Source: Microcoleus sp. AS-A8 (lineage in GTDB: Bacteria; Cyanobacteriota; Cyanobacteriia; Cyanobacteriales; Coleofasciculaceae). Taken from it: 64,000 bases of DNA. The number at the start of each line of letters is the position of its first letter. The first letter of the stretch is position 1. The notes under the pieces are model-generated. The model was not told the origin of the DNA, ran no database searches, and saw only the letters and a program-made list of their open reading frames with translations. Below, one piece after another: positions 1 to 64,000 of the stretch. The translations under genes were made by a program, and so were the position numbers. The stretch is taken from positions 62,001-126,000 of the forward strand of contig JAMPKV010000015.1 in the NCBI GenBank assembly GCA_039962225.1, written 5' to 3'.

Positions 1-900
1 CCGATCCAGGGAAGCAAACACATTCTGGGCGCGAGGCGTGTAGGTTTGGGCAAACGTTGGCTCAGCAAACACCTGCCACAAATAGCCGAATGCTGTCCCC
101 CAATGCCCCCGCACCGCATTGTGCCATGCCTCCCGCACAGCATAACTAGGCCAACCCCAAATATTATCAGGACAAGAATCCGAATTAGACCTTAATCGCT
201 CATGCAGGGGAATTTGGGAATTGAGACAAAGCTGCTTATACCGACTATAGGGCTGTGGAGCAATCCCCAAAGCCGCAATCTGAGAACTCTTCACCCCGGA
301 AATTCTCAATAAATCCGCCCAAACAAAGCTACCCAACCCCGCTCCCACGGTTGCATAATCCACTTCTTCCACCGGTAATCCTGTAGCATGAAGGTCTTGT
401 ACAGCCACTTCCAATGCCTGAAACAGGGGTGGAGGAAAATTACGAGTAGTAGTTACCACCGGGATCGCTGGGGGTGGACTCGGATCGGGCAACCCGGTAT
501 TCGGGTTAAAGACAATCTGTGAATTCCTGGAAGGGGCAGACAATTGTATCCTCGCACCAAAGGCGATCGTAATTTGGTAAGGCCCAATTTGTAACGAATC
601 GCCATTAGCCAACAACGTGCGCCCATTTGTAGCAACACGCTGACCATTGACAAAAGTACCATTGCGGCTGTTTTGGTCGATGACAACTAACGCGCCACTG
701 TCTGTATCAATCAGCACATGGAAGCGAGAAACCTCAAGACTATTGAGAACCATCCGAGAGACAGGACGCCCTTGAATTTGGGCAGGCATGGCATTGAAGT
801 CGCGCCCCAGTGCAATTGGAATACCCAGCGTCGGTTCTCGCCTCTCTCCGGTGGCGGGGTTATCCCAACTCAACTGAATTCGCAAAGGGGCAGAATTCAT
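1..900 (-). CDS. FHA-domain protein with Rossmann-like segment (3' end outside window)
   Basis: The frame is open for 300 codons from an ATG at 900 to the window edge, so the C-terminus is missing. Residues about 25-110 form a forkhead-associated phosphothreonine-binding domain, with the GRD, SRFH and NGTFVNG motifs in the expected order. After a proline-rich linker a second region begins. Its GAGLGSFVW segment near residue 184 looks like the dinucleotide-binding loop of an NAD(P)/FAD oxidoreductase-like domain. The gene starts 11 bp after the stop of another FHA gene on the same strand, so the two are probably co-transcribed and may respond to the same Ser/Thr kinase signalling. The FHA assignment is firm. 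The catalytic function of the second domain is inferred and may be lost. Confidence 0.8.
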   Translation of the reverse strand, partial: MNSAPLRIQLSWDNPATGERREPTLGIPIALGRDFNAMPAQIQGRPVSRMVLNSLEVSRFHVLIDTDSGALVVIDQNSRNGTFVNGQRVATNGRTLLANGDSLQIGPYQITIAFGARIQLSAPSRNSQIVFNPNTGLPDPSPPPAIPVVTTTRNFPPPLFQALEVAVQDLHATGLPVEEVDYATVGAGLGSFVWADLLRISGVKSSQIAALGIAPQPYSRYKQLCLNSQIPLHERLRSNSDSCPDNIWGWPSYAVREAWHNAVRGHWGTAFGYLWQVFAEPTFAQTYTPRAQNVFASLDR

Positions 901-911
901 CTTTCCTATCC

Positions 912-1457
912 CTAATTACTATTGGGCGACATTAAAACACTAGTCGCTGCTGCCAAAGAGGTGCCACACCATTGACACCCCCACTCCAATCGTTCATAAG
1001 GAGAAACTCGATGGCATTTGGGGCACTCCAAACCATAGGAGACAGTACCCGGTGCAGGTTGATTGGCGGCTGCTGGAGGTTGGGGCGGAAGTAGAATGGT
1101 TGGCGGAATCCCGTTGTTAGGTTTCTCAAGAGAAATCTCAACGACTTTGAGTTCGAGTTGTCCCAACGCAATGATGCTACCCTGCCTTAAAGGTACCTCC
1201 GCGGCGACAATTTGCCTGTCATCTACAACTGGGGGATTCGTATGACGGAGGTTCCGCAGGCAAAAGGTTTGGGATGAAGGATTAAAAAAAATCTCAACAT
1301 GCAACCCTGAGACAGTGGGGTCAGTCAAAATGATGTCGCACTCCTCTGGATTACGACCAATCCGAACCGTTCCCGGAGACTTACTAAGCTGTGGGTGACG
1401 AATTGTTTCTCGTCTGAGCTGACCAGCTTGGAGCCACTCTAAAGTTAATTCACACAT
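912..1457 (-). CDS. FHA-domain protein with C-terminal zinc ribbon
   Basis: The protein is about 181 residues when started at the only ATG (1457). A TTG 36 bp upstream is in frame but less likely, and an AGAAGG lies about 14 nt before the ATG. An FHA fold occupies roughly residues 30-110 (GRNPEECDI, SGLHVEIFF), and the loop residues suggest phosphopeptide binding. A proline/alanine linker leads to a C-terminal ribbon with two cysteine pairs, CPKC and CQWC, which should bind one zinc. It is the first gene of a two-gene FHA cluster; the second starts 11 bp downstream. No enzymatic motif is visible, so an adaptor role in kinase signalling is the reasonable inference. Confidence 0.8.
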   Translation of the reverse strand: MCELTLEWLQAGQLRRETIRHPQLSKSPGTVRIGRNPEECDIILTDPTVSGLHVEIFFNPSSQTFCLRNLRHTNPPVVDDRQIVAAEVPLRQGSIIALGQLELKVVEISLEKPNNGIPPTILLPPQPPAAANQPAPGTVSYGLECPKCHRVSPYERLEWGCQWCGTSLAAATSVLMSPNSN

Positions 1458-1681
1458 AGCCCTGAATTTTGAACCTTCTAATAAGAACTCCAACTGATAA
1501 CTTTAGAATTCCCATTACGATTCTGGCTAGCTAAGCACGAGTTGACCATTGTATGGCACGGAACGTAATATGGATTCCCAGGAATACACTGGGATGAGAT
1601 CACTGAAGGGGTGATTCATCAAGCCTTCAGGCCATCCCTCCTGAAACTATGTGCAAGTCTTTTTGCCATTGCTGGCCTATC

Positions 1682-3841
1682 TCAATCATCCACTGCCCCT
1701 AGTGCTTTCAGCGTCGCTTTCTGGGCATCCGTCAAACCTGTAACGCCTGTAATGTTCATGCCTTCGTAGGGTTTGGGGACTGGTAGCGTTTTTAGGCAAT
1801 CACCTGTCTTTGCATCCCAAAGCTTAATCGTCTCATCTTGGCTGGCACTGGCTATGCTGTGACCATCCGGACTGAAGGCAACTGACCAAACCCAATTGTC
1901 GTGTCCCTGGAGAACTTTCAGCCATTCACCAGTACTAACCTCCCACAACCTCACTGTTTGGTCGTGACTGCCACTTATCAGCCTCGTGCCATCAGGACTG
2001 AACATCACTGAGACCACCATGCTGTCGTGTCCCTCCATAGCACCAGCAAAATTTACACCAGATAGAGTTGCATCTTGCACGTAAGCTTGCCAAACTGTCA
2101 AACTAGAAAAATCCCAACCACTTAAATCTATCTGCATCTGCCGCAGGAGATTAATTACATTCCCAGCGACATAACCCGTTTCTCGTGTTCGCTTTTCTCG
2201 CACAGATGCGAGAATTAGATTGAGTTTATCTTCTAGAACTTGGTTGTTTTCAAAAGTAGAGATTAGCCGCTCGGCAAGGGGTTTTAGGATAAGGCGAACT
2301 TGCGTGTCTCTCACGTAGTCTTTCGCTTGAGCTTTTAGCAAGGCATGGCTCTTAAAAAGGGTTATTTGGGCGGTAATTATCTCGTGGCAAACTTGTTCAA
2401 TGAACTGGTCTATCATGTATTGCATGACGACGGGTTGCTGGGTGAAGCCGTCTGAGTTTTTTTCACTAGATGTAGGCGCAGCCTTTTCGATTAGAGAGCG
2501 CCTTACAAGAGAAGTTAGTGTTTCTAGGAGTTCAGTTGGCGATATTTTTTTGGCTAAATCTTGTTGTAATTGTAAGAAAGAAACTGGTTCTCGATTGATA
2601 GCAATCCAATACATCAGCTCTTTTTCGGGAGCGGATAGGCGATTGAACTGTTGGTCTAAGAGATTGCGAATATCATCAAAAACTAATATATCTTGATTTA
2701 ATAAATCTAAAAAACTAGAAACACTACCCTCAAATAAATCTCGAATGGTTGGAGCTAGCCTTTTTAAGGCTAAGGGATTGCCAGCATAGTGTTCAATCAG
2801 TATTTCCCATTCGGATTCTGAACCTGAAAAAGAACCCTTCGCTCCAAAAATTTTCTGTCCTTCTATTGGGGATAAACCCGTTAACTGTAATGAACGAACA
2901 GGTAGTGTTTCGCCCTCCTTTAGGGCTAGTTCTTTCAATTTTTCCCGACTGGTTAAAATGAGAGTACTTTTATGAAGTGTTTCCGCCACAGTTTTGAACA
3001 GTTGACCATAATCCTCATATCCTTCTCGATATCCCCCTGTGCGTTGGCGTAGCCCGCCGCAGGCATCGCCTTCTCGTAAAATTGATTCAGCATTATCCAG
3101 AACGAGCAAACAGCGAGATGCTCGTAAATATTCAAGCAGCCGCAAAACTCTGCCGTATACCGTTTCCGGTAAAGCCGTTTCCTTTTGTTGGGAGAGAAAT
3201 TGGATCAGATCAGCCAGGAGATCAAGAATGGGTGGAGCATTGCGGAGACTGCGCCAGATGACAAAATCAAATTGCTCCTGGATGCGTTCAGCTATCTTGA
3301 TGGATAAGGCAGTTTTACCCATGCCACCCATCCCCAATACCATAACTAAGCGGCAGCGTGAAGCGTAGCTATCCCGAAGGGAATCGCTCACAATCCACTG
3401 CTGTAGTGTGGTGAGTTCTTTTGTGCGTCCATAGAAAACGGAGACATCGATCGCCTCTCCCCAATCTTGACACCGATTAGCTGTAGCCACCTCAGCAGTA
3501 ATCAAAGGAGGAATCGCTTCATTTTGAGGCGCTTGAGTATTTCTACCCTGATCAGCAGAAGTACTGTTTGATGGTGCCACGACTACTTGCACCTGTTGTG
3601 CCTTTCGCCGCAGGACTGATTGCAGATTATTCTTTGTAACCTTTTCTCCCAGCACCTGACTCAGGAGCTTCCATAACTGGTACCCAATCAACTTGATGTA
3701 CTCAGCATCATAACCAGCACTCTTAGCCACCTCTGGATAAGAGCGTCCTTCCCAACTTTGCCGAAAGACTAACTCTTGAACATCGTTGAGATGCTGGGGA
3801 AGGATAGAGTCTAAGAAAAGGAGTGCTTCGTCAACGCTCAT
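1682..3841 (-). CDS. NB-ARC/WD40 STAND NTPase with shortened propeller
   Basis: This is a signal-transducing ATPase of about 719 aa. Residues 1-90 are an HTH-like N-terminal domain ([16 protein letters not shown]), of the kind found at the front of many cyanobacterial NB-ARC proteins. The NB-ARC P-loop GMGGMGKT lies near residue 172, and Walker [10 protein letters not shown] is present. A helical region follows, then only two WD40 repeats (ending in RLWEV and KLWDA) and a conserved C-terminal tail, [21 protein letters not shown]. The start at ATG 3841 matches the paralogue at 6675; a TTG at 3850 is possible. Two short dispersed repeats sit in frame within the gene. Two WD40 blades cannot close a propeller alone, so blades were probably lost by recombination. 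Regulatory or immune sensing is inferred from the family. Confidence 0.85.
3041..3070. repeat. small dispersed repeat A, in frame in STAND gene
   Basis: The core GGCGTAGCCCGCCGCAGGCA encodes the odd ACGGLRQR stretch in the middle of the NB-ARC domain, just after Walker B. A near-identical copy, with 2 differences in a 27-bp core, lies inside ispD at 11850-11876. Removing 24 bp would restore a normal [12 protein letters not shown] junction. Small in-frame mobile repeats of this kind have been described in cyanobacterial genomes. Confidence 0.75.
3357..3390. repeat. small dispersed repeat B, in frame in STAND gene
   Basis: A partly palindromic element (GATTCCCTTCGGGATAGC on the coding strand) encodes DSLRDSYAS just before the P-loop. 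The paralogue at 4967-6675 reads WIVEERCR where this gene reads [16 protein letters not shown], an 8-residue (24-bp) insertion. A diverged copy overlaps the crr6 start at 13502-13525. Confidence 0.75.
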
Positions 3842-3957
3842 GTATTCCAATCAAGTTAACCCGTCGGTAGATTATCGTTAGCTCGGAGCTTACCCCTCTG
3901 GTGTTTCCCTAATGGCTCCAACACAGTAGTTCAAATCGGGGCATTGATGAGCTTTAG

Positions 3958-5019
3958 GACTTTCCACTGCTTCCGTTTCTCCAGTACACTCTCAATAACT
4001 TAGGCGACCCCTATGTGGCTAGCAACTACGGCATTGATTCGAGGGAGTTTGAACAAGCTTGTCTGAAATGGTTTGCTCAGTTGTACGAACTAGACGATCA
4101 CTGGGGATATGTCAATTCCTGTGGTACAGAAGGCAATTTGTACGGCATTTTTTTGGGGCGGGAACTCTACCCGGATGGGATTGTTTACAGTTCCAGGGAT
4201 ACTCACTACTCCATTGCCAAAGCATCGAGGCTGTTTCGGATACCGCATGTCATCGTCGAGTCTCAGGATAACGGTGAACTCAACTATGAACACCTAGAGT
4301 TGAGCTTAAGACAAAATCGCCACCACCCCGCCATCATTAATATCAACCTGGGAACAACGCTCAAAGGTGCAACAGATCGAATCGACCGAGTACTTGATTT
4401 ACTCGAACAACTCAACATTGATAAATTTCACATTCACTGCGATGGAGCCTTGGGAGGGTTACTACTGCCCTTCATCGAAGACGCACCCAAGATTAGCTTT
4501 CAGAAACCCATTGGTAGTATTGCCGTCAGTGGTCACAAGTTTATTGGTTCTCCCATTCCCTGTGGAGTGGTACTAACACGCCGAGAGTACGTCAGGAAGA
4601 TAGAGCAAGACATTGAGTACATCGGCAGTAAAGATACAACCATTATGGGCAGTCGTAATGGATTGGCTCCCCTGTTTCTCTGGTATGCGATCGCTACTAG
4701 AGGCGAGCATTTCAGGGAAGAGGTTAAAGCCTGTGTCAATAACGCTCATTATCTCTACAACTGTTTAGGGAAAATAGACTACTCTGCGATGCTCAACGAC
4801 TTCTCTACCACTGTAGTTTTGCACAAACCTGATGCAGAAGTATGTCGCAAGTGGCAATTAGCCACCCAAGGAGAGTTAGCACATTTAGTAGTGATGCAGA
4901 ATATTACGGTCGATTTTATCGACCTGTTCATGAACGATTTGAGAGCTTCTTTAAATCGTAATATCTCTAACGCATCAGCAAATCATCTAATTCAACTGCC
5001 CCTAAAGCTTTCAGCGTAG
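3958..5019 (+). pseudogene. hdc: 5'-damaged PLP-dependent histidine decarboxylase
   Basis: The sequence matches the group II, pyridoxal-phosphate histidine decarboxylase family (histidine to histamine). Visible features are THYSIAKASR, the HCDGALGG loop and VSGHKFIGSP, which carries the PLP lysine. The family frame is recognisable from 3958 (DFPLLPFLQYTLNNLGDPYV), but a TAG sits directly upstream at 3955-3957. The usual first 50-60 residues are not seen. A GTG at 4015 would give 334 aa starting inside the conserved core. The last ~17 codons run antisense into the 3' end of the neighbouring STAND pseudogene. I read it as 5'-truncated and probably inactive. An alternative is a short functional form started at GTG 4015. 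Confidence 0.65.
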
Positions 5020-6675
5020 TTTTCTGTACCTGTGTTAAACCCTTAATGCCAGTGATGTTCATTCCCTCGTAGAGTCTCTCACTTTTTAAAGTGTTTTGAC
5101 ACTCACCCGTCTTGACATCCCACAGCTTAATGGTTTCATCTTGACTCCCACTAGCTACGGACTCCCCTTCAGGACTAAACGTAACTGACCCGACTCCGTG
5201 GCTATGACCCTGCAACGTTTTCAGGCACCGACCCTCATGGACATCCCACAACCTTAGTGTATGGTCATCACTGCCACTGGCGAGACGTTGACCATCGCGA
5301 CTAAAGGCAACTGACCACACTCCATTGGTATGTCCCTGCAAAATGTTCAGGCACTCCCCACGAGTCACATCCCACAACCGTACCGTATGATCATCACTGC
5401 CACTGGCGAGAAGTTGACCATCAGGACTCCAATGCACTGACCAAACCGCATTGGTATGTCCTTGCAAAATGTTCAGGCACTTCCCGCTAGTGACATCCCA
5501 CAGCCAGATTTTGCGATCGCCACTGCCACAAGCTAAGGTTTTGCCATCGGGACTAAACGCTACTGACCAAACCCAGTTGGTATGTTCCTGCAAGGTTTGG
5601 AGGCACCTCCCCTCGCGGACATCCCACAGTTTGACGGTGCGATCGCTACTAGTGGCTAAGATTTGACCATCCGGGCTAAAGGCTACCGATAGTACCCAGT
5701 TAGGATAGTCCTGCAAGGTTTTCAGACATTGACCGCTAGCCACATCCCAGAGTTTAACGGTGCGATCGCAACTTCCACTCGCTAAAATCCCCCCTTGTCT
5801 CCCAGGGTAAGCAATTGGACTGAAAGCCAGTGAAAGAACCCAGTGGGCAGCGCGTATGACCCTGACAGGTTATGAGTGGCTTCATATCCCCCACTTGCCA
5901 TATCCGAATTCCGCCGCTTTCACCTGCGATCGCTAAGCGTTTTCCATCCGGGCTATAAGCTACCGATAAAATACTCCCGAAGGTTTCAGCAAAAACAGAT
6001 TTGCTCAGGTCGGCATTTTGTAAATTCACCTGGTGTAAGTTTGCATTTCTCGTCTAACGTTTTTGGCAAATCTGTGACCTGCTGCTGAGACAGAAATTCG
6101 ATCAGGTCGCCTAGTAGGTCTTCAAGAGATGGGGCGTGCAGTAGCGATCGCCAAATCAGGTCCTTAAATTCCCCCTGAATTTGTTGAGCTAGCTTGACAG
6201 ATAGAGCGGTTTTACCCATTCCCCCCATGCCAAACAGTGTCACGACTCGGCAGCGTTCCTCGACAATCCAGCGTTTTAGGGTAGCAAGGTCTTCAATGCG
6301 ATCGTAGAAAACGGATACATCCACCGCATCACCCCAGTCTTGATACTGGTTAGTACTTGACTTCAAGGTCGTGATTGGATGGGAAGCAACGCTTTGAACC
6401 TGCTGGGATTCGCTGACCAACACGGTGCGTGAATACCGCTTCAAGACAGACTGAAGATTATTTTTTGATACCTTTTCCCCAAAGGCGCGTGAGAGTAGCT
6501 GCCATAGTTTAGAGCCAGCATCCCTAATGTAACCAAGGTCATAACTAGAGCTTTCTGCAATCTCCTGATATGACCGTCCTTCCCAAGCTTGCCTAAATAC
6601 AATTTCTTGAACTTTGTTTAAGCGTTCTTGTTCTAAAACTTTCTCAACAATTAAAAGTGCGTCTTCAACCGTCAT
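4967..6675 (-). pseudogene. broken NB-ARC/WD40 STAND gene
   Basis: This is a paralogue of the intact gene at 1682-3841. The 5' part, from ATG 6675, encodes the same HTH-like domain and P-loop ([11 protein letters not shown]), then stops making sense near 6050 after DLPKTLDEK. From there the frame shifts and jumps directly to the pre-WD40 linker (NLHQVNLQNADLS), so Walker B and the rest of NB-ARC, about 300 residues, are deleted. A second frameshift lies near 5855. About seven WD40 repeats and the conserved tail ([10 protein letters not shown]) remain. The final 777 bp (5743-4967) form a clean five-repeat reading frame. It cannot make the full protein. Expression of the WD40 part alone cannot be excluded. 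Confidence 0.8.
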
Positions 6676-7072
6676 TGGTTCCCAAAAGCTTAAGCCTCCT
6701 GTGTTAGGAGGCAGTGATTTCATCAGAAAAGGTTATTTTTTTGTGACTGTAGTATTCTTCACCCTGTTCTTTGCCAATTACGCAAACCTACCCGTCACCC
6801 ATATTGCGTTTGGGTATTATGACATTCTTCTGACATTGGCTCTGACATTTTTATAACTTTTTCCGACTCTCAATCCGAGTATCGCTGGATTAACTTGGGT
6901 TTATGAACAACCTAAAAGCCTGTGGAACAGGATGAGGCAAGACAAAACTTTAGGTTTTATAGCCTTCATCATTCTTAATTAATTTTGAGACATTTTATCC
7001 TGATGAGGAACTAGAGTTTTGTAGCAATATTAATGACTGACTTTTTAAGAATCAATCTTGGAGAAAGACATC
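6676..7072. other. intergenic region between STAND pseudogene and patatin gene
   Basis: No convincing gene lies in these 397 bp. The region should hold divergent promoters for the broken STAND gene and the patatin gene. It contains three spaced TGACATT repeats, listed separately. A Shine-Dalgarno GGAGAAAG at 7059-7066 serves the patatin gene. Confidence 0.5.
6820..6849. promoter_or_regulatory. three phased TGACATT direct repeats
   Basis: TGACATT occurs at 6820-6826, 6831-6837 and 6843-6849, at intervals of 11 and 12 bp. That is about one helical turn, as expected for cooperative binding by a regulator. The array lies 145 bp upstream of the STAND pseudogene start and about 225 bp upstream of the patatin gene. 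The binding protein is unknown. Confidence 0.4.
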
Positions 7073-8242
7073 ATGAAAATTAATAAACCTTACCGCATCC
7101 TTTCTATTGATGGCGGTGGCATCCGGGGTCTAACCTCTGCAATCTTGCTAGAGTGCTTGGAACAAAGGATACAAAAACATGAAAACAACCCCAATGCGCG
7201 ACTCAGAGATTACTTCGATCTGATTGCAGGAACCTCCGCAGGCAGCATCATCGCTTGTGGTATCGCTAAGGGAATTAGTGCGACCGAAATCAAAAATTTG
7301 TTTATACAAGATGGGAAGGAGATATTCCCAGACAAATGGTGGAACAAAGGGTGGTTTCGGAGCGCGATTAGAAGTCTTTGGGGACGAATTACGACTGGAT
7401 TTACTCAGCCGATGTATGACGGCAAAGGGTTAGAGGATGTTCTGAAGAAGGTGTTTGGGGAAGAGATTTTATTTGAAGACTTGCCTAAACCGACCCTAAT
7501 TACAAGTTATGACGCCTATAATCGACAAGCTGTGGTGTTCAAGAATACCGAACCCCTACTTGGAAAAATACCTGTATGGGAGATTTGCCGTTCTTCATCG
7601 GCGGCACCCGTTGCCTTTCCTGCTCATGAAATGAAGAATGAGCATTTTCTCCAATTTACCAAGGCAATGGGTTTGGAAATACCTGCTAGTGAAAGCATTC
7701 CCTTAATTGATGGCGGTGTAATTGCTAACGATCCGGTACTGTGTGCGATCGCGGAACGTCTGAACTGGAACCTCACCCCTCCAGCTAATCAAGAAAAATG
7801 GATTCCTGAGCCATGCAACACCTGGGTTGATATCAAGGATATTGTAGTAGCTTCCTTCGGCAGTGGACAGCCAATTCAAAGAGGGATCGACATCAAACAG
7901 GCGAGAGGATGGGGTATTGAATGGGCGAGTCCATTAAGGGGCGTACCTCTCATCGATATCCTTTTCGATGGTTCTACTGAGACAAGTAATTACATCGCTA
8001 AGAACATCCTTTGGAAGAACAAGTATTTTCGCTTCCAACCTATCCTCAATGAAGAGAGTAGTATTTCTCCCTTTGAGGCTAATGAACTTAAACTTACAGC
8101 CTTGCAAAAGACAGTAGGAAATTTTTGCGCTCAAGTTGATGAACAGCTCAATCAATTGGCAACAATTGTTACATCAACGACAAGCAATCAAGCTACAGAT
8201 GTAGAAGAAAATGACTTGCCCGTTTCAAGTCATTCCTGCTAA
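7073..8242 (+). CDS. patatin-like phospholipase
   Basis: A 389-aa lipid acyl hydrolase of the patatin family, expected to cleave membrane phospholipids with a Ser-Asp dyad. The oxyanion-hole loop DGGGIRG is at residues ~13-19, the nucleophile elbow GTSAGS at ~53-58, and the aspartate motif DGG at ~213-215. All catalytic elements are present. ATG 7073 is chosen because GGAGAAAG lies 6 nt upstream; a TTG at 7058 is in frame. No signal peptide or membrane segment is visible, so it is cytosolic or peripheral. It sits between a STAND pseudogene and a peptidoglycan amidase. Patatins are common effectors in anti-phage systems, but a housekeeping lipase role is equally possible from sequence alone. 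Confidence 0.9.
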   Translation: MKINKPYRILSIDGGGIRGLTSAILLECLEQRIQKHENNPNARLRDYFDLIAGTSAGSIIACGIAKGISATEIKNLFIQDGKEIFPDKWWNKGWFRSAIRSLWGRITTGFTQPMYDGKGLEDVLKKVFGEEILFEDLPKPTLITSYDAYNRQAVVFKNTEPLLGKIPVWEICRSSSAAPVAFPAHEMKNEHFLQFTKAMGLEIPASESIPLIDGGVIANDPVLCAIAERLNWNLTPPANQEKWIPEPCNTWVDIKDIVVASFGSGQPIQRGIDIKQARGWGIEWASPLRGVPLIDILFDGSTETSNYIAKNILWKNKYFRFQPILNEESSISPFEANELKLTALQKTVGNFCAQVDEQLNQLATIVTSTTSNQATDVEENDLPVSSHSC

Positions 8243-8360
8243 AACTATTTGCATGATTTTTGGCATTTTTTAGGGCTATTTATACTGTCGGTGCATCTGC
8301 AAACTCCCGGATTTATATATCCGGAAAATCCAAAATCCAAAATTAAATGACAGGTGAACT

Positions 8361-9116
8361 ATGAAATTTGGCATTGATATCGGACACAATTGCAGACCCG
8401 ATACCGGCGCTCCGGGTCTTGCTAGTGGTAAAACTGAAGATCAACTAACGATGGCTGTTGGCACGAAGCTGATACAAAAGCTGAAAGATGCAGGTCATAC
8501 TGTTGTCGAGTGTAAACCCAGTAGTGCTATCAACGAGACTGATTCTCTGAAGAAACGGGCTAATAAAGCGAATCAAGAAAAGGTTAATCTTTTTATTTCG
8601 CTTCACTTTAATTCTTTTAACGGCAAGGCACGCGGTACAGAGATCTTTGCACTCAGCAATGCGAGTAAAGCGATCGCGACCTCAGTCCTGAATGAAATTA
8701 CCAAACTGGGATTTCTCAATCGGGGTGTAAAGAGTGCCAACTATTTGGTACTGAAGAATACCAGTATGCCAGCTATTCTAATTGAGTGCTGCTTCTGTGA
8801 CTCAGCGAAGGATATGGCAATATTTGATGCAGAAGAAATGGCTGAGGCGATTAAGGTGGGTTTAATTGGACAGCCTGCTATTGCTAAAAAGAAATATGTC
8901 TTAGAGATTACCAAAAAAACCGTCCTCAAGCCTTCAACTGAACAAGCAGCAGATTTGCCTAAAGAAAGCTGTATAGATATCGAGCCAGGTAAGTACGCAA
9001 TTCTCGATTTCAGCTCTGAAGAAGGGCATTACTGTGTGGAGTGGCTTGATAGCAACAAGGGAAATCGTAGAGAGCATTTTGTCTTTACGGGATTTGCTAA
9101 GGTTACTGAAGGTTGA
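8361..9116 (+). CDS. N-acetylmuramoyl-L-alanine amidase (Amidase_3 type)
   Basis: A 251-aa zinc amidase that would cleave the bond between muramic acid and the L-Ala stem. DIGHN near residue 8, SLHFNS near 81 and ILIECCF near 139 carry the expected histidine and glutamate ligands of the Amidase_3 fold. There is no signal peptide, unlike envelope AmiC proteins, so the protein resembles phage-type or cytosolic amidases. A C-terminal ~75-residue domain (KKKYVLEITKKTVLKP to the end) is not recognised and may bind the wall or a partner. The gene begins 118 bp after the patatin gene on the same strand and may be co-transcribed with it. Acting on membrane and wall together would suit a lytic module, which is inference. 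Confidence 0.85.
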   Translation: MKFGIDIGHNCRPDTGAPGLASGKTEDQLTMAVGTKLIQKLKDAGHTVVECKPSSAINETDSLKKRANKANQEKVNLFISLHFNSFNGKARGTEIFALSNASKAIATSVLNEITKLGFLNRGVKSANYLVLKNTSMPAILIECCFCDSAKDMAIFDAEEMAEAIKVGLIGQPAIAKKKYVLEITKKTVLKPSTEQAADLPKESCIDIEPGKYAILDFSSEEGHYCVEWLDSNKGNRREHFVFTGFAKVTEG

Positions 9117-9217
9117 GGCTAATTTCTAGCTAGTTATGGAGTTTATGTGTGTTATACATTTGCGCCGATATTTGAATGTGCAACACCATTTCATAACCAG
9201 CGAAGGTACTCGCTTTG

Positions 9218-9880
9218 CTACCTATTTGATGCCAGTTTATCTGCCCAACGGGTTGTTTCTGGCAACCGATATTTGGTCAGGCAGCGTAGTACATAATCAA
9301 TTGCAGTCGGTAAGCTGATGCGATAACCGGGGGAGACATAAAGAGGTTTTACACCCGTGCGCGATCGCACAACCGCCCCAACAATCCCTCCCTTGTACCG
9401 CAATGGTTGCCAACTCCCTTTCTCCACTGGCAACTCCTCATGCTTGCCAATCAACAAGGACTTAGCAACCCCAATCGTCGGCATGTCTGTCAGTACCCCC
9501 AAATGACAGGCCAAACCAAAGCGGCGAGGATGAGCAATGCCCTGACCATCACACAAGATTAAATCGGGTATCGTGGTGACTTGTTCCAGAGCATCAATCA
9601 CAACCGGCACTTCCCGGAAGGAGAGGAACCCCGGAACATAGGGAAAAGTCGTAGAGCGTCGTGCGATCGCCTGTTCCACCAACTGCAAGTCCGGAAAACT
9701 TAACACCGCCACCGCCGCCCGTGAGATGGCATAATCCTGCTCAAACCCAACATCCACCCCCGCCACATACTGCACGTCTCCCAACTGGTCTTCGGTAATC
9801 ACCTCCGGTTGCAGTTGATTTTGAATGGCGATCGCCTCTTCCACGGTGAGAGGCCAAGGATGGCGTTGGTGAATTTTCAT
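9218..9880 (-). CDS. nfi: endonuclease V (deoxyinosine 3' endonuclease)
   Basis: A repair nuclease that nicks DNA one base 3' of deoxyinosine. Family motifs are clear: VAGVDVGF with the first metal-binding aspartate, YVPGFLSFRE for substrate recognition, LILCDGQGIAHPRRFGLA with the second acidic group, and PTIGVAKSLL. Length (220 aa) is normal. ATG 9880 is chosen; a GTG 12 bp upstream (9892) is in frame and neither has a strong ribosome site. It converges with the amidase gene across about 100 bp. It looks intact and chromosomal in character. Confidence 0.93.
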   Translation of the reverse strand: MKIHQRHPWPLTVEEAIAIQNQLQPEVITEDQLGDVQYVAGVDVGFEQDYAISRAAVAVLSFPDLQLVEQAIARRSTTFPYVPGFLSFREVPVVIDALEQVTTIPDLILCDGQGIAHPRRFGLACHLGVLTDMPTIGVAKSLLIGKHEELPVEKGSWQPLRYKGGIVGAVVRSRTGVKPLYVSPGYRISLPTAIDYVLRCLTKYRLPETTRWADKLASNR

Positions 9881-9985
9881 GAGATTTTTCACGGGTAAAG
9901 GAACAAATCACAAGGCGATCGCTTTGAGCATTGAATATGGCTTAGTGCAGCGTGGCGGAAATAACTATGCACTTGAAAAGTTACT

Positions 9986-10021
9986 TTCCTTCTGCCTCCT
10001 GCCTCCTACCTTTTGCCTTCT
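9986..10021. repeat. heptad short tandem repeat (TGCCTCC/TGCCTTC type)
   Basis: Degenerate 7-bp units (TTCTGCC, TCCTGCC, TCCTACC, TTTTGCC) lie between nfi and the methyltransferase gene. The same family, on the other strand, recurs at 22826-22859. Such heptads are typical intergenic repeats of filamentous cyanobacteria. Confidence 0.6.
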
Positions 10022-10038
10022 CACACTTAAGGAAAGCT

Positions 10039-11196
10039 TCATTTTTTACAAGCCAAAAATCGTAAATAATTGCCCGCCGCAATTTCCGCATCTTCATCAG
10101 AAATGACAATTACCTTATAGTTCCGCTCCTTAAAAAATTTCATCAAATCATCTTTATGAAAAAAGTAACCGATTGGGTTAACACCCGATGTGAAGTAATC
10201 TACTTCTTTATGAATTTTGGCCCGATATTGCTCGCCACAGTACTCTAGTATTTCGTAATCTCCTTCTGGCAAAGAATCTGTGGCACAAAAGCCGCCGATG
10301 AAAATGTTTTCAGACAAGGAGCATAAATTTTCTAAAAACAGAAAAGGAGCTAAACTGTGGTAGTATACACCATGAGCAAAAACTAAATCGTAAGTTCCGT
10401 ATTTGAGATGATTGACGTTATGAAAATCATCCATTACCAACTTGACATTCTCCCAACTAAATGCGTGGCAAGCAATTAATGTTTTGATAGCATTTTCCGC
10501 TCTAGCTTCTATACAAGTTAAACTCTTAACGCCTAGTTTTACTAGTCCAGCTGTCAGGCATCCCTCTAAAGGGCCGAACTCGATCACCCTCTTTTCGGCT
10601 AAAGGGAAGACATCATTTAACTTATCAATCGGTCTAAAATAAGTCTCTCCTAGATAGTAAGAGGTAATTTCTGCTAAATTTTTCACGTAATAATCGAGGG
10701 AGGATTGAGCCATGGGGAGCAGAGTAAACGGCAAAACCAGCTCATAAATACTGGTCAATCGATTGGCATATCTCTCTTTTAGTTGCTGAATAACGTTCCA
10801 CTGGTATTCACTCAAGGGAATGTGGCAAATAACAAGCTGTGATTCTTCTGGCAAGCCATTGAGATTTATCTGATATTGCCAACCCCATTCTAAAGTGTTT
10901 ACGTGAAGGTTTTTACTGGTTAAAATAGCTGCTAAAACCTTGATTTCTTCTAACTTACCCAGCAACACAATGGGTTGTTTATGAATTTGGAGTTGGTGGG
11001 CAATGAATTCTTGATACGGGGGTTGATTCCATAAATCAGGAATTACTGCATTGGCTTCATCAATGCGCTGATTATCACCCACTTGTGGCTGGTTTGGATT
11101 CAGTCTGGTATTGAACTTATTTCCTAAGGCTTTTAAATTTTCTTGAGGACTTCTTTGATAACTTAATTGCCAGAAGTAGTGTAATTTTTTCAACAT
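10039..11196 (-). CDS. class I SAM-dependent methyltransferase
   Basis: A 385-aa protein with a C-terminal Rossmann methyltransferase domain. Motif I is VIEFGPLEGCLTAGL near residue 205, followed by the acidic loop LTCIEAR and the motif YDLVFAHGVYYHS. The N-terminal ~180 residues are not recognised; they may select the substrate. ATG 11196 has GAGGAGAG 7 nt upstream. It starts 19 bp after the ispD stop on the same strand, so the two probably form an operon. The substrate is unknown. The neighbouring GT9 gene would fit modification of a sugar or lipid, which is only context. Confidence 0.8.
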   Translation of the reverse strand: MLKKLHYFWQLSYQRSPQENLKALGNKFNTRLNPNQPQVGDNQRIDEANAVIPDLWNQPPYQEFIAHQLQIHKQPIVLLGKLEEIKVLAAILTSKNLHVNTLEWGWQYQINLNGLPEESQLVICHIPLSEYQWNVIQQLKERYANRLTSIYELVLPFTLLPMAQSSLDYYVKNLAEITSYYLGETYFRPIDKLNDVFPLAEKRVIEFGPLEGCLTAGLVKLGVKSLTCIEARAENAIKTLIACHAFSWENVKLVMDDFHNVNHLKYGTYDLVFAHGVYYHSLAPFLFLENLCSLSENIFIGGFCATDSLPEGDYEILEYCGEQYRAKIHKEVDYFTSGVNPIGYFFHKDDLMKFFKERNYKVIVISDEDAEIAAGNYLRFLACKK

Positions 11197-11215
11197 TGTT
11201 GTCTCTCCTCGCTCA

Positions 11216-11923
11216 TTACAATCCTAATCGCTGGCGGAGAATAAATTCCGCGATCGCTAAATCCACCGGAGTCGTCACCTTGAGATTCGTCTCCTCCCCT
11301 TCCACAATTCTTACGGGCAACTTGCACCGTTCAAACAAAGCCGCATCATCCGTAACTTCCCATCCCAAAGTACGCCCTTTGTCATGGCACTGCTTGAGCA
11401 ACTGTACGTCAAATCCTTGAGGCGTCTGGGCTGCCCATAGGTTCTTGCGTTCGGGTGTATCTTGAATCACGCCTGTTGGATCGACGACTTTAATCGTGTC
11501 CTTCACGGGTACAGCCGCAATTAAACCTGGACAATCAAGCAGCACGGCAGCACACCGATTCAGGAGTTGGGGGGTGGCTAAACATCTAGCCCCATCGTGA
11601 ATCAATACCCGTTGTGCCTCAGGTGGCAACGCCTGCAAGCCGTTATAGACTGATTCCTGGCGAGTGTCTCCTCCCTGAATCAACTGCACGGGTTTTGAGA
11701 GGGAAAGCTCCCCCAGAATTTGCTGAAAGTCAGACTGGTCAGCGGGTTGTCCTATAATACCAATCCAGGTAATATCATCTGCGGCCTCTGCGGCTAGGAG
11801 AGTCCAAGCTAGTATTCGTTTACCCATCAGGGTCAACAGAAGCTTATTACGTTGGCGAAGCCCGCCCCAGGCATCGATCCCCATCCGCCGGCCCATCCCT
11901 GCTGCTGGAATTAATAAATGCAC
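11216..11923 (-). CDS. ispD: 2-C-methyl-D-erythritol 4-phosphate cytidylyltransferase
   Basis: IspD transfers CMP to methylerythritol phosphate in the non-mevalonate isoprenoid pathway, which feeds chlorophyll, carotenoids and quinones. The nucleotide-binding start LIPAAGMGRRMG, QGGDTRQESVYNGL, VLIHDGARCL and the late TDDAALFE motif are all present; length is 235 aa. Start is GTG 11923 with AGAGGAAG upstream. A short stretch, IDAWGGLRQR, interrupts the usual spacing between RRMG and NKLL. It adds about 7 residues and is encoded by a small dispersed repeat. The insertion is next to the CTP-binding loop, yet everything else is intact and no other copy is in the window, so it is probably tolerated. 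Confidence 0.93.
   Translation of the reverse strand: MHLLIPAAGMGRRMGIDAWGGLRQRNKLLLTLMGKRILAWTLLAAEAADDITWIGIIGQPADQSDFQQILGELSLSKPVQLIQGGDTRQESVYNGLQALPPEAQRVLIHDGARCLATPQLLNRCAAVLLDCPGLIAAVPVKDTIKVVDPTGVIQDTPERKNLWAAQTPQGFDVQLLKQCHDKGRTLGWEVTDDAALFERCKLPVRIVEGEETNLKVTTPVDLAIAEFILRQRLGL
11850..11876. repeat. small dispersed repeat A inside ispD
   Basis: Copy of the element at 3041-3070: 25 of 27 core bases match. It is inserted in frame and encodes DAWGGLRQR, immediately after the GRRMG nucleotide-binding loop of IspD. Confidence 0.75.
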
Positions 11924-11988
11924 GATCTTCCTCTTTTAGGTATCCACTCCCTTAAAATTAAGCTGATCAATAAGCTCAATCAATTGAG

Positions 11989-12951
11989 ATGAGAATATTA
12001 GCCCTTGTCCCTGGGGGAATTGGCGACCAAATTCTATTTTTTCCGACCCTCGATGACCTTCGAGCTTACTATCCCACAGCCGAGATTGATGTCATTGTGG
12101 AACCACGCGCAAAGGGGGCGTATCGGGTTTGTAAGTCTGTTGATGAAGTTTTGACGTTTGATTTTAAAGACCGCAATGGTCTGGCGGATTTCGGTAACTT
12201 GTTGGGGATTATTCGCGATCGCGAGTATGATGTAGCCCTATCACTAGTGCCGCGGGGTTCTATAGGGCTGTTACTGTGGATGTCTGGTATTCCAACCCGA
12301 ATTGGCTACGAAGCCAGTGCTGGAAAGTGGTTTTTCACCCATGCTGTCCCCCTAAAAACCGAGCAGTATGCGGCTGACATTTACCATGACATGCTACAGG
12401 GGTTGGAAATCAACACCCCTACTCCAAACCTAGCCCTCAGTGTTCCCAAACCAGATATTGAATGGGCGGAACGCGAACAGCAACGCCTGGGAATTGCCGA
12501 AAGTGGCTATATTCTCATTGATGCCGGTTCAACCCAACCGACTCAAGAGAAAGGCACGGCTCAACTCTACCCTGTTGAAAAATGGCGACAGATTCTGGCA
12601 GATATTCAACAAAAACAGCCGAATCTGCCGATTGTGATGCTCAAAGGGACTGAGGACGCTCAAGTGCCTGCTACCATGCTGCAATCCTTTCCTGATTTGA
12701 AAATCACCTCTCCAGGGGATATCGGTAAATTAGCCGCCATGATTGCTGGTGCTAATTTAATCATCTGTACCGATAGTGCGCCCATGCATTTAGCTGTAGC
12801 CGTCGGCACTTATACGATCGCTCTATTTGGCTCGACAGAGGCGAAAAAGCGGGTACCCCCAAGTGAAAACTGCATGAGCATTCAATCCCCAACTCAACAG
12901 ATTGCGGATATCAAACCGGAAGACGTGCTAAAACAAATTTGGCGTGGCTAG
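11989..12951 (+). CDS. glycosyltransferase family 9 (heptosyltransferase-like)
   Basis: A 320-aa GT-B fold enzyme related to ADP-heptose:LPS heptosyltransferases. The N-terminal loop PGGIGDQILFFPTL and the C-terminal donor-site region (LIICTDSAPMHLAVAVGTYTIALFG) are typical. It is divergent from ispD with 65 bp between starts. The acceptor is probably a cell-surface glycan. Cyanobacteria often lack heptose in LPS, so the donor sugar cannot be assumed. The gene looks intact and the family assignment is firm. Confidence 0.88.
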   Translation: MRILALVPGGIGDQILFFPTLDDLRAYYPTAEIDVIVEPRAKGAYRVCKSVDEVLTFDFKDRNGLADFGNLLGIIRDREYDVALSLVPRGSIGLLLWMSGIPTRIGYEASAGKWFFTHAVPLKTEQYAADIYHDMLQGLEINTPTPNLALSVPKPDIEWAEREQQRLGIAESGYILIDAGSTQPTQEKGTAQLYPVEKWRQILADIQQKQPNLPIVMLKGTEDAQVPATMLQSFPDLKITSPGDIGKLAAMIAGANLIICTDSAPMHLAVAVGTYTIALFGSTEAKKRVPPSENCMSIQSPTQQIADIKPEDVLKQIWRG

Positions 12952-12972
12952 TGGGTGCTCTGCTTAGGGCTT

Positions 12973-13020
12973 GGACAGGTACAAGACCTGTTAAAGTTTG
13001 GGCAGGCACAAGACCTGCCC
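12973..13020. repeat. two palindromic intergenic repeats
   Basis: Two related hairpins: GGACAGG-TACAAGA-CCTGTT (12973-12992) and GGGCAGG-CACAAGA-CCTGCCC (13000-13020, perfect 7-bp stem). They lie between the convergent GT9 and crr6 genes and could act as a bidirectional terminator. The sequence type is a common cyanobacterial intergenic repeat. Confidence 0.65.
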
Positions 13021-13031
13021 CTACAGATTAC

Positions 13032-13511
13032 TTACTCGATCAGGTCAAAAAAGGTACTATCGAGTTCATAACCCAAGAGTTTAGCCATGGACTGCGATCG
13101 CGATTGACCGGGAATCCCTTGTTGTTTTAGCCAGTTAGTGAGGACAAAGATTTTTTGCATCACGAAGATTTCTAAGGCTTCGGGATTGTACTGAATGCCT
13201 TCTGTGCGGTTAAATTGGTGCGGCACGAGCATGGCAACGTAGCGGGCGAGTTCACCCGCTTTCCAATCCAACAAAAACGGCATCCAGGGATAGCAAGCAT
13301 CTAAGCGAATAAACCACAGCCGCACCTCCGGAATTTCTGAGAGTTCTCGCGGATCGGTGGGATCGCGGGGATAGTCGATGTCAAAGCGCAACTGCTGTTC
13401 AAAAGAAGCGATCGCTCCGTCATTGAGCAGTTTTTCAATCACCGTTTGGGCTGGCGACAAGTCTAGATTGTTAATGCAGTCAGAATTGAGTGCGATAAGT
13501 TCTTCGGGCAT
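13032..13511 (-). CDS. crr6: CRR6 family NdhI maturation factor
   Basis: A 159-aa soluble protein of the CRR6/DUF1817 family, which in plants and cyanobacteria helps assemble the NdhI subunit of the NDH-1 complex. The conserved block YPRDPTDPRELSEIPEVRLW, then LDACYPWMPFLLDWKAGELARY and HQFNRTEGIQYNPEALEIF, is diagnostic. Start ATG 13511 lies inside a diverged copy of a small dispersed repeat. An in-frame TGA lies 9 nt before it, so this is the first possible ATG. It stands alone and converges with the GT9 gene. Confidence 0.88.
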   Translation of the reverse strand: MPEELIALNSDCINNLDLSPAQTVIEKLLNDGAIASFEQQLRFDIDYPRDPTDPRELSEIPEVRLWFIRLDACYPWMPFLLDWKAGELARYVAMLVPHQFNRTEGIQYNPEALEIFVMQKIFVLTNWLKQQGIPGQSRSQSMAKLLGYELDSTFFDLIE

Positions 13512-13525
13512 AGCTTCGCTTCACG
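13502..13525. repeat. diverged copy of small dispersed repeat B over crr6 start
   Basis: On the crr6 strand GCGTGAAGCGAAGCTAT-G-CCCGAAG matches GCGTGAAGCGTAGCTAT-CCCGAAG at 3357-3390, with one substitution and one extra G. The extra G creates the ATG used by crr6. Confidence 0.55.
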
Positions 13526-13770
13526 CCATGGTTATCGAGTCATCTGTGAAGGTGACATCTTCCATCTTCCTCTGAATCGACACCCATGTTCACGCCAGGT
13601 GTAGATGCATTTTTCTGTATGAAATTAATAATTTTCATGCCTTCGGGGTGAGCTATCGCTCAGGGTGCCTCATCTGAAAATCACAATCACGTATAATTTC
13701 TATACCAAAACCCACAGGGTTGTTCTGAGGAATCGACTCGATGGGTGTGTCTTACCCAGGAGTAGCCCCT

Positions 13771-14388
13771 ATGGCAACCGCAGCTACGACTTACAGCTTG
13801 GAAGGACAAATTCTGGAAGCCTGCTCTTGCAGTGCGCCCTGTCCCTGCTGGATTGGAGATGATCCAGATGGTGGTTATTGTGACAGCTTTGTCGCCTACC
13901 ACGTTGAACGGGGAGAAGTTCAGGGAATCGATGTTTCTGGTTTAACCCTACTGAAAATTGTCTATATTCCTGGAAATGTCTTTGCTGGGAATTGGCGTGC
14001 TGTCATTTATGTGGATGCCAAAGGAACGCCAGAACAGCAACAAGCGTTGTTACAGGTGTTTAATGGGGAACTTGGGGGCGCGATCGCAGACGTAGCCAAG
14101 TTAATCAGCGATGTACTGGATGTGCGAATTGCCCCAATTGAGTACAACATTCACCAAGGGAAAGGCACCATCAAAATTGGTGATGTGTTGGAAAGTGAAA
14201 TGGAACCCTATCGTGGGCCAGATGGACAGCCCACAAAGATCGTTGATAGCATCTTCAGCACCATTCCCGGTTCACCGGCCTACATTGCTAAAGCGCCCAT
14301 GCATCGGGTAAATTTACCAGAATTTGACATGACTTGGGAGTACAACGGTCGTAATGCGATCCAAGGCTTATTCCGCTTTGAAGAATAA
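13771..14388 (+). CDS. DUF1326 domain protein
   Basis: A ~205-aa protein of the DUF1326 family, function unknown. The N-terminus carries the family's cysteine cluster (LEACSCSAPCPCW), suited to metal or redox chemistry. ATG 13771 is preferred because AGGAG lies 9 nt upstream; an ATG at 13741 is in frame without such a site. It is followed after 11 bp by a DUF2182 membrane protein. These two families recur as neighbours, which suggests a soluble metal-binding partner for the membrane protein. The pairing is well supported here; the substrate is not. Confidence 0.85.
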   Translation: MATAATTYSLEGQILEACSCSAPCPCWIGDDPDGGYCDSFVAYHVERGEVQGIDVSGLTLLKIVYIPGNVFAGNWRAVIYVDAKGTPEQQQALLQVFNGELGGAIADVAKLISDVLDVRIAPIEYNIHQGKGTIKIGDVLESEMEPYRGPDGQPTKIVDSIFSTIPGSPAYIAKAPMHRVNLPEFDMTWEYNGRNAIQGLFRFEE

Positions 14389-14399
14389 AGGATACGGCT

Positions 14400-15233
14400 T
14401 TGGAAAAACCTTCGGGTGCACAACAATCATCCATACTCCTGGTTCTGAATAACGCTCTTAACCATGACTTAGTACCCCTGTGGGCGGTTGTTTTCCTAGC
14501 TTGGGTGCTGACTTTTCTTGCCGTCCTCTCAGGACAAGAACACTGGCTCCATTACAATGCTCTGATTGAGCACAATTCTTTACCCCTACTGCTCAAGCTG
14601 CTACTCTTTGTCGCTGTTTGGCAGGTGATGACAGCCGCCATGATGTTGCCGAGTACGCTACCAATGGTGCGCTTATTTGCCAAAGCCAGTCGCGGACAAT
14701 CTCAGCCTCAGTTAGCACTCTTGACATTTTTAGCAGCTTATGCATCGGTGTGGACGGGGTTTGCCCTCCTCGCTGTTGCCGGAGATATGGGGTTACATAA
14801 GCTGGCGCATCACTGGCTATGGCTGGATCACCATCCCTGGATGATTGCCGGTTCAACCTTAGTGTTAGCGGGTGGGTTTCAGTTCAGTTCCCTGAAGGAA
14901 CAGTGTTTAAACGCTTGTCGTCATCCGTTTAGTTTTCTCACCCATCATTATCAGCGAGGCTGGCAAGGTGCTTGGAATTTAGGGATTCGTCACGGTTTGT
15001 ACTGTTTGGGCTGTTGTTGGGCGCTGATGCTGGTGATGTTTGCTGTCGGGGTGGGGCATTTTAGCTGGATGATTGTGCTAACTGTGGTGATGACATTAGA
15101 GCGGACGTGGAACCGAGGGCGTGATATTGTTCCTGTGGTTGGGGTTGCTTTCCTGGTTTGGGGTGTTTTGGTGTTGCTGCATCCTAGTTGGTTGCCAGAT
15201 TTGTTAGGGGGTTATGCAGGAACTCATGCTTAG
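14400..15233 (+). CDS. DUF2182 integral membrane protein
   Basis: A 277-aa predicted metal-binding membrane protein with about six or seven hydrophobic helices. Conserved features are WQVMTAAMMLPSTLPM in an early helix and HGLYCLGCCWALM later, a methionine/cysteine-rich pattern seen across the family. The start is TTG 14400, with AAAGGA 8 nt upstream and only 11 bp after the DUF1326 stop, so translation may be coupled. Copper or another soft metal is a possible ligand from the Met/Cys pattern; this is inference. Confidence 0.85.
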   Translation: MEKPSGAQQSSILLVLNNALNHDLVPLWAVVFLAWVLTFLAVLSGQEHWLHYNALIEHNSLPLLLKLLLFVAVWQVMTAAMMLPSTLPMVRLFAKASRGQSQPQLALLTFLAAYASVWTGFALLAVAGDMGLHKLAHHWLWLDHHPWMIAGSTLVLAGGFQFSSLKEQCLNACRHPFSFLTHHYQRGWQGAWNLGIRHGLYCLGCCWALMLVMFAVGVGHFSWMIVLTVVMTLERTWNRGRDIVPVVGVAFLVWGVLVLLHPSWLPDLLGGYAGTHA

Positions 15234-15274
15234 GTTTTCGGAATGTTGTGCGATCGCTTCGCTGGTAAATTTTT

Positions 15275-15308
15275 AGCGATAGCGAAGCGCTGCTGCAAGC
15301 AGAGCGCG
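15275..15308. repeat. small dispersed repeat C, intergenic
   Basis: Contains GCGATAGCGAAGCGCTGC, which recurs exactly (reverse strand) inside the KaiB-like gene at 62401-62418. It can pair with CGCTTCGCT just upstream (around 15255) and has its own GCGCTGCT/AGCAGAGCGC stem. It lies between the convergent DUF2182 and PLD genes. Confidence 0.65.
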
Positions 15309-15314
15309 TTTTCT

Positions 15315-16082
15315 TTAGGCAGCCGAAGTGTCATCGATGCGATCGTCAATTGCGATCGTGTCGCCGTATGCACTTAAGTTTGCCCAAATGGGTGAAAAGT
15401 AGCGGTTATGCAGGTTTATCACCTTTTCCACATCAGTAAGAACCTCTACTTCGTCATAGCCGCGTGCTGCTTTTCGCCATGCTGTAGGGGTGAGATTAAC
15501 GCTACCCTTGAAAGCCAATAACCCATCAATCACAACAAGCTTTTGATGGGGCAATTCCTCCCAATTGCGACTAGAAGCGCAAACTGTTTTGATTGTGAGT
15601 CCTGGCGCTTCGTTCTTGTAGCACTCCAATTCAGGCAACAACCAAGCTTGATCTGGAGGTAGAGAGACTATACCGCGCACTTGGATTCGCTGTGCTGCCA
15701 GCTTCAAAGCACCGAGAATCTGTTGGTTGATGCCAAAGGTAGTGAAATGGATAAATTTTTGAGCCTTATTAATTGATTCAAATAACCCTTTAAGAGGTGG
15801 ATAGTCGAAACTGTCTTGCTGCACACGATTCGCTATCAGTCCAAGATGCTTGATGTGTTCGCTGGAGTTATCGATGTCAATGTAAAAACCTCGCTTTCGG
15901 AAATAAGCGCGAAATGGTTCAATTTTGAAATTGCCGTCAAAAACATATTCGACTCGGCAAACTGGGCAGTAAATTTGCTGCTTCTGGTTCCGACGCATTG
16001 CCTTGGAAATAGCAAGGCATTTTTCGCAATGTGCTAGCGCTGGTGGAAAATGTGCCAAGTATTGGTTATCGAGATGTATCAC
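15315..16082 (-). CDS. zinc-ribbon phospholipase D-family (single HKD) protein
   Basis: A 255-aa protein. Residues 19-42 hold CEKC and CPVC, a zinc ribbon that may bind nucleic acid. The second half has one HKD motif: H179-Q-K181 and D186 in HQKLVVIDG, followed by FKGSVNLT. A single HKD is typical of PLD-superfamily nucleases that dimerise, such as Nuc-type endonucleases, rather than two-motif phospholipases. The gene is divergent from a NACHT ATPase with 256 bp between starts. Nuclease activity and a partnership with the NACHT protein are inferences; the PLD fold itself is well supported. Confidence 0.8.
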   Translation of the reverse strand: MIHLDNQYLAHFPPALAHCEKCLAISKAMRRNQKQQIYCPVCRVEYVFDGNFKIEPFRAYFRKRGFYIDIDNSSEHIKHLGLIANRVQQDSFDYPPLKGLFESINKAQKFIHFTTFGINQQILGALKLAAQRIQVRGIVSLPPDQAWLLPELECYKNEAPGLTIKTVCASSRNWEELPHQKLVVIDGLLAFKGSVNLTPTAWRKAARGYDEVEVLTDVEKVINLHNRYFSPIWANLSAYGDTIAIDDRIDDTSAA

Positions 16083-16338
16083 AGTGAATGTCTCCGCTTG
16101 AGTAACTGAGTCCAGTGTGCAGGTTTAACCAAGGCTGAACCAGCGAAGTCCGAGCAGTTACAGCATGAACTTAAAGTTTTCTGCTATCCTTTGGCAAAGC
16201 CAGTGAGGGCAAACCCTAAAAGCTTTAGCCAACCTCAACTTCAAAAATGGGCTGGATTTCTTAAAATCAGGGAAAAGCCCTTATCTTCCCGGAAGTCAGC
16301 CTAATTATCCGCAACGGGAAGTTAAGCTACGTCAACCA

Positions 16339-18894
16339 ATGCCTCTACAGATGCAAAAACGTACTCGCGGTTACGTCCTCACTCCCGAAGGCGCGAAAAA
16401 ACTCGAAGCTGCTAAACGAGAGTGGGAAACCCAGCATGAAGCCAGGTGTACCGAGGAAAAGATGAACGAACTGACCAGTCCTTATAAGGAACGTGGTTTA
16501 GACGTTGGCACGATTAGGAAAATATTTAAGGGTGAAAAAACGGTTGATAAGAAATCTATTCACTGTCTTTTTAGTGCTTTCAACCTGCAACTAGATGATG
16601 ATGACCTTACTTCTGAACCTCAAGCCTGCCTGCCAAAGCTAGACCCGAACTTCTTAGGACGAGATGAGGCGATCGCAAACCTCAAAACCACTGTTAGCCA
16701 AGGGGATGAGTTGGACTTCGATGCTTTGGTGGAGAAAGTGCGATCGCATCCCTATTTCCATGACAAGATACAAGAGCAGTGCGGACGCCTACGCATCTTG
16801 GATGTTGAGTTGCTGGTTGGTATAGACCACATTTACATTGATGTAAATGTTCTGGAAAAGCTGCCCAGCAACAGACGTTTAGAACTTTCTGACTTTCATG
16901 GTTTCAACCCAGCTACAGATGATTTTGACCGCTTGGGTTTAGGTAACGTGCGTGAGCCACAAGTACCAGGACTAGAGGCAGTGGCAAGGTACTCTAAGCT
17001 GATGGTACTGGGCAAACCAGGGTCAGGAAAAACCACGTTTTTGAAGTTTTTAGCAATTCAGTGTATTCGAGGTGAGTTTCAAAAAGAACGCATACCGATT
17101 TTCATAGAGCTGAAGGTTTTTGCTAAAGATGCCAAGCGAAAAGGTGAATTTAGCTTATTGAATTACATCACCCAAGAATTGTGCATCTGTGATGTTCAGG
17201 CTCAGCAAGTCGAAGAATTACTGCATCAAGGCAAATTTTTTATTTTGCTAGATGGCTTGGATGAAGTTAAAGCAGATATTGGTGATAAAATCTTAACAGA
17301 AGTTTGCGATTTTACTGGAAAGTATTTCAGAAATCACTTTGTTATCACTTGTCGGATTGCTGCACAGTTAGCCACCCAGCGATACAGTTTGAGCTTCACC
17401 GATGTTGAGGTAGCGGATTTTGACGAAGAGCAAATCGAAGCCTTTGCTGAAAAATGGTTTGTAAAGGTTGCTCGGAATTCCAAGGAGAAGGGATTAATTA
17501 AGGCAGGTCAGTTTATTGAGAAGTTGTATCTGCCGGAAACTCAGCAAATCAGAAAACTGGCTGGAACACCCATTTTGCTCAATTTAATTTGCTTAGTGTT
17601 TCTAGAAAAAGCTGATTTCCCCTCTAAACGCTATAAGCTGTATGAACAAGGATTAGGTATTCTACTCGAACGATGGGATGAATCCAAAAACAGTAAACGG
17701 GATGAGGCTTATCAAAACTTATCTTTGGAAGACAAGAAAGAGTTGCTGAGTCAGGTTGCATTCATCACGTTTGAGCGGGGCGATTATTTCTTTGAACAAG
17801 ACCAAATCCAGCAACTCATAGCTAACTATCTCCGAACCTTACCCGATGTCCAAAGTGAACCAAAAGCATTGAAACGAGATAGTAAGGCGGTGCTGAAATC
17901 GATTGAGACCCAACATGGCTTACTGATAGAGCGAGCGCGAGAAATTTACTCCTTTTCTCATCTAACATTTCAAGAGTATTTTACTGCTATCGCAATTGTA
18001 AATAACCCATATGTAGAAAAGGAATTAGAACATTTAGCTAGCTATGTTACAAAGATTCGGTGGCGCGAAGTATTCTTACTAGTATTTGAGATGCTACAGA
18101 AGTCTGAGTATACAGATTTCCTTCTAATGTCTATGACAAAAGAACTGGCGGAATATGCTTCCAGGAATAATAAATTAGAGGATTATTTAAAATGGATTAG
18201 TAAGAAATCTTATTTAGTTAAGACTGAAGTAGGAAATCTATATAAGCCAGTGGTAATACGTTCCCATTATTTTAATTATATTAGAAATATTGGACACAGC
18301 GGTCAGGCTTTTAGGGGCGCAATTAAGGGGTTTGGTGGTTTTTTTAATTACTTGAGTGCAGAGATTAGACCTCAAGGGACTATGGAATTTGATTTTGATA
18401 TTACCGGAATATTTGAGCGATGTTTTGACAGAGCTAACGGTATTTACTATTTTAGGAATGAAGGTAGTACTTTGATTCAGGATATTCAAGAAGCTGCTTA
18501 TTTGGCAACTTATTTTGACAAAATTTGTGCTAAAGCTCCTACTCTTCAATTGAGACAATCACTTGAAAGACTGCGAGATTGCTTACCCCAGTACAATGGA
18601 GATATACAAGAATACAATAAGTGGTGGCAAGATGAAGGTCTAACTTGGCTGAAAAACCTGCATGAAGTAATTAAGTACCGTAACATTATTATGATTGATG
18701 CTAGGCAATGGAGCCAACAAGAGAAAAAACCATTCTGGCAATATAGTGAAGCTACTTGGTTTTTGATCGAATCTCTCCGAGGGAATTGTTTTGTGTCTCC
18801 CGAAGTGCGTCAGGAAATTGAGGAGACGTTGTTCTTACCAAAAGATGAGCTTGAACGGCGACAAGGAGAGGGCAACAACACATCGGGTAGTTGA
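16339..18894 (+). CDS. NACHT-domain STAND ATPase
   Basis: An 851-aa protein. Residues 1-90 hold an HTH-like region (GLDVGTIRKIFKGEKTVDKKSIHCLFSAF read in two parts). The NACHT module follows: P-loop GKPGSGKTTF near residue 225, Walker B FILLDGLDEV near 305, TCRIAAQ sensor, GTPILLNLICLVF and YSFSHLTFQEYF. The last ~250 residues are a helical domain rich in Trp and Arg without recognised repeats, probably the sensor. Bacterial NACHT proteins include anti-phage defence proteins, often with the effector fused or adjacent. Here no fused effector is seen, and the neighbours are a PLD-family protein and a toxin-antitoxin-like pair. The gene is intact. M5 (16351) is an alternative start. Confidence 0.88.
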   Translation: MPLQMQKRTRGYVLTPEGAKKLEAAKREWETQHEARCTEEKMNELTSPYKERGLDVGTIRKIFKGEKTVDKKSIHCLFSAFNLQLDDDDLTSEPQACLPKLDPNFLGRDEAIANLKTTVSQGDELDFDALVEKVRSHPYFHDKIQEQCGRLRILDVELLVGIDHIYIDVNVLEKLPSNRRLELSDFHGFNPATDDFDRLGLGNVREPQVPGLEAVARYSKLMVLGKPGSGKTTFLKFLAIQCIRGEFQKERIPIFIELKVFAKDAKRKGEFSLLNYITQELCICDVQAQQVEELLHQGKFFILLDGLDEVKADIGDKILTEVCDFTGKYFRNHFVITCRIAAQLATQRYSLSFTDVEVADFDEEQIEAFAEKWFVKVARNSKEKGLIKAGQFIEKLYLPETQQIRKLAGTPILLNLICLVFLEKADFPSKRYKLYEQGLGILLERWDESKNSKRDEAYQNLSLEDKKELLSQVAFITFERGDYFFEQDQIQQLIANYLRTLPDVQSEPKALKRDSKAVLKSIETQHGLLIERAREIYSFSHLTFQEYFTAIAIVNNPYVEKELEHLASYVTKIRWREVFLLVFEMLQKSEYTDFLLMSMTKELAEYASRNNKLEDYLKWISKKSYLVKTEVGNLYKPVVIRSHYFNYIRNIGHSGQAFRGAIKGFGGFFNYLSAEIRPQGTMEFDFDITGIFERCFDRANGIYYFRNEGSTLIQDIQEAAYLATYFDKICAKAPTLQLRQSLERLRDCLPQYNGDIQEYNKWWQDEGLTWLKNLHEVIKYRNIIMIDARQWSQQEKKPFWQYSEATWFLIESLRGNCFVSPEVRQEIEETLFLPKDELERRQGEGNNTSGS

Positions 18895-18982
18895 AACAGC
18901 TATCTTGGCTATGCGATCGCATCCCACCACCACCACTCCAAAAGTTCAATTTTCAACCGGATTGAAGGTGCGATCGCCCCAG

Positions 18983-19318
18983 TTAAATAAATTCGACATG
19001 TCCAACCATCTCTTCGGGTTCAAGCAACTCCCAGATGAGAATTAGACTCCGCACAATCTCGCCAATTGACCGAGTACCCTGCTGACAGTAAACAATACCA
19101 TTGTGAGCAACTCCATCTGCATGAAGTCGCAGAAAGTCTGTATCCTGAGTAAAAATTACCCTACCTTGAGAAAGTGCAAACTCCAGTTGTACCTCATCCG
19201 GTGCAGCAATCAGTCCTTCTTCTGAGGTAGTCGTTACATCAATGCCACGACTTCGTAAACCAATGGCTATGGCATTACTGACATTTTCATCCAAGTGGAA
19301 TCGAATCGTTCCCGACAT
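18983..19318 (-). CDS. DUF5615 PIN-like toxin
   Basis: A 111-aa protein with the signature of the DUF5615 PIN-like family: FHLDENVSNAIAIGLRSRG at the start, then VIFTQDTDFLRL with the second acidic pair, and NGIVYCQQG. The acidic residues fit a metal-dependent RNase site. Its start overlaps the end of the upstream DUF433 gene by 32 nt, a typical toxin-antitoxin arrangement with translational coupling. Toxicity is inferred from family and context. It converges with the NACHT gene. Confidence 0.85.
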   Translation of the reverse strand: MSGTIRFHLDENVSNAIAIGLRSRGIDVTTTSEEGLIAAPDEVQLEFALSQGRVIFTQDTDFLRLHADGVAHNGIVYCQQGTRSIGEIVRSLILIWELLEPEEMVGHVEFI

Positions 19319-19622
19319 TTGGATTCCTTAATTTCTGCTGCACTAGAGAAGGAGTTTTAGCCTGCAACTCTTTAGCAAAGGCTTCATCCTCTCGAATTTG
19401 TTGTCTGATTTCTTGTAGATGATCGTGATAATAAGCCAAAGCTGCGTACACATCAGCTAAAGTGATTCCCGGATACTGAGATACAATCTCATCCGGTGAA
19501 AGTCCCATCCGTTCGTGCCAGATTACAATATCCTGCACTTTAATCCGATGCCCAGCGATGCGTGGCTTGCCCCCACATACGTCAGGAGTGATTTCGATAT
19601 GTTCTGATATCACCGATTCCAT
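19287..19622 (-). CDS. DUF433 antitoxin-like protein
   Basis: A ~111-aa protein with the DUF433 core (EITPDVCGGKPRIAGHRIKVQDIVIWHERMG read in parts), a winged HTH-like fold. ATG 19622 is chosen because AAGGA is 6 nt upstream; ATG 19628 and GTG 19646 are in frame. It precedes and overlaps a DUF5615 PIN-like gene, so it is the likely antitoxin and autoregulator. The last ~40 residues (QQIREDEAFAKELQAK) are helical and charged, suited to binding the toxin. Confidence 0.85.
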   Translation of the reverse strand: MESVISEHIEITPDVCGGKPRIAGHRIKVQDIVIWHERMGLSPDEIVSQYPGITLADVYAALAYYHDHLQEIRQQIREDEAFAKELQAKTPSLVQQKLRNPNVGNDSIPLG

Positions 19623-19734
19623 AGGCATCCTTGCAACGAGCGGCACAATGCTTATTATGATTACAGCTTAGTAAAAAGTTTACTAAAAGCTCTGACTTTA
19701 TTAGGAGGTTCCTCTAGCAGTCATTAGATTAGCC

Positions 19735-20511
19735 CTACATCCGAGAAAATTCTCCAGAAAACCTTTCAAAACACTCACCGCGCATCACAGGTACAGAATC
19801 GAGCAAGTTCAATTGCAAGGCGTACCGCACATCAGCTTCAAATCCTGCCTCTCGCAATTCCCGCCCACTTCCACAATCCCAAATAATTTCCTCCAAATCG
19901 TTTTGAACAGACTGGAAGGAACCCTGACAAACACGAGCTTCAGGTGACTTCTCATACTCCAAATACGATAAGATTGCCCCTGCACCCAGATAATCCTCAA
20001 TGGCTACCCGCAATTGCCCTTCCTCAGAAGGCATTAACCACTGTTCTCCACAGGCGATGATTGTCACTGATAAATCAGTAGTACTGACAACCTGTGATAC
20101 TGCATTAGCAACAGCTTTTGCATTCACCAATGCCCCAGCGAACAGGTAAGGAACTGCACGAGACAAGCGGCTACAAGTTGCCCCATTGGGAGAAGGAAGA
20201 ACAATCTTCGTTCCCGACTCTAGCCCCAAGTAGGATAGAGGCGATAGGGAAAAGCGTCCCTTTTGCGGTACATCTCTCCGATTCACAGCAGCTTCACCAC
20301 CGATGCGCCGTGCAAAGGCGGCTGCATCCTCTGTTTTTCCACAGGGATAAACCACACCACCTTGATGCACGGCACAGGCAACGGCTGTGGAAAAGCTAAG
20401 GGTATCAACAACAACGATAATGTCTCCTCTTTCTGCTGCCTGAATAGCACCTCGCTGTCCCCAATCGAGTTTACAGGGGTACCGATACTGGGAAAAGGGA
20501 TTTGGGTTCAT
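19735..20511 (-). CDS. comB: 2-phosphosulfolactate phosphatase family protein
   Basis: A 258-aa member of the ComB family, named for 2-phosphosulfolactate phosphatase of coenzyme M synthesis. Cyanobacteria do not make coenzyme M, so the true substrate here is uncertain. Family features are VVVDTLSFSTAVACAV, the LPSPNGATCSRL loop and IIACGEQW. Length is normal. It is monocistronic, between the toxin-antitoxin pair and a glycosyltransferase. The family assignment is confident; the reaction is not proven. Confidence 0.85.
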   Translation of the reverse strand: MNPNPFSQYRYPCKLDWGQRGAIQAAERGDIIVVVDTLSFSTAVACAVHQGGVVYPCGKTEDAAAFARRIGGEAAVNRRDVPQKGRFSLSPLSYLGLESGTKIVLPSPNGATCSRLSRAVPYLFAGALVNAKAVANAVSQVVSTTDLSVTIIACGEQWLMPSEEGQLRVAIEDYLGAGAILSYLEYEKSPEARVCQGSFQSVQNDLEEIIWDCGSGRELREAGFEADVRYALQLNLLDSVPVMRGECFERFSGEFSRM

Positions 20512-20586
20512 CTTTTCTCGTGCAATTCTTCAGGCAGCAGTCGGAATTAGAGACAAAAAACCGTTGTGCTGGGAAGGAATTAAAAC

Positions 20587-21777
20587 TTAGAGCCAGACAA
20601 CTTGCGATCGCTCACTCACAACTTGCTCAAAAACTGCCTCAGTTTGCTTGGCAATTTTAGACCAACTGAAACGTCGCTCTAAATCTTCATAAGCATTATC
20701 AATCAACCACTGAGTATAGCCAGGGTTTTTCAACACTTCCAAAATCCCCCAAGCCAGAGAGTCGGGGTTGTTGGCGTAGGTGACAATGCCAGTCTTGGTG
20801 TGTCGCACCACCTCTGGGAATCCCCCGGTATCGGAAACAACCACAGGGACACGGGCTGCAAAGCTTTCTAGAGCGACAATACCAAAGGGTTCATAGAGAC
20901 TGGGGAAAACTGCACAATCTGCGATCGTTTGGAACTTATCCAGGTCAGCGTCGCACATAAAACCCGTAAAATAGCATTTGTGACCAATCCCCAAATCCCA
21001 AGCTTGCTTCTTTAAGTGGTCGGTATTACCACCACCGATAATCACAACCTTGGCATAGCCCCCCATTTCCCACAGGACTTTTTGGGCAGCGCTGATAAGA
21101 ACAGACACGCCCTTTTCATAGGTCATACGACCCACATAGTAGAATATTTTCTCTCCATCATCAGCAAAGCGGCGACGGAAGTTCCAGTGGTCAAATTCTG
21201 GAGTACGGTGTTTCTTTTCAGGTCGGACGCCGTTATAAATCACATCCATTTTGTCCCAAGGCGTATCTAAGGCGCGTTCCACTTCCCGCCGCATATATTC
21301 AGTACAGACAATCACCCGCCAAGCATCATAGGCAAGCAGTTTTTCTTTGCCACAAATGTAATGGTGGGTTTCGTTGTAAAGACCGTTATAACGACCAAAT
21401 TCTGTGGCGTGAATCGTCGCCACCATTGGAATTTTGAAGTTATGCTTCAGTGCGATCGCGGCATCTCCCACTAGCCAATCATGGGCATGAATCAAATCAA
21501 AAGGCCCTTCTTCTAGAAGAAGTTTGCCCCCATGAAGCCCCATGCTGTCGTTCAAATTCACAATCCAGTGAAAGAAGTCATGACTGGGAGCAACGGGTAC
21601 CCGATGGATATGAACACCATCCACAACTTCATAAAGCGGCGCTTCTCCGAACTCCACAGTAATTAAGTGGACTTCATGCCCTAATTTAACGATTTCTGGA
21701 TATAACTCCGCCACATGGCGCGCAATTCCCCCAACAATCCGGGGCGGAAATTCCCAGGCAAGTACCAATATCTTCAT
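20587..21777 (-). CDS. glycosyltransferase family 4 (glycogen synthase-like)
   Basis: A 396-aa retaining GT-B enzyme. The N-terminal WEFPPRIVGGIARHVAELY is the sugar-nucleotide loop also seen in glycogen synthases. IHAHDWLVGDAA, FYYVGRMTYEKGVSVLI and the C-terminal donor motif PSLYEPFGIVALESFA follow. GGIA replaces the KTGGLADV of true GlgA, so it is a GlgA-like GT4 rather than the main glycogen synthase. Start ATG 21777 has GGGAAGC upstream. It may act on a storage or surface glucan; the acceptor is unknown. Confidence 0.88.
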   Translation of the reverse strand: MKILVLAWEFPPRIVGGIARHVAELYPEIVKLGHEVHLITVEFGEAPLYEVVDGVHIHRVPVAPSHDFFHWIVNLNDSMGLHGGKLLLEEGPFDLIHAHDWLVGDAAIALKHNFKIPMVATIHATEFGRYNGLYNETHHYICGKEKLLAYDAWRVIVCTEYMRREVERALDTPWDKMDVIYNGVRPEKKHRTPEFDHWNFRRRFADDGEKIFYYVGRMTYEKGVSVLISAAQKVLWEMGGYAKVVIIGGGNTDHLKKQAWDLGIGHKCYFTGFMCDADLDKFQTIADCAVFPSLYEPFGIVALESFAARVPVVVSDTGGFPEVVRHTKTGIVTYANNPDSLAWGILEVLKNPGYTQWLIDNAYEDLERRFSWSKIAKQTEAVFEQVVSERSQVVWL

Positions 21778-21992
21778 TGCTTCCCCAATCCCTACACTTT
21801 AAACAGGTCTACAAACTGACATATTGCTCAAATTTTATTGAATAGATGCAATTGTACTTAGCTGCCAGACAAAAATCTTTTTGGTGTCTCGGCAAACAGT
21901 TCTGAATCAAACTCCACTGATGAATCTGGGGAATCGGGAGATGTAACCTTAATTTTTCCGGTGCGGCTATGACGAAAAGGGAATAACTCACT

Positions 21993-22340
21993 ATGAGTAT
22001 TCTTTGCCGCCAAGTTTCTCTTGCCGAACTGACTACCAGCGCCCGTGCCTATCGACGCCGCTGGCAGATAGGAATTGAAGCCGCAATAATAACACATCAA
22101 GGAAAAACACTGGGGTTCATTGTCCCCCTAGAAATTTTTAATAGTTTGTCTCCTGAATCCGTGTGTAGAATGCCCCTACGAGATTTACAACCTTGGCTGT
22201 TTCAAAATCGACAAGGGTGGATTGAAGGTATTATGGACGGGCTTACACTGACTTGGCATAGCAGAGAAGTCTTGGGCTTTGTTCATCCACGCCACAGTGT
22301 TCAGTTACCGTTGCCAGTGATTCATTCGCCGAAACACTAA
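21993..22340 (+). CDS. small hypothetical protein, Phd-like N-terminus
   Basis: A 115-aa unrecognised protein. Its N-terminal half (VSLAELTTSARAYRRRW, then AAIITHQGKTLGFIVPL) resembles the strand-helix-strand pattern of Phd/YefM antitoxins, in which a residue stretch like this precedes VLVPL. The C-terminal half contains LQPWLFQNRQGWIEG and is Trp-rich, and I see no known motif. No toxin gene is adjacent. It looks coding from codon pattern and absence of a better overlapping frame. Function unknown. Confidence 0.55.
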   Translation: MSILCRQVSLAELTTSARAYRRRWQIGIEAAIITHQGKTLGFIVPLEIFNSLSPESVCRMPLRDLQPWLFQNRQGWIEGIMDGLTLTWHSREVLGFVHPRHSVQLPLPVIHSPKH

Positions 22341-22400
22341 TGTCTGACTCCCGCTACTTCCTCAGACTTTAGCTGCTCGGTTATTTGTGCCGTGCTGGTT

Positions 22401-22547
22401 TATAATGTCTCCGCCCTAGGTTTGACAAACAATTAGGGGGGTGAGTCTCCCCTCAGTCTGGAGAGTCTAGTAATAGTGTATTCACTTTCAGGGGACATCT
22501 ACCATGTTCCTTCATTACCGCCCAGCTTTTTTCGCTGGGCTTTCTTG
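22401..22547 (+). ncRNA. candidate small RNA with terminator
   Basis: TATAAT at 22401-22406 is a consensus -10 box, though no good -35 is present. About 115 bp downstream is an intrinsic terminator with a perfect 7-bp stem. The intervening ~130 nt contain no open frame. They include a pyrimidine-rich single-stranded stretch, CATCTACCATGTTCCTTCA, just before the terminator. Such a stretch could pair with ribosome-binding sites. Size and layout resemble the photosynthesis regulator PsrR1 (SyR1) of other cyanobacteria, but I cannot confirm homology. Confidence 0.4.
22520..22545 (+). terminator. intrinsic terminator of the candidate small RNA
   Basis: GCCCAGC and GCTGGGC form a perfect 7-bp stem around a 7-nt T-rich loop, followed by TTTCTTGTT. 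Confidence 0.7.
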
Positions 22548-22768
22548 TTGCTTAAGGATTGGCACTCGGTTTGACCGAAGACTTGTCCAAGAGACAATCG
22601 CAAAAAATCTTAACGTTAGGAACGACAACCCCGAATTTATCTCCGGGATTTCTCGGAATTTTGATCTATAGAGTTCAAAATCTCGTTTAACAGTTCAGTA
22701 TTTTCCCGCTATCGCTGAACGGTCTACCCAGTTTATAAATGAAATGATTTAACTAAACACATGCCTTG

Positions 22769-22801
22769 CCCGCTGTCCTCTAGCCAGCGGGTTTTATTTT
22801 T
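22769..22801 (+). terminator. second intrinsic terminator-like hairpin
   Basis: CCCGCT (22769-22774) pairs with AGCGGG (22786-22791), followed by TTTTATTTTT. It lies 220 bp beyond the first terminator with no gene in between, so it may end a second short transcript. Confidence 0.6.
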
Positions 22802-22825
22802 CGGGAGAGTTCGGACAGTTATAGC

Positions 22826-22859
22826 AAAAGGCAGAAGGCACAAGGCACAAGGCAGAAGG
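22826..22859. repeat. heptad short tandem repeats (AAGGCAG/AAGGCAC)
   Basis: Five consecutive 7-bp units of the form AAAGGCAG, AAGGCAC, AAGGCAC, AAGGCAG, AAGG. Same family as 9986-10021 on the other strand. Confidence 0.7.
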
Positions 22860-23010
22860 TTTATTACTGCTAAGTCGTCGTTTCAGCCGTTAGGGCTGTC
22901 CTAACCTTTATGGCGACAGCTATAGTTCTCTAGATGAACAAAATCTGACCCAACTGCATAACAGGGACTGATTTTAGAGATAGATACTTATAAGACTGGA
23001 AATTAATATT

Positions 23011-23030
23011 CCGCACCCACCAGGGTGCGG
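23011..23030 (-). terminator. perfect 8-bp hairpin downstream of panC/cmk
   Basis: CCGCACCC-ACCA-GGGTGCGG, a perfect 8-bp stem with a 4-nt loop, 53 bp past the panC/cmk stop. No strong U tract follows on the minus strand; on the plus strand ATTCTTT follows. It could act in either direction. Confidence 0.55.
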
Positions 23031-23082
23031 ATTCTTTGTGAAAGAAAGTCCAGCCACCTCGCCATCACACCTCTATTGATGG

Positions 23083-24693
23083 TCATCCCATGGATCTCAC
23101 CTCTAGGGATAAGGGGCTGGCTTGGAGATTTCGGTAAAGACTGACAATGCGTTCGGTAACCTCTGTGATACTAAGACCATCCGTGACGACTTCAATGGCA
23201 TCAGTAGCCTTGCGTAGGGGTGCCAAAGCACGAGTGCTATCACGGATGTCACGCTGTTGAATATCCTGTTCTAGCTGCTCTAAACTCACCATCGGCAGTT
23301 CTTGGTCTTTGAGGTCTTGTTGGCGTCGCCTTGCCCTTTCTTGAACAGAGGCGGTTAAGAAAATTTTGAGTTCGGCATCGGGAAAAACGTGGGTGCCAAT
23401 ATCACGACCTTCGACCACAATGCCACCCTGACAACCCCACTGCTGCTGTTGTTTGACTAACTCCCGCCGCACCGCTGGTTGAGCCGCGATCGCAGATACA
23501 TTACCCGTGACTTCCTGGGAACGAATGGCTTGGGTGACATCCTCTCCATCAATCCAAACGCGATAGCGCAAGGGTAAGGAGTCCTGGAGGGTTAGTGCTG
23601 GCTCTTCCTGTTGCTCATTAGTCAGATAAATTTGAGACTGGCTGACGAGTTCGGCGATCGCTGATTCATTGTCTAGATCAATTCCGGCTTCCATTACCCG
23701 CCAAGTTACAGCACGATACATGGCACCCGTATCCAGATGCATCAGCCCTAAAGACTGAGCCACTCGGCGGGCAACGGTGGATTTCCCAGCCCCTGCCGGC
23801 CCGTCAATGGCTACAATGGGCTGACGGTTATAGAGCAGGATGTTGTCGATTAAACGAGTGGTTCCTAGACGTGCTGCGATCGCCAATAAGCCACAGTCCT
23901 CCACTTGCTCTAACGGCGTCAGCGTTTTGGGATGAACCAGTTCAACGTACTCCACTTGCAGTTCACTCACCCCAGCCAATTCTGACTTCACTGCCTCAAT
24001 CAGACTCACGCCATCGCGCTCCCCCGATTTAAACACCTTCTGGGCTTGCTGCAAAGCTTGAAATAGGAGCGGTGCTTGAGCTTTTTGCGAGGGGGACAAA
24101 TATTGATTGCGGGAACTCAGAGCGAGTCCAGATGCTTCCCGCACAATGGGACAAGCGACAATTTCCACTGACCCATTTAAATCCGCTACGATGCGCCGGA
24201 TAATCGCTAGTTGCTGTGCATCCTTCTGACCGAAATAAGCACGCTCTGGTTGTACGAGGTTCAACAGCTTTGTCACCACTGTCGCGACTCCCTGAAAGTG
24301 TCCCTGGCGAGAGCGACCACATAATACAGAAGTCATCGTGGTAGGTGGAACGACCTGAGTCACCTGGATACCCATGTCTGAGCTTGACAGATGATTTCCG
24401 TAAAATTCGACCACCGTCGGGGCAAAAATTACATCCACTCCCAGCCGTTCACACTGTTGTTGATCCTGTTCCAACTGTCGTGGGTATCGCTGTAAATCTT
24501 CAGTTGGGCCAAACTGTAGTGGATTCACAAAAATGCTGACAATGACTAGGCCATTTTCCTGTCTTGCCCGCTCAATTAAACTAAAGTGACCCCTATGCAA
24601 GGCTCCCATGGTCGGGACAAGACCAACATCCTTACCGTTGCGGTAACGTTCTAAGTAGCAGAGCAATCCCGCTGTTGTCGTAAACAGGCGCAT
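23083..24693 (-). CDS. panC/cmk: bifunctional pantoate-beta-alanine ligase / cytidylate kinase
   Basis: A 536-aa fusion found in cyanobacteria. Residues 1-280 are PanC, which joins pantoate and beta-alanine with ATP to give pantothenate. LVPTMGALHRGHFSLI carries the ATP-binding HRGH, and QGVATVVTKLLNLVQP and ASGLALSSRNQYLS follow. From about residue 293 the CMP kinase domain begins, with P-loop IDGPAGAGKSTVARR, then HLDTGAMYRAVTW and VVEGRDIGTHVFPDA. Both active sites appear complete. The gene is monocistronic with a hairpin after the stop. It ties coenzyme A and pyrimidine nucleotide supply in one polypeptide. Confidence 0.96.
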   Translation of the reverse strand: MRLFTTTAGLLCYLERYRNGKDVGLVPTMGALHRGHFSLIERARQENGLVIVSIFVNPLQFGPTEDLQRYPRQLEQDQQQCERLGVDVIFAPTVVEFYGNHLSSSDMGIQVTQVVPPTTMTSVLCGRSRQGHFQGVATVVTKLLNLVQPERAYFGQKDAQQLAIIRRIVADLNGSVEIVACPIVREASGLALSSRNQYLSPSQKAQAPLLFQALQQAQKVFKSGERDGVSLIEAVKSELAGVSELQVEYVELVHPKTLTPLEQVEDCGLLAIAARLGTTRLIDNILLYNRQPIVAIDGPAGAGKSTVARRVAQSLGLMHLDTGAMYRAVTWRVMEAGIDLDNESAIAELVSQSQIYLTNEQQEEPALTLQDSLPLRYRVWIDGEDVTQAIRSQEVTGNVSAIAAQPAVRRELVKQQQQWGCQGGIVVEGRDIGTHVFPDAELKIFLTASVQERARRRQQDLKDQELPMVSLEQLEQDIQQRDIRDSTRALAPLRKATDAIEVVTDGLSITEVTERIVSLYRNLQASPLSLEVRSMG

Positions 24694-24828
24694 GAAATTC
24701 TAGAATTTGGATTTTAGCTGAAATCGCCGGAATCCCCACGCCGTCCCGTAGGGTAGCAATGGGAGGAGCATCACCTTGATGTTAGCAATTCGATGACTTC
24801 CAGCCAGTCAGCGATGGGTCTAACAAGG

Positions 24829-24858
24829 GAAGCCCCCCGCTTTGAGCCGGAGGGCTTC
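24829..24858 (-). terminator. hairpin between rlpA-like gene and panC/cmk
   Basis: GAAGCCC (24829-24835) pairs with GGGCTTC (24852-24858), with a CC/GG extension inside. It lies 118 bp past the stop of the RlpA-like gene. No clear U tract, so termination is only probable. Confidence 0.45.
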
Positions 24859-24975
24859 ACTTCAAAAATTCTAAAGCTAAAAATCCAAAAATAGAGGGGT
24901 TGGCTGGCGTTCTGACCTTTGGAATTGGGTCTTAAGTTCACAGCACTCCAGCAGGGGAGGCTTGCCCCTGTGCCA

Positions 24976-26115
24976 TTAGTAGCTGTCAGATGCTACTGTT
25001 TTTTGCTCCCCCAGAACCTGTACCTGTACTGGCGCAATGCCCGTTTGCATGACGCCTAAGGCTCTAGCAGCAGCCGCTGAAAGGTCAATCACTCGACCCC
25101 TGATAAACGGCCCACGGTCATTAATCCGCACCACCACAGAACGACCGTTGTTGAGGTTCGTGACTACAACCTTGGTTCCAAAAGGTAAGGTGCGGTGAGC
25201 AGCCGTCATCGCATTTTGATTGTAAACTTCGCCACTGGCACTGCGATTACCATGGAATCCAGGGCCATACCAAGAGGCAATTCCACTCATCGCTGATCGA
25301 ACCGGAGCAAAGGCAACTTGTGCGGCTCGACGCTTTTGGGGCATCCCGGCAATTGTTCGCAAGGGTGGAGCATTCCCTATTAGCCGTCGGAGGCGATTGG
25401 TGGCTTGCAGAGCGTCTTGAGCGAGGTTTTTGGTTGTATCGGGTAGGAATGTGTTGTCGTTGATTTGAACAACTTCTTGACCATTCACTTGAATGCTGAA
25501 GGCTTTGTGTGGATCATTCCAACGCACAGCGATCGCCTTCGCATCTACGTTGTCTCGATACAGTTGATTCAATTTAGCCGCAACGGCTGTCGCCCGCCAA
25601 ACCGGGTTATTTTCTATCTCGAACCGATCCGATGATGCGGTATACTGCTTAGCCCCTTCCAGTTCGTCTGAGGTCATTGCCCTCGTGGGTGAACTGGACT
25701 GGCGAGAAGCCCTCTTTGCTGGAGCTGCGGGGGTTGCACCCACTTGGGATCTCTGACTTGTCCCAGGCCGAGAGTCCCAGAAGCTCAGGACAGGAATATC
25801 GCGGACATACAGGATCGCGACCTTACGCCCTCCTGATTCATAGGCTTGAATTTTTGCAATGACTTCGGCTTGTTCCACTGCTGCCGCGATCGGTGAGTGC
25901 CTCTCCCCGACCTTAACCACTTCTTCCGGCTGAACTTGTGGTTGCTTTGAAGCAGGGGTCGCTGTCGCTGTTACCTGCCGTACCTGGGTTTTGGGTGAGT
26001 TATTCTCTGACGCTTGGTCTAGCTGGCTCGCTTGTTGAGCTTGACCTGCTGTTGCCGTTCCCAGGGTTGTCATTAGGAGAGTAGCACTAAGGCCACTCCA
26101 AATTCGTTGATTCAT
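24976..26115 (-). CDS. rlpA: RlpA-like septal lytic transglycosylase, secreted
   Basis: A 379-aa protein with an N-terminal signal peptide (hydrophobic LSATLLMTTLGTATAGQAQQA) and no lipobox. A long Ala/Ser/Gln-rich middle holds a segment with an IQAYESGGRKVAILYV fold of unknown role. The C-terminal double-psi beta-barrel, about 275-370, is diagnostic of RlpA: ASWYGPGFHGNRSASGE, NQNAMTAAHRTLPFGT, VVRINDRGPF and RVIDLSAAAARALG. RlpA cleaves peptidoglycan lacking stem peptides and acts at the septum in model bacteria. Cyanobacterial copies often carry such long N-terminal extensions. Activity is inferred. Confidence 0.88.
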   Translation of the reverse strand: MNQRIWSGLSATLLMTTLGTATAGQAQQASQLDQASENNSPKTQVRQVTATATPASKQPQVQPEEVVKVGERHSPIAAAVEQAEVIAKIQAYESGGRKVAILYVRDIPVLSFWDSRPGTSQRSQVGATPAAPAKRASRQSSSPTRAMTSDELEGAKQYTASSDRFEIENNPVWRATAVAAKLNQLYRDNVDAKAIAVRWNDPHKAFSIQVNGQEVVQINDNTFLPDTTKNLAQDALQATNRLRRLIGNAPPLRTIAGMPQKRRAAQVAFAPVRSAMSGIASWYGPGFHGNRSASGEVYNQNAMTAAHRTLPFGTKVVVTNLNNGRSVVVRINDRGPFIRGRVIDLSAAAARALGVMQTGIAPVQVQVLGEQKTVASDSY

Positions 26116-26559
26116 AAGTCCGTTGTCAAAAGCTATTTGGAATTCGAGATTTTGTGCTTCTGGTTGTGAAGCTTGTGAAAAGGCAATCTCCCCATTAACT
26201 CGTACTCGTTCCGCGTTCGCTCTGTTTCCTTGAACTGCAACAGACTAACATGAAGTTTTGGGTTTGGGGATCAGGGTTCGTCGGTATTCATCGGCTGATT
26301 TATCAAAACTTTAAATTCTCATTTTTCTTAAAACTCTTGTCTGGCAAGAATTTGCGGTTTTTATCTGTTTCCGGAAAAATTCGCAAATTTTATGAAAACT
26401 TTACATAAAATGTTTCGGCTTTATGAATAAAACGGTCATACATTTCTGAGGACTTTCAACCTGTGACCTCAATCTCTTTGGCGATCGCTACGTTCAACCT
26501 TGCCAATCAACCTGTAAAATACATCCTGCATCTCTAACTCAAAACCTTGTTGTTGTCTG
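26116..26559. other. intergenic region between rlpA-like gene and purM
   Basis: No gene seen in 444 bp. It separates divergent genes and should hold both promoters. An AT-rich block at 26310-26430 is present. A possible purM promoter reads TTCAAC at 26492 and TAAAAT at 26514, with 16 bp between. A HIP1 site is at 26481. Nothing more is supported. Confidence 0.4.
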
Positions 26560-27642
26560 ATGGATTATCGAGAAGCCGGTGTCGATGTTGAGGCAGGTCG
26601 AGATTTTGTAGAACGAATCCGTAGCCTGGTGCAAAGCACGCACCGACCTGAAGTGTTGGGTGGACTGGGTGGCTTTAGTGGTTACTTTCAGCTACCTGTG
26701 GGGTATCGGGAACCGGTCTTGGTATCGGGCACCGATGGCGTTGGCACAAAGCTCAAAATCGCCCAAGACCTCAACTGTCATAACACAGTCGGAATTGACC
26801 TGGTGGCGATGTGCGTCAATGATGTTTTAACCTCTGGGGCAGAACCGCTATTTTTCTTGGATTATTTGGCAACCGGCAAGCTCAATTCCGAACAACTCAC
26901 TCAAGTGGTTGCCGGCATTACACAAGGGTGTCGCCTGGCTGGATGTGCGTTGATGGGAGGAGAAACAGCGGAAATGCCCGGTTTCTACCAACCTGGAGAG
27001 TACGACTTAGCGGGGTTTTGTGTGGGAATTGTGGAAAAGAGCCAATTGTTGGACGGTTCCCAGGTGCAGGTGGGAGATGTGGCAATTGGTTTAGCGAGTC
27101 AAGGTGTCCACAGTAACGGCTTTAGTTTGGTACGGAAAATCGTCAACGAGTCTCCAGTGATGACGCAACTCCTGGAACAGGCTACGGGTGAAGGCGTGGA
27201 GGATAGCGCCCAAAGGTGGCAGATTCGCCCAGAAGGGCTTGCAGGTCAAAGTTTAGGTGAAGTGTTGTTAAGCCCTACGCAGATTTACGTCAAGCCGATT
27301 TTGGAGGCTCGTCGCGCCGGGATTAATATTCATGGGATGGCTCATATCACGGGGGGAGGGTTACCAGAGAACCTGCCACGCTGTCTGGGAGCTAATCAAT
27401 CGGTTCAGCTTGATCCTAATAGTTGGGTGATTCCACCAATTTTTCAGTGGTTGGCTGAGGCGGGTGAAGTGAGTGCACAGAGTATGTTTAATACTTTCAA
27501 TATGGGCATTGGTTTTGTGGTACTGGTACCACCAGAGCAGGCCGAGGAAACCCGTCGATGGTTTGAGGCGCAGCAGGTTGCGGCCTATACCATTGGTAGC
27601 GTGATTGAGGGCACGGGTGAGGTGGTTGGCTTACTTGGTTGA
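26560..27642 (+). CDS. purM: phosphoribosylformylglycinamidine cyclo-ligase (AIR synthase)
   Basis: PurM closes the imidazole ring of formylglycinamidine ribotide with ATP in purine synthesis. The 360-aa protein shows the family landmarks: [55 protein letters not shown] and [28 protein letters not shown] and [12 protein letters not shown] near the end complete the active site. Length and order are standard, so it is intact. It stands alone, divergent from the RlpA-like gene. Confidence 0.96.
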
Positions 27643-28011
27643 TGGTTGCGGCGGAAGCTGAATTTTAACGAACCACAGAGGCTCGGAGGGCACTGAGAAG
27701 AGAAGGGGCGAGAAAGAGAGCTGTTTTTGAGCTAGCTGTGCTTGAGAATTGTTAGACAGGCTTGGATTGTGCGATCGCTCATCTTTCCTGACAGCTTCCC
27801 TCCGGTAGAAATTGCGCCTCACTCGACCGGGGGATTCCTCAAATCTTTAAGTATTGTTACAGTAATAGTACGTACCCTAAATAAAATCCCTAAACTTCTC
27901 TTTTTCAGGAAGTACATCTCTAAGAATACTAATTGCCAATCTCGCTTTTAGTAGAGATGCTCATTACCTGTATTGGATAGGCTTATTAGAGTTAAAAATA
28001 GGCATTTACTC
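27643..28011. other. intergenic region between purM and the MFS gene
   Basis: 369 bp with no supported gene. The start (27668-27710) has a degenerate purine-rich stretch, AACCACAGAGGCTCGGAGG, of the type common as an intergenic repeat. A HIP1-like GCGATCGC is at 27771. The rest is AT-rich and presumably includes the promoter of the MFS gene. Confidence 0.4.
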
Positions 28012-29289
28012 ATGAATTTTGGTGTATCAAAATTTAAGCCAATTCTGCGAGCCTTAGAGTCGAGAAATTACCGTCTTTTTTTTGCAGGCCAAGCCATTTC
28101 TCTGATTGGTACTTGGATGACTCAAATTGCGACAGTTTGGCTAGTTTATCAATTGACTGACTCCGCCTTGTTGTTAGGCGTTGTTGGATTTTCCAGCCAA
28201 GTTCTCAATTTTGTGATTGCTCCGTTTGGGGGGATTCTAGTCGATCGCTGGAATCGTCACCGGATTTTAATAGGTACTCAAGCCCTTTCGATGCTTCAGT
28301 CTTTAGCGTTAGCTTTTTTAGCGCTGACGGGTACCATTGCGATTTGGCATATTATTCTCTTGAGCCTATTTCAAGGGTTAATCAATGCGATTGATTCCCC
28401 GGCTCGTCAGGCTTTTGTGATGGAAATCATTGATAAAAAAGAGAATTTGGGAAATGCGATCGCACTCAATTCTTCAGTTTTCAATGGAGCTAGATTAGTC
28501 GGGCCGGCGATTGCAGGATTACTGATTGCTAGTGTTGGAGCCGGTGTATGTTTTCTGATTGATGGACTCAGCTATATTGCCGTCATTGCTGGCTTATTGG
28601 CGATGAAGCTCAAGCCGAGAACAATCACTCCTCACCAGGCTAATGTCTGGCAACGATTAAAAGAGGGATTCAACTATGCCTTTGGATTTCCACCCATCCG
28701 AGCGATTTTATTATTACTAGCCTTATTCAGTTTTATGGGTATGCCTTATTCAGTTTTGGTGCCCGTTTTTGCTACAAAAATTCTTCACGGTGGCGCTCAA
28801 ACCTTAGGGTTTCTCATGGCAGCCGTGGGAGTGGGCGCATTAATGGGGGGAATTTACCTCAGTTCGCGCCAAAGTGTCGTGGGTTTAGGTAAAATTATTG
28901 CTTTTTCTCCCGCTGGTTTAGGGATGGCATTGATTATTTTTTCTCAATCCCGTCTTCTCTGGCTGTCTTTACTGATGATGTTGATTGTTGGCTGTGCTTC
29001 AATTCTGCAAATTGCTTCAAGTAATACGATTTTACAAACCATTGTGGAGGAGGATAAACGGGGGCGATTGATGAGTTTTTATACAATGGCGTTCTTAGGT
29101 GTATTACCCTTTGGAAATTTAGCATCGGGTGCTTTAGCCAGTCGCATCGGTGCACCGAATACAGTCATGATCGGTGGGGTTTTCTGTATTTTGGGTTCCC
29201 TTGTTTTTGCCCAGAAGTTGCCAACTTTAAGGCGTTTAGTTCGCCCTATTTACCACAAAATCGGATTAATTTCTAAGTCTTATTCATGA
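28012..29289 (+). CDS. MFS transporter (MFS_3 / DUF894-like)
   Basis: A ~425-aa secondary transporter with about 12 hydrophobic helices. Early motif NYRLFFAGQAISLIGTWM and the loop GGILVDRWNRHRIL between helices 2 and 3, plus DSPARQAFVMEII, identify the branch related to enterobactin exporter EntS. ATG 28012 is preferred over a TTG at 27973. There is no adjacent siderophore gene, so the cargo is unknown. It is most likely an efflux protein. Confidence 0.85.
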   Translation: MNFGVSKFKPILRALESRNYRLFFAGQAISLIGTWMTQIATVWLVYQLTDSALLLGVVGFSSQVLNFVIAPFGGILVDRWNRHRILIGTQALSMLQSLALAFLALTGTIAIWHIILLSLFQGLINAIDSPARQAFVMEIIDKKENLGNAIALNSSVFNGARLVGPAIAGLLIASVGAGVCFLIDGLSYIAVIAGLLAMKLKPRTITPHQANVWQRLKEGFNYAFGFPPIRAILLLLALFSFMGMPYSVLVPVFATKILHGGAQTLGFLMAAVGVGALMGGIYLSSRQSVVGLGKIIAFSPAGLGMALIIFSQSRLLWLSLLMMLIVGCASILQIASSNTILQTIVEEDKRGRLMSFYTMAFLGVLPFGNLASGALASRIGAPNTVMIGGVFCILGSLVFAQKLPTLRRLVRPIYHKIGLISKSYS

Positions 29290-29749
29290 TGGTAGTTCTT
29301 CCCTCGGAGTTGGCATTTGTTGATGTATAGCCAAAGGCACCGGAGATGAGAGTGAGGAGGTAGAGGATTCGGCGCGCTGGGTCGCCGAATATCGCAGAAG
29401 GCAAAAGGGATGTATATTGACGGCTCAATGTTTCAGTATTTGGCGAGAGTCAAGAGTTGCCTTGGCGACTGCTATAGCTGCGTCACACAGGATTGCCGAC
29501 TCCCCCAGAGAAGGTAAAAAACATAGAGAAACCCAAGGAATACGAAAAATACATTAATCATTTTAAAAATAAAAAATTGCTTCTATCGAAAAGCAATGAA
29601 GTAAATTTATTACGTTTTTTTGATAATTTATTGATCGATTTTAATTCAAATTTATAATACAGGAAATTCCCTTTCGTATTCACCCTAATTCACATTTTAT
29701 TCACAATCAATTTTTACTATCTAGAATACACTTTACTTAACAGTATGCC
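29290..29749. other. intergenic region upstream of acyltransferase
   Basis: 460 bp without a supported gene. A short heptad remnant (CAGAAGGCAAAAGGG) is at 29394. From about 29515 the sequence is strongly AT-rich and contains a perfect 7-bp hairpin ATTGCTT/AAGCAAT at 29576-29597. This AT-rich block probably carries the promoter of the acyltransferase gene. Confidence 0.4.
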
Positions 29750-30433
29750 ATGTATTCATTCCTGAAGAATTTACTTAAGAATATTATCAGGATACTCGCC
29801 CTACGTTACGGAAAATTCCCCAGTCTCTATCGCAAAATCTGCAAACCTAGGGGAGATGAATACGCGGAATATCTCCGCCGTCATGGCAATTTTTACGAGC
29901 TGGGTCAAGACTGTAGCATTCTCCCCAGCACGGTTTTCACTGACCCCGCCTATGTGCGAATTGGTAATAACGTTCATTTCTCGTCCTGTAGCTTGATTGG
30001 ACATGATGGCTCTATTGCCATGCTTAACCGTGCTTACAACGTGAAGCTTGATGCAGTCGGTAAAATTGACATTCGCGATAATGTTTTTATCGGTTTCAAT
30101 GCCATTATTTTGCCCAATGTCACGATTGGTGCGAATGCGATCATTGCCGCTGGGGCTGTTGTCACTAAGAATGTTGCAGAAGGAGACATTGTGGCAGGTG
30201 TCCCGGCTCAATCTATCGGTCGCGTTGAAGACCTGGTGAAAAAATTAGAGGCTCAAACTTATAATCTCCCTTGGGCTGAGATCATTCAACACCGTGAGGG
30301 AGGCTTCGCGCCTGAATTAGAATCCCAACTTGTACGATTACGAGTTTCTCACTTTTACGGCAATCCATCTACTCAGTTGGCGACGGCAAATCTACTCATG
30401 ACGGATACTGGTGCAGGTGCTGCCGCCCATTAA
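29750..30433 (+). CDS. hexapeptide-repeat acyltransferase
   Basis: A 227-aa left-handed beta-helix protein. Hexapeptide repeats run from about residue 65 to 160: VRIGNNVHFS, IDIRDNVFIGFNAIILPNVT, IGANAIIAAGAVVTKNV, ending in the family's GDIVAGVPAQSIGR cap. It should transfer an acyl group, usually acetyl, to a sugar or amino sugar. The basic, hydrophobic N-terminus (SFLKNLLKNIIRILALRYGK) could touch a membrane. It is followed by a MarR gene 69 bp later on the same strand. The acceptor is unknown. Confidence 0.85.
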   Translation: MYSFLKNLLKNIIRILALRYGKFPSLYRKICKPRGDEYAEYLRRHGNFYELGQDCSILPSTVFTDPAYVRIGNNVHFSSCSLIGHDGSIAMLNRAYNVKLDAVGKIDIRDNVFIGFNAIILPNVTIGANAIIAAGAVVTKNVAEGDIVAGVPAQSIGRVEDLVKKLEAQTYNLPWAEIIQHREGGFAPELESQLVRLRVSHFYGNPSTQLATANLLMTDTGAGAAAH

Positions 30434-30505
30434 GACATGTAACAACAATGAGTCAAACAAAGATGTTACTGTAATCTTGCATACTCGTCTATTGATTGTT
30501 GCTTG

Positions 30506-30970
30506 ATGCCTTTTTCTGTGAATCGCAGTCATTTGGCAGAGTGGGAGGAAGTTCTCGCTCCCCAAAGCCTCGGCTACCGGATTAAACTGCTCTCCATGTT
30601 GCTGAGTCGCACGTTTCAAGAGCGATTAGAGCCGTATGGATTGACGCCGTTTCACTGGGTTGTTTTGTGTTGCCTGTGGCAAGAAGATGGGTTGGCAACT
30701 TCTAGTATTGGGGAACGATTGCAGCAGGTGGGAGGCACTTTAACCGGGGTACTCGATCGCATGGAGGAACGAGGGTTAGTGCGTCGAGAGCGTGATATGC
30801 GCGATCGCAGAATTTGGCGGATTTGGTTGACGGAAGCTGGCAAAGACTTAGAAGAAGTGTTGCCTCCGATTGCATTGCAAATCCGGGAACAGGCAATGGC
30901 AGGAATTGCTGAAGCTGATCGAGAATTACTTTCGAGGTTGATTGATCAAGCGATCGCTAATTGTTCTTAA
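30506..30970 (+). CDS. MarR family transcriptional regulator
   Basis: A 154-aa winged-helix regulator. The DNA-binding part reads TSSIGERLQQVGGTLTGVLDRMEERGLVRRERDMRDRR in segments, with the recognition helix and the wing ending in RRERDMRDRRIWRI. ATG 30506 is used; a TTG at 30503 adds one residue. It converges with an MFS transporter, leaving 14 bp between stops. MarR proteins often control a nearby efflux pump, so regulation of that transporter is likely but unproven. A ligand-responsive repressor is the default reading. Confidence 0.9.
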   Translation: MPFSVNRSHLAEWEEVLAPQSLGYRIKLLSMLLSRTFQERLEPYGLTPFHWVVLCCLWQEDGLATSSIGERLQQVGGTLTGVLDRMEERGLVRRERDMRDRRIWRIWLTEAGKDLEEVLPPIALQIREQAMAGIAEADRELLSRLIDQAIANCS

Positions 30971-30984
30971 CCACTTTGTCTTTC

Positions 30985-32169
30985 TTAAGCCTTAAAAAGC
31001 CCAATCAGCAAGGCGATGGGTGCTGCAAGTAACATCCACATCGTAGGTTGCAAACCATACTGTTGAGCCACCCAACCTAGTACAAACGGGGCTAAACCAC
31101 CCACGAAACCCGCCAGGTTGTTGAGTGTCATGACTGTCCCACTCTGCCCTGGCATCGCTGTGTACAATCGCCCCTGAAGAATTGAGTACCAACCTGCATT
31201 CAAGAACCCCAGAAAGCCGAGAATGATCAACTTAACATTGAGATTGGGCACAATCAAAAAAGCCGGGTAGAGGCACAAAACAATCATTGCGCTAAACCTC
31301 AAATAAGCGAGTCCTTGCACTCGTTCAAGTAAGGGAATGAGGAGAAAATCTCCGAGTAAGCCAAACCCCAACCATACGGTGATAGCAAAACTCGCCTGTG
31401 TGTTACTTGCACCGACGACATCAACAAAATACAGTGCTAAAAAACCACGCAGAACATCCAACATTAAATCCGAAAATTGCAACAACGTTAACCAACGGAG
31501 TACGTTGCGTCGTTTTAAGCTGTTGATAGCTTGACGGATACCATCGTTGAAACTTTGTATTGGCTGCTCAACTTGAGATGAGGCGGTTAGAGTTGCGATT
31601 GGATACTTCCACAAGATTCCTAGCAATAATACTGTTAGTACCGCCAAGATTAAAAACACACTCCGCCAACTTTGATTTAATGCTACAGCACCTGCTAAAG
31701 CCAAAGGTCCAATGACATTACCAACAGAACCCGCCAATGTCCAACGTGCCATGTTTTGCTCGTGGCGTGTTGGTTCCATGTCCATCAGCGTCGCCTGGGA
31801 AAGACTGACAAAGGAGCCAGAGGCGGGATAAAACAGCACAAACGCGGCTAATAACCCAAAAAAGTGATGACTGAGGGAAATGAGTAGTAATGCGATCGCA
31901 AAAGCAATACCTCCCCCCAAAATCAATTGCCGTCGCTGTCCCAAATCTCCTAAAATCCCCAGAATTGGCTCTATCAAGCTACTGATAGTATTGGGTATCG
32001 TCAGCAACAGTCCCACTTGCACATAGGAAAGATGCAAATCAGTCCGAATCAACGGATAGGCTGCACCCCCCACTCCATCCACAAGTTCGTCTAATAATTC
32101 GATCGCCAGGAAGATAATCGTTAATACAATTACAGTCTTGGTCGTTTTGTTTTTACTATCCAATGACAT
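30985..32169 (-). CDS. MFS transporter
   Basis: A 394-aa protein with about 12 membrane helices. The loop EPILGILGDLGQRRQLIL between helices 2 and 3 is the MFS signature, and GFLGFLNAGWYSILQGRLY marks the second half. It resembles the fosmidomycin-resistance type branch of MFS. It ends 14 bp from the stop of a MarR gene on the other strand, which suggests regulated efflux of a small molecule. No signal of decay. Substrate unknown. Confidence 0.85.
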   Translation of the reverse strand: MSLDSKNKTTKTVIVLTIIFLAIELLDELVDGVGGAAYPLIRTDLHLSYVQVGLLLTIPNTISSLIEPILGILGDLGQRRQLILGGGIAFAIALLLISLSHHFFGLLAAFVLFYPASGSFVSLSQATLMDMEPTRHEQNMARWTLAGSVGNVIGPLALAGAVALNQSWRSVFLILAVLTVLLLGILWKYPIATLTASSQVEQPIQSFNDGIRQAINSLKRRNVLRWLTLLQFSDLMLDVLRGFLALYFVDVVGASNTQASFAITVWLGFGLLGDFLLIPLLERVQGLAYLRFSAMIVLCLYPAFLIVPNLNVKLIILGFLGFLNAGWYSILQGRLYTAMPGQSGTVMTLNNLAGFVGGLAPFVLGWVAQQYGLQPTMWMLLAAPIALLIGLFKA

Positions 32170-32448
32170 CGTGAACTTCTCCCGTCCTCAAAATTTGATC
32201 AGCAGCGCAACATCTTTAAGGGCGTTGGCGAGAAAGGAGGGGGAATCCACGAACAAACTCTCCGCCTTAGTTGTAATGCGAATCGCGAGTTGGATTGGGT
32301 TCTAGAAGATTACCAGGGAGGGAAAGTCATAGTAGCGAAGGGTAAAGAAAGGACTTGCGAATCATCAGTTATGTTGCTAGTTTATTTGTTTGACAAATAC
32401 TTGAAGCTTGTCCGTACTGCGTAGAGTTAAGCGATGCTTTAAAGTTAA

Positions 32449-33054
32449 TCATTGAATAAATTTATTGAGTTCCTGTACTAATAAATGCACTGATGTAGAT
32501 GGATTATCTTTAGCTGGAATGTGAGGATCGTATTGCTTAAGGAGATTTTCAGCATTTTTAATAGCAATAGATTGCCTTTCAAATAATTCTTCATAAATTG
32601 TTTCACTATTTTTCTTGTATGTTCGACCAAGTAAAGAAGTTAATTTGCGAAGATAATCACCTCTAGGAATACCTGTATTAAGAAAATCAAAATGTAGAAC
32701 ATACCATAGCTCAAACGCTTCGTTAGAATAAGCCACTTTAAATCCTTGCTCATTAGCATTTTTGATGGCATTATTAAAATCTTCTACAGTCCAAGAATCA
32801 CGATCAAAGACACACCAAACCTGATCGTAATCTCCTTGCTTATTCAAGTCTTTTGCGCTTTGAACTAGTCTACTTGGATTTTCTCCTAAACCCTGCACAT
32901 CTATTTCAGCAACATCTTTAGGAACACGAAAACTTCTGAAATAGTTAGGTTCTGTTTTCTCTCCTTCACATACGATCAAAAATCTCTGTCTAATTTCCCT
33001 CGTATCAACTTTTCTAGGTAGATATCCACGAGTATTTACCTTTCTTCTAGACAT
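32449..33054 (-). CDS. rloB: RloB family (TOPRIM-like) defence nuclease
   Basis: A 201-aa RloB protein, the nuclease-like partner of the AbiL abortive-infection system. The TOPRIM-type acidic motifs are visible: E30 in FLIVCEGEKTEPNYF and D84/D86 in WCVFDRDSW. YSNEAFELWYVLHFD follows, typical of the family. Its start overlaps the end of the upstream ATPase gene by 8 nt, so the two are translationally coupled. It would act as the toxic effector when the ATPase senses infection; that model comes from the family. Intact length. Confidence 0.9.
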   Translation of the reverse strand: MSRRKVNTRGYLPRKVDTREIRQRFLIVCEGEKTEPNYFRSFRVPKDVAEIDVQGLGENPSRLVQSAKDLNKQGDYDQVWCVFDRDSWTVEDFNNAIKNANEQGFKVAYSNEAFELWYVLHFDFLNTGIPRGDYLRKLTSLLGRTYKKNSETIYEELFERQSIAIKNAENLLKQYDPHIPAKDNPSTSVHLLVQELNKFIQ

Positions 33055-34327
33055 TGGAATTGATTAGATGATTCAGGTTTCCAATAAATGGAATTGCACC
33101 ATATCTACCTTTGATATAATCGCTCTCAAACGACGCATCGTTACGTATTTTGTATTCTGCTAAAGAATACAAATCTGTTGCACCGTATCTATTTTTTTCT
33201 GCAAACCAAATTTGATCCCTACGAAATAGCTTATTACTTAGCAAGTTGGTGTCATGGGTCATGAAGATTAACTGAGCATTTTTGGGATTTGTTTCATTAG
33301 AGTTGAATAGTTTAACAATTGCAAGACTTATTAGAGGGTGAATTCTAGCATCGAATTCATCTATAATTAAAACCTTACCATTTTTTAGAGTGTCAACCAG
33401 AGGCCCTGCTAAAGCAAAGACTTTTTGAGTTCCTTCAGACTCTTGTTCATCTAAATCAAACAACTCTATAGATATAGAATTTCCTTGGACATCAAGCTTA
33501 CGATGCATTGTTTGTACTGATGTCGCTTTTCCATTTTTCAAAATAAAACTCTTTATCTCTTCTGGTAATTCCTTAGGTAAAAATTCATCAGTGATTTCGA
33601 TTTCTTCTACTTTGATATCACCAAATCCTAAATCTAATTTTTTTAGCAATTGAAGGATATCTTCTTTATTTTTATTCTCCATTAGGCAACTAACTGTATA
33701 GCTTCGATAGCCTCTATCATCCAAACCAGAAACAACTTTGACTCGATGTGTAAGCCAGTCCAAGATTTTCTCAGCAATCCCGACATTAAATTGAGCAGAT
33801 ACAGACAAAAACAGAGCATTATGTCTTGTTTTCTGCTGAATGCCGTCAGCTTTATATGTTTTGGTAACACTAATATTATCTAGTCGGCGTTCAAAAAGTT
33901 TTGTTTCTCTTAATTTAGGCACATAAAATAACCATTCAGAAACAACTCTCTTACGAGTCGCCTCGAATCCATATCTATATTTCCTGCCGTTCATTAGGAA
34001 TGCTATCTCAAAGAATGACGGCTCAGTCTCAGTTTCAAGACTGAGCTTAAATCGCTCAACACCAATTTTCTCTGTGCTTTGGGTTTCTTTAGAAGAGTTA
34101 ATCATAAACCATCGCATAAAGCCTAGAGCTTTAGCTAGGTTGCTTTTCCCACTAGCATTTGCGCCATATATTGCAGAACTCTTAAGCAGCTTGAGATCAT
34201 CATCTATTTCAAAAACGTTATTTTCATCCAGTGTTTTGTCTTTCGCGACAAGATTAGCTGCCACCATACTAAAGGTGACTTTCTCCTTAAATGATCTATA
34301 GTTGCCGACACTAAATTCGATAAGCAT
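33047..34327 (-). CDS. rloA: AAA ATPase, RloA/AbiLi type
   Basis: A 426-aa ABC/SMC-like ATPase. The Walker A loop YGANASGKSN is at residues 54-63, after the family opening LIEFSVGNYRSFKEKV. The signature-like region SEGTQKVFALAGPL, Walker B VLIIDEFDARIHP and the H-loop LIFMTHDTNLL follow in order. All catalytic parts are present. It precedes and overlaps rloB by 8 nt, forming a two-gene RloAB/AbiL-like unit. It likely senses a phage trigger and licences the nuclease. Base composition is more AT-rich than the neighbours, which fits a transferred defence cassette. Confidence 0.9.
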   Translation of the reverse strand: MLIEFSVGNYRSFKEKVTFSMVAANLVAKDKTLDENNVFEIDDDLKLLKSSAIYGANASGKSNLAKALGFMRWFMINSSKETQSTEKIGVERFKLSLETETEPSFFEIAFLMNGRKYRYGFEATRKRVVSEWLFYVPKLRETKLFERRLDNISVTKTYKADGIQQKTRHNALFLSVSAQFNVGIAEKILDWLTHRVKVVSGLDDRGYRSYTVSCLMENKNKEDILQLLKKLDLGFGDIKVEEIEITDEFLPKELPEEIKSFILKNGKATSVQTMHRKLDVQGNSISIELFDLDEQESEGTQKVFALAGPLVDTLKNGKVLIIDEFDARIHPLISLAIVKLFNSNETNPKNAQLIFMTHDTNLLSNKLFRRDQIWFAEKNRYGATDLYSLAEYKIRNDASFESDYIKGRYGAIPFIGNLNHLINSNV

Positions 34328-34497
34328 AGTTAGATATTTAGGCTTAAGTCATGAATTTGGGGAAAAATCACAACTTCCTGCTTTAAGGATAGCAATAATT
34401 TAGTTAAGATGTTAAGGTATAAGATTCTTTTACCGCATACATTTGTACTGACTTGCAGGGCGCAACATAATAAGTTGCTGCACTGGAACACCACAGT

Positions 34498-34695
34498 ATG
34501 GTTGGCCTGCGTTGCCGAGACTATCTGTGTCCTCTAAACTCAATCGTTGGGCATCTTGCAGATCCCACGCGACGGGCGATTCTCGCTCACCTCGCCAAGG
34601 GTGAGGCATTGATCACTGAGTTAGCCAAACCCTTTGAAATGAGCCTTCCTGCCATCTCCAAGCATCTCAATGTGCTAGAGCGTACTGCTGTTTAA
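34498..34695 (+). pseudogene. truncated ArsR-type HTH regulator
   Basis: A 65-codon frame reads VGHLADPTRRAILAHLAKGE, then ELAKPFEMSLPAISKHLNVLER, the DNA-binding half of ArsR-family repressors. It then stops after TAV, exactly where the wing and the dimer helix (usually LVxRxRxGRxxxY) should follow. The remaining ~45 residues are absent from the following sequence. I read it as a decayed gene. Confidence 0.7.
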
Positions 34696-34757
34696 TCTTG
34701 ATCCCAAAGTTAGCAATGACGCTCGATTTGAGTCACTCTAACGCTAATCTCCAAAAA

Positions 34758-35381
34758 TCAAGCGATTTGCCAAGCCGCCTCAAAGAAGTCGCGTTCACAC
34801 AACATGGCATAACGATACGTTGATTCTACCGATGCCGTAAGCTGAGTATACTGGTCAGTCAAATGCTCTAGCTTCTGCGCCAGTTCCTCAAACTCTGGAT
34901 GGCTATAGGTGCGAATCCAATCCGTATATTGATGAGTTGGAATCCCATCATCAGCCAATTGTTGACCTAAAAAGGCATAGAGACGCATACAGGGAGTCAT
35001 CGCCACCGTAATTAAACTCAATTCACACCCCCAAGCGGTTGCCAGTAAAAAATCCGTATAGCGGCGTGTGGCTGCACCCGGTTCGACTGTTCGCAAGTCC
35101 ACCCCCCAGGTTGCCGCATAACCCTCGTGAAGCTTCAGTTCTTCGAGAACACCCGCAGCAAGACAATGAAAAGTATTAAATTCTTGCCAATCCATCGCCT
35201 TAGCGGCGGCAATACTATAAGCACGAGCGAAAGCTTCTAGAAAAAAGGCATCTTGACCCACATAGTAAGCGAATTTTGTGCGCTCCAGGGTGCCAGTGGC
35301 AATTCCTTGTACAAAAGGGTGTTCCAGACAGGCTTGTGCTAAGTCTTGATTAGACTGCCATAAGTCTTTGCTAATCGTCAT
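34758..35381 (-). CDS. tenA: TenA family thiaminase II
   Basis: A 207-aa all-helical TenA protein that hydrolyses aminopyrimidine products of thiamine breakdown so the pyrimidine can be salvaged. The catalytic cysteine is C131 in VAMTPCMRLY, and E201 in CERDFFEAAW is the conserved acid. YYVGQDAFFLEAFARAY and EELKLHEGYAATWG fit the family. Length is normal. No TPP riboswitch is seen upstream. It is divergent from an HD-domain gene with only 21 bp between the two starts. Confidence 0.92.
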   Translation of the reverse strand: MTISKDLWQSNQDLAQACLEHPFVQGIATGTLERTKFAYYVGQDAFFLEAFARAYSIAAAKAMDWQEFNTFHCLAAGVLEELKLHEGYAATWGVDLRTVEPGAATRRYTDFLLATAWGCELSLITVAMTPCMRLYAFLGQQLADDGIPTHQYTDWIRTYSHPEFEELAQKLEHLTDQYTQLTASVESTYRYAMLCERDFFEAAWQIA

Positions 35382-35402
35382 TGTTAGCTCTTATCACATT
35401 CA

Positions 35403-36101
35403 ATGAAGCCTTTTACCAACACTTTGAAAATCCTAAAATTCCGTTGGGAAACTTTACTCCAACCGTTTGTAGTGGAGACTGAGTTAGAACAAAAAGTATT
35501 TCTTGACTTAGTCACTGCTTACTCTACCACTGAAAGATTCTATCATAACTTAGAGCATATTAATCAAGTATTAGAAATAATTGGACAGATGAAATCGCGT
35601 AGTTTAGATTACATTTCTGTTCAGCTTGCGGCTTGGTTTCATGATGTTATATATGACCCTCAAGCTCCAGATAACGAGGAGAAAAGCGCTGAATACGCAG
35701 AAGCGGCACTCCACTCCTTAAAAATTCATCAAACCATAATTAATCGGGTTAAATACCTTATTGTGACAACCAAAAATCACCAAGCATTACCCACTGATAT
35801 AGACAATCAAATTCTTCTGGATGCTGATTTATCTATCCTTGGTGCAACCAAAGGGGAATATCAGACTTATGCTCAAGCGATTCGTCAAGAATATTCGTGG
35901 ATGGCTGAGGTAGATTATCAGATAGGAAGGCAAAGAGTTTTAACTCAATTTTTGCAGCGAGAAAGACTCTATTTAACTGATTACGCTTACCAAAATTTCG
36001 AGAAACAAGCCAAGCATAATTTGCAACTAGAAGCAAACGATTTATCGTTGAAAATTCAGATAAGTCGCGAGGAAAATGACGAAAATACATCGGTTTTTTA
36101 G
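35403..36101 (+). CDS. HD-domain metal-dependent phosphohydrolase
   Basis: A 232-aa HD-superfamily protein. Metal ligands are visible: H in FYHNLEHI (~47-52), the HD pair in AAWFHDVIYDP (~76-83) and the distal D in ILLDADLSILG (~140). Proteins of this group are predicted phosphohydrolases of nucleotides or similar compounds; none is well characterised. It is divergent from tenA with a 21-bp gap, so both promoters must overlap the coding ends. The family call is sound; the substrate is unknown. Confidence 0.85.
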   Translation: MKPFTNTLKILKFRWETLLQPFVVETELEQKVFLDLVTAYSTTERFYHNLEHINQVLEIIGQMKSRSLDYISVQLAAWFHDVIYDPQAPDNEEKSAEYAEAALHSLKIHQTIINRVKYLIVTTKNHQALPTDIDNQILLDADLSILGATKGEYQTYAQAIRQEYSWMAEVDYQIGRQRVLTQFLQRERLYLTDYAYQNFEKQAKHNLQLEANDLSLKIQISREENDENTSVF

Positions 36102-36314
36102 GGACATCCTTACTTGACTCACCTACAGTACCCCCACTCCAATCTGGTGAAATTCCCATTCTCATCAAAACTGTTCAGCAAGCGATAAGCCTGATAGTAT
36201 GATGGGCTTAGGCAATGCCTCTAATACCCAATCTCCTGGAGATACCTCTCGTAACGGCGTCACTACCCTGCATAATTGAATGGCGAGGCTTTTGTTTCTG
36301 CTTCTTAGTGCTAG

Positions 36315-37280
36315 ATGACTCACCACATTCTTAAAGCTAGCTGTCAAACGGTTCATCTCGGCGGCTTTTCCCATGAGTTGGAACCCGCATTAGTGGTTAA
36401 TTCAGGTGACAGCATCGATGTTGAAACTTACACCGGTTTCTATATTTACGACAAAGCGCCGCCGGAATTTTTGACAGCGGAATTACTAGAAATTTGTCAA
36501 CATTTACCCACAAAACGCAAAGTGGGGCCAGGGCCACACTTGCTCACCGGACCGATTTATGTAAATGGCGCTGAACCAGGGGATGTTCTGGAAGTAAAGC
36601 TGCAAGATATCTCACCCCGTTTACCTATCGGATTCAACGCCATTCGCCCAGGATGGGGAGCCTTACCTGAGCAGTTTACAGAACCCAGGCTACGGTTTAT
36701 CCCCTTGGATTTAGACAAGGGTGTGGCACAATTTCCAAACGGTAGCGGCATATCTATTCCTCTCAAACCCTTCTTTGGTATCCTCGGTGTTGCCACAGAT
36801 GAAACGAACCGTTCTTCGGTTCCTCCCGGAGTTTATGGAGGCAATATTGATAATCGAGAATTGCGAGCGGGTTCAAGCATCTTTTTGCCCATATTTGTCC
36901 CTGGTGCACTATTTTCTATTGGGGACGGACATGCAGCTCAAGGTGATGGCGAAATTAATGTCACCGCGATTGAAACGTCCATGAACGGCACTATCCAGAT
37001 TCGGTTACGTAAGGATTTACAATTGAGCGCTCCCCTGGCAGAAACTCCTACCGATATTATTACTCTTGGGTTTGGTGAAACGCTGGATCAGGCATTTGAA
37101 TGTGCCCTCCAGCAGATGATGACTTTCTTAGAACACTTTGCTGGATTAAGTGCCGAAGAGGCTTATGTTTTGTGTTCTCTTGCGGTGAATTTCCATATTA
37201 CTCAAGTGGTCAATCGTCCTCACAAAGGGGTTCATGGTATGCTTCCTAAGTCCATATTACCGAAGGCGATCGCCCTTTAA
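36315..37280 (+). CDS. acetamidase/formamidase family protein
   Basis: A 321-aa FmdA/AmdA-type amidase expected to release ammonia from formamide, acetamide or a similar amide. Family motifs include GPHLLTGPIYVNGAEPGDVLEV, PFFGILGVA, PPGVYGGNIDNREL and the metal-binding GALFSIGDGHAAQGDGEI. SLAVNFHITQVVN near the end is also typical. It appears complete, with start ATG 36315. The following TauE/SafE gene begins 99 bp downstream, but nothing else ties their functions. Confidence 0.9.
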   Translation: MTHHILKASCQTVHLGGFSHELEPALVVNSGDSIDVETYTGFYIYDKAPPEFLTAELLEICQHLPTKRKVGPGPHLLTGPIYVNGAEPGDVLEVKLQDISPRLPIGFNAIRPGWGALPEQFTEPRLRFIPLDLDKGVAQFPNGSGISIPLKPFFGILGVATDETNRSSVPPGVYGGNIDNRELRAGSSIFLPIFVPGALFSIGDGHAAQGDGEINVTAIETSMNGTIQIRLRKDLQLSAPLAETPTDIITLGFGETLDQAFECALQQMMTFLEHFAGLSAEEAYVLCSLAVNFHITQVVNRPHKGVHGMLPKSILPKAIAL

Positions 37281-37379
37281 TGCGGTACCCGTTAGCGTAA
37301 TCTAGCTAGAACTCAAACTTGACCGAAACCCTCGTATTTATTAGTCGGGAAAATTCCATTATCCAAAATCTACAATCGA

Positions 37380-38195
37380 ATGACGCCAACGACTTTATTA
37401 ATTTTTGCTGGTGGTGGCTTATTTGCGGGAATTCTTGCCGGTTTTTTGGGCATCGGTGGCGGCACAGTACTCGTACCGTTGTTAGTCGCGTTAGGATATC
37501 AGCCTGTTCAAGCAGTTGCTACGAGTAGTCTGTCGATTGTGATTACTGCGATTTCTGGCAGCGTCCAAAACTGGCGAATGGGGTATTTGAGATTGCAGCA
37601 AGTCATAGGCATTGGATTTCCTGCGGTAGTTACCGCGCAAGTGGGTGCCTATCTGGCAGAGTTATTTACTCCCTACGCTTTACTCGTAGCATTTGGGTTA
37701 CTGCTACTTTTGAATATTTACCTGGTTGAACTCCGAAAACGTCTAAGCGCTAGGGAGAAACAGGAACTTCAACAAGTAGCAGGCGAGACACTAATTCAGG
37801 ATACAGGAATCAAAGCCACTATTTCCCGAATTATCACCGGCAGTACGGCAGGTGTATTGGCAGGTTTGTTTGGAGTCGGTGGCGGTGTAATTATGGTGCC
37901 ACTGCAAATTTTGCTGTTGGGGGAAAGGATTAAAACGGCAATTCAGACGAGTTTGGGTGTCATTATCATTACAGCCGTTTCAGCTACTATCGGGCACGCC
38001 TTTCGAGGAAATGTTTTGTGGGTTGAAGGGTTACTTTTGGGTACAGGCGGTTTATTGGGAGCGCAAATTAGTACGCGCATTTTACCCAAGTTATCCGATC
38101 GGATCGTGAGTTTGGCATTTCGTTCGCTGTTAGCTATTCTTTCAATTTACGTTTTCTGGCAAGCGTGGCAAAACTATAACGGTGTCAAGCTTTGA
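37380..38195 (+). CDS. TauE/SafE (TSUP) family membrane exporter
   Basis: A 271-aa membrane protein with two repeated four-helix halves. GILAGFLGIGGGTVLVPLL near residue 18 and GVLAGLFGVGGGVIMVPL near 158 are the duplicated TSUP signature, each followed by ATSSLSIV / QTSLGVII. The family moves sulfite, sulfonates or other organic anions. The central linker is charged and cytosolic. The gene is intact and likely expressed alone or together with the acetamidase gene upstream. Confidence 0.9.
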   Translation: MTPTTLLIFAGGGLFAGILAGFLGIGGGTVLVPLLVALGYQPVQAVATSSLSIVITAISGSVQNWRMGYLRLQQVIGIGFPAVVTAQVGAYLAELFTPYALLVAFGLLLLLNIYLVELRKRLSAREKQELQQVAGETLIQDTGIKATISRIITGSTAGVLAGLFGVGGGVIMVPLQILLLGERIKTAIQTSLGVIIITAVSATIGHAFRGNVLWVEGLLLGTGGLLGAQISTRILPKLSDRIVSLAFRSLLAILSIYVFWQAWQNYNGVKL

Positions 38196-38269
38196 CTCTA
38201 GGATAATTTTTACTATTACTCTTTTATTCCAAGTAGAGAGCCAAAGCTTGCTCACCTATCAGGAAATCC

Positions 38270-39228
38270 CTAAGTGCTTTTTAAGAAATTGTCCTGATCC
38301 AACTGATGCTTCTGAGCTAGCAGTTCTATAATTACCTGATGAAGGCTCTCTGCCCATTTGTTCCAATTCAATCGTGCGTCATATTCCTCTCTGGAGGAGC
38401 GCACTAAGTTCTCGTAGTGGGTGCTATCAGAGAAATTTTCTACAATTATATTCGCGTAATCGTCGCCACCAGCGGCAAGGGGTAACCTATAACCATTCTT
38501 CCCGTTGCTAATAATAGTAGAAATTCCGCAAATATCGGTTGTGAGTACGGGAAGTCCAAAAGCGTTCGCCTCACAAAGTACGATTGGGGAACAATCGCCG
38601 CGAGTAGGAAGAATGAAAAAATTCGATTTCAAAAAAAGTTCGTCGAGTTGTTTCCGCTGTTCGGGAATATTTTTATTCAAAAAAGGGATGACTGTGAGCT
38701 TGTCATGTTTAATTTCAGCAGGGGGTACACAACCAACAAGTACTAACTCGGCATCAATCCCTTGATTGCACAGAGAAATTAAAGTTTGAAAGGCAATATC
38801 TCCCCCTTTCCTGTGCCAATCTTTGCCCACAAATAACAAACGACAAGAAGACATTTGTTTTTTTGATAGAAATCTCCTCAGCTAGAGGAGGATTATCTAA
38901 ATTGGCCCCAAAAGGAAGCACAACAACATTATCAGCATCAGCCTGGTAATCCGAAATAGCGGAATCAGCAGCCCATTTTGAGCAATATACTATTTTACTT
39001 GCCTTGGAAATGGCAGTTAATTCTTGTTTTTCTAACCATTCAGCCTCTTGTTGATCTAAATTCAAAGGATAATATTTTTGATACAGCTTAAACGTTGCAT
39101 CCGATAGATAAATAATCGGAATATTAGTTGCAAAAAAAATAATTCTGCCGCAGCGACTGGAGCTAAAATTACATCAACTGACGTTTTATTTAGCTTTGTA
39201 TGGCCTAGAGAAGCAATTTTTTCCACTT
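38270..39228 (-). pseudogene. decayed family 4 glycosyltransferase
   Basis: Three blocks in different frames together make a GT4 enzyme lacking its first ~70 residues. Block 1 (about 39228-39135) reads VEKIASLGHTKLNKTSVDVI. Block 2 (to about 38860) reads IPIIYLSDATFKLYQKYYPL and KIVYCSKWAADSAI. Block 3 (38854-38270) holds LLFVGKDWHRKGGDIAF and the donor motif PIVLCEANAFGLPVL. The breaks fall on an 8-A run near 39133 and a 7-T run near 38865. An in-frame TAA precedes block 1. The missing N-terminus argues for true decay, although homopolymer sequencing errors could explain the two frameshifts. Confidence 0.75.
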
Positions 39229-39548
39229 TTTAACGTAAGGAGAAGAACCCATTTTTAAAGGATGGTTATTTTGCCCAACTCGACTCTCCAAACTCTATCT
39301 TAAAAATAAAAAAATGCAACAATGTTGCCATTGTTACACTTAGCCTAACTCTCTGTTCAGAGAATTAAAAATTACGTAAAATACTGATTTTCCATTAGAC
39401 TCAGCCCGACAACTACAGAACTCCTCGTGGTCAACTTTAGTTGAGTGGCTGCCTTTACATTCCCCACCCTACAAAGGCATCACTGGTAACTGGTCAGTCG
39501 TCACTGCTTCAATTGCTAAAGTCAGAGGGAGTACCTTACCCTAATTTT
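39229..39548. other. intergenic region, GT remnant to DUF2382 gene
   Basis: 320 bp in which I see no gene. It probably includes the lost 5' end of the glycosyltransferase and AT-rich filler. An A-rich stretch, AAAAATAAAAAAATGC, is at 39302. No hairpin terminator stands out. Confidence 0.35.
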
Positions 39549-40496
39549 TTAGCGTATAGAGCAACGGTCAAACATGTTTTGGTAAGTTTTCTGAAGTTCT
39601 GCGTTTTCCACTGTCAATTCCACGCGAACTTTTACGCACCCATGCCGCTTTTGCAGTGCGATTGCCTCTAACAGATTACTGGCGGCTCTAGGAGAGACAA
39701 ATTCACCGATAACTTGATCACCCTTTTCAGGCTCATGACGAGACTCTTTCTGATGAGGAATCTCAGAACTCGAAGGATTGGTCAGTTCAACACCGGTAAC
39801 TTCCCCCTTACTTAAGTCAATGGCTGCAAGCCTTTTAGTCTCTGCTCCGACTTGCTCAATAATTAATATCTCGCGTTGAATAGGGACTTCGATAATGTGA
39901 GTTTCGATTTCTTTGCGAACCACCACTTCGCCAACTTTTTGCTTGCGGCGGTTGACTACGATCCGTTCTTCTAGCAAACGAACGAGCTCTTCTTCCACTA
40001 CATTTGAGCTATCATCTAATTCTGTCACGTCTTCAGTGGCTACTTCTGTTGGCATTGCTGTTTCCGAAGACGGAGTTTCTAGGGAATCTGTTTCACGAAG
40101 TTCCTGAGACTGAAAATCCCTTGGGGTTTCCTCAGTTAGGGAGAGATTTGCAGAGCTTCCTGGAATTTCTGCTACTTGCTTATTATGCATCGAATATAGA
40201 GGAAGTTCCTCAAGTTCTACAGGGGTGATATCTACAAAAAGTAAGCGGTGTACAGCATCAACTTTCTCAATATATTTACTACTGAGTAAATATATTTGCG
40301 GATTGGCTTGAGCTTCCGCTTTAGACATAAGCACATTCAGATGATAGCTTTTATCTAAGAAGATATCTGTAACTCGCCCTACTAATTGGCCTTGCATGTT
40401 GATGACAGCAAAGCCTTTCAGCTTGTTTTTCAGCTTTTCCAATAAATCTTTAATTCGAGTTTTGTTTTTGGTAGAGACAGGATTATTGGCAACCAT
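39549..40496 (-). CDS. PRC-barrel / DUF2382 domain protein
   Basis: A 315-aa protein with an N-terminal PRC-barrel-like domain (LKGFAVINMQGQLVGRVTDIFLD) and a C-terminal DUF2382 domain (VRLLEERIVVNRRKQKVGEVVVRKEIE read in parts, then VPIQREILIIEQ). The middle, residues ~110-175, is acidic and low-complexity. DUF2382 proteins are stress-associated in several bacteria, but their biochemistry is unknown. A paralogue of the same architecture lies 178 bp upstream on the same strand, so the two may be co-regulated. The C-terminus (TVENAELQKTYQNMFDR) is unlike the paralogue's. Confidence 0.85.
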   Translation of the reverse strand: MVANNPVSTKNKTRIKDLLEKLKNKLKGFAVINMQGQLVGRVTDIFLDKSYHLNVLMSKAEAQANPQIYLLSSKYIEKVDAVHRLLFVDITPVELEELPLYSMHNKQVAEIPGSSANLSLTEETPRDFQSQELRETDSLETPSSETAMPTEVATEDVTELDDSSNVVEEELVRLLEERIVVNRRKQKVGEVVVRKEIETHIIEVPIQREILIIEQVGAETKRLAAIDLSKGEVTGVELTNPSSSEIPHQKESRHEPEKGDQVIGEFVSPRAASNLLEAIALQKRHGCVKVRVELTVENAELQKTYQNMFDRCSIR

Positions 40497-40673
40497 TTTT
40501 CTCTCCTAATTTATTGTCTGGATTAAAATACTCTTTTTATAGACAGCTTATAGACAGCAGGTAGAGCCAGCTAAATTGCCCGCTCTACCTGTCACTGTTA
40601 TAAGTGATTCTTCGCTGATTCAATGATCAGCCTTGTTGTCAAAAGCGGCTTCAGACTACTAGACGTTAAAAGC

Positions 40674-41525
40674 CTACTTACGTTTGTTAATGGCAGGATT
40701 GCCATCAACATCAATGTCTAACTCTTCACGGCGAATCGTTTCTGTTGCATCTACCGTGTCGCGCTCAATTTCTTTCCGAATACTAACTTCTTCACGTACA
40801 AAGGCTTTCTTTTGAATGTCAGCCGTTTCTTCGTACACTTCCATGCGAGCCACTTCACCTTCGCGGAAATCTACCTCTCCAGGCGTAACTTCTCTGGTGT
40901 CGGTAGGGTTGGTGCGCTCAATAATGACCCGTTCTTTTTCGATGGGAACAGATACTCTGGCTGTTTCAGTTTCAACATGCTTACCTACTGTAACTTCACC
41001 CGTCTTTTGACGCTGTTTGCTGGTCAGTAAGCGCTCTTCATACAGCTTGATTTTTTGATGATTTTGCTCATCTGTATCGTAGAGTGAGCGATCATGCTCA
41101 TAGTTGTAGGTGTTACGGTCGTAGGTAGAGCTAGGAACCTGAGCCGTCGTTGCCGTTGTGGCAGTTGCTGTGGGTCGGTAAATCCCTCTGACTCGTTCTT
41201 CATAGTCGTAGTCAACGGTCATGTTGTCGTTGTACTCTGGTAACCGTTCAACTTGGTCTTTGGTCAAGCCTGTAATGTAAACACGGCGACGATCATAATC
41301 CATCCGCACGCGACCAATGGGAACCAAAACTTTCTTACCAAACACCCAGACGCCTGTGTCAATTACGAGATAGCGAAAACGACCTGTTTCATCAACAAGC
41401 GCGTCATAAATGCCACCCACTTTTTCATCGGTAGCGCTATAGACTTCATATCCTTTGATGTCATCGCCACCAAAAATTTCTTGCTTATAGTTAGGATAAG
41501 CATCTGCAAGTTTCACAAGAGCCAT
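40674..41525 (-). CDS. PRC-barrel / DUF2382 domain protein
   Basis: A 283-aa protein. Residues ~20-100 form a PRC barrel (DDIKGYEVYSATDEKVGGIYDALVDE in parts, VLVPIGRVRMDYDRRRVYI). A Thr/Ala/Tyr-rich linker follows, then DUF2382 (IKLYEERLLTSKQRQKTGE, VSVPIEKERVIIER, AFVREEVSIRKEIE). The C-terminus is strongly charged. Proteins of this class are associated with desiccation, osmotic or oxidative stress in some bacteria; no enzyme activity is known. It is the upstream member of two tandem paralogues. Confidence 0.88.
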   Translation of the reverse strand: MALVKLADAYPNYKQEIFGGDDIKGYEVYSATDEKVGGIYDALVDETGRFRYLVIDTGVWVFGKKVLVPIGRVRMDYDRRRVYITGLTKDQVERLPEYNDNMTVDYDYEERVRGIYRPTATATTATTAQVPSSTYDRNTYNYEHDRSLYDTDEQNHQKIKLYEERLLTSKQRQKTGEVTVGKHVETETARVSVPIEKERVIIERTNPTDTREVTPGEVDFREGEVARMEVYEETADIQKKAFVREEVSIRKEIERDTVDATETIRREELDIDVDGNPAINKRK

Positions 41526-41827
41526 TCGTTTAATTCTCCTAAATTTGTTTTGTATTAATCACTCACTTCAATAGATTAGATAAATTTGCTCTTTTTTATC
41601 ATCATACTAAGGGTATAGAATTGGAATTGGGTTGGATTAAGCTTTCAATAAAACCAATGTAAAGTTAATTGATGCCGAAAATAATTGAGGCGTACTAAAA
41701 GTCAGCTCACCTTGCTCTTTACAGCGCTTTACTAACAGATTGCCATATTTCTGAGTTGAGAAATCATAGCTTAAATTTAATTTCATCTCCCTAAGGATTG
41801 GTATAGATGTAATAAAATATTCATCGG

Positions 41828-42000
41828 TTGGTAGAGGAAGTAGAAAAATTGACAGTTTTAATCGAAAGAACACAGCGTTTGGCGTTACCCAAAAAGCCAT
41901 ACTTTACAGAATATGTAGAAAAAATAAGTACATTGAACAGCGCTGACTTGAAAAAATTTTCCTTCCTCCTCTACCGGGCACCCCAGAGTGAAGATGTCTA
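41828..42000 (+). CDS. possible small protein or gene remnant
   Basis: A frame open from a stop at 41813 reads LVEEVEKLTVLIERTQRL, then PYFTEYVEKISTLNSADLKK. It ends with a TAA at 41998-42000, overlapping the first codons of the aldolase gene. It has only a TTG as a plausible start, with no close ribosome site. The amphipathic composition looks coding. It could be the 3' end of a decayed gene or a short leader. The rest of 41526-41993 shows nothing else I can support; a minus-strand frame at 41637-41900 has no recognisable features. Confidence 0.3.
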
Positions 42001-42638
42001 ATCAATTTTGGTTAACTTTGTTGCAGCAACATCGGTTTATTGCTGTGATTCGATCGCCTTGGCTATCACTCGGTCATAAAATGGCTCAGGCGGTAGCGCT
42101 GGGGGGGTTATCGCTGATTGAAATTACCTGGAATAGCGAACGAGCCCCTGAACTGATCAGCCTACTCCGCACGGAGTTACCGCACTGTATCATCGGCACG
42201 GGCACGTTATTAAACTTGGAGCAGTTAGAACAGGCGATTGAGGCGGGTGCACAGTTTCTGTTCACGCCCCACGTTAATCTGAGTTTAATTGCCGCCGCCG
42301 TTAAGGCCGGTGTCCCCATCGTACCGGGTGCTTTGACTCCGACAGAAATTGTCACCGCTTGGGAGGCAGGTGCTAGCTGCATTAAGGTATTTCCCATTCA
42401 GGCGGTGGGTGGAGCCAGTTATATCAAGGCTTTACAAGGGCCACTGGGTAATATTCCTTTAATTCCCACTGGCGGAGTCTCGCTGGAAAATGCACAGGAG
42501 TTTCTCAAAGCTGGAGCGATTGCCGTGGGGCTTTCCGGCGAGTTATTTCCCAAAGCGCTGATAGCTACAGAAGATTGGAAAGCGATCGCGCAACGCGCCA
42601 GAACTCTCAGGGAACACTTAGCGATTCCAGCGAAATAG
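41994..42638 (+). CDS. eda: KDPG/KHG aldolase family protein
   Basis: A 214-aa TIM-barrel aldolase of the 2-keto-3-deoxy-6-phosphogluconate / 4-hydroxy-2-oxoglutarate type. IEITWNSE carries the conserved glutamate, GTGTLL and FLFTPHVNL follow, and CIKVFPIQAVGGASYIKAL holds the Schiff-base lysine. Later motifs are GPLGNIPLIPTGGVS. It yields pyruvate plus glyceraldehyde-3-phosphate or glyoxylate. ATG 41994 is used; a GTG 6 bp earlier is possible. In cyanobacteria this enzyme supports an Entner-Doudoroff-type route; no edd gene is nearby. Confidence 0.93.
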   Translation: MSNQFWLTLLQQHRFIAVIRSPWLSLGHKMAQAVALGGLSLIEITWNSERAPELISLLRTELPHCIIGTGTLLNLEQLEQAIEAGAQFLFTPHVNLSLIAAAVKAGVPIVPGALTPTEIVTAWEAGASCIKVFPIQAVGGASYIKALQGPLGNIPLIPTGGVSLENAQEFLKAGAIAVGLSGELFPKALIATEDWKAIAQRARTLREHLAIPAK

Positions 42639-42736
42639 CACCAGAACGAGTCAACGATAAAATACGCACAACTTTTGATAGCCTCATTTCTAGGCCGTTG
42701 CGCCTCATCTACCTTGACTCAAGACGTGCAAAATCC

Positions 42737-43249
42737 ATGAAAAGCCTCATCTCCCCCCACTGGCTCCGTCGCTGTGGAACCGTCTTAGCGGGTGCAGCCA
42801 TGACTCTAACCGCTTTAGGTGTTTGGGTAACACCCCTTCTCTCCAATCCCCTGAGAGAGAGTATTGCGACAAAAATGATGGAGCTGCAAACTTCCAAGGA
42901 ACGCTGGATTCAAATTGATTTGAAAAACCAACGGTTGATTGCTTGGGAGGGAGGAAACCAAGTTTATGCGCTCGTCATCTCCACAGGCAAAAACACCACC
43001 CCGACTCGCCCTGGTATTTTTACCATTCAAACCAAGTTACCCAAGAGCCGCATGAGAGGAGCTAATTATGACGTTCCCAATGTGCCTTATGTCATGTTTT
43101 ACGAGGGAAACTACGCCATCCACGGAGCCTACTGGCATCGTCAATTTGGGACGCCCGTCAGCCATGGTTGCGTGAATGTTGCTGTGAATCACGCCCGTTG
43201 GTTGTTTGATTGGGCATCGGTGGGAACGCCAGTGGTGATTAATCACTAG
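42737..43249 (+). CDS. L,D-transpeptidase (YkuD), exported
   Basis: A 170-aa protein when started at ATG 42737, which places a signal peptide (RRCGTVLAGAAMTLTALGVWV) at the N-terminus. An in-frame start 162 bp upstream would bury it. The catalytic YkuD core follows: IDLKNQRLIAWEGGN, STGKNTTPTRPGIF, AIHGAYWHRQFGTPVSHGCV with the active-site cysteine. The enzyme makes 3-3 cross-links in peptidoglycan or anchors proteins. It begins 98 bp after the aldolase gene on the same strand. Complete and probably active. Confidence 0.9.
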   Translation: MKSLISPHWLRRCGTVLAGAAMTLTALGVWVTPLLSNPLRESIATKMMELQTSKERWIQIDLKNQRLIAWEGGNQVYALVISTGKNTTPTRPGIFTIQTKLPKSRMRGANYDVPNVPYVMFYEGNYAIHGAYWHRQFGTPVSHGCVNVAVNHARWLFDWASVGTPVVINH

Positions 43250-43362
43250 ATACAGAAATGTTGATTACATTAAGGCTTGATGAATATCAGCGATCGCAAT
43301 TCTCTCCCTTGTGCAATTTCAGTAGGTATCGTGTTGCTCGCCCCATGTCTCCCGATGACTTC

Positions 43363-44235
43363 TTATCTGGCTTGCATCCAAGCAATACACTTTTGTAGTT
43401 GATGGCGCATGGTTTCTGCATCAGTATGGTAGCGGCGACCATGACCCGGTAATACCCACTCAAATGAATAGTGAGTTAACTTTTGCATGGATTTGATCTG
43501 TTCAGACCAGGCATACCAACAGAAATCACGGAAGGCAATGAGCTGATTTAATTGTTCATCCCAAGCCAGATGGTCGCCCGTGAACAAAAACTTATGATTG
43601 TGCAATAAAACGGTGTGACCTTTGCTGTGACCAGGAACGGGGATAATCAACAAATCGGGCGCTAATTGAACGGTTTCCGAACCCGTCAGTTGAATTTCTA
43701 CATCACGAGTGCTGCTGGTAATATCATCGCTGTGCAGGATTCTTTTGCAGCCAAAATGCTCAGCATACTTCTGATGATCCGCAACATCATCCCGATGCGT
43801 CAGGTACATATAATGAATTCCACCCATGTCTTCTAAGCGCTTGACTAATGGTGAGGCAAAGCGAGGTGAATCCACTAAAACATTGCCTTCGGGGTGTTGA
43901 ATAAAGTAGCTGGTAGCGGCGTAGGAACTCTCGGAGTGGTAGCCGCAATGGTAGACATTATCCGCCACGAGGATGGGGAAACTCTGATGAGCGGTTTTGA
44001 TATCTTTCGGCGTTTCAACGGTACCAATTGAGGAGGTCGGACAAGATAATAGAGCTTGGAGCGATCGCAACCGTTCAGCTTCTGATGTCGGTTGATGATA
44101 CACCACAGACTGCTCCCCCGCCTCCTGAAACACTTCCGGAACCATCCATCGGCAAGTATCACAATCAATACAGGTGCTATCGACGTAAAAGTCACCGCTG
44201 ACGTTTTGAGAGCGGCGTTGATTTAGATGAGCCAT
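43363..44235 (-). CDS. ferredoxin-like / metallo-beta-lactamase fusion
   Basis: A 290-aa protein. The first ~75 residues form a cluster-binding domain with C22, C25, C28 (CIDCDTCRW) and a later SCPTSSIG, as in ferredoxins. From residue ~95 an MBL fold follows, with THRDDVADH replacing the classical HxHxDH, then PGHSKGHTVLL and FTGDHLAWD and a final LPGHGRRYH. The variant first motif changes the metal ligands, so hydrolysis may be altered. The pairing suggests redox control of the hydrolase. Such fusions occur in plants and cyanobacteria; the substrate is unknown. Confidence 0.88.
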   Translation of the reverse strand: MAHLNQRRSQNVSGDFYVDSTCIDCDTCRWMVPEVFQEAGEQSVVYHQPTSEAERLRSLQALLSCPTSSIGTVETPKDIKTAHQSFPILVADNVYHCGYHSESSYAATSYFIQHPEGNVLVDSPRFASPLVKRLEDMGGIHYMYLTHRDDVADHQKYAEHFGCKRILHSDDITSSTRDVEIQLTGSETVQLAPDLLIIPVPGHSKGHTVLLHNHKFLFTGDHLAWDEQLNQLIAFRDFCWYAWSEQIKSMQKLTHYSFEWVLPGHGRRYHTDAETMRHQLQKCIAWMQAR

Positions 44236-44359
44236 TTTTTAAACGCTGTTCAATTTAACCCTGTCTCTAAATCATACTCATTACGACTATGCTTTGTGTG
44301 CGACAAGGGAGCTGAAACAGCAAATCTACCCACAGGGGTATAAGCGACACACCCTTCCT

Positions 44360-45358
44360 CTAAAACCTATCCCTTTGAGAAGAGTGAACCTTGTGTTTAA
44401 CGGTTGAAGTTGAGTCACACCCATAAGTTTCTCGCACGAGGTAAAGAGGGCGTCCCTTTACCTCTTCGTAGACACGAGCCAGATATTCACCAATCACACC
44501 TAAGCTAACTAACTGTACTCCTCCCAAAAACAGAACCGCCACCATGATTGAGACATAGCCAGGATGGTCAATTCCAAAGAGTAAAGTCCGAACCACTAAA
44601 AAGCTGGCATAGAAGAATGAAGGTATGGCGACTAAAAGACCTATATAACTCCATACTTTTAAAGGGAGTAAGCTAAAAGATGTAATCCCATCCAAAGCAA
44701 AATTCCAAAGTCGCCAGTAATTCCATTTTGTTTCTCCTTTATGACGAGATGGGCGATCAAAAAGAACGGATGTTTGTTTAAAGCCCACCCAAGCAAACAA
44801 GCCTTTCATGAAACGATTCCGCTCCGGCAATTGTTGAATCGCCTCAACAACACGACGATCGAGTAAACGAAAATCTCCAGTATCGCGGGGAATGGGTACA
44901 CGGCTGATGCTATCAATGACTCGGTAAAACCCATTCGCTGTAAAGCGCTTTAGCCAGCTTTCTCCCTGACGGGAGCGACGTGTTGCATAAACAACATCAT
45001 AGCCCTCACGCCATTTTGCCACCAGTTCTTCGATTAATTCAGGTGGGTCTTGTAAATCCGCATCAATGGGTACAACAGCCTCGCCATTGGCATGATCTAG
45101 ACCTGCGCTTAGAGCAATTTCTTTTCCATAATTCCGAGACAAATTGACGACTTTAATTCTGGGGTCTTGATAATGATGCTCTATTAAACAGCTAAGCGTA
45201 TTGTCTCGACTACCATCATTCACACAAACGATTTCATAGGTCATGTTGAGATGCATCAGGACAGACCTTAATCGCTCAAATAGATAATCAATATTAAGTT
45301 CCTCATTGTAAAGAGGAATAACCACAGAGAGTTCAACAGCACCTGATTCGGGAGGCAT
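44360..45358 (-). CDS. glycosyltransferase family 2 with two C-terminal helices
   Basis: A 332-aa enzyme. The GT-A domain shows VVIPLYNEELNIDYLFERL, CVNDGSRDNTL, PIDADLQDPPELIEE (the DxD) and GDFRLLDRRVVEAI. Two hydrophobic helices near residues 235-305 anchor it in the membrane. The pattern is that of DPM1/GtrB-type transferases, which load a sugar onto undecaprenyl or dolichyl phosphate. The sugar is usually glucose or mannose; which one is not visible. It stands alone, and start ATG 45358 is clear. Confidence 0.92.
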   Translation of the reverse strand: MPPESGAVELSVVIPLYNEELNIDYLFERLRSVLMHLNMTYEIVCVNDGSRDNTLSCLIEHHYQDPRIKVVNLSRNYGKEIALSAGLDHANGEAVVPIDADLQDPPELIEELVAKWREGYDVVYATRRSRQGESWLKRFTANGFYRVIDSISRVPIPRDTGDFRLLDRRVVEAIQQLPERNRFMKGLFAWVGFKQTSVLFDRPSRHKGETKWNYWRLWNFALDGITSFSLLPLKVWSYIGLLVAIPSFFYASFLVVRTLLFGIDHPGYVSIMVAVLFLGGVQLVSLGVIGEYLARVYEEVKGRPLYLVRETYGCDSTSTVKHKVHSSQRDRF

Positions 45359-45532
45359 AGTGTAAGATTAACGAGCTACCTGAAACTATCCCAGCCAAAA
45401 TATATCACTCACACCAATGAGAGAAAGCCCTGAAACAGGGGGATGTTTTTAAGTCGATTGTTGGGTAGATTGGGATTTTAAGTATTAAGGTGTCAATTAT
45501 TTTATGGTTCTGCTGAAAGGCTCACCCTATCA

Positions 45533-46774
45533 TTAATCCTGCCAGGTAAGATTCAGAGCCCTCCAAGTTCTTTCACCCACAATCCCATCTGTAATTAAAC
45601 CTTCAGACTTCTGAAACGCCATTACAGCAGCTTTCGTTGCAGGGCCAAAGTCTCCGTCAGGTATCCCAAGTTTAAATCCTAGCTGTTGCAAGCGTTCCTG
45701 TAGTTGTTTTACTTGCGTGCCTTTAGTTCCTTCCCGGAGGGGGAGAAAGGATAGGGATGGATCTGGATCTGAATCTGGATCTGAATCTGGATCTGGGGAT
45801 GGAGTTTGAGCTGGGGATGGAGATGAAGATGAAGATGAAAATGGTTTATTGCCCCAGCGTTTGGAAAACTCTTCCAAGATGGGTTTTGAGAGTTGTCCTT
45901 GCAGCCACTGAATGGCTTGATTTTGATGAGGTAAGCTGCGATACAGTAAGTAAGTATCAAGCAGATCGATCGCACTGGGCGATTCTGGCTTCGGTATCGG
46001 CGTACTCGTCAGCAACTTCCAAGTGGTTGGACCCACCACACCATCTGGATCTAACCCGTGATACTTCTGAAAAGAAATGACAGCCTGAACCGTACCGATG
46101 CCGTAAATGCCGTCAATGGGGCCGGGGTTAAAGCCTTGGGCTTTGAGGCGTTGCTGTAGTTCTGTGACTTTTGCACCGGAAGCGCCTTCCCGGAGATAGT
46201 CTTCGGCTGGAGAGGAACCAAGTCGCTTGCGTACATCTTGACGCAATCGCGGCAATTGACTGTACAACCAGTTACCAGGGCAATTCGTTGGAGAAAAGTC
46301 TCGATGTCCTTTGATATTATCGGGGTCAATCTTGCAGGACGAGCAAATAGAAGCGCACAACTCAACCATACTCTCCCACTGCTTGGCGTTCATCTGGTAG
46401 GTCATGAAGTTGCCTTCATTTTCAATCCCTGGCGACTCATTGCCTTTAACACTGCCAGCGTGGGCGGAACGGACACAACGCCCGCGCTTAATGGCATCTA
46501 AAGAACCTTGTCTACCTTCAAGCAAAACCCCACCCGTGGTATTTAAAAAGTTATGGCCGGAATCATTCCAGCCAAATTCACCCATGTGGGCACCTTGAAT
46601 ACTCCTGGCCAATTGTTTCGCTCCCTCCACCGTTGCTCTAGATAAATCTCTAGGGGGATTTGGCATATCTGTATGGTGGATGACGATATATTGCGGCCTC
46701 GTTTCTTCAGGCCACTGTTTTGGAGCTCTAGCCCCCCATTGTTTAGCAGAAATGACACTGGCAGTGAAAGGCAT
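45533..46774 (-). CDS. N-acetylmuramoyl-L-alanine amidase with two peptidoglycan-binding domains
   Basis: A 413-aa protein. Residues ~5-180 are a PGRP/amidase_2 domain: IVIHHTDMP with the first zinc histidine, GHNFLNTTGGVLLEGRQG, and KGHRDFSPTNCPGNWLY with the second histidine and the cysteine ligand. Two PG_binding_1 repeats follow (VTELQQRLKAQGFNPGPIDG at ~195; VKQLQERLQQLGFKLGIPDG near 350). A Ser/Pro/Asp linker separates them. The first codons show no signal peptide, which is unusual for a wall enzyme. The linker is encoded by a short tandem repeat. Confidence 0.9.
   Translation of the reverse strand: MPFTASVISAKQWGARAPKQWPEETRPQYIVIHHTDMPNPPRDLSRATVEGAKQLARSIQGAHMGEFGWNDSGHNFLNTTGGVLLEGRQGSLDAIKRGRCVRSAHAGSVKGNESPGIENEGNFMTYQMNAKQWESMVELCASICSSCKIDPDNIKGHRDFSPTNCPGNWLYSQLPRLRQDVRKRLGSSPAEDYLREGASGAKVTELQQRLKAQGFNPGPIDGIYGIGTVQAVISFQKYHGLDPDGVVGPTTWKLLTSTPIPKPESPSAIDLLDTYLLYRSLPHQNQAIQWLQGQLSKPILEEFSKRWGNKPFSSSSSSPSPAQTPSPDPDSDPDSDPDPSLSFLPLREGTKGTQVKQLQERLQQLGFKLGIPDGDFGPATKAAVMAFQKSEGLITDGIVGERTWRALNLTWQD
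45758..45838. repeat. 6/12-bp tandem repeat in amidase linker
   Basis: GGATCTGAATCT-type 12-bp units followed by GATGAA hexamers encode the DPDSDPDSDPDP and SSSSSS parts of the linker. Unit sizes are multiples of three, so slippage keeps the frame. Confidence 0.75.
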
Positions 46775-46906
46775 TCTTCCCTCTTCTCTACAATGTATGG
46801 TTGCTGAATTGTTCTGAGCGCGAGTGGAGCCTGAACTCTCTGAGTGGGTGCGACTGGTTTTTTACTTATCCTACAAGACTCATCGTTCTTTCGAGAGAGG
46901 GGATGA

Positions 46907-46926
46907 GGGGGCGTTGTAACGCCCCC
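46907..46926. terminator. perfect 9-bp hairpin after the channel gene
   Basis: GGGGGCGTT-GT-AACGCCCCC lies 58 bp past the mechanosensitive-channel stop and before the amidase start. The sequence is a common cyanobacterial intergenic palindrome and may terminate transcription. Confidence 0.55.
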
Positions 46927-46983
46927 TACTTTATGGTTACGGCGGAAGCCCTGGTTGATTGGATGTTGGGCGGCCCGTTTTCC

Positions 46984-48732
46984 TTATCGGTTTTCCTTAA
47001 AGGACGAGAGCCATTCCCGAACTTGAGCGGCGGCAATATCACGAGCGCCTAAACCAAAGGCTAGGGCGATTGCCACGGCAATGGCACCTAAGAGCAGCCC
47101 AAAGGCTAAGTTAACAATGTCACTGGCAATGCCCATTTGTTGCAGTGCCATCGCGGAAACCAAGGTAATAATTGCAATCCGAGCGGTTTGTCCCAGGATT
47201 CGGGATTGACGAGAGCCAGAGCTTGTAATCAAATTAAAGGCTAGATTCGCTAGCCATAGACCAATGGCAAATACCACTAACCCCGCCAAAATCCGACCCG
47301 CAATCACCAGAATGCCGGTCACAATTAAGGTCAAGGCGGCAAACTGCAAAACGTTCGTTGCGGCAACGGCGGCAAACAATAGGATGCCGACTAAGACGAT
47401 AATTCCCGCTAGTTCTGACGGTGTTCGAGTGGGAGCTGGTGAAGGCTGTAGTACAGTCTGAGAGCCAACTCTAGGTGTACTGGGTAACCCATATTCGTCG
47501 GTTGTAGTAACTGGCGTAGGACGGGTAACGCGGGCTGTCGGGATACCCAGCCACTGAAACACATTGTTGAAGCCAATGCTAGTCAGGATATTGGTCACCA
47601 AATCGCTGAGAAATTGCCCAATGACATAAGCAATGCCTAGAATCAACGCGGCTGTAAAGATTTTAGGAATCGCGTTGAGAATCTGGTTTAACATTGCGAT
47701 CGCAGGCACTGAGATCGCCTCGATCTGTAGTGTCTGGAGAGCTGCGATCGCTGTTGGAATCAAAATTAGGACGTAGACAACTGTTCCAACCAGCCAGGAG
47801 AGGGACTGACTTCCTGCTGTTGCCTGGAGTCCAAACCGACTCCCTAATTGGTCAGCGCCAGCTGCCGATAGTAAGTTGGTGACAATGCGGCGCACGACTT
47901 GTGCAATAAACCAACCCACCGCTGCGATCGCGATCGCTCCCAAAATATTGGGCAGAATTCCCAAAATTTGGTTCAGCATTAGCTGCAAGGGTTGCAAGGT
48001 TGTTCCCTGCAAACCCAAGCTGTCTAAAATTAAGGGGAGAAATAGGAGAAAAATGAACCAGTACAGGGCATTTCCAATCGTTTCCGCCAGCGAAAATTGA
48101 TGGGTTGGGGGAGGGGAAGTTTCTCCTGAAGCCTCTGGTGGTCTAACTTGCTGACCTAAACGCTGATCTAAACGAAATAATCGCAGCGCCCGCGTTGTTA
48201 TTATCTTGACTAATGTCGCCACTAGCCAAGCTACCCCTAAAAAGATCAATGCTCCTAGGAGCTTGGGTAAAAAGATCAGAATTTGGTTGAGAAAGTTATT
48301 CAGGGGTTGAGAAACGACTTCTAGCTGTAGTTGCTGTAGAACACCAACTACAGTGAAGATCATGATGATCCAAAAAACTGCGCTGGATATCCACTTCTCA
48401 ATGGGAGGAGCCTCTACTCCCTCCTGCCGACCCGTGATCCAGTCTGCTATTTTGTTGTCCAAACGGGTGCGATTGAGCAGCCCTCTGGTGATAAACGAAG
48501 CAATTAGGGCGATGAGAAGCCCAACCAGTAAGATGGCGAGTGCGCCGACCAACGTAGGCACGAAGGTCCAGATACTTTGCCACAGTCCCTCAACATAGGT
48601 TGTCCCCGTCTGGAATACTCCGGGTTGAGCCGGTGCCACCGGTTGATTCGGTGCCTGTGCCAAAACGGAATGTACCTGGAGCGGCACATCCACTCTCACG
48701 GTTTGGACTATACCTTTCCATATTTCATTCAT
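46984..48732 (-). CDS. mechanosensitive ion channel-like membrane protein
   Basis: A ~582-aa protein made of repeated amphipathic transmembrane blocks. Each has a helix rich in small residues followed by a glycine/alanine kink, for example LPKLLGALIFLGVAWLVA, ILPNILGAIAIAAVGWFIA and AIPKIFTAALILGIAYVIG. At least three such units are visible. This is the conserved TM-helix family annotated as small-conductance mechanosensitive channels, here with no MscS beta domain. ATG 48732 has AGAAGG 6 nt upstream. It may help sense turgor; ion conduction is not shown. Confidence 0.82.
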   Translation of the reverse strand: MNEIWKGIVQTVRVDVPLQVHSVLAQAPNQPVAPAQPGVFQTGTTYVEGLWQSIWTFVPTLVGALAILLVGLLIALIASFITRGLLNRTRLDNKIADWITGRQEGVEAPPIEKWISSAVFWIIMIFTVVGVLQQLQLEVVSQPLNNFLNQILIFLPKLLGALIFLGVAWLVATLVKIITTRALRLFRLDQRLGQQVRPPEASGETSPPPTHQFSLAETIGNALYWFIFLLFLPLILDSLGLQGTTLQPLQLMLNQILGILPNILGAIAIAAVGWFIAQVVRRIVTNLLSAAGADQLGSRFGLQATAGSQSLSWLVGTVVYVLILIPTAIAALQTLQIEAISVPAIAMLNQILNAIPKIFTAALILGIAYVIGQFLSDLVTNILTSIGFNNVFQWLGIPTARVTRPTPVTTTDEYGLPSTPRVGSQTVLQPSPAPTRTPSELAGIIVLVGILLFAAVAATNVLQFAALTLIVTGILVIAGRILAGLVVFAIGLWLANLAFNLITSSGSRQSRILGQTARIAIITLVSAMALQQMGIASDIVNLAFGLLLGAIAVAIALAFGLGARDIAAAQVREWLSSFKENR

Positions 48733-49048
48733 AGTCTTCCTTCTAACGCTATTCTCAAATTTCACAAACCAGCAACATGAAGTTTGTGACCACAGTGCTG
48801 AACGTGATTGATGCTATTTATCCTCTCAATCAATAGAGTGTGATGGTTAAATAGAGATGCAGAGAACTGAAGATTAACAGCCGGAAAAATCCAGGGGCAA
48901 GTTTAAACCTAGAGTCGCGGCTTTACCTCTATCCTTATGGATAATTAAGCCACAAAAATGCAAGATTTACTGGTTTTTCAGGCTTAAACTTTCTTTGCTT
49001 TCCAGTAGAGCCATATTACCCGTCCTCGATTAGCTCTGGAACATTTCA
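48733..49048. other. intergenic region between channel and SRPBCC genes
   Basis: 316 bp with no supported gene, separating divergent genes. It must contain the promoters of both, but I cannot identify a convincing pair of boxes, hairpin or repeat. Confidence 0.35.
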
Positions 49049-49513
49049 ATGTCAAAGTCAAACACTCAAGTTTTTGAACAGTCAATTCAAATCAAGGCCA
49101 GTGCGACAGTTGTAGAGCGCTGTATCACTGACCAGACTTTGATGCACCGCTGGCTCAACCCAATTCTAAGCTGTAAACCGATAGGAGAGTGGAGTACCTC
49201 AGTCGGAAGTCGCAGCCGTTTTGTGATTCAAATTCCTTTGTTGCAACCAAAATTAAATAGCGTTGTAGTAGTACGAGAACCGGGTTTAGTCGTTTGGGAA
49301 TTCCAGGGATTTTTTCAAGGGCGCGATCGCTGGGAGTGTCAGCCCAATGACAAAGGCACACGTCTACTCAACCGCTTTGAGTTTGGAATTTCCAACCCAG
49401 TCATTAGCTGGGGCTTCAACACCTTTGCCGCCAATTGGACAAAAGGTGATATGCAAGCCCAATTGAGACGCCTCAAACGAGTCGCCGAAGAGGTATATCG
49501 CCGTGAAAAATGA
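49049..49513 (+). CDS. SRPBCC-family lipid/ligand-binding protein
   Basis: A 154-aa protein with the START-like helix-grip fold of the SRPBCC superfamily: EQSIQIKASATVVERCITD at the start, a run of antiparallel strands (SRFVIQIPLL, LVVWEFQGFF) and a long C-terminal helix (KGDMQAQLRRLKRVAEEVYR). These proteins bind a hydrophobic ligand in a central cavity. No catalytic residue pattern is evident. The product is soluble. Ligand unknown; function cannot be inferred from neighbours. Confidence 0.8.
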   Translation: MSKSNTQVFEQSIQIKASATVVERCITDQTLMHRWLNPILSCKPIGEWSTSVGSRSRFVIQIPLLQPKLNSVVVVREPGLVVWEFQGFFQGRDRWECQPNDKGTRLLNRFEFGISNPVISWGFNTFAANWTKGDMQAQLRRLKRVAEEVYRREK

Positions 49514-49581
49514 ACAAAAACAATGAGCGAAAATTTTAAATTCCCTTATATTATTTCTCTGTAACAAAGCGCTCAATTCAT

Positions 49582-49631
49582 TACCCCCTGTAGTCCCCCT
49601 TATTAAAGAGGACGGCGATAGCCGGGGGTTC
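49582..49631. repeat. imperfect GC-rich intergenic palindrome
   Basis: ACCCCCTGTAGTCCCCCTT and GCCGGGGGTT form a loose inverted repeat with an intervening TAATAAAG-like loop. The type recurs widely in cyanobacterial intergenic DNA and could serve as a terminator for the converging SRPBCC and SirB1 genes. Confidence 0.4.
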
Positions 49632-49660
49632 ATAAAGTGCAACTTTAAAGAGAATTGGTA

Positions 49661-50467
49661 TTAAGCGTCTCGACTCAGTTGCTCCAATAACCGACGAATC
49701 ACAGGAGCATCTTCCGCATTAGGGAGCATGGCTAAATAAATTTCTAAATCCTGGGCGGCCTGAGGCCCATCTCCCAACTGGTAGTAAATCAGCCCGCGAT
49801 CGCGAATTTCTATAGGAGCATCCGGAAACAACAGCAAAATGCGTTCAACGGCTGCCTGCGCTTTCGGCAATTCGCTGCGGTTGAGGTAAATAAATTTGAG
49901 ATTCCTCAACATCCGTACCAATATCTGCCGAGGACTAACCGAGGTAATGAAACTGGATTGCATCTGCACAGGACGCCCGTACATCTGTGCAAGTCGTGCC
50001 TCGCAATCTTGTTGAAATAAAATCTCACCACGATTAAAAGCATCGACAAAAATTCCTGCTTCCTCAAAACTTGGGCGAATTAAAAAATGCCCTGGCATAT
50101 TGATACCAACCATCGGAAAATCTAGGCGTCGGGAAACTTCCAGGTAGACGAGCGAAAGGGTAATTGGAATACCTGTCCGTCGCTCAATCACCTCATTGAG
50201 GAAGCTATTGCGTGGGTCGTAGTAATCACTCGTATTGCCGATGTAACCTAAGTCATCGTAGAAGTATTGATTCAGGGTCTGGATAATCCGCAGAGGATAG
50301 CGTTCGGCTGGTAGACGTTCCTCGACCTCATCTGCCATGACATCGAGAGCATTCATATATTCGTCGGCATCAAGGTCTGGATATTCTTCTTGGGCAATAT
50401 AAAGTGCTGCTTTTGCCAGGTCAATTTGGTCATCTGGCTGATTGATTTCCCTGTAAAAGTTATCCAT
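49661..50467 (-). CDS. SirB1-family protein (transglutaminase-like + TPR)
   Basis: A ~268-aa protein with a SirB1/transglutaminase-like N-terminal domain (NQYFYDDLGYIGNTSDYYDPRNSFLNEVIERR in parts, ITLSLVYLEVSRRLDFPMVGINMPGHFLIR) and a C-terminal TPR-like helical tail (NLKFIYLNRSELPKAQAAVERILLL). Cyanobacterial homologues are common but uncharacterised. ATG 50467 is preferred over a GTG at 50491. The H in PGHF may belong to a catalytic site, but the cysteine of true transglutaminases is not obvious. Confidence 0.85.
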   Translation of the reverse strand: MDNFYREINQPDDQIDLAKAALYIAQEEYPDLDADEYMNALDVMADEVEERLPAERYPLRIIQTLNQYFYDDLGYIGNTSDYYDPRNSFLNEVIERRTGIPITLSLVYLEVSRRLDFPMVGINMPGHFLIRPSFEEAGIFVDAFNRGEILFQQDCEARLAQMYGRPVQMQSSFITSVSPRQILVRMLRNLKFIYLNRSELPKAQAAVERILLLFPDAPIEIRDRGLIYYQLGDGPQAAQDLEIYLAMLPNAEDAPVIRRLLEQLSRDA

Positions 50468-50544
50468 GATACCGTCTTTGATGCGAGTCACGGTCTAGTG
50501 TACAGGGTCAAGACACAAAGCCCATCTATAGAAAGTAGGGATAA

Positions 50545-51354
50545 TTAAAACCCCAAAATTTCTCCAATCGCTTGTACCAAACTTAGATAAAAATTACCTT
50601 CCAACTGGCGAAACAACACAAATGATGTTCCAGGCGTACCAAAGAACGGTCGCAATGTCCAGGCTAACTGAGTGCCAACAAAGGCATATAGCACCAACCA
50701 AAACCGTAAAATACTCATGCGGGTTTCCATGCCGTCAGTGTCCTCTTTCGTCATCGACTGCATTCCTTGATAAAGGAATTGGATACCCATAAATCCGGTA
50801 ACTGTAAAAATTGCCACATTTAAGAGGATAAAAAACTGATAATTTCGTGTGGAAATCAGAAAAAATAGAACAATTGGTGCAAAACTAAATAATAAAACAC
50901 TAATTACGGAGACAGCCGCAAGGAGCATGGCAAAATGCTGTCCAGCCGTCTTGCGTGAACCAAACAGCACGTTAAAAAAGTATAAGGTTGGGAAACAAAT
51001 CAACAGCGTAATTAAATAGAGAGCCGGAAGTTTGATGGCTGAAGAGATCGCCTGTTCCCAACTATGGAATGAACCAATAATGGCACCAGAAATAGCAAAA
51101 AATATAGAACTACAGATAAGCAGCGCTGTACTCTTACTCTTGAGTTTGATGCCACCTCGAATTTCATCGAGAAATGAGGTGCGATCGCGCAGTAGCTTAA
51201 TTAAGACGGTGAAGGACTTTGTTGCCTGGAATTGATTTTGCATCATCTTCTTATCCGAGAAGAGTATATCCAGTTTTAGCAAGAATTTTGCGAAAGCGCT
51301 CGTTACGACGATGCCAGATGGCAGTGTATCCAACTCTAACTGTCCGTCCGACAT
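50545..51354 (-). CDS. polytopic membrane protein of unknown function
   Basis: A 269-aa protein with a soluble N-terminus (~75 aa) and about six hydrophobic helices, for example STALLICSSIFFAISGAIIG, LYLITLLICFPTLYFF, HFAMLLAAVSVISVLL and FWLVLYAFVGTQLAWTLRPFF. The last of these, LAWTLRPFFGTP, recurs in homologous cyanobacterial membrane proteins. I recognise no enzyme or transporter signature. It shares orientation with the GTPase gene but leaves ~75 bp between. Function unknown. Confidence 0.7.
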   Translation of the reverse strand: MSDGQLELDTLPSGIVVTSAFAKFLLKLDILFSDKKMMQNQFQATKSFTVLIKLLRDRTSFLDEIRGGIKLKSKSTALLICSSIFFAISGAIIGSFHSWEQAISSAIKLPALYLITLLICFPTLYFFNVLFGSRKTAGQHFAMLLAAVSVISVLLFSFAPIVLFFLISTRNYQFFILLNVAIFTVTGFMGIQFLYQGMQSMTKEDTDGMETRMSILRFWLVLYAFVGTQLAWTLRPFFGTPGTSFVLFRQLEGNFYLSLVQAIGEILGF

Positions 51355-51429
51355 GAAAAATTATCTAAAGATTTCTGGAGGAAACTTATACCGTTTTCCC
51401 AAGCATTTGCATTAGGACTAAACTTCCCA

Positions 51430-52905
51430 TCAACGTGGCTTTACCTTCCATCGCCCTCCATCAAGTTTCGCCTCCAATTCCCCTTTAATACGATTGAGAA
51501 TTGAGGTTTCATCCAGCGATGAGAGAATTCGGGTTACAACCGCTTTTGGCCCATCTGGCCCCCAAGATGCCCCATTTGCCAAATAGCTCTTACTCACTTG
51601 TCCGATCCCATACGAAGAAACTCCCGCCACTCCCGCCTGAGTCAGTGCCACCGAAACATAAGGCGCTAAGGAAATTCCCCCCGTTGCCGGTGCAGAAAGA
51701 CCGAGTAAACTTTTGAGGGAACCAAGTCCTAGACTGACCAAAAGTTCGCTAGCACCAATTCCTCCCATGCCGATCGCAATTTTTTGCAATAATCCGACAG
51801 CACCCTGCTGGGTCATGGAAATGCCGTACAGGCGAGATAAGGTTAAAATCATCACCACATCAACGATGGTGGCAGTGAGGACATCTACCACAGTTAAGGG
51901 GTTAAGTGCGATCGCAACTGCCTTAGTAATCGTCGCTTTCCAGATAATCTGATTGGCACTCTCCTCCCGAATCGCCATTTTCCGACTCACCACCCGTTCG
52001 TTGACATCATCGGCATAAAGCATTGAATTGAGGGCAACCAGCGATTTACCTTCCCGGTGCAAAATCTCCAGAATTTTCAGCTTCAACTCATCGACTTGCG
52101 GTTTTCCCGGACGCCGTTGCACGTTCATACTACCATCGGCACGTCGCACGGCTTGAGCAACCAAGGGGGAAGCGGCAACCATGACAATTTCTTCGGGGGA
52201 GAGCAACTGCTTCACTCGCTCATCCCGAATTTTACGGTAAATTTCCTGACGATCCGCTTCGGGATATTGGTCAATTTTGTTAAACACCAGCAACATCGGT
52301 TTGCCAACATTCCGCAGTTGGGAAAGGGCGTCAAATTCCACCTTCGTCATGTCACCGGCGATCATGAAGAGAATCAAGTCTACCTGTCTGGCAACCTGAT
52401 GCGCTAAAGCTTCTCGCGTTTCACCGTCTACTTCGTCAATTCCTGGCGTGTCAATTAGCTGAATTTGGGACTTACCTATACTACTGGGTAAGGCAACTCG
52501 CAGAATGTCTTGACCATTATCCCCCACCGCTTCCTGACTCAATTGCCAATTTGCGGTATGACTGCTGCGGGTAACGCCATGTAATGCCCCCGTCTCAAAT
52601 ACGGGTGTACCCAATAAGGCATTGAGGACAGACGATTTCCCCCGTCCCACCATGCCAAAGGCAGCAATCTGAATGCATGAATCTTCTAATTTGTCAAGTA
52701 AGGTGGTTAAGCCCTCAATTTCTGACTCTAAACCCGCTTGTTCTCGTGGGGTTAAGTCGAGATGACTCACTATGTCTCGGAGTGCGTCTTGTGCTTGTTT
52801 GTAGTTGAGTTCTTCCTGAATTTCTTCAAAGCTGGCGATCGCACTGTCGAATTCGTCGGTATCCATGGTACTGGGAGAATCAGGTTCAGGCATTGAGTGG
52901 CTCAA
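51430..52905 (-). CDS. dynamin-like/DUF697 GTPase, membrane-associated
   Basis: A GTPase of about 491 aa. P-loop GMVGRGKSSVLNALLG, the switch HGVTRSSHTANW, LIDTPGIDEVDG (G3) and VFNKIDQYPE (G4) are all present. From about residue 330 hydrophobic and Gly-rich stretches follow (VAIALNPLTVVDVLTATIVDVVMI, GGIGASELLVSLGLGS), as in DUF697. AGGAGG sits 7 nt before TTG 52905, so this start is chosen; ATG 52893 and an upstream TTG 52953 are alternatives. The domain mix suggests membrane remodelling or stress, inferred from family. Confidence 0.85.
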   Translation of the reverse strand: MSHSMPEPDSPSTMDTDEFDSAIASFEEIQEELNYKQAQDALRDIVSHLDLTPREQAGLESEIEGLTTLLDKLEDSCIQIAAFGMVGRGKSSVLNALLGTPVFETGALHGVTRSSHTANWQLSQEAVGDNGQDILRVALPSSIGKSQIQLIDTPGIDEVDGETREALAHQVARQVDLILFMIAGDMTKVEFDALSQLRNVGKPMLLVFNKIDQYPEADRQEIYRKIRDERVKQLLSPEEIVMVAASPLVAQAVRRADGSMNVQRRPGKPQVDELKLKILEILHREGKSLVALNSMLYADDVNERVVSRKMAIREESANQIIWKATITKAVAIALNPLTVVDVLTATIVDVVMILTLSRLYGISMTQQGAVGLLQKIAIGMGGIGASELLVSLGLGSLKSLLGLSAPATGGISLAPYVSVALTQAGVAGVSSYGIGQVSKSYLANGASWGPDGPKAVVTRILSSLDETSILNRIKGELEAKLDGGRWKVKPR

Positions 52906-53073
52906 AATCAAACCTCCTGCAACGACTCGCCGGGAACAGCTAACCCGTTGCAATTACTAGTGACGGCTAATCCTATGCTAAAGGTTGAATTTCTAGCCTG
53001 CTCCCCAAACCCTATCAATTTATTCATCTTGTGGGAAGATATTTTTCCTGCCTTTAAAACTCAGCTCACTCCA

Positions 53074-53101
53074 TAAAAAATCCCCCACCCGAAGGCAGGG
53101 G
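53074..53101 (-). terminator. intrinsic terminator of psaB
   Basis: On the minus strand CCCCTGCC-TTCG-GGTGGGGG forms an 8-bp stem (two G-T pairs) with a UUCG tetraloop, followed by ATTTTTT. It ends 44 bp past the psaB stop. Confidence 0.8.
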
Positions 53102-53144
53102 ACTTTATTTAATTACCTACAAAGCTAGGATGGAGTCAACTTCA

Positions 53145-55376
53145 TCAGCCGAACTTACCAGCCGTCGAGGCAATCAGGAAGGCGGCGTAGGTGAGGACAT
53201 AGCCCACGGTGAAGTGAACTAGACCAACCAACCAACCTTGAACGATGGATAGAGCAACCGGCTTATCCTTCCAGCGAACCAGGTTCGCTAAAGGAGTGCG
53301 CTCGTGTGCCCAGACGAGAGTTTCGATCAACTCTTGCCAGTATCCGCGCCAGCTAATCAGGAACATAAACCCAGTTGCCCAGACTAAGTGTCCGAAGAGG
53401 AACATCCAAGCCCAAACAGATAGGTTAGTTGTGCCATAGGGGTTGTACCCGTTGATCACCTGAGCTGAGTATAGCCACAGGTAGTCGCGCAGCCAGCCCA
53501 TGATGTAAGTCGAAGACTCATTGAACTGAGCCACGTTGCCTTGCCAAATACCCAGATGCTTCCAGTGCCAGTAGAAGGTGACCCAACCAATGGTGTTGAG
53601 CATCCAGAACATGGCGAGGTAGAAGGACTGTTCCCAAGAGGAGGTTTGGCAGGTGCCGCCCCGACCGGGACCGTCGCAGGGGAAGGTATAGCCGAAGTCT
53701 TTCTTATCCGGCATTAGCTTAGAACCACGGGCATCCAACGCACCCTTGACACAAATCAGGGTGGTGGTGTGCAGACCGAGTGCGATCGCATGGTGAACCA
53801 GGAAATCGCCAGGGCCAATGGTTAAGAACAGAGAGTTGGTGCCACTGTTAATCGCATCCAGCCAGCCCGGTAACCAGACATTGCCATAGTTAGGCCATGC
53901 AGTGGTCGCGATGCTATCTGGATTGGACAACAGCAAGTCCATGCCGTACAGGGCTTTACCATGAGCGGCTTGGATGAACTGAGCAAACACCGGTTCAATC
54001 AGGATTTGCTTCTCAGGGGTTCCGAAGGCGACCACAGTATCGTTGTGGACGTACAGACCTAGAGTGTGGAAACCTAAGAACAGTGAAACCCAGCTCAAGT
54101 GAGAGATGATGGCTTCTTTGTGCCGTAGAACCCGATCCAAGACATTCCCTTTATTGAGTTCAGGGTCATAGTCTCGTACCAGGAAAATCGCGCCGTGGGC
54201 AAACGCTCCAACCATGATGAAGCCAGCAATGTACTGGTGGTGGGTGTAGAGCGCCGCTTGGGTCGTGAAGTCCTTAGCCATGAAGGCATAAGGAGGCAGT
54301 GAATACATGTGCTGCGCCACCAGGGAGGTGATGACACCAAGCGCTGCCAGAGCAAATGATAGCTGGAAGTGCAAGGAGTTGTTCATCGTGTCATACAACC
54401 CTTGGTGAGGCAGGTTGAACTGGCCTTCACTCTTGCCACCAACCAGACCGGCCTTGGAGTTGAGCATCTCTTTGATGCTGTGACCAATGCCGAAGTTGGT
54501 GCGGTACATGTGACCGCCAACGATGAAGATTACAGCGATCGCCAAGTGGTGATGCGCCATATCGGTCAGCCACAGGGACTCGGTCTGGGGATGGAAACCA
54601 CCCAAGAACGTCAGAATAGCTGTACCCGCGCCTTGAGCGGTGCCAAACACATGACCCGTTGTATCGGGGTTCTGGGCATAAACACCCCAGTTGCCGGTGA
54701 AGAACGGAGCCAAGCCTGCTGGGTGTGGCTTAATAGACAGGAAGTTATCCCAACCCACATGCTGTCCACGAGCTTCGGGGATAGCAACGTGAATCAAGTG
54801 ACCAGCCCAAGCCAGAGAACTAACACCGAACAGACCGGCTATGTGGTGGTTCAGGCGAGACTCAGCACTCTTAAACCAGGATAAGCTCGGACGGAACTTG
54901 GGCTGTAAGTGTAGCCAGCCAGCGAACAGGAAGACTGCCGATAGTATCAAAAGGAATATTGCACCTTGATACAAGTCGCCGTTCGTCCGAATCCCTTGGG
55001 TGTACCACCAGTAGTAGACACCGGAGTAGGAAATATCAACTGGGTTAGCCGCACCCGCTTGGGTGAAGGCTTCTACAGCCGGTGCGCCGAATTGAGGGTC
55101 CCAAATCGCGTGGGCGATGGGACGGATATTGAGCGGATCTTTAATCCACTGTTCAAAGTTACCTTGCCAGGCGACGTGGAACAGGAGGCCAGAGGTCCAC
55201 AAGAAAATGATTGCAATGTGACCGAAGTGAGAAGCAAAAATCTTTTGATAAAGATTTTCCTCCGTCATGCCATCATGGCTTTCAAAGTCGTGAGCCGTAG
55301 CAATCCCGTACCAGATCCGACGTGTCGTCGGATCTTGAGCGAGGTCCTGGCTAAATTTAGGAAATTTTGTTGCCAT
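53145..55376 (-). CDS. psaB: photosystem I core protein PsaB
   Basis: A 743-aa reaction-centre polypeptide of photosystem I, in the thylakoid membrane with PsaA. It opens [31 protein letters not shown] (in parts). The Fx iron-sulfur ligand loop [12 protein letters not shown] is present, with the following [16 protein letters not shown]. Eleven hydrophobic helices are spread as expected, with many chlorophyll-binding histidines ([16 protein letters not shown]). The C-terminus [20 protein letters not shown] is normal. It is downstream of psaA, with 171 bp between, and followed by an intrinsic terminator. No unusual insertions. Confidence 0.98.
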
Positions 55377-55451
55377 CTGTCTTAGGAAATCCTCCTCGCT
55401 GACATATGAGGCTTATGCAATGGCGCTGCTCATTTTCTGTCTGAGCGACCC

Positions 55452-55516
55452 CCTGGAACTGTTGTTCCAGGTCTGGAAAGGGTCTCGACAGGCGGGACAC
55501 AAAAAGAGCGTGTCCC
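55452..55516 (-). promoter_or_regulatory. two hairpins in the psaA-psaB spacer
   Basis: CCTGGAAC-TGTT-GTTCCAGG (55452-55471) is a perfect 8-bp stem with a tetraloop, and GGGACAC/GTGTCCC (55494-55516) a perfect 7-bp stem. Both lie in the transcribed spacer and could slow RNA decay, pause transcription or set the PsaA to PsaB ratio. Neither is followed by a U tract, so they are not standard terminators. Confidence 0.6.
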
Positions 55517-55547
55517 ACTTTAAATTTGGTATCGATTCAAAGAGACG

Positions 55548-57803
55548 TTATCCAATTGCGATAATTCGCGCTAGGAAGAACGCCCATGTAGTGACGATTC
55601 CTCCCAGGAGGTAGTGAGCTACCCCTACAGCCCGTCCCTGAATGATGCTCAGAGCACGAGGCTGAATTGATGGGGCAACTTTTAATTTATTATGCGCCCA
55701 AACAATGGATTCGATCAGTTCTTGCCAGTAGCCGCGACCACTGAACAGGAACATCAAGCTGAAAGCCCAAACAAAGTGAGCGCCCAGGAACAGCAGACCG
55801 TAGGCGGAAAGAGCTGTGCCGTAGGAGCTGATAACTTGCGAAGCTTGCGCCCACAAGAAGTCACGTAACCAACCGTTAATCGTCAGAGCACTGGTTGCAA
55901 AGTTGCCACCTGTTAGGTGAGACACTGTGCCATCCTGTGCTACTGTACCCCAAACATCCGATTGCATCTTCCAGCTAAAGTGGAAAATCACGACCGAGAT
56001 GCAGTTGTACATCCAGAACAGACCCAGGAAGACGTGGTCCCAACCAGATACCTGGCAGGTACCGCCACGACCCGGTCCGTCGCAGGGGAAGCGGAAGCCC
56101 AAGTTAGCCTTGTCTGGAACCAGACGGGAGCTACGAGCAAAGAGTACGCCTTTGAGCAGAATCAGCACGGTGACGTGGATGGTGAAGGCGTGGATGTGGT
56201 GAACCATAAAGTCCGCCGTACCCAACGCAATGGGCATCATCGCCACTTTGCCACCAACCGCCACAATTCCGCCGCCAAAGGCATAGCTAACGGGTTCTAG
56301 GGCGTTGGGAGCCGTGTTTCCAGGGGCCAAGGCATGAATGTTCTGAACCCACTGAGCAAACACAGGCTGTAGCTGAATCGCTGTATCCGAGAACATATCT
56401 TGAGGACGACCAAAAGCCCGCATCGTGTCGTTGTGCACGTACAGACCGAAGCTGTGGAAGCCCAGGAAAATACACACCCAGTTCAGGTGAGAGATGATCG
56501 CTTCCCGGTGACGGATGACCCGATCCAGTAGGTTGTTTTGGTTCACTACTGGGTCATAATCCCGCACCATGTAAATAGCGCCATGAGCGGCACCACCCAC
56601 AATACAGAATGCGCCAATCCACATATGGTGGGTAAAGATGGAGAGCTGCGTGGCGTAGTCTGTTGCCAAGTACGGATACGGTGGCATCGAGTACATGTGA
56701 TGCGCCACGATGATGGTCAGCGAACCGAGCATCGCCAGGTTAATGGCTAGCTGGGCGTGCCAAGAAGTGGTTAGGACTTCGTAGAGACCTTTGTGACCTT
56801 CTCCAGTGAGTGGGCCTTTATGATTCTCTAGAATTTCCTTCATGCTGTGACCAATGCCCCAGTTCGTCCGGTACATGTGGCCAGCAACAATGAATAGTAC
56901 AGCGAGCGCCAAGTGATGGTGTGCTGTATCTGACAACCACAAGCCACCTGTAACTGGGTTCAAACCCCCTTTGAAGGTGAGGAAGTCAGCATATTCACCC
57001 CAGTTCAAGGTGAAGAAGGGAGTCAATCCCTTGGCAAAGCTGGGATACAGCTGAGCCATTTTGCTGGAATCCAAGATGAACTCGTGAGGCAGAGGAATGT
57101 CTCCAGGAGCCACACCAGCATCTAACAGCTTGTTAATCGGCAGAGAAACGTGGATCTGGTGACCCGCCCAACCTAGACAGCCGCAACCAAGCAACCCAGC
57201 TAAGTGGTGGTTCATCATGGATTCCACATTCTGGAACCATTCCAGCTTCGGAGCCCGCTTGTGGTAGTGGAACCAACCCGCAAACAGCATCAGGCCGGCC
57301 ATGACGAGACCGCCAATGGCCGTGACGTAAAGCTGGTAGCTGTTGGTGAACCCAGCCGCACGCCAAATTTGGAAGAATCCAGAGGTGATTTGAATGCCGT
57401 GGAAGCCGCCACCGACATCACCGTTTAAAATACCTTGACCCACAATAGGCCAAACGACTTGAGCACTTGGCTTGATGTGGAGCGGATCGCTCAACCAAGC
57501 TTCGTAGTTGGAAAAACGAGCGCCATGGAAGTACATGCCGCTTAGCCAGACAAAAATGACAGCCAAGTGACCGAAGTGGGCGCTAAAAATCTTCCGAGAT
57601 ACGTCTTCTAAGTCACTGGTATGACTATCGAAATCGTGAGCGTTAGCGTGGAGGTTCCAAATCCAAGTTGTAGTTTTTGGACCTCTGGCGAGGGTGCGGT
57701 CAAAGTGGCCTGGTTTGCCCCATCTCTCGAAAGAAGTGGGTACCGGATCTTTATCGACTACAACCCTTGCTTTCGCCTCTCGCTCAGGAGGGCTAATTGT
57801 CAT
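55548..57803 (-). CDS. psaA: photosystem I core protein PsaA
   Basis: A 751-aa reaction-centre polypeptide forming the PsaA-PsaB heterodimer that binds P700, A0, A1 and Fx. It begins [21 protein letters not shown], with the Fx loop [12 protein letters not shown] and [14 protein letters not shown], and ends with [19 protein letters not shown]. The start at ATG 57803 has AGGAG upstream; an upstream in-frame ATG at 57998 would add 65 unrelated residues, which I reject. The gene is intact and lies upstream of psaB on the same strand. It should be light-regulated together with psaB. Confidence 0.98.
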
Positions 57804-58405
57804 GAGGAATCTCCTCTCTAGACAAGGAACGAGAAAAACCCCACAGGGGGATTTGGATGTGTATAAGCGAGGAAAGCACTTGGATCTTATGACCGCTTTC
57901 CTGGGAAACCAGATCTCCGCTTGGAGTAGCTCCAGGGGAAGACCTTCTGTAGTTGATGATAGGACTGCCTCTGTAAAGTCTTCGGAAGCGCTTAACAATA
58001 ATTCAAACTCTGAGCAAATCGAGAGCCACTTAGGCTTTTAATGCGAAAGTATCTGCAAAAAAGTCAAGAGGAGTTGACCTAAAATTCACAAAACGCAATA
58101 TTCAATCCCAGGAGTCTCACAATTAAAAGCCGTATCGTGTCAAACCCAGTCCCTCATTGCATTTTCTTAATTCCATTTCTTTGACAAATTAGGAGGTCAG
58201 TCTGAATCCATTGCCAAATTACATAACCTTAATCGGAAGAATCTATCTTCCTATACAGGTCGCTCGAAGTTCTATCATCTACCCAAGGGATTAGCTTCAT
58301 CCAACCCAAATTCATCAGCAATAAAACCTGATTTCGCTATAGTGCCTATGGACAGCTTCGGTTAAGATGAATTGCCGGTGGCAAGTGGCAAAAGGAGGTT
58401 GTGTA
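57804..58405. other. long divergent upstream region of psaA and lipoprotein gene
   Basis: 602 bp with no supported gene; the psaA promoter and leader must lie here. A degenerate HLR1-like element, TTACATAACCTTAAT, is at 58219-58233. HLR1 boxes bound by RpaB control photosystem I genes in other cyanobacteria, but here one half is imperfect. On the plus strand TATAGT at 58338 could be the -10 box of the lipoprotein gene. AGGAGG at 58193 precedes no gene I can support. Confidence 0.4.
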
Positions 58406-60322
58406 GTGGGTAGAAATCGCTGGTGGATAACTGGGAGAGGACTTGTTTCGTTCTTAATGGCAGCGGTTTTAGCTTGGGGATTAGTGGGCTGTAGCGGCTT
58501 CCCTAGGGGTAGCTCGGGTTCAGGCATTGAGACATCACAAGGTCTCAACAGCGAGGCCGCTAAGCCTCAACTCACAGGTCAGCTCTCAGAAGTAGCGCCG
58601 CCCCCAGCCATTCAAAAGTTAAGCCAGACCTTGGAAGCTTACCAGCCTCAAGTCACGATTGTGGCTCCCCGAACTGATCAGGTTCTCCAAGACACAAGCG
58701 TATCAGTACAATTTCAGGTTCAAGATTTACCCATCTTTAAAGACCCAGATTTAGGTCTAGGCCCTCATCTGCACGTCATTCTGGATAACCAGCCCTATCA
58801 AGCCGTCTATGACTTAGACCACCCACTTGTCTTTGAAGATTTAGCCCCTGGAACTCATACCCTGCGAGTTTTCGCCTCCCGCCCTTGGCATGAGAGCTTC
58901 AAGAACGAAGGAGCCTATGCCCAGACAACATTTCACGTCTTTACAAAAAGTACCGATAACAACCCTGAGCCAGCCTTACCCTTGCTGACTTATAGTCGCC
59001 CTACCGGCAGCTACGGAGCCGAGCCGATTATGCTCGACTTCTACCTGACGAACGCCCCTCTGCATTTAGTAGCTCAAGAAAATCCGAATGATGATGTTGC
59101 CGATTGGCGCATTCGCGTCACGATCAACGAAGAAAGTTTTGTTCTTGATCGCTGGCAGCCGATTTACCTTAAAGGATTTAAGCGGGGCAAAAACTGGGTG
59201 AAGCTAGAGTTTCTCGACGAAGAGGGAAACCCGGTTAAAAATGTTTTTAACAACACAGTGCGGCTGATTAGCTACGAGCCGAAAGGAAAAGACACCCTTT
59301 CTAAACTGGTGCGCGGCGACCTCTCGGCTGAGGCAGCTCGTGGTATTGTAACTTCCGGCTACAAAACAACACCAACCCTCACCCCCTCACCTGCCGTAAC
59401 ACCGACTCCCAACCCGTCACCCACCTCACTCCCAACCGTTACGCCAGAACCCATCCCTTCTACACCTCCTGCTGTTGAAGAAACACCAAACCCTGAATTA
59501 GAGACGCCATTAGCAGAACCCACACCCTCTGTTGAATCTCCAACAACACCGAGCGAATCCCCATCTCCTGTAGAAGAACCAACTCCCACAGAAGAAGCAC
59601 CGACGAGTGAACCCGTAACCCCGCAAAAACCCAGGTTCGGAGGTTTCTTAAATCGCTTCCGTCGTCCGGCTGTGGCTCCTAGCCCCTTACCTGAACTATC
59701 AGAACCAGAGGCTCCCATTAATGTACCGGTGATTGTGCCAGAGGAAACCGAACCGATGCCAGAACCAGAGGCATCGCCTACTCCCAGCGAATCACCAGCC
59801 CCTGTAGAAGCACCGACTTCTACGGAGGAACCAACTCCTACTACACCTGTAACTCCCCAAAAGCCCAAATTTGGAGGTTTCTTAAATCGCTTCCGTCGTC
59901 CTGCGGCTACACCCAGTGAACAGCCTGCCCTACCAGAGGTATTAGAAACTCCCTCTTCGGAACCCCTGGAGGTACCCGAACAAGCCGAACCCCCTGCCTC
60001 TGGGGAAGAACTGACCATCCCACCTGAGCTGACAAAGCCAGAAGCGGAACCCACTCCAGTAATTACACCCGTCCCTGTTCGACCCATACAGCCGGAAAAA
60101 TCCCTAACCGATGGCCTCTTGAAAGGGGATCAATCTCCTGCGACCAATGGAGCAACTTCAGATTCTGAGTTACCGCCAACACTACCGGAGATTGTAGGGA
60201 CACCAGCTCCAAAACTTTCGGAGCCAGACGTTTCCCCTTCTGCAACATCGGAAGCACCAGCCTCTGAGGCAAAATCAACGGATGTACCTTTAGGGGAAGA
60301 AACAATTCCTGAGACTCGATAG
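58406..60322 (+). CDS. proline-rich lipoprotein with paired RFRRP repeats
   Basis: A ~638-aa exported protein. GTG 58406 is chosen because AGGAGG ends 8 nt before it; an upstream ATG at 58367 lacks such a site. The N-terminus is a lipoprotein signal (SFLMAAVLAWGLVGCSG, lipobox LVGC). Residues ~80-310 form a folded part of unknown type (ITVEEL-free, with LHVILDNQPYQAVYDLDHPLV). The rest is Pro/Glu/Thr/Ser-rich, with two 78-residue-spaced copies of PQKPxFGGFLNRFRRP. A 68-bp tandem duplication overlaps its end. Function unknown; envelope anchoring is inferred. Confidence 0.75.
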   Translation: MGRNRWWITGRGLVSFLMAAVLAWGLVGCSGFPRGSSGSGIETSQGLNSEAAKPQLTGQLSEVAPPPAIQKLSQTLEAYQPQVTIVAPRTDQVLQDTSVSVQFQVQDLPIFKDPDLGLGPHLHVILDNQPYQAVYDLDHPLVFEDLAPGTHTLRVFASRPWHESFKNEGAYAQTTFHVFTKSTDNNPEPALPLLTYSRPTGSYGAEPIMLDFYLTNAPLHLVAQENPNDDVADWRIRVTINEESFVLDRWQPIYLKGFKRGKNWVKLEFLDEEGNPVKNVFNNTVRLISYEPKGKDTLSKLVRGDLSAEAARGIVTSGYKTTPTLTPSPAVTPTPNPSPTSLPTVTPEPIPSTPPAVEETPNPELETPLAEPTPSVESPTTPSESPSPVEEPTPTEEAPTSEPVTPQKPRFGGFLNRFRRPAVAPSPLPELSEPEAPINVPVIVPEETEPMPEPEASPTPSESPAPVEAPTSTEEPTPTTPVTPQKPKFGGFLNRFRRPAATPSEQPALPEVLETPSSEPLEVPEQAEPPASGEELTIPPELTKPEAEPTPVITPVPVRPIQPEKSLTDGLLKGDQSPATNGATSDSELPPTLPEIVGTPAPKLSEPDVSPSATSEAPASEAKSTDVPLGEETIPETR

Positions 60323-60389
60323 CACCAACCTCAGAGGCAAAATCAACGGATGTACCTTTAGGGGAAGAAACAATTCCTGAGACTCGATA
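60254..60389. repeat. 68-bp tandem duplication at lipoprotein 3' end
   Basis: Copy 1 at 60254-60321 and copy 2 at 60322-60389 differ at only two positions. The unit is not a multiple of three, but copy 1 still ends in TAG, so the protein end is unchanged and copy 2 is untranslated. Confidence 0.9.
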
Positions 60390-60436
60390 ACGTAAAGAAT
60401 TACTAAGTTATTGCACAATTGAAGGAACGAAATTAA

Positions 60437-61966
60437 ATGACGCCTCGTGTCCGAGCGCCAGAACTTCCCCAAGATCGAATCTGGCTTAATACAGACCGTC
60501 CCTTAGCTCTGAAACAGTTGAAAGGACGAGTGGTCGTTCTTGACTTTTGGACATACTGCTGCATTAATTGCTTGCATGTCCTGCCTGACTTGAAGTATTT
60601 AGAAAATAAGTACAAAGACAGCCTTACGGTTATTGGCATCCACTCGGCTAAGTTTGACCAGGAAAAAGAGGCTCAAAACATCCGTCAAGCGGTACTCCGA
60701 TACGATATAGAACATCCCGTTCTCGTTGACAGCAACTTTGATGTATGGCAGCAGTATGCCGTTCGGGCTTGGCCTACCTTGATGGTGATTGATCCGGAGG
60801 GGTATGTGATTGGCTATGTATCCGGTGAGGGAAATCGAGATGTTTTGGATCAGCTCATTGAGCAACTCATCGGCGAACATCAGGAGAAAGGAACCATCAA
60901 CTTTCAGGAACTCAGTCTGACGCTAGAAAAGCAGCGACAACCCCTAGCGACCCCCCTGGCTTTTCCGGGTAAAGTGCTGGCAGATGAAGACGGTGAGCGC
61001 TTATTCATTGCTGACTCTGGCCATCACCGGATTGTGGTGAGTCACCTGAGTGGTGAGATTCAGCATGTGATTGGAACAGGCAAACCTGGCTTGACCGATG
61101 GTTCCTTCGAGGAAGCTCAATTCTTCGCCCCTCAAGGAATGACCTTAGATAGCCACAATCAACTTCTCTACGTGGCAGATACCGAAAACCATTGCCTGCG
61201 ACAAGTTGATCTCAAAAGCCAGCAGGTCAAAACGATTGCTGGTACGGGTGAGCAAAGCCACCACATCCGCCCTCATAGTGGAAAAGCTCTAGAAACGCGC
61301 TTGAATTCTCCTTGGGATGTGGAGAAAGTCGGTCATTCTCTCCTGATTGCCATGGCGGGTTCCCACCAAATTTGGGAAATGCAGCTAGAAACAGGTTGGC
61401 TGAGAACTTACGCGGGCACGGGTGCGGAAGCTTGCCTGGATGGAAAGCCGGATCAGGCGGCTTTTGCCCAGCCTAGTGGACTGACGACGGACGGTCGAGA
61501 GTTATACATTGCTGATAGTGAAGTTAGCTCGATTCGAGCTGTGGGCTTAGTGGACCATCTGCCAGTGCGAACAGTGTGCGGTAGTGGCGAATTATTTGGT
61601 TTTGGCGATGTCGATGGTGAAGGCGCTGATGTCCGCCTGCAACACGGCCTGGGTGTCGAATACACTCAAAATTACCTTTGGGTAGCTGATACTTACAACC
61701 ATAAAATCAAGCGCGTTGACCCGCGAACGGGTAATTGCCAGACGATGCTGGGGCAGGGAACGGCTGGTCATCAGGATGGTCAAAGCATTAAGGCAAGGTT
61801 CTCGGAACCCTCTGGTTTAAGTGCGATCGCAGCCCACCTCTATGTGGCTGACACGAATAACCACGCGATTCGTCGCATTGCTCTCGATACTCTTGAAGTC
61901 ACCACTTTAGAGTTTTCAGGCTTGTGTGCACCCGACGTTTGTCTTCCCACTCCCGTCCCTTCCTAA
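60437..61966 (+). CDS. thioredoxin-like / NHL-repeat protein
   Basis: A 509-aa protein. Residues ~20-145 are a thioredoxin-like domain with WTYCCINCLHVLP, so the redox pair is C42 and C45, and WPTLMVIDPEG completes the fold. Five or six NHL beta-propeller repeats follow (ERLFIADSGHHRIVV, LLYVADTENHCLRQV, ELYIADSEVSSIRAV, YLWVADTYNHKIKRV). The arrangement is that of NHLRC2-type proteins, whose role is unclear. No signal peptide. It is 114 bp from the lipoprotein stop, same strand. Confidence 0.9.
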   Translation: MTPRVRAPELPQDRIWLNTDRPLALKQLKGRVVVLDFWTYCCINCLHVLPDLKYLENKYKDSLTVIGIHSAKFDQEKEAQNIRQAVLRYDIEHPVLVDSNFDVWQQYAVRAWPTLMVIDPEGYVIGYVSGEGNRDVLDQLIEQLIGEHQEKGTINFQELSLTLEKQRQPLATPLAFPGKVLADEDGERLFIADSGHHRIVVSHLSGEIQHVIGTGKPGLTDGSFEEAQFFAPQGMTLDSHNQLLYVADTENHCLRQVDLKSQQVKTIAGTGEQSHHIRPHSGKALETRLNSPWDVEKVGHSLLIAMAGSHQIWEMQLETGWLRTYAGTGAEACLDGKPDQAAFAQPSGLTTDGRELYIADSEVSSIRAVGLVDHLPVRTVCGSGELFGFGDVDGEGADVRLQHGLGVEYTQNYLWVADTYNHKIKRVDPRTGNCQTMLGQGTAGHQDGQSIKARFSEPSGLSAIAAHLYVADTNNHAIRRIALDTLEVTTLEFSGLCAPDVCLPTPVPS

Positions 61967-61984
61967 ACTCACCAATACGACGAG

Positions 61985-63127
61985 CTAGTCTTCTGGAACA
62001 GCTAGTATTCGTAGGATTCGTTCAGCATCTGTCAAATCACCCACGATGCGCCGGACAGGTTGAGGCCAAACTCTGAGCAATGTTGGGGTGGCGGAGATTT
62101 GATTGGCCTCGGCTTGATCAGGGTGTTTAAAAACGTCGATAACTTTCAGGGTATAGGGAAGACGCAGAGAATTCTCTAACAACTGGTGCAGGCTCATGAG
62201 GATATATTCCGTGGCTGCACTGTGTCCCGACACAAACAAGCGCAATACGTAACCTTGAGCTTGTTGCAATTGGGCGTCAGGCGGAATTTCTAAAGAATTG
62301 CTGTGTACTGTCGCTGGCGTTGGGTGGTGAGGGGGGGGCGTGTTCGTCGTTTTCTGAATGCGATCAGCGCTAGGCTTCGGCTGCTCCAACGGAGTACGCC
62401 GCAGCGCTTCGCTATCGCCTCCCGTTTGTGCTGTCGTAACGCTGTCACTAGGGCTAACGGAGCCAAAAGTTGTGAAACCCTGTTCAGGCGTTAACTCCTG
62501 AGGTGCTTTGTACTCTTGTGCTAAAGTTCTGTGGCTAATCACTTCTCCCTGTGATCCTAAAGCCGATTCTGATGTCGTAGCTTCGGCGGGAGAAGAGGTT
62601 AAATTTTCCTGGAAAGAGCTGTCGCCCTGTGTGTTTTCTAAAGGCACTTGCTTAAGCTGGTGGCTGGGGGAACTTCCGCTATAAGAGTATGAAAATTGCT
62701 CAGTGCGCTCAAAACGCACAATCAAATCATGGTCTTCCCAAAGTTGGGGGAACTGATGGCGATAAGTCTCCAGAACGAGCGGATCGCATAATCCTTCTTG
62801 CCAGGGAGCCAATTGCCAGACTAGGTTGCCGATGCCAAATACGGCATTGAGTAAAGCTTGGTGATGCCGCACGAGCGGGTAAATCTCGGCTGAAGTCTGT
62901 ATTTGTCGGGTTCGTGGGTCGAGCCAGCGATCAATGGTTGCGGTGTACCCTGGCACTAAAAAATGAGGTGGTTCCGGCAATCCTAAAATTTCTTGCAGAG
63001 CTACACACAAATGCATATGCCAATGGCCCTGCTTTTTGGGATCAAGGCAATAAATTAAGTCTGCTCCCGGCGTAAATAGGGCAATGCCTTTAAACAACTG
63101 GGGGAAAAGTGGTTTCTCAAATTTCAA
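61985..63127 (-). CDS. KaiB-like protein with N-terminal domain of unknown function
   Basis: A 380-aa protein. The C-terminal ~95 residues (from about 285) match the KaiB/SasA-sensor thioredoxin-like fold: YVLRLFVSGHSAATEYILMSL, YTLKVIDVFKHPDQAEAN and TPTLLRVWPQPVRRIVGDL. This is a KaiB-like domain, not KaiB itself. The N-terminal ~150 residues (FKGIALFTPGADLIYCLDP, LCVALQEILGLPEPP) belong to an uncharacterised cyanobacterial family. A Ser/Thr/Pro linker separates them and includes a short repeat-derived stretch (GGDSEALRRT). A clock or light-response role is inferred. Confidence 0.8.
   Translation of the reverse strand: MKFEKPLFPQLFKGIALFTPGADLIYCLDPKKQGHWHMHLCVALQEILGLPEPPHFLVPGYTATIDRWLDPRTRQIQTSAEIYPLVRHHQALLNAVFGIGNLVWQLAPWQEGLCDPLVLETYRHQFPQLWEDHDLIVRFERTEQFSYSYSGSSPSHQLKQVPLENTQGDSSFQENLTSSPAEATTSESALGSQGEVISHRTLAQEYKAPQELTPEQGFTTFGSVSPSDSVTTAQTGGDSEALRRTPLEQPKPSADRIQKTTNTPPPHHPTPATVHSNSLEIPPDAQLQQAQGYVLRLFVSGHSAATEYILMSLHQLLENSLRLPYTLKVIDVFKHPDQAEANQISATPTLLRVWPQPVRRIVGDLTDAERILRILAVPED
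62401..62418. repeat. small dispersed repeat C in KaiB-like linker
   Basis: The reverse complement GCGATAGCGAAGCGCTGC is identical to the 18-bp core at 15275-15308. In frame it encodes GDSEALRR in the disordered linker, a tolerant insertion site. Confidence 0.65.
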
Positions 63128-63370
63128 GGACTAGAGCCACAGATTAGGGTTTTGGGATCAGAGAGTCGAGTATTGAAGTGTCAGATTTACGCCTTCATTA
63201 ATTTTCCTTACTCCTTGCTCAAACCCTCAAATCATTAGAGCTTACCCTTAAGCGCCATATTTCCGGTTGTTCACGGTAGGTCAAGGGGGCGGTTGTTGCT
63301 CAAAACCTTTATCATTATTTTACCGTGAAGTCTTCACAATTAAGCGCGAACGGTAACGCTGACTACAGTT

Positions 63371-63409
63371 GAATCCCCGCCTGCCATCTGTGATTCAAGC
63401 GGGGGATTC
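63371..63409. terminator. GC-rich hairpin after pilT
   Basis: GAATCCCCGC (63371-63380) pairs with GCGGGGGATTC (63399-63409) with one bulge, 13 bp past the pilT stop. No U tract follows. Likely the 3' end of the pilT transcript. Confidence 0.55.
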
Positions 63410-63421
63410 CTGTGAAAGTCG

Positions 63422-64000
63422 CTAAATACGACCGCGTAGCATCATCGCCATTTCGTTTTGAGTCGGGGACATTTCCAGCGCGGTTTCTTCCGTGATACGT
63501 CCTTCCTGATAAAGGTTAAACAGAGATTTGTTCATGGTGACCATCCCGTCAAATTCACCCTCATCCATGAGTTGTGAAATGTCATCGTATTGACCCTTGC
63601 GGATATAGTCCTTAATCGCCTCTGTGTTGATCAGGATGTCGTGAAAAGCTGCACGCTTACCATCTGTTGTGCGACACAAACCCTGAGCAATAATAGCTAC
63701 TAGAGATTCTGCGATCGCCACGCGCATGGCGGGTTGCTCCTCCGCCGGATAGAGCGTGAGAATCCGTTCTAGAGTTTTAACCGCACTGTTCGTGTGCAGA
63801 GTACCCATTACCAAGTGACCTGTTTGAGCGGCTTTGAGAGCTGTATTCACCGTCTCTCTATCCCGCATTTCCCCTACCAGAATCACATCGGGGTCTTCCC
63901 GCAACGATGCCTTTAAGGCATTGTCGAACTTCAGGGTATGCATCCCCACTTCCCGTTGTCTAATCAATGCTTTACGACTTTGATGGACAAATTCAATTGG
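63422..64000 (-). CDS. pilT: type IV pilus retraction ATPase PilT (5' end outside window)
   Basis: The last 192 residues of PilT run from the window edge to the stop at 63422. Visible motifs are EFVHQSRKALIRQREVG (Asp box region), LREDPDVILVGEMRDRET (Walker B and AIRNLRE-like region), GHLVMGTLHTNSAVKTLERI (His box) and AIIAQGLCRTTDGKRAAF. The frame is open beyond 64000, so the P-loop half is not seen. PilT depolymerises pilin and powers twitching or phototactic motility. No ATG falls inside the visible part as a true start. Confidence 0.95.
   Translation of the reverse strand, partial: PIEFVHQSRKALIRQREVGMHTLKFDNALKASLREDPDVILVGEMRDRETVNTALKAAQTGHLVMGTLHTNSAVKTLERILTLYPAEEQPAMRVAIAESLVAIIAQGLCRTTDGKRAAFHDILINTEAIKDYIRKGQYDDISQLMDEGEFDGMVTMNKSLFNLYQEGRITEETALEMSPTQNEMAMMLRGRI

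Follow-up and report, generated by a model that had tools for sequence, protein, structure and literature searches.

The SDR5 repeats of Nostoc punctiforme and its relatives are reportedly about 21–27 nt in size and are said to share a secondary structure. In Rickettsia, the small repeats called Rickettsia palindromic elements (RPE) end as extra peptide inside working proteins; they are longer, at about 100 nt and more, and to our knowledge they are not tied to any 8-nt palindrome. The passages of Elhai 2015 (PMC4390886) that concern SDR5 place its insertion point between nucleotides 3 and 4 of the octamer HIP1. The repeats of the REPIN/RAYT system are short and non-autonomous and lie scattered through the genomes of bacteria, that of Nostoc punctiforme included, and the relevant part of its description presents REPINs as extragenic, palindromic and tied to RAYT transposases (PMC3116915).

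The present analysis concerns an insert in the gene ispD that can be set beside each of these systems. As in RPE, an extra peptide appears to derive from a small repeat. With SDR5 the insert shares the HIP1 point between nucleotides 3 and 4, as given in the passages cited above, and the form of a very short module (a 21-nt core here), copies of which occur on plasmids of Nostoc as well as in the genomes of several cyanobacteria; unlike SDR5, it is read in frame as part of a loop at the active site of a core enzyme, and the genome concerned holds four copies. REPINs are likewise short repeats dispersed in bacterial genomes, but the ispD insert is intragenic, whereas REPINs are extragenic in the part of their description referred to here. 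Judged by its insertion point, its size and its multiple dispersed copies, the ispD insert is best read as SDR5-type. We consider it very probable that a copy of such a repeat inserted precisely into a HIP1 octamer of ispD and added seven residues to a loop of an enzyme that most likely still works. The kind of element is already known, and what appears new is recurrent insertion at one active-site loop. Our literature search, which covered titles, the openings of abstracts and a few passages, with subscription journals mostly outside its coverage, found no account of repeats in ispD or of recurrent loop insertion.

The ispD insert and its empty site

The window, that is, the whole 64,000-nucleotide stretch of DNA analysed (C15:62001-126000), comes from a 7.75-Mb genome in 54 contigs, whose relatives are cyanobacterial. 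Its features at ispD are as follows.

11216..11923, minus strand: ispD, 2-C-methyl-D-erythritol 4-phosphate cytidylyltransferase, 235 aa, GTG start
11873..11877, minus strand: first part of the split HIP1, TCGAT here and GCGAT in G001
11852..11872, minus strand: inserted 21-nt core GCCTGGGGCGGGCTTCGCCAA, codons A18–Q24 (AWGGLRQ), missing from G001 (L002)
11849..11851, minus strand: last part of the split HIP1, CGT here and CGC in G001

The encoded protein matches the Pfam family IspD (PF01128, E 2.3e-79), and its TIGR00453 (NCBIfam) score exceeds the cut-off of that model. An earlier note on this DNA, made from the letters alone, had seen no other ispD in the window, and this holds for the whole genome, where all seven candidates were scored and a single match was found. 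From general knowledge of the MEP pathway, ispD is presumed essential. As a side observation, an ispD search at E ≤ 0.001 matched nothing in two genomes rated 99% complete (G192 and G223).

The N-terminus of the enzyme reads LIPAAGMGRRMG-ID-AWGGLRQ-RNKLLL. AWGGLRQ thus forms seven in-frame residues that begin two residues past RRMG (after MG-I-D) and lie between the conserved R13 and K27. The earlier note had put the insert directly after RRMG and beside the CTP-binding loop; the insert starts two residues further on and lies inside the loop. Its coordinates, 11850-11876, were right to about one base, the repeat measuring 11849-11877 with the HIP1 remains and 11852-11872 for the core, and the lengthening that it gave as about seven residues is exactly seven (A18–Q24).

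The same note had pointed to close relatives for an empty site, and one is present in G001, a genome of the same genus with an ispD that, apart from the insert, matches ours at 96% identity. There the site reads GGG AGC GAT CGC AAT AAG (empty-site sequence GGGAGCGATCGCAATAAG) and holds HIP1, GCGATCGC, an 8-base palindrome common in cyanobacteria, whereas our site reads GGG ATC GAT [GCC TGG GGC GGG CTT CGC CAA] CGT AAT AAG. HIP1 is split by 21 nt as GCGAT/CGC, or GCG/ATCGC on the other strand, which is between nucleotides 3 and 4, and one base has been altered since in each of the two remnants. AWGGLRQ is absent from all 19 own-family IspDs that were read, G001 among them. Among 138 distinct empty ispDs, a non-random set made up of best matches and deliberately fetched genes, 54 hold an exact HIP1 at the site. 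The target, a HIP1 octamer, explains the place of the insertion.

In the mechanism that we propose, an SDR5-type copy would enter HIP1 (GCGAT/CGC) within the ispD codons Ser-Asp-Arg; the net length of 21 nt and a frame free of stops would yield seven extra residues in the flexible R13–K27 loop, and the longer loop would most likely leave IspD working.

Condition of the enzyme

Several observations bear on whether IspD tolerates its longer loop. Across the 228 codons shared with G001 there are 33 synonymous and 10 non-synonymous changes, giving a dN/dS of 0.086, which is an average over both branches and not a value for our branch after the insertion. The eight amino-acid differences divide into three on our branch, two on that of G001 and three that are unplaced; two of the three on our branch are near the insert, S16I at the junction and P36R. 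R13, M14, G15, R25, N26 and K27 do not vary across an alignment of 50 IspDs from cyanobacteria, and six of these proteins carry inserts (our own and five others). R13 and K27 align with residues of the E. coli enzyme that we take to be its R20 and K27, presumably CTP-contacting or catalytic. The AF2 model has a mean pLDDT of 88.9, with residues 10–23 below 50; the insert loop is predicted to be disordered, and the model gives no usable geometry for it. The best PDB matches of the predicted model are IspDs, led by the B. subtilis enzyme with bound CTP and Mg (5hs2; TM 0.85/0.88).

The low dN/dS, the intact predicted fold and the disordered loop together suggest that the insertion is most likely tolerated. 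The claim that the rest of the enzyme is intact is borne out in that the catalytic motifs are kept and the fold is predicted to be intact. By these predictions the gene shows every sign of encoding a functional enzyme, and we infer that IspD is active with its insert and that the insertion was close to neutral. IspD is a herbicide target. Several of the PDB matches of the model are inhibitor complexes, and a permissive active-site loop in such a target is of practical interest.

Separately, the change at residue 36 replaces a nearly invariant proline with arginine and involves two base changes (CCC in G001, CGA here).

Copies of the repeat in this and other genomes

The 27-nt pattern GATGCCTGNGGCNGGCTNCGCCNACGC, allowing up to three mismatches, occurs at four places in the 7.75-Mb genome, compared with none for the reversed pattern, and twice in the window, compared with none in 100 dinucleotide shuffles. 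The central point of the earlier note holds: a repeat that also occurs at other places in this genome lies within the nucleotide-binding loop of the one ispD found. The copies outside ispD are listed below, with the open reading frame that holds the first of them.

1682..3850, minus strand: 722-aa NB-ARC/WD40-type ORF, whose plasmid matches are annotated as NB-ARC or WD-repeat protein
3041-3069, minus strand: second window copy, GCGATGCCTGCGGCGGGCTACGCCAACGC, in frame in the NB-ARC/WD40-type ORF
L036 1501-1527 (G000:C4:120510-120536): copy in a metallopeptidase-like gene, in frame
L037 302-330 (G000:C7:302-330): fourth own-genome copy, in opposite reading sense in its ORF (ALAKLAEGIA)

All four places are contained in ORFs, and three encode D-A-x-G-G-L-R-Q-R, the fourth being read in the opposite sense. 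The metallopeptidase-like gene has the same HIP1 junction as ispD; G010 is empty there, with the HIP1-like sequence TGCGATCG, and G005 is filled with a cleaner copy, in a match that is a short fragment. By our own reading of its HELVH motif, rather than by a family search, this gene may encode a YgjP-like metallopeptidase. At the second window copy, the plasmid NB-ARC matches are shorter, but the three read of 37 records (56–61% identity) have a variable stretch and no HIP1 there, so that they hint only faintly at an empty site. This copy lies shortly after the LVLDNAE motif of its protein, again near a nucleotide-binding site.

The comparison of filled and empty sites suggests that the copy reached ispD as a mobile element. 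Against recent movement in this strain we count the low copy number of the repeat in this genome ('Repeat A', four copies) and the several bases by which those copies differ. Beyond this genome, copies are present in 23 of 57 genomes, our own included, with no match of the reversed pattern. The consensus repeat gave 81 plasmid records at E ≤ 1, of which 35 are from Nostoc, 24 from Pseudomonas and some from further non-cyanobacterial sources; the Pseudomonas and other non-cyanobacterial matches are probably due to chance at this threshold. Searching with the 21-nt core only gave 87 matches from seven genomes. Exact GCGAT...CGC flanks were found at 18 of the 30 core loci read, and 22 were within one mismatch, the other eight being further off; three of the loci read lie in a single shared context.

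RNA folding of eight versions of the element, each as a single sequence, gave no significant structure relative to shuffles (z from -1.64 to 0.49). The 14-mer GGGCTTCGCCAACG was set aside as evidence of a repeat because it is too short: at up to three mismatches it has 10 matches in the window, a number also attained by 2 of 100 shuffles, where 4.56 are expected, and genome-wide, at up to one mismatch, it has three matches compared with nine for the reversed pattern.

Recurrence at the ispD site and its interpretation

An order-wide search, for which the 47-aa probe included an insert, matched 372 of 388 genomes. At least 11 of the matched genomes, our own included, have an insert at the ispD site, across six genera and six families; this count is a lower bound, taken from the best matches listed singly among the 372. 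Besides our own genome, the carriers are G050 and G474 (g43), G570 (g234), G384 (g62), G538 (g200) and, in genus g30, G482, G575, G585, G567 and G507. Their DNA falls into three insert types, namely our own, a C-type (GCGA[A/G]TGCCT...CCCAACGC) and a FAT-type (GCGAGTTCGCTACGCGAGGGCTACGCCAACGC and near variants), and the last 15 bases of the FAT-type, GGGCTACGCCAACGC, are identical to those of the second copy in our window. Compared with HIP1, the C- and FAT-types have A or G in place of T, with a net gain of 24 nt. Outside the order, ten further rows show a W-containing insert of eight residues (five in L148), spread over the f48 group and one genome each of f50, f36 and f45. The inserted peptides vary in both sequence and length (7, 8 and, in one case, 5 aa). 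None of the 159 distinct ispDs read shares the loop of our enzyme, but the insertion is not unique, as other lineages carry different inserts there. Argonema antarcticum (L084, the G449 gene) and the filled L129 (the G474 gene) are identical at every base compared, 17 nt on the near side of the site and 18 nt beyond it.

A tree of the 159 ispD rows, computed with the insert columns left out, requires 15 changes between filled and empty, at least six of which are forced by well-supported branches, with minima of at least two changes for the C-type, three for the FAT-type and one for the W-type; this is a quick tree in which 74 of 156 inner branches are open and long W branches meet. G001 is the sister of our ispD in this tree, at 98 support. 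Genus g30 contributes five filled and five empty rows that alternate, a pattern that would need gain on more than one occasion, precise loss, or else recombination, and that does not choose among the three. The alternating rows are L183, L187, L188, L075 and L125, with the FAT-type insert, and L209, L210, L211, L215 and L059, which are empty; two of the empty sites read GCGAGCGC and three read GCGATCGC.

The inserts of FAT-, C- and W-type have the look of related modules that likewise entered HIP1, and their origin as dispersed repeats is suggested by their place, their HIP1 remnants and their partial likeness. If they are such modules, the ispD loop would be a repeatedly used, permissive site. 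We lean, by a little, towards a model in which the Ser-Asp-Arg HIP1 site in the CTP loop of IspD is an insertion hot spot that at least three kinds of mini-element entered independently in several families, sometimes to be precisely lost later, and where they are now fixed in the active-site loop. On this model, the f48 group could show ancient and eroded cases in its W-type loops. Our own genome offers a natural case in which a 21-nt repeat became coding sequence bordering an active site; the sister genome has the empty site, the target octamer is known, and the other lineages are apparent natural replicates that make the insertion of tiny elements, HIP1 targeting and tolerance in core enzymes testable.

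Could the loop instead be an old feature of IspD that was deleted in relatives rather than inserted here? Such a history would account for inserts in scattered lineages, including the W-form in f48 and in the single f50, f36 and f45 genomes, and for the alternation in g30, which looks as though some sites had been emptied. We nonetheless regard it as very improbable, given that 19 of 19 other own-family ispDs read are empty, with G001 as a well-supported sister (98), that our insert matches repeats whose HIP1 junction is the same although their loci are unrelated, and that the insert types are different sequences. Adaptation, in which selection here and elsewhere favoured a longer loop for its effect on inhibitor sensitivity, regulation or the binding of CTP, also strikes us as unlikely, if somewhat less so. 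The recurrence at one site in at least 11 of the 372 matched genomes and the position of S16I and P36R near the insert fit this idea; however, the peptides differ in sequence and length, the loop is predicted to be disordered, close relatives live without the insert, and three changes on our branch are too few for testing.

More serious, though still doubtful, is the possibility that the inserts of other families did not arise by independent insertion but were passed on within pieces of ispD, through short-patch recombination or transfer. The FAT-type is nearly identical in g30 (f19) and g200 (f31), and FAT-bearing genomes have no second copy at up to two mismatches; both points speak for this possibility. 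Transfer of the whole gene, however, does not suit G538, whose ispD lies inside the g200 clade at 100 support, and the codons of G538 near the site partly match those of g200. Exchange of this sort would leave our own insert unexplained, since no other ispD read contains its sequence, and for it we retain the insertion of an SDR5-type copy into HIP1.

That the FAT- and C-type sequences are dispersed repeats of their genomes is not supported at up to two mismatches: the former matched in 6 of 15 genomes and the latter in 3 of 7, and every match lay in ispD. G384, a seventh FAT-bearing genome, has a variant too divergent to match in this search. The W-type, at up to three mismatches, matched in 2 of 10 genomes, both times in ispD and with no dispersed copy, and the FAT-type sequence gave only weak plasmid matches (13 records, E about 3). 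G050 does contain a 21-nt sequence closely related to its C-type insert, in nine copies.

Elsewhere in the 159 ispDs, there is one internal insertion of at least four residues, in a single row (L149, the G027 ispD), near our residue 129. Finally, the window has other repeated stretches: positions 15277-15290 and 62404-62417 share GCGCTTCGCTATCG, and 31492-31515 and 62386-62409 share CCAACGGAGTACG, each resembling a further dispersed repeat, while a 68-nt unit occurs twice in tandem at 60248-60383, its copies being 94% identical.
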